A DNA stretch of 36,212 bases, taken from the NCBI GenBank assembly GCA_902826815.1, contig CADEGF010000062.1, positions 1 through 36,212 on the forward strand, read 5' to 3'. Both the position numbers and the translations under genes were made by a program. How positions within the stretch are numbered: position 1 is the first letter of the stretch; every line of letters starts with the position of its first letter. The notes beneath the pieces were generated by a model. That model ran no database searches. It saw nothing but the letters and a program-made list of their open reading frames with translations, and was not told the DNA's origin. This stretch comes from an uncultured Mycobacteriaceae bacterium (GTDB lineage Bacteria; Actinomycetota; Actinomycetes; Mycobacteriales; Mycobacteriaceae). Shown here piece after piece: positions 1 through 36,212 of this stretch.

Positions 1-80
1 TGGTGGTACGACCCATTCCAACCCCAACCACCACCCACCAACAACTAGGTCCCAGCTCCAACACCGAACATTCGCGGCTT
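1..80. other. Non-coding edge segment with G-rich minus strand
   Basis: No gene is supported here; this is the region downstream of the acyl-CoA dehydrogenase stop codon. On the minus strand, positions 40 to 19 read as runs of two to four G separated by one or two T, a pattern that could form a two-layer G-quadruplex in the 3' untranslated part of the transcript. No hairpin followed by a T-run was seen. Confidence 0.4.
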
Positions 81-1364
81 CTAACGCCGGTTGCGGAAGT
101 ACTGCTTGTACGCCTCGGCCGACTCGCGCAGTCCCGGATCGGCCTCGAACTTCGGCTCGAACTTGGCCCACGCCGCCTCTTTCTTGGCGGGCAGATACTC
201 CGTCGGCCAGTACGGATGCGTCTGCGGCGAGTAGTCGCGCAACACCCGGCGCGCGACAGTTGCCTTGTGCACCTCGTCGGCGCCGTCGGCCAGACCCATC
301 GTCGGTGCGCTCGCGTACATCGCCTGCAGCGGGGTCAGATCGGTGGTGCCGAGCGAGCCGAGGATGTGCACCGCGTTGAACGACACCTCCTGCAGCACCT
401 TGGCCATCGTGAACTTGACGGTGGCGATGTCGGTGCGGGCTTCCTTTGTGCTGGAATTGTCGATCTTCCAAGCGGTTTCGAGCACCAGCAGCCGGAGCAT
501 GCGGATGGCGGCGTAGGAGTCGGCGATCTTCTCCTGCACCATCTGATGCTCGGCGATGATCTTGCCGTGCGACTCGCGCGACAGCGCCCGCTCGCACATC
601 ATGTCGAAGGCCAGCTTGCACTGGGCGATGGTGCGCATCGCGTGGTGAATACGGCCGCCGCCGAGCCTGCGCTGCGCCAGCGTCTTGGCGCCGTCCTCGG
701 GGCCGAGCAGATGGTCGAGCGGTATCCGGACATCGCGGTAGATGATGTGGTTGTGGTTGCGGGGCTCCGGCTGGATCTCCACGCCGGGTGTCTTGCGCGG
801 CACGACGAACATGCCGTTGGTACACATGACGAACAGGATGTCCGCGACACGGCCCGCCGACGTGAACCACTTCTCACCGTTGATCACCCACTCGTCGCCG
901 TCGCGGACCGCGGTGGTCTTGAACAGGTTGGGATCGGACCCGCCCTGCGGTTCGGTCATCGAGTACGCCGAGAAGATGTCCTGGTTCAGCAGCGGCTCCA
1001 GCCACCGCTTCTTCTGCTCCTCGGTGCCGAACGCGGCGAGCATCTCCATGTTCCCGGTGTCGGGCGCCGCGGCGCCGAACATCTGCGGGGCGCCCTGATA
1101 GCGGCCGATGATCTCGTTCAGCAGCGCCAGCTTGAGCTGGCCGAAGCCGGGCCCGCCGAGTTCCTCGTCGAGGAACAGCGCCCACAGGCCCTGGTCCTTG
1201 ATCTGCTGCTGCAGGCCCCGGACGTAGGCCTTCACCCGCGGGTCGGGCGAGCGGACCGCGTAGGGGAAGACGAACTCGAGCGGTTCGACCTCCTCTCTGC
1301 AGAACTCCTCGACCCAGTCGAGCTTTTTCTGAAATTCCGCATCCGTCGAGAAGTCCCATGCCAT
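81..1364 (-). CDS. Acyl-CoA dehydrogenase (FadE family)
   Basis: Predicted 427-residue FAD-dependent acyl-CoA dehydrogenase, which introduces the alpha-beta double bond into a CoA thioester and passes electrons to electron-transfer flavoprotein. The family signature YSMTEPQGGSDP lies near residues 134-145, followed by the INGEKWFTSAG segment typical of the middle beta domain. The C-terminal ADGADEVHKATVARRVL stretch resembles the ACAD10/ACAD11 and FadE2 branch rather than short-chain enzymes. Length is normal for a complete enzyme. The ATG at 1364 starts MAWDF, with a weak GAGG just upstream. It lies 33 bases behind the DUF4267 gene on the same strand, so it may be the last gene of that operon. 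The acyl substrate cannot be read from the sequence. Confidence 0.93.
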   Translation of the reverse strand: MAWDFSTDAEFQKKLDWVEEFCREEVEPLEFVFPYAVRSPDPRVKAYVRGLQQQIKDQGLWALFLDEELGGPGFGQLKLALLNEIIGRYQGAPQMFGAAAPDTGNMEMLAAFGTEEQKKRWLEPLLNQDIFSAYSMTEPQGGSDPNLFKTTAVRDGDEWVINGEKWFTSAGRVADILFVMCTNGMFVVPRKTPGVEIQPEPRNHNHIIYRDVRIPLDHLLGPEDGAKTLAQRRLGGGRIHHAMRTIAQCKLAFDMMCERALSRESHGKIIAEHQMVQEKIADSYAAIRMLRLLVLETAWKIDNSSTKEARTDIATVKFTMAKVLQEVSFNAVHILGSLGTTDLTPLQAMYASAPTMGLADGADEVHKATVARRVLRDYSPQTHPYWPTEYLPAKKEAAWAKFEPKFEADPGLRESAEAYKQYFRNRR

Positions 1365-1397
1365 ACCTCGAGATTCTGCCCCACCGCGTCCGGGTGC

Positions 1398-1772
1398 TTA
1401 GGAAATGAGCAGAAGCGCGGAAGTCACGAGCATGACGACGGCGGTGACGCCATGGACTCCAAGGGCGATTGATTTGGAGCCGCCGTTGCCGAGCACGATG
1501 GCCGCGTCGGCGAGCGGAATGATCGTGGCGGCCAGCAGCACCCAGCCGAGCAGGTGGGTCGCGCCCGCAGCCATCAGGATGACGACAATCAACCCCGATG
1601 CGATGTCGCGGACCCCCTTGACGCTCAGATACGCCCGCACGAACTGCTGGTCGGGTTGTGCAGGCACACCGTAGCCGGTGGCGGCGATGCGCGGCGCGAC
1701 GATGAACCGAGCGCCGATGAAGATGATGCCCGCGGCGATGAGTCCGGCAAGCGTGTAGGCGGTCGCAGTCAT
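1398..1772 (-). CDS. Small DUF4267-type membrane protein
   Basis: A 124-residue very hydrophobic protein with about four membrane segments: roughly residues 5-23, a second near 45-65 after a loop containing GYGVP, and two at the C-terminal end. The N-terminal TAYTLAGLIAAGIIFIGARF stretch followed by FIVAPRIAATGYGVP looks like the DUF4267 family; function unknown. A longer reading frame extends upstream to 1862, but the ATG at 1772 has a clean AGGAG eight bases before it and gives the expected family N-terminus, so I start there. It sits 22 bases after the NIPSNAP-like gene and 33 bases before the acyl-CoA dehydrogenase, all on the minus strand, and is probably co-transcribed with them. Confidence 0.82.
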   Translation of the reverse strand: MTATAYTLAGLIAAGIIFIGARFIVAPRIAATGYGVPAQPDQQFVRAYLSVKGVRDIASGLIVVILMAAGATHLLGWVLLAATIIPLADAAIVLGNGGSKSIALGVHGVTAVVMLVTSALLLIS

Positions 1773-1794
1773 GTCGAGCACTCCTGGGGCTTCA

Positions 1795-2112
1795 TCAGTG
1801 AATCGGTGAAAATGATGTCGGGGCAAGCAGAACCGACGCAACGTCGACGATCTCGTCGACATCGAAGCCGGCCATGTCGTCGCGGAATTCCGGGCTGGTC
1901 ATGATGTGCCGCGTGAGTTGTTCGGGATCGGCGCTCGGCGGGTAGCGGATCAGCGCGACGAGTCGATTCGCGCCGCCGCTTCGCTCGGTCCACACACCGT
2001 GGGTGGTGACACCGAATGTCGTGAAGGTCGCCAGGTGGCGGGCCCAGTGCACCATCGCGTACTGCTGCAGAGCTTCGGGGGACCGCAGGGTGTAGATCCT
2101 GAGCTGGAACAT
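1795..2112 (-). CDS. NIPSNAP-family small protein
   Basis: A 105-residue soluble protein beginning MFQLRIYTLRS and continuing with a YAMVHWARHL stretch, the pattern of NIPSNAP / dimeric alpha-beta barrel proteins (ferredoxin-like fold). Some members of this fold act on small organic substrates; no catalytic role can be assigned here. The start is the ATG at 2112, whose A is also the last base of the upstream TGA (TGATG), so translation is likely coupled to the DUF1772 gene. A longer in-frame extension to 2190 reads inside the upstream gene and is rejected. Confidence 0.8.
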   Translation of the reverse strand: MFQLRIYTLRSPEALQQYAMVHWARHLATFTTFGVTTHGVWTERSGGANRLVALIRYPPSADPEQLTRHIMTSPEFRDDMAGFDVDEIVDVASVLLAPTSFSPIH

Positions 2113-2588
2113 CAGATCGCCAGCACTACGCACAGAGCGGCCACTGCCAGGCCTTGCAATATCGCGCGGGCGCCGATGACTCCGTCCCAATGTGCCTGCA
2201 GCACCCGCCCATTCGGCACCGTCTTCCCGGCGGCGGCAGCCGCTGTCAGTTGTCGGTTGATTGGTGCGCTCACCCGTGCGTAGAGGACGAGCCAGACCAA
2301 CAGCAGGACCAGCGCGGCGCCTGCGGCGATCGCCTGTGCCCAGTGTCCGGCAACCGCGGCCAGCACCACGCTTGTCGCGGTGGCGACAACTCCGAGCACT
2401 CCGGGCACCGGCATCCGTCGGTCGCCGTATCGATGCACGCTTCCCATGACCGCGACAAGGGCACGGTCGTCGACCGATGCCAAGGCAGGTCGGAGCACGA
2501 TCGCGCAGAACGTGTCGGTGCCGTAGACCACCGCGGTCCCCGCCACCGCGGTCAGTGCGGCGGCACGGATGATGAGGTCCAAGACCAT
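2112..2588 (-). CDS. DUF1772-family membrane protein
   Basis: A 158-residue integral membrane protein with about four hydrophobic segments, including one near the N-terminus (VLDLIIRAAALTAVAGTAVV), a central pair, and one at the C-terminal end (AILQGLAVAALCVVLAI). The overall pattern, including the PINRQL segment and the conserved W in QAHWDG, fits the DUF1772 family, whose function is unknown. I chose the ATG at 2588 because AGGGGAG lies seven bases upstream; an in-frame extension to 2621 runs into the promoter region. It is the first gene of a minus-strand run with the NIPSNAP-like, DUF4267 and acyl-CoA dehydrogenase genes, and is divergent from a TetR regulator. Confidence 0.82.
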   Translation of the reverse strand: MVLDLIIRAAALTAVAGTAVVYGTDTFCAIVLRPALASVDDRALVAVMGSVHRYGDRRMPVPGVLGVVATATSVVLAAVAGHWAQAIAAGAALVLLLVWLVLYARVSAPINRQLTAAAAAGKTVPNGRVLQAHWDGVIGARAILQGLAVAALCVVLAI

Positions 2589-2612
2589 GTCGTAACTCCC
2601 CTCAGGTCGAAC

Positions 2613-2626
2613 TGCTAGCAATGCTA
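2613..2626. promoter_or_regulatory. Candidate TetR operator (overlapping palindromes)
   Basis: Two palindromes overlap in the divergent gap: TGCTAGCA at 2613-2620 (perfect) and TAGCA-A-TGCTA at 2616-2626. They lie 25 bases upstream of the DUF1772 start and before a candidate -10 box TAGTAT (2659-2664) of the TetR gene. The position suits autoregulation and control of the minus-strand run. This is an inference from symmetry and position only. Confidence 0.4.
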
Positions 2627-2687
2627 ACCCCGTGCCCGGCTCGCGTCAATAGCGGCGCTAGTATTTCTGTCAGTGATACCATCAGGT

Positions 2688-3257
2688 ATGGCCATCCAGG
2701 ATCGACGTGAACGTGAGCGAGCCGCCCGCCGACGGCTGATCATCACAACGGCCCGCAAGATGGCGGAGGCCGACGGGTGGGATGCCGTCACCACGCGTCG
2801 ACTGTCCACCGAGATCGAATACAGCCAGCCAGTGTTGTACAAGCACTTCAGCGGCATGGATCAGATCGCTGAGGCGGTCGCCGTCGACGGGTTCGACGAG
2901 CTCGCGGAGGTGATTCGAGCCGCCCGCGCCCGCTCCCGCACGGCCACCGGCGCCCTGACCCGGGCCGGACGCGCCTACCTCGACTTCGCCCGCGAGAATC
3001 CGGCCGTTTACGACGCGATGTTCACCCGTGCGACGAACTTGCGCTTCGCGGCTCAGGACACACCGCCTGCGTTGACGGCGGGCTTCGCCGAGCTGCGCCA
3101 AGCGATCGGCCTCGTTGCTGACGAGCACGATGCGGATGCGCTCACCGAGGTGTTCTGGGCTGCGCTGCACGGGCTGGTCGCCCTCGGCCGCGCCGGCCGG
3201 CTACGCCCCGGTCACGACGCGGAACGGCTCCGACTGCTCGTCAATCAGTTCGCCTGA
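2688..3257 (+). CDS. TetR-family regulator with WHG-type C-terminal domain
   Basis: A 189-residue TetR regulator. The N-terminal helix-turn-helix covers about residues 15-60, with recognition-helix region TTRRLSTEIEYSQPVLYKHF in the usual place. The C-terminal part contains FWAALHGLVALGRAGRL, matching the TetR WHG ligand-binding domain. It is divergent from the DUF1772-NIPSNAP-DUF4267-acyl-CoA dehydrogenase run and probably represses it and itself. The ATG at 2688 gives a normal TetR N-terminus; an in-frame GTG at 2673 is also possible because a TAGTAT box at 2659-2664 would place the transcript start within a few bases of it. Its 3' end overlaps the convergent acyl-CoA synthetase gene by 13 bases. 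The ligand is unknown. Confidence 0.88.
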   Translation: MAIQDRRERERAARRRLIITTARKMAEADGWDAVTTRRLSTEIEYSQPVLYKHFSGMDQIAEAVAVDGFDELAEVIRAARARSRTATGALTRAGRAYLDFARENPAVYDAMFTRATNLRFAAQDTPPALTAGFAELRQAIGLVADEHDADALTEVFWAALHGLVALGRAGRLRPGHDAERLRLLVNQFA

Positions 3258-5275
3258 TGTGAAATCAGCAGCGCATCGACTGCCACGACCCCTCGATGCG
3301 ACGCGATCACGGGGTTGGCCTCGACGGCGTCGACGACATCGCCGATCTCGATCGCGATCTGCGAGAACGCCGCGATGACGTCCGCAAGCGCGTCGATGTC
3401 GACCGCGGGCGCACCGCGCCAACCGTCCAGAAGGGGGCGGACGCGCAGCCCGTCGAGCAGGCTGCGGGCGCCCGAATGCGTCACCGGCGGGCAGGCCACC
3501 ACCCGGTCGGCGAGCAACTCGACCATGGTGCCGCCCGCCGCCACGATCAACAGCGGACCGAACGCCGGGTCGCGCACGACGCCGACCGAGATCTCGACCC
3601 CCGCCTGGATCATCGGCTCGACGGTCGCCGCGGGCCCGAGCGCATCCGCCATGGTCGCGTGCGCCGCGCGCAGCGCGTCTGCGTCGGCGATGTCGAGCAC
3701 AACGCCGCCGACATCGCTCTTGTGCGCGGTACCAACGGTTTTCAGCGCGACCGGGTATCCAATCGCATCGGCTGCCGCAACGGCGTCATCGGCGGTGTCG
3801 GCGCTCCGGATATCCACCACGGGCACCCCGTAGTCTGCCAACAGCTCAAAGGGCGGCACCTCACCCGCGAGCCTGGCGGCCCACCGCGTCCCCCGCGCCG
3901 AGTCCACCGGGACGTCGGCGGGTTCGACGGGCAGCGGCCACCTCGCAAGGTGCGCCAGTGCCGACAGTCCGCTGCGCGCACCCTCCAACACTGGAATTCC
4001 GTTGTCCCGCAGACGCTGCGAAGTAAATAGGTCGATCGCCGACGCCATCGACGCTATGACGGCGATCGGTGCGTCGGTGAGCTTGGCGACGTCGGTGACC
4101 GCATCGGCGTAGGCGGTGTCGCCGTCGAACTCGGTGACCAGGTCGACCGCGAGCGCCGTCACGGCGACGGCCGGATCGTCGACCATGGCGCGCAGGCAGG
4201 CGCCGAACAGGTTCCTGGTATCGGCGCCTGTGCCCCACACGTCGAGCGGGTTGGTCGCCGCCAACCCGTCGTCGAGCATGGCTCCGATAGTGGTCAGTGT
4301 GTCGGGTGCGAGGTCGGCGAACTCGACGCCCAGCTCGTGGGCTAGGTCGGCGACCAGCGCACGTTCGGCGCCCGAATCGTGCACGGTCGCAATGCCTCCG
4401 CGCTTCGCCCGGCGTCCTGCCGAGAACAACTCGACGGTGTCGCCGAACTCGGCAAGATCGCTGACGTGGACGGCACCGACGGAGGTGCAGAAGGCCTGCC
4501 ACGCGACTGCCTCGCCCGCCAACGCGCCCGAGTGCGCTGCCACCATGGCCCGACCTCTCGGGGAGCCGCCGACGGTAAGGATTACCACGGGCACGTCCTG
4601 CTCGGCTGCGCGCAGCACCGCACCCCGCAGCCGCGGAACATCGCGCGGTGTCTCGAGAAGCAGCCCGATGACCCGGGTATCGGGGTCGTCGAGCGCGTAG
4701 TCGACGTAGTCGGCGGTACTGGTGACGAGCTCCTGGCCCGACGACACCGCAAGCCGGAAACCGAAGCCGCGCCGGGCCCGAAGCAGTGTGGAGAACGCCG
4801 AACCCGAATGGGTGACGAGGCTGACGCCTCCGCCCGGCAACGGGTCCGGCTCAAGATAGCCGAGAGCGCGAACCCCGAAAGCGTTGTTCACGAAGCCCAT
4901 ACAGCCCGCACCGCATACCGCCATCCCGGCTTCGGCGGCGATGGTCGTGATTTCATCGCGTAGTCCGTGCGCGGAGCCGAACAGCACGGCCGATCTTGCG
5001 CCCGCCGCGGCGGCCGCCGCCAACTGCTCGGGCAGCACCGCGTCGGGCACGCCGAGCAAGGCGACGTCGACGGGCCCGTCCAGATCGCCGATCGACGGCA
5101 CACACGGCAGGTCGCCGATCCGGTCGTAGCGCGGGTTGACCAGATGAAAGCGCGCCGAACCCCGTTGCGCCTCAATGATCATCCGCGATCCGAGGCTGTC
5201 CGGGCGGGCGCTCGCACCCACCAGCGCCATCGACCGCGCACCGAGCATGGCCGCGGTGCTCTCTGCTCGACTCAC
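3245..5275 (-). CDS. ADP-forming acyl-CoA synthetase (acetate-CoA ligase type)
   Basis: A 676-residue single-chain NDP-forming acyl-CoA synthetase. Domains in order: a CoA-binding Rossmann domain (residues about 10-135), a succinyl-CoA-ligase-like region with the phosphohistidine motif AAHSGALAG (His about 248), and a C-terminal ATP-grasp part from about 450, with AHKSDVGGVVL and a terminal EANPV segment. Such enzymes interconvert a carboxylic acid plus CoA plus ATP with acyl-CoA plus ADP. The start is a GTG at 5275 with GAGG directly upstream; an ATG at 5248 is an alternative. It lies 90 bases downstream of the flavoprotein gene on the same strand and may share its promoter. The acid substrate is unknown, though the neighbourhood suggests an amine-derived acid. 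Confidence 0.88.
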   Translation of the reverse strand: MSRAESTAAMLGARSMALVGASARPDSLGSRMIIEAQRGSARFHLVNPRYDRIGDLPCVPSIGDLDGPVDVALLGVPDAVLPEQLAAAAAAGARSAVLFGSAHGLRDEITTIAAEAGMAVCGAGCMGFVNNAFGVRALGYLEPDPLPGGGVSLVTHSGSAFSTLLRARRGFGFRLAVSSGQELVTSTADYVDYALDDPDTRVIGLLLETPRDVPRLRGAVLRAAEQDVPVVILTVGGSPRGRAMVAAHSGALAGEAVAWQAFCTSVGAVHVSDLAEFGDTVELFSAGRRAKRGGIATVHDSGAERALVADLAHELGVEFADLAPDTLTTIGAMLDDGLAATNPLDVWGTGADTRNLFGACLRAMVDDPAVAVTALAVDLVTEFDGDTAYADAVTDVAKLTDAPIAVIASMASAIDLFTSQRLRDNGIPVLEGARSGLSALAHLARWPLPVEPADVPVDSARGTRWAARLAGEVPPFELLADYGVPVVDIRSADTADDAVAAADAIGYPVALKTVGTAHKSDVGGVVLDIADADALRAAHATMADALGPAATVEPMIQAGVEISVGVVRDPAFGPLLIVAAGGTMVELLADRVVACPPVTHSGARSLLDGLRVRPLLDGWRGAPAVDIDALADVIAAFSQIAIEIGDVVDAVEANPVIASHRGVVAVDALLISHQAN

Positions 5276-5365
5276 CCTCGTCCCCTGCCCTGCGGGCGTG
5301 GGCCCACCGGTCCTCGCTCGTGCCTCGCTGCGATCCTCACTCGAGTTCGTCTTCGATGGCTGAAC
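5276..5365. other. GC-rich intergenic spacer
   Basis: Ninety bases between two minus-strand genes. On the minus strand it contains GAGGATCGCAGCGAGG followed by CACGAGCGAGGACC, an AGCGAGG-repeating composition I associate with intergenic regions of environmental mycobacteria. No promoter, open frame or terminator is convincing. Confidence 0.3.
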
Positions 5366-6994
5366 TCACGAGCGGCGGAACCTCTTGCGCCCTCGCTTCT
5401 TATCGGCAAGGGCGGCGCGGGCGGCCTGCCATCCCGGAATACCGCAGACGCCGCCACCGGCGTGCGTACCGGAGCTGCCGTTGTACAGCCCCGAGATCGG
5501 CGTGCGGTAGTCCGCGTAGCCCGGCGCAGGTCGCATGTGGAACAACTGCTCCAGCGAAAGCTCACCGTGGAAGATGTTGCCGCCGATCAGGCCGTACTCC
5601 TGCTCCATCTCGTGCGGTCCGACGATGTCGCGGTGCAGGATCGACGATTTGAAGCCCGGCGCCACCTGGTCGTAGAGATCGATGAGCCGATCGGCGTAAG
5701 CGTCGAGTTCCTCGGTGTGCGGCGCGTCGGCCCAGTCGGCGGGCACCCACTGGGTGAACAGCGACATGATATGTGTGCCATCGGGATTGAGCGTCTTGTC
5801 CAGGGTCGTCGGGATGACGCCGTCGCTGAACGGCAGCAGGGCCGGCTTGCCGGCGCGGGCTTCCTGGAACGCCGTCTCGATGAACTCGACGGTCGGCGCC
5901 ATCTCCACCGATCCGGTGTGATGCTCGGCCTGTCCCTTGCTGGGATCGGCGGTGAAGTTGGGCAACTCGCCGAGCGCGAGGTTGATCTTCACCACGCCGC
6001 TTCTGGTCTTGTAGTGCTCGATGTCGCGGACGAAGTCCTGCGGCAGTTCGTTGCGTGGAGTCTGGTCCAGGAACGCGGTTTTCGGGTGCAGCGTGGTGAC
6101 AACGACCGGTGCGTGGATCTCGTCGCCGTTCTCGAGCACGGCGCCCTGCACGCGCCCGTTGCGCACCAGCATCTTCGCGACGCGGGCGTTGGTCCGGATC
6201 TCGGCGCCGAAACTGCGGGCCGACTTCGCGATCGCCTCCGATACGCCGCCCATACCGCCCTCTGGGTAACCCCAGCTGCCGAGTTGGCCGTCGCCGACGT
6301 CGCCGATCGAGTGATGCGCCATGACGTAGGCGGTGCCCGGTTCACACGGGCCTGCCCAGGTGCCGATGACGCCGTTGACCGCAAGCGCGCCTTTGATTTG
6401 CGGTGATTCAAACCAGTCGTCGAGCAGGTCGGCGATGCTCATGGTGAGCAACCGGGTGACGTCGCCCATCATCCGGGTGGTCATCCCGCGCTGGCTCCAG
6501 CCCAGCTTGGCCAGCTCGAGCAGATCGCTCGGCTTGCGCGAGCCGATGTTGGGCGGAACCTGCGTCAGCAGCGGGCCCATCACCTCGGCGATGCCCTCCA
6601 GCCAGGCGTTCCACTCCGGCCACGCGTCGGCGTCCTTCTTCGACCACTTCGCCAGCTGTTCATGGGTGCGCTTCGGGTCGTCCTCGTAGATTGTGAGCGA
6701 CCCGCCTTCGGGAAAGGCCTGGTAGTACGGGCCCATCGGGTGCACCTTGTAGCCGTGTCGCTCGAGTTCGAGCTCGCGGATGATGGTCGGCGGCATCAGG
6801 CTCATCACGTAGGACAGCCGGGTGACCCGCAGGTGCGGCGCGTCCTCCCACGGCGCCTCGGTGGTGGCCGCCCCTCCGAGTGAGTTACGGGATTCCAGGA
6901 CCAATGTCTTGGCACCCGAGCGGGCGAGATATGCCGCGGAGACCAGCCCGTTGTGGCCGCCGCCGATGACGATGGCGTCGTATGTGTTCGACAT
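5366..6994 (-). CDS. FAD-dependent oxidoreductase, phytoene desaturase / PYROXD2-like
   Basis: A 542-residue flavoprotein. The N-terminal dinucleotide-binding fold is clear (AIVIGGGHNGLVSAAYLA, then an acidic LES end at about residues 35-37), and the C-terminal FAD-closing segment GLYNGSSGTHAGGGVCGIPG is typical of the CrtI/PYROXD2 branch. Members carry out desaturations or amine/alcohol-type oxidations; the substrate here cannot be told. I start at the ATG at 6994, which gives MSNTYDA before the glycine-rich loop, with GAGGG about 11 bases upstream; a frame extension to 7015 is less likely. It is divergent from a TetR gene and heads the run with the acyl-CoA synthetase. A candidate TetR site overlaps its promoter. 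Confidence 0.88.
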   Translation of the reverse strand: MSNTYDAIVIGGGHNGLVSAAYLARSGAKTLVLESRNSLGGAATTEAPWEDAPHLRVTRLSYVMSLMPPTIIRELELERHGYKVHPMGPYYQAFPEGGSLTIYEDDPKRTHEQLAKWSKKDADAWPEWNAWLEGIAEVMGPLLTQVPPNIGSRKPSDLLELAKLGWSQRGMTTRMMGDVTRLLTMSIADLLDDWFESPQIKGALAVNGVIGTWAGPCEPGTAYVMAHHSIGDVGDGQLGSWGYPEGGMGGVSEAIAKSARSFGAEIRTNARVAKMLVRNGRVQGAVLENGDEIHAPVVVTTLHPKTAFLDQTPRNELPQDFVRDIEHYKTRSGVVKINLALGELPNFTADPSKGQAEHHTGSVEMAPTVEFIETAFQEARAGKPALLPFSDGVIPTTLDKTLNPDGTHIMSLFTQWVPADWADAPHTEELDAYADRLIDLYDQVAPGFKSSILHRDIVGPHEMEQEYGLIGGNIFHGELSLEQLFHMRPAPGYADYRTPISGLYNGSSGTHAGGGVCGIPGWQAARAALADKKRGRKRFRRS

Positions 6995-7030
6995 TGCAGT
7001 AGAGCCCTCTTCCACGCCTCGAGCGGCGTC

Positions 7031-7050
7031 TTGACTGACTGTTCAATCTA
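7031..7050. promoter_or_regulatory. Candidate TetR operator, copy 1
   Basis: TTGACTGACTGTTCAATCTA. The core GACTGA-N4-TCAATC (7033-7048) is an almost perfect inverted repeat. It lies between the divergent flavoprotein and TetR genes. The same 20-base word recurs at 10314-10333 with 16 of 20 identical bases, which is strong internal evidence for a shared regulator. Confidence 0.7.
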
Positions 7051-7073
7051 ATCAAGTGTTAGGCTGGAAACAA
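7045..7073 (-). promoter_or_regulatory. Promoter of the flavoprotein operon
   Basis: On the minus strand, TTGTTT (7073-7068), a 17-base spacer and TAGATT (7050-7045) form a good -35/-10 pair. The -10 box lies inside one arm of the candidate TetR site, so a bound repressor would block it. The predicted transcript starts near 7038, leaving a leader of about 44 bases with a GAGGG ribosome-binding site. Confidence 0.55.
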
Positions 7074-7104
7074 GGGGCAACGCTGCTACGACAGGGGGAA
7101 GCAC

Positions 7105-7740
7105 ATGGCCGAACCGGCGCCGGCGACGGAGAACAATGAGCCCCGTCGCATCGAGATGCTCCGCGCGGCGGCGGAACTGATCTGCGAGCGGGGCTTCGGC
7201 GACACCCGCATCGCCGATGTCGCAAAGCGCGCCGGGGTCAGCTCGGCACTCGTCATCTACTACTTCGGCACCCGGGACCGACTACTGGTCGACGCGCTGC
7301 GCTACTCCGAGGAGTCGGGCTACGAAGCCGCCGAGAAGATGCTCGCGGAGCTCCCCTCACTGCGCGAGCGGCTGTCGTTTCTGATCAAGTGGACCTGCGT
7401 GCCGGAGTCCGACAGCGACATGCCCGGCGCATGGGGGCTGTGGTTCGACCTGTGGGCGCAGGCTTTTCGGCACGACGAGGTCAAGGCGGGCCGGGTCGAG
7501 CTCGACGCTCGCTGGCGCAGCATGATCGCCGATGCGGTCAAGTCGGCCGACCTTGACGCCGATGTCGACGCCCGCATGTTCGCGTTGGAGTTCTCCGCCT
7601 TGCTGGACGGCCTGTCCATCCAGGTGGCGCTCGAGGACCCAGAAGTCGATTCCGCGGTGGCCTACGACGTCGCGATGCGGTTCGCCGAGCGGGAGCTCAA
7701 CCTGTCACCCGCGAAGGGCGCTTCGGTCAAGAAACGCTGA
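7105..7740 (+). CDS. TetR-family regulator of the amine-type catabolic cluster
   Basis: A 211-residue TetR regulator with an N-terminal helix-turn-helix at about residues 13-60 (IADVAKRAGVSSALVIYYFG in the recognition region) and a C-terminal domain resembling the BetI / YcdC-like TetR_C group. The ATG at 7105 follows GGGGGAAG at good spacing. A TAGGCT box at 7060-7065 could be its -10. It sits between the flavoprotein and the ABC transporter genes, and near-identical 20-bp palindromic sites occur in its own promoter region and in front of the aminotransferase and binding-protein genes, so it most likely represses the whole cluster. Its 3' end overlaps the convergent transporter ATPase gene by 14 bases. 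The inducer is unknown. Confidence 0.9.
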   Translation: MAEPAPATENNEPRRIEMLRAAAELICERGFGDTRIADVAKRAGVSSALVIYYFGTRDRLLVDALRYSEESGYEAAEKMLAELPSLRERLSFLIKWTCVPESDSDMPGAWGLWFDLWAQAFRHDEVKAGRVELDARWRSMIADAVKSADLDADVDARMFALEFSALLDGLSIQVALEDPEVDSAVAYDVAMRFAERELNLSPAKGASVKKR

Positions 7741-8902
7741 GCACGCTGGAGTCATCCCGCTCCTCGCGTCCGCGGAACTCTTCCGCGACCGGATCGTCGA
7801 TCACCACCGCCGAACTGCGGTGCAGCACACGCACCGCGTCGTGGGTGCAGACGCAGTTGACCCGCTCCCCCGGCTGATGGCTGACCGACGCGGGCCCGGA
7901 ATGGTTGGGCACCTCAACGATCAGCGCGGTGGACGCGCCAACGTCGACATGCACCTGCGTGCAGTGGCCGAGGTAGACGACCTGCGACACCACACCGGGA
8001 ATAGCGTTGTGGCCGTTGCCAACCGGTTCGTCGGCGCCCTGCACGCTAATGCGCTCGGGCCGGATCACGATGGCCGCCTCACCGGGCTTGGGGCCCCCCT
8101 CGACCGCCGCGCCGAGGCGCGTGTCGAGCGCCGAGCACACCGCTGAGCCGTTGTCCGCCTCGAGCACATCGGCGTCGAAAATGTTGGCGGCACCGAGGAA
8201 TCCGGCGACAAATGTGGTTGCCGGTGCCGAGTAGATCTCCTGGGGCGGGCCCACCTGTTCGATGCGACCCTCGGCCAGCACGGCGATCTGGTCGCTCATG
8301 GTGAGCGCTTCCTCCTGATCGTGCGTCACGTACACGAAAGTGATGCCGACCTCGCGCTGCACGGCGCGCAGTTCCAGCTGCAACTGCTTGCGCAGCTTGG
8401 CGTCCAGTGCGCCGAGCGGCTCGTCGAGCAACAGCACCTTGGGACGAAGGACCAGTGCGCGCGCCAGGGCGACGCGCTGTTGCTGCCCACCCGACAACTG
8501 GGCGGGCTTGCGCTTCGCGAACTCGCCCATCCGCGCCAGGTCGAGCGCTTCGTCGACGCGCCTCTTGGAGTCCTCCTTGGACGCCTTCTGGTACTTCAGC
8601 CCGAATGCGACGTTGTCCCACACCGTCATGAACGGGAACAGCGCGTAGGTCTGGAAGACGGTGTTGACCGGCCGCTTGTGCGGCGGGTCGCCCGCGACGT
8701 CACGCCCGTCGAGTTCGATGCGGCCAGAGTCGGGCTTCTCGAAACCCGCGATCATGCGCAGGGTGGTGGTCTTGCCGCAGCCGGAAGCGCCTAGCAGCGA
8801 ATAGAACTGACCGGCCGGGATGTCGAGGTCGATACCGGTTACCGCCGGGACCCCGTCGAACGACTTGACCAGCTTCTCGAGCCGGATCGCGCCGCCCTTC
8901 AC
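7727..8902 (-). CDS. ABC transporter ATPase, PotA-like (polyamine-type importer)
   Basis: A 391-residue import ATPase. Motifs in order: Walker A GASGCGKT (about 38-45), Q-loop FQTYALFP, signature LSGGQ (136-140), Walker B VLLLDEP (about 156-162), switch histidine in VTHDQEEA, and a C-terminal TOBE domain from about 280. This is the PotA/PotG type that powers import of spermidine, putrescine and related solutes. The start is uncertain: GTG at 8902 gives MKGGAIRLEKL; GTG at 8911 is in frame and possible. It begins 13 bases after the aminotransferase stop on the same strand, so the two form an operon, while the binding protein and permeases are transcribed divergently. Confidence 0.9.
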   Translation of the reverse strand: MKGGAIRLEKLVKSFDGVPAVTGIDLDIPAGQFYSLLGASGCGKTTTLRMIAGFEKPDSGRIELDGRDVAGDPPHKRPVNTVFQTYALFPFMTVWDNVAFGLKYQKASKEDSKRRVDEALDLARMGEFAKRKPAQLSGGQQQRVALARALVLRPKVLLLDEPLGALDAKLRKQLQLELRAVQREVGITFVYVTHDQEEALTMSDQIAVLAEGRIEQVGPPQEIYSAPATTFVAGFLGAANIFDADVLEADNGSAVCSALDTRLGAAVEGGPKPGEAAIVIRPERISVQGADEPVGNGHNAIPGVVSQVVYLGHCTQVHVDVGASTALIVEVPNHSGPASVSHQPGERVNCVCTHDAVRVLHRSSAVVIDDPVAEEFRGREERDDSSVLSVS

Positions 8903-8915
8903 GGGGCCCACTCGG

Positions 8916-10289
8916 TCACGAAACCGCCTCCGCGAACCGGGCGAAATTGGCCGCGAACCGATCGACATCGTCGCGGTCGTGCTGAACCGACAGCAGCCAT
9001 TGCTCCACCTTCCCCCATGGCGGGAGAAATACACCGCCATTGTGCTGCATCAGCCAGTGCAAGTGGCCAAGTCTGGCGTCGATGCCTAGGAAGTCGCGGA
9101 ACTCGCGCACCCGATCGCGGCGGAACGTCACGCAACCCTTGGCGCCTGCCGTGACGACGTGCCAATCGAATCCGTGCTTACCGATGGTGGCTTCCAGCGA
9201 CGTGCGCAGCCGGGTCGCCAGCTCGTCGAGGTGTGCATAGGACTGCGGGGTGAGGACGTCGGTCAGCGTCGCCCTTGTGGCCGCCATCGCCAACGGGTTG
9301 CCGTTGAACGTGCCCACCTGCTCGTAGCGGCCGTCGGCGATCGCCGACATCACCGTCTCGGTTCCGCCGATCGCAGCCACCGAGATACCGCCGCCGAGCG
9401 CCTTGGCCAGACACACCATGTCGGGCACCACGCCACTGATTGCGGTGATTCCGCCAGGGCCCGTGGTGAATCCGGTCTTGACCTCGTCGTAGATCAGGAA
9501 CGCGCCCTCGCCGTGCAGGAGGTCGCGGATGACGGCGAGATAGCCGTCGTCGGGCGGGATGATGCCGGCGTTCATCATCACGGGCTCGAGGATCATCGCG
9601 GCGACCTGTCCGCGGTGTTCTGCCAGTGCCCGCGCCACCGCACCGGCGTCGTTGAACGGCACCACGATGACGAGATCGCGGATCGCGGCGGGGATGCCGG
9701 AGTTGCCGGGTACGCCGTTCGGCTTCTCCCGCGGCCCGACCTCGTCGGCCTCGGGCAGCACCGAGACCTGCACCGAGTCGTGGTGGCCGTGATAGCAGCC
9801 CTCGACCTTGATGATCAGGTCTCGGTCTGTGAGCGCGCGCGCCAGGTGGACGGCGTCCATGGTGGCTTCGGTGCCGGAGTTGGCGAACCGCCACAGCGGC
9901 AGGTCGAAGCGGCGCGACAGTTCACCCGCGATCCAGATGGCGTCCTCGGTCGGCTGCGCGAAATGTGTTCCGCGCCTCACCCGGTCGCTGACCGCGGCCA
10001 CGATCGCGGGATGCGCGTGCCCGGCGATGGCCGCCCCGTAGCCGCCGTGCATGTCGACGTATTCGGTGCCGTCGACGTCGTACACCTTCGAGCCTGCGCC
10101 ATGGCTCATCCAGACGGCCTGCGGCTCGGCGATCTGCCAGTTGGAGGTGGCCCCGCCTGCGAGGTGAACGCGGGCCTCGGCGATGAGCTCGGAGCTGCGC
10201 GGCTGGCGACGCAGAAACACCTGCTCTTCATCGGCAATCAGCTGGTTAACGGTGTCAGCCACAGGGCTGTCCACCACCGACGAAGACAC
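8916..10289 (-). CDS. Class III aminotransferase (glutamate-1-semialdehyde aminomutase-like)
   Basis: A 457-residue PLP-dependent aminotransferase. It contains the NSGTEA phosphate-binding segment (about 137-142), GCYHGHHDS, the YDEVKTGF segment carrying the PLP-nitrogen aspartate (about 268), and the PLP lysine in MVCLAKALGGG (about 296). It resembles HemL-like subgroup proteins but lies in a catabolic and transport cluster, so a catabolic omega-transaminase role on an imported amine is more likely than haem synthesis. I start at the GTG at 10289 because GGAGG lies seven bases upstream; an ATG at 10325 sits inside the candidate operator and upstream of the predicted ribosome site. It is the first gene of an operon with the PotA-like ATPase. 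Confidence 0.88.
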   Translation of the reverse strand: MSSSVVDSPVADTVNQLIADEEQVFLRRQPRSSELIAEARVHLAGGATSNWQIAEPQAVWMSHGAGSKVYDVDGTEYVDMHGGYGAAIAGHAHPAIVAAVSDRVRRGTHFAQPTEDAIWIAGELSRRFDLPLWRFANSGTEATMDAVHLARALTDRDLIIKVEGCYHGHHDSVQVSVLPEADEVGPREKPNGVPGNSGIPAAIRDLVIVVPFNDAGAVARALAEHRGQVAAMILEPVMMNAGIIPPDDGYLAVIRDLLHGEGAFLIYDEVKTGFTTGPGGITAISGVVPDMVCLAKALGGGISVAAIGGTETVMSAIADGRYEQVGTFNGNPLAMAATRATLTDVLTPQSYAHLDELATRLRTSLEATIGKHGFDWHVVTAGAKGCVTFRRDRVREFRDFLGIDARLGHLHWLMQHNGGVFLPPWGKVEQWLLSVQHDRDDVDRFAANFARFAEAVS

Positions 10290-10313
10290 GGTAAAACCTC
10301 CACTCGAGAACGG

Positions 10314-10333
10314 TTGACTGAGCATTCAGTCTA
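10314..10333. promoter_or_regulatory. Candidate TetR operator, copy 2
   Basis: TTGACTGAGCATTCAGTCTA. The core GACTGA-GCAT-TCAGTC (10316-10331) has perfect six-base arms. It lies in the divergent gap between the aminotransferase and the binding-protein lipoprotein. It matches the site at 7031-7050 in 16 of 20 bases, and both sit at the same place relative to the minus-strand -10 box. Confidence 0.75.
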
Positions 10334-10356
10334 TGCGAGAGTCCTACCAGCGACAA
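10328..10356 (-). promoter_or_regulatory. Promoter of the aminotransferase-ATPase operon
   Basis: On the minus strand, TTGTCG (10356-10351), a 17-base spacer and TAGACT (10333-10328). The layout is the same as the flavoprotein promoter, and the -10 box again overlaps one arm of the candidate TetR operator. Transcription should start near 10321, 31-32 bases before the GTG. Confidence 0.6.
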
Positions 10357-10384
10357 GCCGCTAAAGCAACGGGGAGGCCCAAAG

Positions 10385-11638
10385 ATGCCCGGACCCAACG
10401 GACCGCACAGCCACGGTCCGACCCGACGACAGTTCCTGACGCGAGCGGCCCTTCTCGCCGCCGCGGCGCCCACCCTGCCGGCCTTCCTCGCGGCATGCTC
10501 GAAGGGAGGGCCGTCGTCCGGATCGCCGACGCTGACGCTCGCGTCGCCGGACAGCCCGGTCAAGTGGGACATCGCCGACGACAACAAGGCGATCGCCGAC
10601 GGCCTCGCACCGGAGAAGGGCGCGACGCTTCAGCTCTACACCTACGCCGACTACACCAGCCCCGACGCGGTGAAGGCGTTCGAGGACAAGTACGGCGTGA
10701 AGGTGGAGATCTCGACCTTCAACGACACCGACGAAGCGATCACCAAGATCCGGGGCGGCAGCGTCAACTACGACATCTACTTCCCGAGCTACGACCAGAT
10801 CAGCAGGCTGGTGACGGGCAAGTTGGTGCAGCCACTGAACCACAGCTACATCACCAACATCGACAATGTGTGGCCGTCGTTCAAGAACCCCTGGTACGAC
10901 CAGGGCTGGCAGTACTCCGTGCCCTACACGATCTACACCACGGGCATCGGCTGGCGGAACGACCAGGTCAAGACCGACATTCCCAAGATGAGCAACCCCT
11001 ACGACGTGCTGTGGGATCCGCAGTACAAGGGCAAGACCGCCGTCATCGACGACTGGCACACCGCGATGGCGATGGTCGCTCTGCAGCAAGGCATCACGGA
11101 CGTCAACACGTCGAACGCGGACGACCTCAAGAAGATCGGCGATCAGCTCACGGCATTGGTCGCCGCGACGTCGCCGAAGGTCACCATCACGATGTACAAC
11201 GACCTGCCCGCGGGCCAGCTCGGCGTCTCGCAGATGTGGTCGGGCGACATCATCAACGCCCAGTCGTATCTGCCGGAGGGCACCTCGGCGGACATCCTGC
11301 AGTACTGGTTCCCAGCGGACGGCAAGGGCCTGGTCGACAACGACCTGATGGTGATTCTCAAGAGCGGCAAGAACCCCGTGCTCGCCCACCTGTTCCTCAA
11401 CCACATGCTCGCACCGGAAGCGGCGATGCAGAACTTCACCCAGATCGGCTACCAGCCGCCGCAGAACACCATCACGGCGGATTCGCTTGTGAAGGAAGAG
11501 TTCATCCCCGAGAACCTGCGCACCGCCATCGTCAAGCCCGAGGACTTCGACACCGGGTACCGGCTGCTCGAGCTCGACGCCGCCAATCAGGACGCCTGGC
11601 AGAAGGTGTGGCAGGCGTTCAACGCCGGCGGGTCCTAG
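10385..11638 (+). CDS. Substrate-binding lipoprotein, PotD-like
   Basis: A 417-residue solute-binding lipoprotein of the spermidine/putrescine (PotD/PotF) class. The N-terminus has a twin-arginine motif (TRRQFL, Arg14-Arg15), a hydrophobic stretch and the lipobox LAAC with Cys38, so it is probably Tat-exported and lipid-anchored outside the membrane. The mature part has the family pattern LYTYADYTSPDAVKAFEDKYG, then SYDQISRLV and YKGKTAVIDD. GGGGAGG lies eight to ten bases before the ATG. It heads the plus-strand operon with two permeases, starts after the divergent TetR site, and supplies substrate recognition for the importer. Polyamine-like cargo is a family-level inference only. Confidence 0.92.
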   Translation: MPGPNGPHSHGPTRRQFLTRAALLAAAAPTLPAFLAACSKGGPSSGSPTLTLASPDSPVKWDIADDNKAIADGLAPEKGATLQLYTYADYTSPDAVKAFEDKYGVKVEISTFNDTDEAITKIRGGSVNYDIYFPSYDQISRLVTGKLVQPLNHSYITNIDNVWPSFKNPWYDQGWQYSVPYTIYTTGIGWRNDQVKTDIPKMSNPYDVLWDPQYKGKTAVIDDWHTAMAMVALQQGITDVNTSNADDLKKIGDQLTALVAATSPKVTITMYNDLPAGQLGVSQMWSGDIINAQSYLPEGTSADILQYWFPADGKGLVDNDLMVILKSGKNPVLAHLFLNHMLAPEAAMQNFTQIGYQPPQNTITADSLVKEEFIPENLRTAIVKPEDFDTGYRLLELDAANQDAWQKVWQAFNAGGS

Positions 11639-11644
11639 CTTCTG

Positions 11645-12583
11645 ATGGCGGTCCCGGTAGTCACCCCGCCTGCGGCGCCGCCGCCACCCCGCGAGTACCG
11701 CAACCGGCTCTGGGCCGTGTTGGCCGCGCCCGGAATCTTCTGGCTAGCTGCGTTTTTCATCTTCCCGCTCTACGTCGTGCTGTGCATCGTCTTCGGCCAG
11801 ATCGACCCGTTGTTCCGCACGCCGATCCCGGTGTGGAACCCGCTGCAGTGGGACCCGACGCAGTTCAGCTATGTGCTGACCCACATCGTCGGCGAGAACG
11901 GCGTCTACGGCGCGGCCATCCTGCGCACCTTCATCTACGTATTCGTCGCCAGCTGTCTGTGTCTGCTGATCGCATTCCCCGTCGCCTATTACGTGGCCCG
12001 GCTCTCGGGTAAGCGCAAGGGTCTGCTGCTGGCGCTGCTGATCGCGCCGTTCTGGATCAGCTACATGATGCGAATGTTCGCCTGGGTCAACCTGTTACAG
12101 GACGACGGCCTGTTCAACAAGATGCTCAGCTTCGGCGGCTTTTTCCAGCCGGACGTGAAGTGGCTGACCGGCCAGCCCGTCGTCGTGGTGCTCGGGCTGG
12201 TGTACGGCTATGTGCCGTACATGATCCTGCCGCTGTACGCGGGCCTTGACCGGCTGTCGCAGCCGATGCTCGAGGCGTCGCGTGACCTTGGCGCGGCCCG
12301 GATCTCGTCGTTCTGGCGGGTGACGCTGCCGCTGTGTCGGACCACGATCGTGGCCGCCGTGCTGCTGACCTGCCTTCCGATGCTCGGCGACTACTTCACC
12401 AGCGACATGCTCTCGGCGTCGCCGAAGACGACGATGGTCGGCAACCTCATCAACGACAGCGTGCAGGCGCCGGGTCAGACCGGGCAGGCGGGCGCATTCG
12501 TCATGTTGGTCTTCATCGCCGCGCTGCTGCCGATGCTCTACTACATCCGCGTCACCTCACGGCCCGATGACGTGTCGACATGA
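11645..12583 (+). CDS. ABC transporter permease, PotB-like
   Basis: A 312-residue inner-membrane permease with about six membrane segments, starting with a cytoplasmic proline-rich N-terminus and LAAPGIFWLAAFFIFPLYVV. The cytoplasmic coupling loop is LEASRDLGAARISSFWRVTLP, the EAA-type motif that contacts the ATPase. It belongs to the PotB/PotH group of polyamine-type importers. It begins six bases after the binding-protein stop codon and overlaps the next permease by four bases (ATGA), so the three genes are one operon. The ATPase partner is the PotA-like gene on the opposite strand. Confidence 0.92.
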   Translation: MAVPVVTPPAAPPPPREYRNRLWAVLAAPGIFWLAAFFIFPLYVVLCIVFGQIDPLFRTPIPVWNPLQWDPTQFSYVLTHIVGENGVYGAAILRTFIYVFVASCLCLLIAFPVAYYVARLSGKRKGLLLALLIAPFWISYMMRMFAWVNLLQDDGLFNKMLSFGGFFQPDVKWLTGQPVVVVLGLVYGYVPYMILPLYAGLDRLSQPMLEASRDLGAARISSFWRVTLPLCRTTIVAAVLLTCLPMLGDYFTSDMLSASPKTTMVGNLINDSVQAPGQTGQAGAFVMLVFIAALLPMLYYIRVTSRPDDVST

Positions 12584-13458
12584 GGAATGCTGTGGCGTGG
12601 TGGAACAACCCGTGGCGACCACCGCGTTTTCTCGTCGCCATCACCGTCGGCTACCTGATCTGGTCGCTGCTGCCGGTTCTCATCGCGGTCGCGTACTCGT
12701 TCAACGACGGCAAGTCCCGCACGACGTGGCAGGGCTTCTCGTTCCGGTGGTACTGGGGCGATGCGACGTTGTCGGTCTGGCACAACGAAGCCCTGCACAC
12801 CGCGCTGCTGCAGACGCTGAAGCTTGGCGTGATCGCGACCCTGATCACGGTTCCTCTCGGCGCTCTTTTCGCGATCGGCATCGACCGCTGGCGCGGCAGG
12901 CTGCCCGCGGGCGCGAACTTCCTGATGCTGCTGTCCTTCGTGCTGCCCGAGGTGCTGCTCGCCGTCGCGCTGCTGTTCGTGATCACCACCGTCGCCGTCC
13001 CTGTCGATCTCGGCACCACCGCGCAGGTGATCGGCCTTGTCACCTTCCAGGTGTCCTACCCTGCGGTGCTGGTGCGCGCCCGGCTGGCCACCATCGGGCC
13101 CCAATACGAAGAGGCCGCAATGGATCTCGGCGCATCGCCGTTCGGGGCACTGCGCAGGATCATTTTCCCGATGCTGCTGCCCGCGATCTTCGCCAGTACG
13201 GTGCTGGTGTTCGCCGACGTCATCGACGATTTCGTGCTTGTGCGCTACCTGTCCGGCGACGCTTCGACCGAACCTGTCTCGGTGAAGATCTACAACACCG
13301 CCCGCGCCGCCCCCACCCCGGCGCTCAATGCGTTGGCCACCCTTCTTCTGGTGGCCGCACTGGCCGCCGTCGTCATAGGGTTCCTGATATATCGACGGAT
13401 GACCCGCGGTGACGCCACCGCCGACAGAGGACTTGGCGGCTTCACCGGAGAGGCTTGA
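12580..13458 (+). CDS. ABC transporter permease, PotC-like
   Basis: A 292-residue permease with about six membrane segments and the EAA-type loop EEAAMDLGASPFGALRRIIFP, matching PotC/PotI. Together with the PotB-like protein it forms the membrane channel of the importer. The ATG at 12580 overlaps the stop of the previous gene (ATGA), showing translational coupling. It ends 17 bases before the Rieske oxygenase start, which has its own promoter-like sequence in that gap. Confidence 0.92.
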   Translation: MRNAVAWWNNPWRPPRFLVAITVGYLIWSLLPVLIAVAYSFNDGKSRTTWQGFSFRWYWGDATLSVWHNEALHTALLQTLKLGVIATLITVPLGALFAIGIDRWRGRLPAGANFLMLLSFVLPEVLLAVALLFVITTVAVPVDLGTTAQVIGLVTFQVSYPAVLVRARLATIGPQYEEAAMDLGASPFGALRRIIFPMLLPAIFASTVLVFADVIDDFVLVRYLSGDASTEPVSVKIYNTARAAPTPALNALATLLLVAALAAVVIGFLIYRRMTRGDATADRGLGGFTGEA

Positions 13459-13463
13459 TGGAT

Positions 13464-13485
13464 TAGGCTGACTGTATGTTCAAAC
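13464..13485 (+). promoter_or_regulatory. Leaderless promoter of the Rieske gene, with possible TetR half-match
   Basis: TAGGCT (13464-13469) lies exactly six bases before the ATG at 13476, the spacing expected for transcription starting on the start codon. The stretch 13470-13485 (GACTGTATGTTCAAAC) matches the TetR site core at 7033-7048 in 13 of 16 bases and overlaps the start. The -10 call is moderately supported; the operator call is weak. Confidence 0.45.
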
Positions 13486-14633
13486 AGCATCCCCCGGCTC
13501 CCCTTCCCGCCGACGGCGTCGCCGCGGCCATGGCCCCGTTCGGCCAGTCGCGGATGTTGCCCCGAGAGGCTTACGTGGACGCCGCCGTCTTCGACTGGGA
13601 GCAGCGCCACATCTTCTCCGGCTGGACCTGCGTCGGCCACGCATCCGATCTGGCCACCGTCGGCGCCCAGAAGGCGGTCGGCACGGGCCCGAACGCGGTC
13701 CTGCTCGTCCGCGGCGAGGACAAGGTCCGCGCATTCGCCAACACCTGCCGTCATCGCGGTCACGAACTGCTCGCCTGCAACGCGACCACCAAGGGTCGCG
13801 CCATCGTGTGCCCGTACCACTCGTGGTCGTACCGGCTGGACGGCACGGTCCGCAACGCGCCTGGCTTCAAGAACGTCGAAGGTTTCAACGCCGACGAGTT
13901 CGGCCTCGCCGAACTGCGGCTGGTGAACTGGCACGGCTATCTGTTCGTCGACCCGAGCGGCGAGGACGCCGAATTCGACGAGCACGTCTCCGGCTGGGAG
14001 GAGATCATCGCGCCGTACCGGCCGGAAGATCTCACCGTCGTCGACCGGCACTCCTACGAGCTGGAGACCAACTGGAAGGTCATCGCCGAGAACTACCAGG
14101 AGTGCTACCACTGCTCGACGATCCACCCCGAACTGTCGCGGATCAGCCCGCCGCAGAGCGGCGAGAACCTGCACACCGAGGGCTCCTGGATCGGCGGTTG
14201 GATGTCGCTCATCGACGAAGCCGAGACGATGTCGCTGACCGGTGCCAGTGGCGGCGTCGCGATCAAGGGCCTGTCCGAACACGAGCTCCGCACGGTGATG
14301 TACGTGGTCGGCTATCCCAACCTTCTGGTCAGCCTGCACCCCGACTACGTGATGACCCACATCATGACGCCGCTCTCGGTGGACCGCACCCACGTCGAAT
14401 GTGCTTGGGCGTTCCCCAAAGAGGTCGCCGAGAAGCCGGGCTTCGATCCGTCGTACGCCGTCGATTTCTGGGACCTGACCAACCGGCAGGACTGGGCGGC
14501 CTGCGAATCGGTGCAGCGCGGCCTGCAGTCACCGCACGCCAGGCCTGGACCGCTGGCCCCCGACGAGGACGGTGTCTACCAGTTCGTCAGCCGGGTGGCT
14601 AAGGCGTATGCCGGCGGCGCTGCTCGCGGGTAG
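13476..14633 (+). CDS. Rieske non-haem iron oxygenase alpha subunit
   Basis: A 385-residue oxygenase component. The Rieske [2Fe-2S] ligands are clear: CRHRGH (Cys91, His93) and CPYHSW (Cys112, His115). The mononuclear iron site is in ENYQECYHCSTIHP, with His212 and His217. The residue that in naphthalene dioxygenase is the bridging aspartate is a glutamate here (Glu209), as in several oxygenases acting on quaternary ammonium compounds (GbcA, CntA and stachydrine-type enzymes). It therefore probably hydroxylates or demethylates a small, possibly ammonium-containing substrate in the cytoplasm. No ferredoxin reductase partner is present in the window. It follows the importer permeases and overlaps the convergent M28 peptidase gene by 35 bases. 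Confidence 0.9.
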   Translation: MFKQHPPAPLPADGVAAAMAPFGQSRMLPREAYVDAAVFDWEQRHIFSGWTCVGHASDLATVGAQKAVGTGPNAVLLVRGEDKVRAFANTCRHRGHELLACNATTKGRAIVCPYHSWSYRLDGTVRNAPGFKNVEGFNADEFGLAELRLVNWHGYLFVDPSGEDAEFDEHVSGWEEIIAPYRPEDLTVVDRHSYELETNWKVIAENYQECYHCSTIHPELSRISPPQSGENLHTEGSWIGGWMSLIDEAETMSLTGASGGVAIKGLSEHELRTVMYVVGYPNLLVSLHPDYVMTHIMTPLSVDRTHVECAWAFPKEVAEKPGFDPSYAVDFWDLTNRQDWAACESVQRGLQSPHARPGPLAPDEDGVYQFVSRVAKAYAGGAARG

Positions 14634-16083
14634 GCACCCCGTTGACGCCCTCGATCGACTCGGCGTAGGTGCCGACGGCGAACGCCACGGCGGGGCCTGT
14701 CACCGCTAGCGCATCGCGGCTGACGTTGTCGACGGTGTCACTCCGAAGGTGATAGTTGCGGTCGAACGGTACGCCCGCGATGCCGCCCCACAGCCGCGCC
14801 TGCACCTCCGTCTTGCGTTGCGCCGCACCGGTTGTCACGCCTCCGATCGGCACCCCGGCATCGAGGAACGGGCTGTAGTCACTTGCCTTTCCCAGCGGCA
14901 TGTCGGCGGGCCGGATCCCTGCGAGATTCAGATAGCCTGCCAGCGTGCGCTCGATGCCGGCGGACCCCGTTGGCACGGTCTTGGCGGGCACCGCGGGGTT
15001 GGGCTGACCCGACTGGTCACCGTCGTAGGTGAAGAAGCCGGCGTTGGGCGATCCAAGCAGGTCGAAGTTCAGGTAGAGCGCGACGTCGTCGAGTTGGTCA
15101 GGTTTGAGTCCATCGACGTACTTCGTCGACCCGGCCAGCACCGCCTCCTCGGAGCCCCAGAATCCGAACCGAACCGCGTTGGTGACCTGCGGCGTGGCAC
15201 CCAGTGCGGCGGCGGTTTCCAGCAGCGCCGCGACACCGCTTCCGTCGTCGTTGATGCCGGGACTCTTGGCGACGCTGTCAAGATGTGCGCCTGCGACCAC
15301 CACGTTGTGGGTGTCACCGGTCTTCGTCTGCGCCACCACGTTTCGTGACTTCACCATCGCAGCCTCGGCATCGAGCGTCAGCAGAACCGTCGCACTGGTG
15401 CGACGCAGTGCGCGATCGGTTTCGGCGTCGATGACCGCGACCGGCACCTTCAACGCGCGGTAGTAGCCCGGCGTGAACAGCCCCCTCGGACTGCCCGATG
15501 CGCCGGGACTGCTGACTACGAGAAGCCCCTCGGCGCCGTTGGCGACGGCGATGTTCTGTTTGTCGACGATCGAGCAACCGTTGTCGTCGACGACCGCGAT
15601 GGCGTTCGCCATCGGCTTCGTCCCGTAGTCGGCAGCGGAGCAGCCCGCAGGCTTCTGCGGACGGAGCGTGACGAGTCGCAGCCCGCCGCGCGGGGTCCGA
15701 GTCAGCAGCGAAGCCTGGTCGACGGGGTAGGCGCGGCCTGCTGCCGTGAGCGTCGGGCGTCCCGGTGAAACGACTCCTAGCCGTTCATATTCGGGGGTCA
15801 TCACGTCGAAACCCTTGTCCCGCAGCGTTTGCGCGACATAGTCGACGCTTGCATCGTACCCAGGTGTGCCGTCCGCGCGCGATTTGTTGTTGGCGTCGGC
15901 GATCTCCTGGAGCTTGTTCAGATGGGTGAACATGGCGTCGACGTCGACCTTGTCGGCCAGGTCGCGAGCCAGGTCCTTCGCCGGTTCGGGCGCCGACGAG
16001 CATCCAGCGAGCAGCACGGCGAGGGAGATCGCCCCGCAGGCGAGAGCCTGATGTCGCCGCCGGGGCGGCTCTGGCCCCCTCAT
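14599..16083 (-). CDS. M28-family lipoprotein aminopeptidase (LpqL paralogue)
   Basis: A 494-residue secreted zinc aminopeptidase. The N-terminus has a basic stretch, a hydrophobic core and lipobox LAGC with Cys28. The M28 zinc and catalytic residues are all present: GAHLDS (His268, Asp270), GINDDGSG (Asp280), WGSEE (Glu313-Glu314), NFDLLGS (Asp342), and a distal FDRNYHLRSDTVDNV histidine. An inserted PA-type domain lies at about 130-240. It is clearly related to the neighbouring LpqL, with shared HLxKLQEIADAN and GYDASVDYV segments. Its ATG overlaps the LpqL stop by four bases (ATGA), pointing to tandem duplication within an operon. LpqM, a known HEXXH metalloprotease, is a different family. 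Confidence 0.9.
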   Translation of the reverse strand: MRGPEPPRRRHQALACGAISLAVLLAGCSSAPEPAKDLARDLADKVDVDAMFTHLNKLQEIADANNKSRADGTPGYDASVDYVAQTLRDKGFDVMTPEYERLGVVSPGRPTLTAAGRAYPVDQASLLTRTPRGGLRLVTLRPQKPAGCSAADYGTKPMANAIAVVDDNGCSIVDKQNIAVANGAEGLLVVSSPGASGSPRGLFTPGYYRALKVPVAVIDAETDRALRRTSATVLLTLDAEAAMVKSRNVVAQTKTGDTHNVVVAGAHLDSVAKSPGINDDGSGVAALLETAAALGATPQVTNAVRFGFWGSEEAVLAGSTKYVDGLKPDQLDDVALYLNFDLLGSPNAGFFTYDGDQSGQPNPAVPAKTVPTGSAGIERTLAGYLNLAGIRPADMPLGKASDYSPFLDAGVPIGGVTTGAAQRKTEVQARLWGGIAGVPFDRNYHLRSDTVDNVSRDALAVTGPAVAFAVGTYAESIEGVNGVPTREQRRRHTP

Positions 16084-17609
16084 GACTCGGACAGGACGTG
16101 CCGCGTGCGGTCGTCGCGGATCGGCACGCCGTTGCGGCCACGCTGATCCTGCGCGTACACGCCGACGACGTAGCCGACTCCTGCTCCGTTGATCTCCAGC
16201 GCGTGGGCGTCGACATGGTCAAGGGTGTCGGAGACCTTGTGGTAGTTCGGATCGAACGGTTCGTCGGCCTTGCCGTCCCAGAGGTCTGCCTGTTCGCGGG
16301 TCATCTTCTCCTCGGCACCCGAGAACAGTCCGCCCGCAGGCACGCCGGCCTTGGTGAAACCGTCGTAGTCGGAGCGGCCGACGAACGATGTGTCCTCGGC
16401 GGTTTCGCCCGCATCCTTCAGGTACGCGACGAAGTTGCGTTCGATACCGGCCGAGCCTTCCGGCACCCGCGGGTTGGACTCCCTTGGGTCCGGGGGCGCC
16501 GACTGATCGCCGTCGTAGGTGAAGTACCCCGGGTTCGGCGAGCCGAGCATGTCGAAGTTCAGATACAGCGCGATGTCCCTGAGCTGGTCGACGTCGAGTG
16601 ACTCGACATAGTTGTTTGACCCCTTCAGGCCAAGTTCCTCGGCTCCCCAGAACCCGAACCGCACCGCGTTGCGCACGTCAGGCGACGGGCCGAGCTGCAG
16701 CGCGGTTTCCAGCACCGCGGCCACGCCGGAACCGTTGTCGTTGATCCCCGGCCCCTCTTTCACACTGTCCAGGTGCGCACCGACCATCACCACGTCGGCG
16801 GTGGACCCTGTCTTCGTCTGCGCGATGACGTTGCGGGTCTTCTTGACGTCGACCCCGGCCTTCAGCTTCAGGGTGGTTTCACCGGGCGCCGCGCGCAGCC
16901 GCTCGCCGGTGTCCTTGGTGACGCTGACGACCGGGATCTTCGGGTTGCCGTCCTCGCCGAGCGTGCCGCCCATCTGGTCGCCGTCGGTGTTGTTGGCGAC
17001 CAGCAGAGCCACCGCACCGCGCCCCGCGGCGACGGCCTGCTTCTGCGTGAACTGGCAGGTGCCCCGATCCACAAGCACCACCGCCCCCTCGACGGGCAGG
17101 CCGTCGTAGTCCGACGCCGTGCAGCCGGGTGAGTCGTCGACGCGGGCGGCGACCAGCGGGCCGGTGACGCCGCCGTCGGGTGTGCCGATGGTGAACTCGA
17201 GCGGCTTCGCCTCGATCGCCGCGCCGCCGACGGTGAGCTGTGGATCCTCGGCGAACGGCAGCCGCACCTCGAATTCGGGGGTCTGCACGTCGAAGCCCTT
17301 GTCGCGCAGCGACTTGGCGACGTAGTCGACGCTCGCGTCGTAGCCCGAGGTGCCCAGCGAGCGGTTTCCGTCGTTGGCATCGGCGATCTCCTGCAGCTTC
17401 TGCAGATGCGCCATCATCGCGTCGCCCTTGATGCGGCCGCGCAGCGTCGCACCGAATTCGGCTGCCGCACCTGAGGCCGCGGGCGTGGATGGCGGGTTGG
17501 TGGCTTCCTTTGCGGGCTTACCGCCGCAGCCGCCGAGCGCAGCCACGATGGCGACCAGGATGCCGACCGAGGCGACTACAGCGCAGACCCCGCGCGACTT
17601 GCGAACCAT
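16080..17609 (-). CDS. lpqL: LpqL, M28-family lipoprotein aminopeptidase
   Basis: A 509-residue lipoprotein aminopeptidase with lipobox LGGC (Cys28) after a hydrophobic signal segment. It contains a PA domain with the DYDGLPVEGAVVLVDRGTC pattern and an M28 zinc peptidase domain with GAHLDS, GINDNGSG, WGAEELGLKGS, NFDMLGS and FDPNYHKVSDTLDHV. It should release N-terminal amino acids from peptides outside the membrane. The ATG at 17609 has GGGAG about six bases upstream; a longer frame extends to 17705 but reads over the permease end and lacks a signal. In Mycobacterium tuberculosis lpqL follows thiG directly; here an SGNH hydrolase and an ABC exporter lie between. Confidence 0.9.
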   Translation of the reverse strand: MVRKSRGVCAVVASVGILVAIVAALGGCGGKPAKEATNPPSTPAASGAAAEFGATLRGRIKGDAMMAHLQKLQEIADANDGNRSLGTSGYDASVDYVAKSLRDKGFDVQTPEFEVRLPFAEDPQLTVGGAAIEAKPLEFTIGTPDGGVTGPLVAARVDDSPGCTASDYDGLPVEGAVVLVDRGTCQFTQKQAVAAGRGAVALLVANNTDGDQMGGTLGEDGNPKIPVVSVTKDTGERLRAAPGETTLKLKAGVDVKKTRNVIAQTKTGSTADVVMVGAHLDSVKEGPGINDNGSGVAAVLETALQLGPSPDVRNAVRFGFWGAEELGLKGSNNYVESLDVDQLRDIALYLNFDMLGSPNPGYFTYDGDQSAPPDPRESNPRVPEGSAGIERNFVAYLKDAGETAEDTSFVGRSDYDGFTKAGVPAGGLFSGAEEKMTREQADLWDGKADEPFDPNYHKVSDTLDHVDAHALEINGAGVGYVVGVYAQDQRGRNGVPIRDDRTRHVLSES

Positions 17610-17619
17610 TGCTCCCACG

Positions 17620-18342
17620 TTAGCCTGCGTCGCGTCGGTTGATCGTGACAAGCGCCGCCACGAACACGGCTGCGACAACGAGGGCGAAGTAGACGATCGA
17701 CCCAACGGCTCCCCACGGCATGGCGTAGTAGGGGTAGAGCCATTGCACGTCGATGAAGGTGAACGCGTTCGCGAACGGGAGGTACGGACCGATCTTCGGG
17801 CTGATGTTGGGCAGATTGCCCAGCAGAGGTTCGGCGACCAGCGGCCACAACAGCAGGAGCGCGACCGCGCCGGCAGATGCGCGAATCAGCGCTCCGACCC
17901 CGACGCCGAGCACCGCAGCGAGCATCGCGTACAGCGCGATCGCCCCGACCAGTCGCCAATTGCTGGGGTCCGAGTGCGCCACCACGATCGAGGCCATCAC
18001 CATCACCGCGGCATAGACACCGGAGAACACAGCCGCGACAACGGCTTTGGCGACCAGGACCAGCGACCGGTTCGGTGCAGCGGCGAATGTCGTGCGGATG
18101 ACGCCGGTGCGGTACTCGTTGGTGACGGTCAGCGCCGAAAGGATCATCATCACCGGGACGCCGAACACGGCGACCCCCATCGCGGCCTTCTCCGGCGCGA
18201 TACCGCCGGGACCGTAGGCCGTCGACGCTTGCATTGCGGCCAATCCCAGGCTCAGCACCGCGATGGCGGCCGCCGACCACAGCGGCGACCTCGTGGTGAA
18301 CAGCTTGATGCGTTCTGCGTTGACGATCGCCAGCGCGCTCAC
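17620..18342 (-). CDS. ABC-2 type exporter permease
   Basis: A 240-residue membrane protein with about six hydrophobic segments, starting with a cytoplasmic NAERIKLFTTRSPLW stretch typical of ABC-2 permeases and with the TNEYRTGVIRTTFAAAPNR coupling region. It should pair with the ATPase immediately upstream to form an exporter of unknown cargo. I prefer the GTG at 18342 because GAGG sits seven bases before it; a TTG at 18396 would add 18 residues, but that stretch carries an imperfect direct repeat and looks non-coding. It ends ten bases before lpqL. Confidence 0.85.
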   Translation of the reverse strand: MSALAIVNAERIKLFTTRSPLWSAAAIAVLSLGLAAMQASTAYGPGGIAPEKAAMGVAVFGVPVMMILSALTVTNEYRTGVIRTTFAAAPNRSLVLVAKAVVAAVFSGVYAAVMVMASIVVAHSDPSNWRLVGAIALYAMLAAVLGVGVGALIRASAGAVALLLLWPLVAEPLLGNLPNISPKIGPYLPFANAFTFIDVQWLYPYYAMPWGAVGSIVYFALVVAAVFVAALVTINRRDAG

Positions 18343-18350
18343 GCCGTTGC

Positions 18351-18405
18351 CTCGCAGGCTCGGCTCCCGCGTGCTGTGTCGATGATTCGCTCGCAAGCTT
18401 GGCTC
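18351..18405. repeat. Pair of imperfect 16-bp direct repeats
   Basis: CTCGCAGGCTCGGCTC (18351-18366) and CTCGCAAGCTTGGCTC (18390-18405) agree in 14 of 16 bases and are offset by 39 bases. They fill the gap between the exporter ATPase and permease genes. A role is not apparent. Confidence 0.5.
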
Positions 18406-19315
18406 ATGTCGCCGCCCGGTACTGGACGGCGTCGTCGGTGAGCTTCATATAGGCGTCCTCCAATGACGCCTGCTGTGAGGTCAACTCGTGCAAGGTGATT
18501 CCGTTGCGCGCTGCCAGGTCGCCGACCACCTCGCAGGCGGCCCCGCGGACCAGTAGCGCCGTTGCCGCCTCGTCGTCGTCGGCCTCGATGCCCGCCTCGG
18601 TCAGCACCTTGCGCAACATATCCAGCTGCGGGCTCCGCACCAGGACGGCGTCGGCCCTTCCGACGAACTCGGTCACCGTCGTCGACGCGATCAGCTTGCC
18701 CCTTCCGATCACCACCAGCCGGTCGGCGGTGTTGGACATCTCGGCGAGCAGGTGACTGGACACGAAGACGGTGCGGCCCTCACCGGCGAGCGTGCGCATC
18801 AGCGTGCGCACCCAGCGGATGCCCTCGGGGTCGAGGCCGTTGACCGGCTCGTCGAACAGCAGCACCGGCGGATCACCGATGAGCGCCGCGGCGATGCCGA
18901 GCCGCTGGCTCATGCCAAGCGACAGCGTGCCCGCCTTCTTGGCCGCGACGGCCGACAGCCCGACCTTGTCGAGAACCTCGTCGACCCGGCTTGTTGGCAG
19001 GCTGTTCGTCGCCGCGATCCAGCGCAGGTGCGCGCGCACCGACCGGTTGGGGTGGGTCTGCTTGGCGTCGAGGAGGGCGCCGACGTGCCGCAGCGGATCG
19101 GCCAGCTCGCGGTAGCGCTTGCCGTCGATGGTCGCCGTGCCTGCCGTCGGATGGTCAAGGCCGAGGATCATCCGCATGGTCGTCGTCTTACCGGCGCCGT
19201 TCGGGCCGAGGAACCCGGTCACCACCCCTGGCTCGATGGTGCAGGTCAGCTCGTCGACCGCGCGGGCTCGGCCAAATACCTTGGTGAGCCCGACCAATTC
19301 GATCATCGAACCCAT
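18404..19315 (-). CDS. ABC exporter ATPase
   Basis: A 303-residue ATPase of the ABC-2 (CcmA/DrrA-like) exporter group. Motifs: Walker A GPNGAGKTT (about 37-45), signature LSLGMSQR, Walker B PVLLFDEPVNGLDPEG and switch histidine in SSHLLAEM. A C-terminal regulatory part of about 90 residues follows. It probably works with the downstream permease to export a lipid, drug or peptide; cargo is unknown. The ATG at 19315 starts four bases after the SGNH hydrolase stop; an ATG at 19306 is also possible. Confidence 0.9.
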   Translation of the reverse strand: MGSMIELVGLTKVFGRARAVDELTCTIEPGVVTGFLGPNGAGKTTTMRMILGLDHPTAGTATIDGKRYRELADPLRHVGALLDAKQTHPNRSVRAHLRWIAATNSLPTSRVDEVLDKVGLSAVAAKKAGTLSLGMSQRLGIAAALIGDPPVLLFDEPVNGLDPEGIRWVRTLMRTLAGEGRTVFVSSHLLAEMSNTADRLVVIGRGKLIASTTVTEFVGRADAVLVRSPQLDMLRKVLTEAGIEADDDEAATALLVRGAACEVVGDLAARNGITLHELTSQQASLEDAYMKLTDDAVQYRAAT

Positions 19316-19319
19316 CTTC

Positions 19320-21049
<1,730 letters not shown>

Positions 21050-21053
<4 letters not shown>

Positions 21054-22081
21054 CGCACCCTCACCAGATCGGCATCGGCCATCGGAACGCCGTTGAGTTC
21101 GCCCGCGATCGCTTCTGCGGTCCACGGCGCCAGCAGGAAGCCGGACCGCCCATGCCCTGCGGCCACCAGCGTCCGGTCGTCGAGGCGACCGACGATGGGC
21201 AGGTTGTCCGGGGTCATCGGCCGCAGGCCCGCCGCGCATTCGCCGAATTCGTACTCGCCGAGCGCGGGCATGATCGTGCAGGCGTAGTCGAGCAACTCTC
21301 GCACTCCCCATACCGCGGGCGCGGTATCGCGGCCGTGCTCGTACTGGGTGGCTCCGACGACCACGCCGTCGCGTCGCGGCACCAGATAGATCTGCCGTCC
21401 GTGTATTCGAGCGCGAATCGACCTCTGCGGCACAGGCATACAGCCAGGCCTCCATCGCAACCGCAACACCTCGCCCTTGACGGGTCGGATCGGCAGGTCG
21501 GGCCACAGCGCGGGCGCGTCGATGCCGTTGGCGATCACCCGCACGTCCGCGTCAAGCGCGTCGAGGTCGTGGGCAGGCGGGCACATGAGCACTCCGAGCC
21601 GCTCACAGTGCTCCGCCAGCGCAGCGACCACCGCCCTGTTGTCGACGGCGAGCTCCGTCTCGGCCACGAAGCCATGCCGAATCCCCTGGGCGAGCGCCGG
21701 TTCGACATCACGCGCAGCGGAGGTGAACATCACGGGGTGCCCCTGCGCGGCGCACCACTGGCCGATGGTCTTCAAATCGGCGGCATCGGCGCGGTCGTAG
21801 GCGACCACAAGCGATCCGTGTGCGGTGACCACGTCGGCGGGCAGGCCGTCGAGAAACCCGCTGTGCCACATCTTCAGCGAGGCCAGACCAAGGGCCAACA
21901 GCCGCTCTTCGCCTGGCCAGCCTTCGCTGTGCGGTGCCAGCATGCCCGCGGCCACCCACCAGGCACCGGGTTCGCCGGTTCGGTGCACGCGCACGGACCA
22001 GCCGTCAAGCGCTGCGCGGCGCGCGACCGAAAGGCCGATGACGCCCCCGCCGACGACGGCCATTGTTCGGATCGAGTGCAA
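21050..22081 (-). CDS. thiO: ThiO glycine oxidase
   Basis: A 343-residue FAD-dependent glycine oxidase that makes the imine used in thiazole synthesis. The dinucleotide-binding motif [18 protein letters not shown] is at the N-terminus, and the C-terminal [15 protein letters not shown] and [18 protein letters not shown] stretches are typical of the DAO-type fold. The start is uncertain: a TTG at 22081 is placed four bases after GGAGG, part of a GGGAGGGAGG tract at the 3' end of the riboswitch; an ATG at 22063 would leave that site 22 bases away. I chose the TTG for this reason. First gene of the riboswitch-controlled run. Confidence 0.93.
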
Positions 22082-22085
22082 TTTT

Positions 22086-22187
22086 CCTCCCTCCCTTCGC
22101 CGGCATGACCCGGATCAGGTTCGACGGTAAGGGCAGGTTCTCGCCGTGCCCACTCTCAGTCCCCGATTCCCGGGACTCCCGTGTCGA
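22086..22187 (-). ncRNA. TPP riboswitch (THI element)
   Basis: On the minus strand the conserved thiamine-pyrophosphate riboswitch cores are present: ACTGAGAGTG (22160-22151, the CUGAGA box) and ACCTGATCCGGGTCATGCCG followed by GCGAAGGGAGG (22120 to about 22090). The terminal GGGAGGGAGG includes the ribosome-binding site of thiO, so ligand binding probably hides it and shuts off translation. The predicted transcript start near 22187 coincides with the 5' end of the aptamer. Confidence 0.95.
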
Positions 22188-22193
22188 GCATCC

Positions 22194-22203
22194 ACACTAC
22201 TCT
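22194..22203. promoter_or_regulatory. Overlapping divergent -10 boxes for thiE and thiOSG
   Basis: Plus strand TACTCT (22198-22203) is six bases before the thiE GTG at 22210. Minus strand TAGTGT (22199-22194) would start transcription near 22187, at the head of the riboswitch. The two boxes share two base pairs, so polymerase probably cannot occupy both at once. Confidence 0.5.
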
Positions 22204-22209
22204 CGCGGT

Positions 22210-22890
22210 GTGCCCCAACTGTCTGATCGGCTGGCTCGGCTGTTCGAAGCGCAGCTGTACCTGTGCACCGACGCCCGCCGCGAGCGCGGGGACCTTGCCG
22301 CGTTCGCCGACGCGGCACTGGCGGGTGGGGTGGACATCATCCAGCTGCGCGACAAGGGCTCACCGGGGGAACGGCAGTTCGGGCCGCTGGAGGCCGCCGA
22401 CGAGCTGGCCGCGCTCGAGGTGCTCGCCGAGGCCGCGCGCCGCCACCACGCACTGTTCGCGGTCAACGACAGGGCCCACATCGCCCGCGCGGCGGGCGCC
22501 GATGTGCTGCATCTCGGCCAGGACGACCTGCCACTGCCGATCGCCCGCGACATCATCGGTCCAGGCCCGCTGATCGGCCGCTCCACCCACGACGGCGACC
22601 AGGCCGCGGCCGCCGCGGCAGAGCCGGTGGACTACTTCTGCGTCGGTCCGTGCTGGCCGACGCCAACCAAGCCGGGTCGCACCGCGCCTGGCTTGCCGCT
22701 GGTTCGGATCGCCGCCGGGTTGCAGACCCGCAAACCCTGGTTCGCGATCGGCGGCATCGACGAGCAGCGGCTGCCCGAGGTGCTCGACGCAGGAGCACGC
22801 CGAATCGTCGTGGTGCGGGCAATCACCGCCGCCGACGACCCGCAGGCGGCCGCGAGTCGGCTCAAAGCTCGGCTTGCATCAGCGGGATAG
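22210..22890 (+). CDS. thiE: ThiE thiamine-phosphate synthase
   Basis: A 226-residue TIM-barrel enzyme that couples hydroxymethylpyrimidine diphosphate with thiazole phosphate. Family segments include [45 protein letters not shown], and the phosphate-binding PWFAIGGID. The GTG at 22210 gives [12 protein letters not shown] and lies exactly six bases after a TACTCT box, so the transcript is probably leaderless. A frame continues upstream through the riboswitch but is not coding. Its 3' end overlaps mutT3 by 29 bases on the other strand. It is divergent from thiO as in other mycobacteria. Confidence 0.95.
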
Positions 22891-23362
22891 CCGCCGCCAC
22901 CTCGCGCAGCCGCTGCCAGCTGCCCGCGAAGCCGGGATGCAGCGGCAGCAAGGCGACGTCGTCCTCGGCCACCCAACGCAGCTCGGCGCTTTCGCGGTTG
23001 GGCACGGTCTGCAGCTGTGCGGGGGCATCGGCGATCACGGTCGTGTACGTCCAGTCGCTTCTGCTCTCGGCCTTGGTCACGGTCACCACGGTCGTGCGCA
23101 CGACAAGCTGGTCGGCGGAGAGCCCCGCCTCCTCGTGCGCCTCGCGCTTCGCCGCATCTTCGGGTGACTCGTGACTGTCGCGCGCACCGCCGGGCAGACC
23201 CCATGTGCCGCCCTGATGGCTCCATTCCGCCCGGTGTTGCAGCAACACGACCGTCGAGCCGTCGGCCCCAGGCGCCCGCAGAAGTAATCCCGCGGCACCG
23301 TGCTTGCCCCAGTACCACGCGTCGGAGTCAGACACCACCCAGCCGTCGCCGTCACCGCGCAC
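22862..23362 (-). CDS. mutT3: MutT3-like Nudix hydrolase
   Basis: A 166-residue Nudix hydrolase. The full Nudix box is present ([19 protein letters not shown] then EEAGL), with the metal-binding REAHEE residues. In mycobacteria the gene at this position, facing thiE, is mutT3, proposed to cleave oxidised nucleoside triphosphates; the exact substrate is not determined by sequence. The start is the GTG at 23362. TAGGCT at 23374-23369 lies six bases before it, which predicts a leaderless transcript. It is divergent from glnX. Confidence 0.9.
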
Positions 23363-23518
23363 ACGTTCAGCCTAGAGACACGGAAGCAAACCGGTGGGCT
23401 CCCAAAGCCGTCTGAATGCCCACACGTCACACCAATAACTCTTAGAATTCTTTTATAGAGTCGTAGAAGGTCGAACAAGCAGTCGGAAAGTAGCGAAAAA
23501 GATGAGGTCCGCGCACCG
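23363..23518. promoter_or_regulatory. Divergent promoter region of mutT3 and glnX
   Basis: A 156-base gap with an unusually AT-rich centre. The mutT3 -10 box TAGGCT lies at 23374-23369 on the minus strand. For glnX, TAGAGT (23456-23461) in a TTTTATAGAGT context is the best -10 candidate, giving a leader of about 50 bases; GAGG lies roughly ten bases before the GTG. ACTCT (23438-23442) and AGAGT (23457-23461) form a short inverted repeat around it. Confidence 0.4.
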
Positions 23519-24834
23519 GTGACCGTGGAGCTGGCGCACCCGTCGACCGAGCCGCTCGCATCGCGGTCGCCGACTACTCCCGCGCATCCGCGGTGGTGGT
23601 TCCTCTGGACGACTCCCGGCCGAATCCTCACCATCGGCGTCGTGTTGTCGGCCCTGGTGATCGCCAGCGCGTTCGCCACGTCGACCACGGTCAACGATCG
23701 CCAGCAAGCGCTGACCACCGTTCTCGAGCACACCGAACCGCTGGCATTCGCGGCCGGTCAGCTCTACACCACGCTCTCGGTCGCCGACGCCACGGCGGCG
23801 ACGGCATTCATCGCTGGCGCGGAACCGCGCGATGTCCGGCAGCGCTACGAGCAGGCGATCACGGACGCCGCGAGCGCCGTCACCAGAGCCTCGAGCGGGC
23901 TGACCGAAGAGCCGTTGATCCAGCTGCTCGGCCGGATCAACGCCAACCTCGCGGTGTACACCGGGTTGGTCGAGACCGCGCGCACCAACAACCGCGCGGG
24001 CAACCCCGTCGGCTCGTCGTATCTGTCCGAGGCGTCCTCGCTGATGCAGCAGACCATCCTTCCCGACGCACAAAAGCTCTACGAGGAGACCTCGGCGCGC
24101 GTCGACAGGGAGACGACGGCGTCGACCCGGATCCCGGCCCCGGTGATCCTCGTGGTGCTCGCGACGCTGTTGTTCGGCGCCTTCGCCAACCGCTGGCTGG
24201 CCCGCAGGACCAGGCGCCGCGTCAACATCGGGTTCGTGGCAGGCGGGATGGCCGTGCTGATCATGCTGCTGTGGGTGTTCACCGCGTTGGTGATCTCGAC
24301 CATCGACAGTCGCAGCGCGAAGAACACCGCCGCGGAGTCACTGAAGACCGTGACGACGCTGGCGATCACGGCCCAGCAGGCGCGGGCCGACGAGACGCTG
24401 TCGCTGATCCGGCGCGGCGACGAAGCCGTCCGCAAGCAGTCCTACTACCAACGCATCGACACGATTCAGCAGCAGCTCTCCGAGTACCTCGGTCGCGAGG
24501 ACGCGATCGACAAGGGCGATCTGTCCGACGCCGAACAGTTGTTGCGCCGGTGGCGCGCGGCCGACGACCGGATCAGCGCCTATATCGCGGTCGGTAACTA
24601 CCAGGCGGCGACGCAGGTCGCACTCGGCCGTGGCGAGGACGACTCGACGCCTGCGTTCGACCGGCTGGACGAGGCGCTCAACAAGGGCATCGCCGAGAGC
24701 CGCGAGCAGCTGCGCAGCGACATCCTCAACGCACGGCGGGTGCTGTCCGGTGCGACCGTCGGGGCCGCGGTGCTGTCCGTCGTCGCGGCGATCGCGGTGG
24801 CGTTGGGACTCTGGCCGAGGCTGAGTGAGTACAG

Positions 24835-24838
<4 letters not shown>
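23519..24838 (+). CDS. glnX: GlnX membrane sensor protein
   Basis: A 439-residue membrane protein with four hydrophobic segments: about 35-55, two close together in the middle (VILVVLATLLFGAF and MAVLIMLLWVFTALV), and one at the C-terminal end. Two mostly helical, probably extracytoplasmic regions lie between them. In mycobacteria the homologue works with the binding lipoprotein GlnH to sense amino acids and pass the signal to the kinase PknG, which fits the gene order here. The GTG at 23519 is chosen for MTVELAHP; a second GTG six bases later is possible. Its stop overlaps the glnH start by four bases. Confidence 0.9.
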
Positions 24839-28085
<3,247 letters not shown>

Positions 28086-28094
28086 ACTCGGCGC

Positions 28095-28319
28095 GTGGAG
28101 ACGTTCAAGCGATACCTGGTATTCCAGGGCATGATGTTCGTCTTCGGGATCGTCGGCCCGATCTTTCTGATCGGCTACTTCGCGTCACAGCCCGATCCGA
28201 CGCTGAAGTGGATGTATTGGTGGGGACTGTTCATCACGTTCTTCGACATCCTGTTGGCACTGGGGCTCACCAAGAGCACCGACGTCAAAGCGCCGCTGAT
28301 CAAGAACTCGTCGGAATAA
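28095..28319 (+). CDS. Small two-segment membrane protein downstream of pknG
   Basis: A 74-residue protein with two membrane segments, about residues 8-29 and 40-58, separated by a short QPDPTLKW loop, and a charged C-terminus. I do not recognise a named family. The start is the GTG at 28095 ([12 protein letters not shown]), probably leaderless because TAGACT ends six bases before it. It could also be read through from pknG, nine bases upstream. Its 3' end overlaps the convergent ackA gene by 20 bases. Its position suggests it belongs to the conserved glnX-glnH-pknG neighbourhood. Confidence 0.78.
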
Positions 28320-29454
28320 CGTCGGCACAGGCCCGCGCGATCGCCAGCGCCTCGTTCGTGGGGATCACCAACACCGTCGTGCGCGATTCGTCCGACGAGA
28401 TCCGGCGGGCCGATTTCTCGGGGCTCTCGTTGCGCCGCTCGTCGACCTCGACGCCGAGGGAGGACAGGCCTGCGAGCGCATCTCGGCGGACCGCCGCATC
28501 ATTCTCCCCGACACCCGCGGTGAACGTGATGACGTCGGTGTTGCCGAGCACCGCCAGGTAGCCGCCGATGTACTTCCGCAGCCGGTGAATGTAGACGTCG
28601 TAGGCCAACTGGGCTGCCGCGTCGCCCGTCGCGATTCTCTTGTGAATGACACGGAAGTCGATCTCGCCGCTGAGGCCGAGAACGCCTGACCGCTCGTTGA
28701 GCATGTCGTCGATGTCCTCGATGTCCATGCCCGCCATGCGTGACAGATACGACATGACGCCGGGGTCGATGTCACCGGACCGCGTGCCCATCACCAGGCC
28801 CTCCAGTGGCGTCAGACCCATTGAGGTATCGAGAGGCTTGCCTGCGGCGATCGCGGCCGCAGACGCCCCGTTGCCGAGGTGCAGCACGATCTGGTTCAAC
28901 GATTCCAGCGGCGTGTCGAGGAACGCCGCGACCTGCTGGCTGACGTACCGGTGGGAGGTGCCGTGAAACCCGTAGCGACGAATATTCCACTGTCGTGCGA
29001 GGTCCCGGTCGATAGCGTATGCCGCAGCCGCGGGCGGCAGGTCGTGGAAGAACGCGGTGTCGAAGACAGCGATGTGCGGCAGGTCCGGCAGGGCGTTGCG
29101 CGCCACTTCGATGCCGAGCACCGCGGGCGGGTTGTGGAGTTCGGCCAGCGGCGCAAGCTCCTTCAACTTCGCAACCAGAGCATCGTCGATCACCGTCGGT
29201 TGGTAGAAATCGGGACCACCGTGCACAACCCGGTGCCCCACCGCGAACAGCCCAAGGCTGTCGAGCGGTTGCCCGGACTCGGCGAGCTGGTCGAACGCGA
29301 CCCGCAGCGCTTCGCCGTGATCGGCGACCGGCCCGTCACCGATCCGCTCGACGATTCCGTCGGCCACCACCGTGCCCGAGTCCGGCTCGACGACAGCGTA
29401 TTTCAGCGACGATGAGCCGGAGTTGATCACCAGCACTGTCGGTGTTGCGGACAT
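28300..29454 (-). CDS. ackA: AckA acetate kinase
   Basis: A 384-residue acetate kinase, which reversibly converts acetyl phosphate plus ADP to acetate plus ATP. Family segments: [11 protein letters not shown] at the N-terminus, GHRVVHGG, the active-site [18 protein letters not shown] and FTAGVGEN near the C-terminus. The ATG at 29454 shares its A with the pta stop (TGATG), so the two genes are translationally coupled. A longer frame upstream lies inside pta and is not used. Confidence 0.97.
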
Positions 29455-31514
29455 CACTGGACCTGCGCCTGGATGACGGTGATCGCCACGGTGTTGACGA
29501 TGTCCTCGATCAGCGCGCCCCGCGACAGGTCGTTGACCGGCTTCTTCAGGCCCTGCAGCACCGGACCGATCGCGATGGCACCCGCGCTGCGCTGCACGGC
29601 CTTGTAGGTGTTGTTGCCCGTGTTGAGGTCGGGGAAGATCAGCACCGTCGCCCTGCCTGCCACCTTCGAATCGGGCATCTTGCTCGCTGCGGTGGTCGGG
29701 TCGACGGCCGCGTCGTACTGGATGGGGCCGTCCACCAGCAGGCCGGGCTCGCGTTCCCGCACCAATTCGGTTGCCGCCCTGACCTTGTCGACATCGGCAC
29801 CGGTTCCCGACGTTCCTGTCGAGTAGGACAGCATCGCCACCCGCGGCTCGATGCTGAACTGCGCGGCGGTGCGGGCCGACGAGATCGCGATGTCGGCGAG
29901 CTCCTCCGACGTCGGGTCCGGCACGATCGCGCAGTCGCCGTAGGCGAGCACCCGATCGGAGAGGCACATCAGGAAGATGCTCGACACGGTGGTGATGCCG
30001 GGCAGGGTCTTGATGATCTCGAACGCGGGCCTGACGGTGTGCGCCGTTGTGTGCATCGCACCCGAGACCATGCCGTCGACCATGTCGTTGTGCACCAGCA
30101 TGGTGCCGAAATACGACACGTCGTGGATGGTCTCCCGCGCCTGCTCGACGGTGACGCCCTTGTGCTTGCGCAGCTCGGCGTACTGCTCGGCGAACTGATC
30201 GCACAGCTCACTGGTGCGCGGGTTGAGTACCTTGGCTTCGGAGAGGTCGACGCCCAGTTCGGCCGAGCGGGCGCGGATCTTCGGCTCGTCACCGAGGATC
30301 GTCAGCTCGGCGACGTTGCGCTGGATCAACCGTCCCGCCGCCTTGAGGATCCGGTCGTCCTCGCCCTCCGGCAGCACGATGCGTTGCCGATCCGCCCGCG
30401 CCCGGTCGAGCAGCTGGTAGGTGAACATCTGGGGAGTGACCACCGTCGGGATCGGGATCGCCAGCTGCGCAAGCAGATCCGCGGTGTCGACGTGGGTGTC
30501 CATCAGTTCGATCGCGGTGTCGATCTTGCGCTGCGATGATGCCGTCACGCGCCCACGGGCCGCCGCGACCCTGCTCGCCGCCTCGAATGTACCGAAGGCG
30601 GTCGCGATGATCGGCAGCCGCTGGTTCAAACCCGACACCAGCTTGGCGATCGCCGGGTGCAGTTCGAGACCACCGTTGAGGATGATGCACGACAGCGACG
30701 GAAAGCCTTCCGCCGCATGTGCGCTGACCACCGCGAGCACGACGTCGGAGCGGTCGCCGGCGGTGATGACCGCGACCCCCTCGGCCAGCCGCTCGAGCAC
30801 GTGCTCGGCGGTCATCCCCGCAACCAGCACGTCCATCACTTCGCGCTTGAGCAGCTCCTGGTCGCCGCTGACCTCCGAGCCGTCGACGGCGCGCATAAGA
30901 TCGCCGACGGCCGGTGCGACCAGTAGCGGTTCTTCTGGAACGACATACGACTTCGGCTCGAAGCCCTTGAGCGCCTCCGCGACGGCGGTCATTTGCGCCG
31001 GGTCGCACCGGTTGGCGACCACGGCGGCGGTGTGGGCGTGTTGACCGGAGATCTCGATCAGGCACAGCTCGACGACCTGGGCCACCTCCGTCGGCGTACG
31101 GTCCCTGGCCTTGACCGCCAGCACCACCGGCGCGCCGAGGTTGGCCGCGATGCGGGCGTTGGTGTCCAGCTCGCTCGGCGCTGTCACGTCGGTGTAGTCG
31201 CTGCCGACGATGACAACGGCGTCGCAACGGTCAGCCACTTCGTGGTAGCGGTCGACGATGTCGGCGATCGCCGCGTCCGGATCGTCGTGCAGCTGCTGAT
31301 AACTCACACCGACGCACTGTTCGTACGGCAGGCCCGCGGTGGTGTGCGCCAGCAGCAGATCGAGGATGTAGTCGCGGTCCTCGCCCAGCCGGGTGATCGG
31401 GCGGAACACCCCGACCCTCGCGACGGTGGCCGCAAGCCGGTGCATGATGCCGAGCGCGATCGTCGACTTGCCGGTATCACCCTCGGGCGAAGCTATGTAG
31501 ATCGCGCTGGGCAC
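29454..31514 (-). CDS. pta: Pta phosphate acetyltransferase
   Basis: A 686-residue multidomain phosphotransacetylase that interconverts acetyl-CoA and acetyl phosphate. Domains: an N-terminal P-loop ATPase-like part ([11 protein letters not shown], residues 8-18), a central DRTGG-type domain, and the C-terminal catalytic PTA domain from about 360, with [36 protein letters not shown] and [21 protein letters not shown]. The GTG at 31514 lies six bases after TACGTT, so the transcript is probably leaderless. In mycobacteria fgd1 lies directly upstream; here two other genes intervene. Confidence 0.96.
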
Positions 31515-31520
31515 GCCGCC

Positions 31521-31529
31521 AACGTATCA
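31521..31529 (-). promoter_or_regulatory. Extended -10 promoter of pta
   Basis: On the minus strand TGATACGTT (31529-31521) is an extended -10 element whose TACGTT ends six bases before the pta GTG. The leading TGA matches the fgd1 stop codon, because this sequence is part of a duplicated fgd1 3' end. Confidence 0.5.
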
Positions 31530-31540
31530 GCCGAGGTTGC
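31526..31540. repeat. Direct repeat copy 1 (duplicated fgd1 3' end)
   Basis: ATCAGCCGAGGTTGC, identical to 36087-36101. On the minus strand it reads as the last codons of fgd1 (Asn-Leu-Gly-stop) although no fgd1 body precedes it. The match extends imperfectly to 19 of 22 bases. It marks the pta-side boundary of the inserted two-gene module. Confidence 0.65.
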
Positions 31541-31630
31541 AGAATCGCACCCGAAGTTTGCCCGTTCTGCGTGGATCGGCCACACCGTGCGGGATCATGA
31601 GGGTCGGCGAACTCTCGGGGAGATCGACGA

Positions 31631-34600
31631 ATGTTGGGTCCGGTGGATAAAGCCGCCGATCGGTGTGGGTCGTGTGGGAACGACCTTCGGGGTAGGGCGC
31701 GCTTCTGCGACCTCTGCGGCGCGCCGGTGGCCTCGAGCCCACCGGCGGTTGAACACAAGCAGGTGACGGTTTTGTTCGCCGACGTCGTCGGATCGATGGA
31801 GCTCGCCGCCGTGCTCGACCCGGAGCGACTCCGCGAGGTGATGAACGAGCTCTTCAATCGGGCAGCCGCCGTGGTGCAGCGGTATCAAGGGACCGTCGAC
31901 AAGTTCACCGGCGACGGCTTGATGGCGCTGTTCGGCGCTCCGGTTGCGCTTGAAGATCATGCCCTCCGCGCTTGCATCTCGGCCTTGGAGATTCAGACGA
32001 CCACCATGAAATTTGCCGGAGAGGTGCTCCGACAGGACGGCGTTGACCTTCGACTACGGGTGGGGCTCAACTCGGGAGAAGTGATCGCCGGTGCGATCGG
32101 GTCAGGACCTGGCCGATACACCGCCGTCGGACACTCCGTTGGCATTGCGCAGCGCATGGAGGCGGCCGCACCAGCGACGGGAGTGTTGTGTTCGCTTTCG
32201 ACCGCAGGGTTGGTCGAGGGTATCGCCCGTCTGGGTGAGGTCGAGGAGGTGGCGGTCAAGGGTGCCGCCGAACCTGCGCGGGCACGACAGCTACTAGGTG
32301 TGGATTCCGACCGAATAGTGCTCGGGCGCAACGAAGGACAGATGCTGGGCCGCGACGGAGAGCTGGGCCGTCTGCAGCGGGTGCTGGAAAGAAGTCGCGG
32401 GTCTTTGGTCGGAATCGTGGGAGGGGCGGGTCTGGGTAAGAGCCGACTGATCGAAGAATTCACGGCAGCCGCGACGGAGACCGGCGCACACACGGCGATC
32501 GCGCGTTGCGAGGCCCACACCACCACGGTTGCATTTCACGCACTCTCACGTCTGCTGCACGCTTTGTTCGGGATAAGAGGCTTAAGTGCGGCCAACGCCC
32601 GCGAACACGCTCTCGTCCAGTGCGCCGACGGCCTCGCGGCAGATGCGGCCGATGCGCGAATTCTGTTCGACGTCATGGGTATCGCCGATCCGCACGCGCC
32701 GGCTCTCGCAGTCAGCGTCGATGGTCGCCGTCGTCGACTAGTGGAGCTGATGTCTCGGGCGGTTGCGGCTCGCTCGGCGCGGACGGTGATCGTCTTGGAG
32801 GATGCCCACTGGATAGATGCGCCTAGCGATGAGGTCCTTGCTGAGTTCGCCGCCACGCTCGGGCCGAACGCTTCCGTTGTCGTCGCGACCTACCGGCCCG
32901 AGTTCGGCGGAAGTTTGCGACATCGCTCGAGTGAAACGATCACGCTGCGACCGCTTACCTCGTCCGTGACCGTGTGCCTGGTCCGGCAGCTCCTCGGCGA
33001 CGATGCATCGCTGAGCCTGCTGTCCGATCGCATCGTGGCTGCGGCAGCCGGCAATCCCTTCTTCGTCGAGGAGATCGTCCGTGATCTGGCCGATCGCGGT
33101 GTGCTGTCGGGCAGTCGAGGCAGCTATCGCGCTGTTTGTGACGTGCCCGAAATCTCCGCTCCGGCGACGGTGCAATCAGTGATTGCTGCGCGCATCGACA
33201 GGCTCGGCGCCGAGACGAAAGCCGCACTGAACACGGCAGCTGTCATCGGCGATCGATTCGACCGGGATCTGTTGCAGGATCTTTTGCCGCGAGACGTGTC
33301 GTCCTGCTTAGCGGAGTTGGTCTCGGCCGAGATGATCGACCAGACCGAATTCGTGCCACGACAGCGGTTCTGCTTCCGTCACCCGTTGGTGCGAACCGTC
33401 GCTTATGAATCGCAACTGAGTTCCGCCCGTGAACATGCCCACAGCAGGCTCGCCGCTGCGCTCGAGGCACGCGATCCCGGCGGTGCCGACCAGAACGCCG
33501 CACTCATTGCTACCCATTGCGAGGCCGCCGGGGAACGGATCACCGCGTATCAGTGGCATATGCGCGCCGCGAACTGGCTTCGGCCCCGCGATCTCGCTGC
33601 CGCGCGTACGGAGTGGCGAAGCGCGCTCCGCGTCGCAGACCAAATGTCAGATGCCCACCGTGATGTGATTGCTTTGCGAATCGCTCCGCGCACCATGTTG
33701 ATCTCCACCGAGTCCTTCGTCGGCAGCGATGCAGACGCCGATGAGCAATACCGCGAATTGCGGACATTGGCCATGCAAGTCGGCGACCTGAGATCGCTCG
33801 CAATCGCGACCGCCGGACGGATCATGTCGTTCACGTTCAACGACAACCGGGTTCCCGACGCCGCTGCGCTCGGAACGGACCTCGAACAGATGATCAGCCG
33901 TCTCGATATCGACGAGGTGCCGGAGATCGAGATCATTCTCATCGGCGTGATCCGCGCGTTCTTCGCGAACTCCCGACTCGACGCGGCGATGACAGCGGTG
34001 GACGCCATCCTCGCACGACCTCAGAAGGAGCCCACGCTCGACTTCGCAGGCGCGCTCACCATCGGAGGTGTGATCGAGTTGTATCGCGGTAACTACGAGC
34101 GTGGCCGACGGTACCTCATCGAGGGCCTTCGACTTGCCCGTGAACTGCCGCCGGTCAGTCACGCAATAGTCCTTTCGTACTGGGGGATACTCGCGGTGAT
34201 GGGCGTGCACATGCCCGGATTCCTGATCGATGAGGCCCGTGAGGCCCTGCGGCGGGCCGAGTCGTTCGGCGATATCTGCGGCGTAATCACCGCTCAATTC
34301 GCCTACGGCGCTGCGTTGTTACGTGCAGACGAAGCGAGACGTGACGAGGCGATCGAGGTTCTGCACGCTGCCCGAGAAAGAATCGCGAAGTACCGGGTCA
34401 TGACGACGAACTTGATGCCCGCGATCAGTGCCGACCTTGCGCTCGATGCAGCACGCCGCGGCCAGCGAGACGAAGCGATAGATGATCTCCGTGCTCTGTT
34501 CACCGTTCACGCAGAGTGCGGTGTACAGGCTGAAGTAGGTTGTGCCGGTGAGGCACTCGTGACGCTTCTCATCGATCGAGCAACTCCCGACGACCTCGCA

Positions 34601-34825
34601 GAGGCGCACTGCATCGTCGACGGATGGCGAGAGCGCCGCCTTGGTATTCCGGCGGCAGACTTGTGGTGGCTGAAATCGCGCGCCCTCTTGGCCGAGGCCG
34701 AGGGCGACTCAACCGGGTACGCCGAGCTGTCGGCGCAGTATCTCGCGCTGTGCCGGAAACTCGATGCTCGTGGGCGTCTAGTCGAGGCATATCGCATGTT
34801 CGCTGCGAGATCGTCGGAGGATTGA
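31631..34825 (+). CDS. Class III cyclase-domain / AAA ATPase / helical-repeat regulator
   Basis: A 1064-residue multidomain signalling protein. An N-terminal zinc ribbon (Cys12, 15, 26, 29) is followed by a class III nucleotide cyclase domain (about 43-225), an AAA/MalT-like ATPase (Walker A GGAGLGKS at 264-271, Walker B LEDAHWID with Asp391) and a long C-terminal TPR-like helical region. No LuxR-type helix-turn-helix is found at the end. The cyclase keeps both metal aspartates (Asp51, Asp95), the adenine-specifying Lys91/Thr164 pair and Arg175, but the transition-state Asn is Gly171 and the usual nearby Asp is His168, so activity is doubtful. GGGAG lies eight bases before the ATG. It is five bases upstream of the glycosyltransferase gene. 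Confidence 0.9.
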   Translation: MLGPVDKAADRCGSCGNDLRGRARFCDLCGAPVASSPPAVEHKQVTVLFADVVGSMELAAVLDPERLREVMNELFNRAAAVVQRYQGTVDKFTGDGLMALFGAPVALEDHALRACISALEIQTTTMKFAGEVLRQDGVDLRLRVGLNSGEVIAGAIGSGPGRYTAVGHSVGIAQRMEAAAPATGVLCSLSTAGLVEGIARLGEVEEVAVKGAAEPARARQLLGVDSDRIVLGRNEGQMLGRDGELGRLQRVLERSRGSLVGIVGGAGLGKSRLIEEFTAAATETGAHTAIARCEAHTTTVAFHALSRLLHALFGIRGLSAANAREHALVQCADGLAADAADARILFDVMGIADPHAPALAVSVDGRRRRLVELMSRAVAARSARTVIVLEDAHWIDAPSDEVLAEFAATLGPNASVVVATYRPEFGGSLRHRSSETITLRPLTSSVTVCLVRQLLGDDASLSLLSDRIVAAAAGNPFFVEEIVRDLADRGVLSGSRGSYRAVCDVPEISAPATVQSVIAARIDRLGAETKAALNTAAVIGDRFDRDLLQDLLPRDVSSCLAELVSAEMIDQTEFVPRQRFCFRHPLVRTVAYESQLSSAREHAHSRLAAALEARDPGGADQNAALIATHCEAAGERITAYQWHMRAANWLRPRDLAAARTEWRSALRVADQMSDAHRDVIALRIAPRTMLISTESFVGSDADADEQYRELRTLAMQVGDLRSLAIATAGRIMSFTFNDNRVPDAAALGTDLEQMISRLDIDEVPEIEIILIGVIRAFFANSRLDAAMTAVDAILARPQKEPTLDFAGALTIGGVIELYRGNYERGRRYLIEGLRLARELPPVSHAIVLSYWGILAVMGVHMPGFLIDEAREALRRAESFGDICGVITAQFAYGAALLRADEARRDEAIEVLHAARERIAKYRVMTTNLMPAISADLALDAARRGQRDEAIDDLRALFTVHAECGVQAEVGCAGEALVTLLIDRATPDDLAEAHCIVDGWRERRLGIPAADLWWLKSRALLAEAEGDSTGYAELSAQYLALCRKLDARGRLVEAYRMFAARSSED

Positions 34826-34830
34826 CTCGC

Positions 34831-36069
34831 ATGTCGCGGATACTGGCTTATACCTCACCTGCGCTCGGCCATTTGCTGCCTATGAGCGCACTGTTGTTGG
34901 AACTCGCCAGCCGCGGCCACACCATTCACCTGCGTACCTTCACCCCCGGCTTGACGATCGGACAGCGGCTTGGATTCAGCACTGACGCAATCGACTCCAG
35001 GATCGAGGCCATCGAACACGATGACTGGAAAGCGAAGAGCCCGCCTGCTGCGCTGAAGCGTGCTTTCGATGTGTTCGGGCACCGGGCGCAGCTGGAGGTC
35101 AACGATCTGGCTGACGCCATCGAGAGGGTACAGCCCGACGGCCTGCTCATCGACATGATGTGCTGGGGCGCATTGTCGGCCGCTGAGGCCGGCAGTATCC
35201 CGTGGGCGGCCTTCGCCCCGACCACGCCACTGTTGCGCGCTGATGGGATGCCACCCTACGGACCCGGCCTCAAGCCGTTGCCGGTTCTGCCTGGGCGTGT
35301 GCGTGACGCGGTAGTGCGGAAGATCGTGAGCCGTCCAGTCAACAGTGCGTTGCCGCCCATCAACAGGACTCGGGATGCATTACGTCTGCCGCGAGTCGGT
35401 TCGCTCGACGGGTTTTTCCGTCAGGCACCGCTGATGCTTGTTGCTAGCGCCAAGCCCTTCGAGTATCCGAACACTGACTGGGGCGCCGCGGTGGAGATGA
35501 TCGGACCGTGCGCGCTAGATCCTGAGTCCGAGGTAGAAGCGAACTCGCTTGCTGAGATCGACCGGCCCATCGTGCTTGTCACGACATCTTCGGAGAAGCA
35601 GGACGACGAAGCTCTCGTGCGGACCGCAATAGAAGCACTGGCGGACGAACCCGTGCATGTCGTAGCGACGATTCCTGCCGGACGCGCAAACGACATCAGG
35701 GTGACCCCCAATTCGACTGTATTCAAATTGCTTCCACACGGTGAGGTGTTGGACCGTGCGGTGTGTGCGGTGACGCACGGTGGTATGGGCGCCACGCAGA
35801 AGGCCTTGGCGCACGGCGTTCCCGTCTGCGTCGTGCCGTTCGGACGCGATCAGTTCGAGGTCGCCCGACGCGTCGAGATTGCTGAATGCGGTACCCGTCT
35901 TCCAGCCAAGAAGCTCTCACCACAGCGGTTGCGTAGACACGTGCACAAAGCAATGGCCATGACCGATGGCGCGAAGCGGGTGGCGGCCGGATTTGCCGCC
36001 ACCGGTGGGACGTCTCGCGGCGCCGAAATTTTCGAGCAGCAGGTCCTACACGCCGCCGGCGGCGGTTGA
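34831..36069 (+). CDS. Family 1 glycosyltransferase (MGT/UGT-like)
   Basis: A 412-residue GT-B fold glycosyltransferase of the UDP-glucuronosyl/MGT type. The N-terminal acceptor domain starts ILAYTSPALGHLLPMSALLL, with the usual G-H-x-x-P pattern. The C-terminal donor domain has the HGGMGATQKALAHGVPVCVV motif (His316) and FGRDQFEVARRV. It probably attaches a sugar to a lipid or small molecule in the cytoplasm; the acceptor is unknown. I start at the ATG at 34831, ten bases after GGAGG; a longer frame within the previous gene is rejected. It is co-transcribed with the cyclase/ATPase gene and ends 18 bases before the convergent fgd1 stop. Confidence 0.9.
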   Translation: MSRILAYTSPALGHLLPMSALLLELASRGHTIHLRTFTPGLTIGQRLGFSTDAIDSRIEAIEHDDWKAKSPPAALKRAFDVFGHRAQLEVNDLADAIERVQPDGLLIDMMCWGALSAAEAGSIPWAAFAPTTPLLRADGMPPYGPGLKPLPVLPGRVRDAVVRKIVSRPVNSALPPINRTRDALRLPRVGSLDGFFRQAPLMLVASAKPFEYPNTDWGAAVEMIGPCALDPESEVEANSLAEIDRPIVLVTTSSEKQDDEALVRTAIEALADEPVHVVATIPAGRANDIRVTPNSTVFKLLPHGEVLDRAVCAVTHGGMGATQKALAHGVPVCVVPFGRDQFEVARRVEIAECGTRLPAKKLSPQRLRRHVHKAMAMTDGAKRVAAGFAATGGTSRGAEIFEQQVLHAAGGG

Positions 36070-36086
36070 CATCCGTCTGCGGTGTA

Positions 36087-36101
36087 ATCAGCCGAGGTTG
36101 C
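36087..36101. repeat. Direct repeat copy 2 (native fgd1 3' end)
   Basis: ATCAGCCGAGGTTGC, identical to 31526-31540. Here it is the genuine end of the fgd1 reading frame plus one base. Together the two copies bracket the cyclase-glycosyltransferase module. Confidence 0.65.
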
Positions 36102-36212
36102 GCAGTCGGGGCTCCAGATCGGTCTTGAACAGCTCGAGGAACCGCCGCTGGTCATGGCGGGGGTCGTGGAACACCAGGTGGTTCAGGCCCCAGTCCACGT
36201 AGTCCTTGACCT
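36088..36212 (-). CDS. fgd1: Fgd1, F420-dependent glucose-6-phosphate dehydrogenase (3' part only)
   Basis: The C-terminal 40 residues of a minus-strand gene cut by the window edge. The visible residues include [17 protein letters not shown] and [20 protein letters not shown] before a TGA stop, which fits the end of Fgd1, a luciferase-like enzyme that oxidises glucose 6-phosphate with coenzyme F420. Gene order (fgd1, then pta and ackA on the same strand) supports this. A close LLM-family F420 enzyme cannot be excluded from so short a piece. Confidence 0.85.

Follow-up and report, generated by a model that had tools for sequence, protein, structure and literature searches.

Genomic islands can enter the 3' ends of genes, for example tRNA genes, and restore them. 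Homology-facilitated illegitimate recombination has been described in S. pneumoniae, A. baylyi, P. stutzeri and E. coli, and the events characterized there involve a deletion of about the insert's size and 3–10 bp of micro-homology (PMC3240628). In the T6SS effector-immunity displacement described for Vibrio cholerae, a module is anchored in a conserved region and the displaced 3' piece is orphaned downstream (PMC5361080). Additionally, turnover hotspots without mobile elements have been given a statistical definition within species (Oliveira et al. 2017, PMC5635113).

The locus reported here lies in a window of 36,212 nucleotides, the whole stretch of DNA analyzed, which is one whole contig (C62) of a 6.87-Mb draft genome of an uncultured Mycobacteriaceae bacterium. 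Like gene-end islands, it has a direct repeat at a gene end and keeps the end of fgd1; unlike them, it has no recombinase, the same repeat does not recur, and its gene module is found elsewhere without repeats. It resembles homology-facilitated illegitimate recombination in the gain of foreign DNA, and would share with it one end anchored by homology, here in fgd1, and a non-homologous other end, but no matching deletion is seen in the window and our reading comes from a scar rather than an experiment. As in V. cholerae (PMC5361080), a displaced 3' piece is left as an orphan, although the orphan here is a 15-bp scrap and there an immunity gene. The variable cargo between conserved genes, with no integrase detected in the cargo scanned, parallels the hotspots of Oliveira et al. 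(PMC5635113), whereas our case concerns one site, compared between species of one genus and without their statistics. None of the papers listed by literature searches naming fgd1 with pta concerns this junction, as judged from the search results alone.

A two-gene insertion and a stranded fgd1 end beside pta

The features of the locus are as follows.

29454..31514, minus strand: pta, phosphate acetyltransferase, the left core flank (Pfam PTA_PTB 2e-134, DRTGG, AAA_26)
31526..31540, plus strand: left 15-bp copy, the stranded end of a former fgd1 (exact repeat; identity with the empty site of G143)
31541..36086, no strand: 4,546-bp insert between the repeats (missing from the relatives' empty sites; lower GC)
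31631..34825, plus strand: cyclase-ATPase, 1064 aa (Pfam Guanylate_cyc 2.8e-23, AAA_16 7.2e-19; PDB cyclase matches)
34831..36069, plus strand: glycosyltransferase of the MGT/EryCIII type, 412 aa (Pfam EryCIII-like_C 3.5e-15, UDPGT)
36087..36101, plus strand: right 15-bp copy, at the live fgd1 3' end (exact repeat; in frame with the fgd1 C-terminus)
36088..36212, minus strand: contig-terminal 3' part of fgd1 (79% identity to residues 297–335 of the G143 Fgd1, a protein of NCBIfam TIGR03554)

In G143, G375, G170, G370, G372 and G269, the six best-matching genomes by pta DNA, the site is empty, with the end of fgd1 within about 50 bp of pta, and the junction of G162 is likewise empty. Thus, the two-gene insert arrived between fgd1 and pta, supporting the insertion into an ancestral fgd1-pta order that a sequence-only reading of this DNA had proposed. 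The outcome that would have contradicted that reading, an ancestral module with no repeat, did not arise: these six relatives lack the module at the junction.

The 15-mer ATCAGCCGAGGTTGC is present in exact copies at 31526–31540 and 36087–36101, that is, at both borders of the module as first claimed, and nowhere else in the draft genome. On the minus strand the left copy reads Asn-Leu-Gly-stop, in line with its earlier description as an orphan gene end, and 11 bp separate it from the pta start codon (31512–31514). The two fgd1 ends agree at 18 of their last 22 bp, which bears out the imperfect similarity noted over that length. The flank and the first ten bases of the left copy equal the G143 empty site; the two sequences agree through ...CGCCAACGTATCAGCCGAG and diverge beyond it. 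Exact repeats of 15 bp are not unusual in the GC-rich window, which holds 14 repeated 15-mers, ATCAGCCGAGGTTGC included and some of them overlapping neighbours. The case for the repeat rests on its position, as judged from the empty sites in relatives and from 20,000 Markov-generated 116-bp strings, where the best match to the 15-mer never rose above 13/15. The Asn-Leu-Gly tail with the rare Asn codon was found in 1 of 56 fgd1 tails, the window's own (G170 is out of register, and ignored, in this survey).

The 1064-aa protein consists of an N-terminal CxxC zinc-ribbon-like motif (identified by eye), a class III cyclase, an AAA ATPase and a long C-terminal part, and the 412-aa glycosyltransferase matches NCBIfam MGT at 1.3e-35, under the family cut-off. 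The GC content of the insert is 63.4%, compared with 67.0% for the part of the window left of it, and falls below all 135 overlapping 4,546-bp windows outside the insert on the same contig (mean 67.1%, minimum 64.9%); its GC3 is 71%, against 89% in pta. The lower GC, previously counted by hand, therefore holds in sliding windows. Pfam detected no integrase or transposase domain in the insert's two proteins, in agreement with the sequence-only reading. The genes fill 31631–36069 and only ~110 bp of the insert lies outside both, so there is no room for an integrase. A transposon with a target-site duplication was rejected, there being no transposase and no terminal inverted repeats (the longest exact inverted match between the insert's 50-bp ends is 5 bp). 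An RNA or tRNA as insertion target was also rejected, with no tRNA found in the window and no Rfam match at 30900–36212.

Variable cargo and stranded ends at the fgd1-pta junction

The fgd1-pta junction is a gene-turnover hotspot, with diverse accessory genes between constant core flanks, and our comparison identifies it as a place where genes turn over in the genus. Among 110 other genomes the junction is empty in 38, occupied in 53 (gaps of 417–11,298 bp) and unresolved in 19; the comparison across mycobacteria thus yielded both the occupied and the empty sites that the first reading had sought. Its further suggestion, different cargo in other strains, is matched by 37 cargo clusters across the 53 occupied junctions, in a survey leaving out four occupied and the 19 unresolved ones. 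Many junctions hold unrelated ordinary cargo. Neither integrase nor transposase was found among the 30 of 37 cargo representatives scanned with Pfam, 22 with a family match and 8 without any. A DUF222 gene, of the 13E12 type, is present in two junctions.

A stranded fgd1 end is present in only 2 of 54 occupied junctions, the window counted. The other, in G290, has the order fgd1 ending in TAG, a small gene, a stranded fgd1 end of 34 bp (97% identity, E 2.8e-11) and then TGA, and differs from that of the window in length and stop codon. The unequal stop codons of G290 fit a donor end replacing the native end. The exact block comprises the last 14 fgd1 bases plus one in the window and bases −36 to −8 in G290, with a seven-base overlap. 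In L004, L094, L105, L119, L244, L267, L268, L270 and L275, the final 60 bp of fgd1 also share exact matches of 12–15 bp with the gap; all nine were taken as chance because their distance from pta is at least about 0.8 kb and they have no stop codon. The match in L244 (G132) spans fgd1 bases −18 to −5. A left-junction pattern with three mismatches had matches in 163 of 396 genomes, mostly unrelated by place, and was discarded.

The cyclase-glycosyltransferase pair also sits at several unrelated places in other genomes. Of 12 other module loci, 0 had a flanking repeat longer than the maximum from 100 shuffles; a 12-bp repeat at L154 only equalled that maximum. In G251 and G041, two other species with the pair at fgd1, it lies tail to tail with fgd1 and no stranded fgd1 end is present. 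The module tree places G251 and G041 together (support 91) and the window module with the G340 and G269 modules (support 100), which are at other loci, not beside fgd1, and at most 68% identical to the window's; strictly, this tree test still allows one origin for the window and G251/G041 modules. That the module is ancestral at the junction and was precisely lost in the relatives is highly improbable: the same pair stands at fgd1 in G251 and G041, but the window module groups apart from theirs, and this history would need repeated clean losses and leave the stranded fgd1 end unexplained. No donor of the insert was found among the genomes compared. A move from the G269 module site was also considered; in G000 one of its flanks matches C45, C1 and C39 and the other matches C9 and C66, and no simple relocation was shown.

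These data also bear on whether the insert entered the fgd1 3' end by site-specific integration, in which an integrase, supplied in trans or lost since, would have used the 15 bp as attachment core and restored the gene end. The gene-end position, the exact direct repeats, the right copy completing fgd1 and the seven bases on which the window and G290 blocks coincide would all suit such an event, but it is improbable given an insert without integrase and with so little DNA outside its two genes, the 30 cargo representatives without integrase or transposase (8 of which matched no family), the scarcity of stranded ends in occupied junctions and the 0 of 12 module loci with repeats beyond shuffles. 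Together with the different G290 end, these points speak against the analogy with site-specific elements drawn by the sequence-only reading. Even less probable is that the fgd1 3' end is a target for integrase-less cassettes moved in trans, incoming DNA having replaced the fgd1 end and stranded the old one in the window and in G290. The cargo of these two junctions is unrelated, and their exactly duplicated blocks share seven bases near the stop codon.

Proposed recombination anchored in fgd1, and a break-repair rival

Ordinary DNA recombination is a better explanation of the locus than a mobile element. We give a probability of about 0.5 to homology-anchored, one-sided illegitimate recombination having brought the gene pair into the fgd1-pta hotspot. 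Incoming linear DNA would have carried fgd1 with the gene pair downstream and undergone homologous recombination inside the resident fgd1, in which case the live fgd1 end would be the donor's. The join at the other donor end, made with hardly any homology or none, would lie beside pta, a few bases into the end of the resident fgd1; it would have stranded the old gene's last bases before pta and kept the pta start region intact. An integrase would be unnecessary for such an entry. This reading is favoured by the empty sites in seven genomes, the left flank matching G143, the junction hotspot, the G290 case, the diverged fgd1 tail of the window, the low GC3 and the donor-like tail-to-tail arrangement in G251 and G041. 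Against it, the expected deletion of about the insert's size is absent (no pta-to-fgd1-stop deletion is seen in the window versus G143), no donor was found and the nearest modules are not beside fgd1. The stranded end is a readable scar that may reveal in which direction the acquisition went and where it was anchored. If homology-anchored entry is correct, mycobacterial core-gene ends can record one-sided recombination, which would aid in asking how gene pairs arrive without a recognisable mobile element.

The fgd1 tail of the window (120 bp) is 79.2% identical to G375, 77.5% to G143 and 81.7% to G170 (after padding), compared with a mean of 88.9% (sd 3.0, minimum 84.2%) in 12 other, partly related pairs at equal pta distance. 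However, a second fgd1, with its tail on contig C118, is present in the same draft genome, and the anomaly could stem from gene conversion between the two, since the C118 tail is about equally diverged from the same relatives (80.8%, 78.3% and 80.8%). Over the last 66 bp only, the window anomaly is weaker (0.818, 0.788 and 0.864 versus 0.883, sd 0.038). Choosing the native copy from these 66 bp, where C118 matches G375 and G143 at 57 and 54 positions and the window tail at 54 and 52 (G170, out of register in this comparison, is ignored), did not settle the matter.

The main rival, possible and yet clearly the less probable, is that break repair duplicated 15 bp of the target: the native fgd1 end would have suffered a staggered break, which was filled in during capture of a gene-pair fragment, e.g., by Ku/LigD end joining, leaving the direct repeat and a live fgd1 that is the native gene. 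Both outer flanks fit a single empty site, and the two 15-bp copies are identical, rare Asn codon included, which a straight duplication explains better and which counts against homology-anchored entry. In Streptomyces, healed breaks are reported to gain pieces of the organism's own genome measuring from 30 bp to 18.8 kb, but the fill-in described there is 1–4 nt, not 15 (PMC5869714). Furthermore, the G290 case is unlike in length and stop codon, and the divergence of the fgd1 tail seems too great if this gene is native, unless the second copy converted it.

The assembly broke at the window's right end, inside fgd1, because of the second fgd1 copy. The last 55 bp of the window are identical to the end of C118, and contigs C43 and C83 have a 55-bp start in common, so the contig joins are ambiguous. 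These joins and the two fgd1 copies leave room for a larger island, in which the window's fgd1 would be a second copy within a long insert (C83, C118) parting pta from a native fgd1 on C43, the contig with an MBL-hydrolase gene; only the island's edge would then be represented by the 4.5-kb insert. The C118 tail is also nearer to G375 and G143 than the window tail is when the final 66 bp are compared. We regard such an island as unlikely, as C83 at about 9.7 to 12 kb matches contig C34 of G143 at 82% and not its fgd1-pta contig C9. A search for the OsmC-like sequence flanking the second fgd1 gave hits in three other genomes, and no fgd1 was found in the loci retrieved from them. The match of C83 to C34 rather than C9 points to an island elsewhere, with C83 and C118 on either side of it.

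An insertion between fgd1 and pta

The 15-mer ATCAGCCGAGGTTGC occurs in exact copies at 31526-31540 and 36087-36101, and a search of the whole 6,871,345-base draft genome found no third exact copy. Judging by relatives of the same genus, the genome would belong to Mycobacterium in the broad sense; one such relative, G013, matches a named M. hubeiense record across the fgd1 tail and the start of pta. The two copies separate pta from the end of fgd1 and enclose a pair of genes, here called the module:

29454-31514, minus strand: pta, left of the repeats
31526-31540: left repeat copy, the stranded fgd1 end
between the repeats, 4,546 bases: insert with two plus-strand genes
in the insert, plus strand: gene for a 1064-residue protein, class III cyclase and AAA ATPase domains
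in the insert, plus strand: gene for a 412-residue EryCIII/MGT-type glycosyltransferase
36087-36101: right repeat copy
right of the repeats, minus strand: fgd1 3' end

The length of the repeat alone is not beyond chance, and among the 15-mers of the 36-kb window 14 are repeated, ATCAGCCGAGGTTGC included, several of which are overlapping neighbours. Its position is beyond chance, because none of 20,000 Markov strings, each 116 bases long, matched the 15-mer at more than 13 of 15 bases, compared to 15/15 for the left copy, 11 bases off the pta start codon.

The fgd1-pta order is ancestral near this genome and the module was inserted into it, as the sequence-only reading had proposed, because the sites of relatives are empty and the left flank matches that of genome G143. 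In G143 (Pta 92% identical), the pta spacer directly follows the fgd1 stop, with CACGCCGCCAACGT adjoining ATCAGCCGAG, and the left flank of the window is G143 sequence, identical up to base ten of the repeat. The fgd1 gene also lies within about 50 bases of pta in G375, G170, G370, G372, G269, and G162; the first five of these and G143 are the six best pta DNA matches among the matches listed. The next match, G089, carries 930 bp of other cargo at the junction.

The GC content of the insert is 63.4%, compared to a mean of 67.1% and a minimum of 64.9% in 135 overlapping windows of equal size elsewhere in the contig, and GC3 is 0.71 in each insert gene versus 0.89 in pta. Low GC is not a trait of the module family, since modules at 47 other loci resemble their flanks (module minus flank, mean -0.002, sd 0.028; window, -0.040).

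The junction across the genus

The fgd1-pta junction is a hotspot. We fetched it from 110 other genomes of the genus, a non-random sample picked mainly by pta similarity, and counted gaps below 150 bp as empty: 38 junctions were empty, 53 were occupied, and in 19 genomes fgd1 lay outside the fetched stretch (6, 25, and 9 in the first batch of 40 genomes; 7, 2, and 1 in the second of ten; 12, 22, and 6 in the third of 40; 13, 4, and 3 in the fourth of 20). Gaps at occupied junctions ranged from 417 to 11,298 bp. Clustering of the cargo covered 53 occupied junctions, namely four named loci and otherwise whole-genome loci, with the four occupied junctions of the fourth batch left outside, and gave 37 clusters. 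An endonuclease/exonuclease/phosphatase-family gene was the commonest cargo (24 junctions), followed by an amino-acid permease (15), a class III aminotransferase (14), and a GntR regulator (11); glycosyltransferase clusters were also among the commonest. A Pfam scan of 30 cargo representatives, 22 with a family match and 8 with none, found no integrase or transposase. Among the literature matches listed for fgd1 with pta, no account of this junction was apparent. A GC-rich repeated motif, CTTCGCGCGAGCGCTCAT, perhaps a dispersed repeat, adjoins the pta start upstream in five fetched loci (L005, L006, L107, L110, and L112).

Origin of the stranded fgd1 end

Every occupied junction was checked for a further copy of the local fgd1 end. 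Such a stranded end was present at two of 54 whole-genome junctions, those of the window and G290, and at none of 15 further named-locus junctions, which comprise four from Mycobacterium or Mycolicibacterium (some of species already counted) and others from other genera. In G290 (L149), TAG closes the live fgd1, and a small gene, DUF732-like by eye, comes next; a 34-bp copy of the fgd1 end (97%, E 2.8e-11) lies about 540-575 bp beyond fgd1, runs into TGA, and adjoins a DUF222-type gene on the side away from the small gene. G295 (L261) has both sides in common with G290, and the piece carrying the copy is missing.

Homology-anchored one-sided recombination through fgd1 would bring in the insert and leave a stranded fgd1 end, and would account for the absent integrase, the G290 case, and a more diverged fgd1 tail than expected. 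In the window this tail shares 79.2% and 77.5% identity with the two relatives nearest by pta, compared to an average of 88.9% (sd 3.0) in 12 other pairs, not all independent. Against this mechanism, the 15-bp copies are identical, rare codon included, the insert came without a deletion, the tail anomaly is weaker over the last 66 bases, and the tail of a second fgd1 copy is about equally diverged (80.8% and 78.3%). Duplication of a 15-bp target through break repair is a serious rival; the unequal stop codons of the live and stranded ends in G290 suit simple target duplication less well than exchange of the fgd1 end for that of a donor. Site-specific integration, to which the sequence-only reading had likened the restored fgd1 end, is unlikely.

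The second copy emerges from the draft assembly, where no complete fgd1 was seen. Two 3' ends, on the window contig C62 (36158-36212) and on C118 (L169 7558-7612), have their last 55 bases exactly in common, and two 5' ends, on C43 (L173 end) and C83 (L172 1-75), their first 55; we infer a two-copy fgd1 collapsed in short-read assembly. C43 holds the neighbours that come after fgd1 in G143, and C83 matches G143 contig C34 from about 9.7 kb onward. Asparaginase, polysaccharide deacetylase, MFS, and SDR genes on C118 resemble a Rhodococcus plasmid; searches for C118 in eight relatives gave only short matches (≤276 bp) in seven and none in one. The simplest joins, not proven, are C43-fgd1-C62 and C83-fgd1-C118. 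The far end of C118 (L169 1-61) matches short sequences at 94-98%, with several such places in some of the relatives, and by eye resembles the N-terminus of a transposase, so an insertion sequence may bound the second fgd1 region.

The module at other loci

Most of 53 loci picked for matching the module have the glycosyltransferase gene after the cyclase gene; four have no glycosyltransferase match in the stretch, one has no cyclase match, and L204 has fragments only. These loci spread over several unrelated contexts, and at 12 of them, the window excluded, no flanking direct repeat exceeded the largest of 100 shuffles. Two other species, G251 (L143) and G041 (L102), also have the pair next to fgd1, in tail-to-tail orientation. 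In a tree of 46 modules, that of the window groups with those of G340 and G269 (support 100), both at other loci, and the G251 and G041 modules group together (support 91), the G041 branch being long. Because these are separate branches, the pair probably reached fgd1 at least twice, although the tree test does not strictly exclude one origin. At residues 167-177 of the cyclase protein (32129-32161), module proteins read VG-AQR, compared to VNLASR and VNLTYR in two solved cyclases. All four aligned module proteins have Gly in place of the Asn, a residue that matters for catalysis, and retain the two Asp and the Arg; the protein may be a sensor whose cyclase activity is altered or absent.
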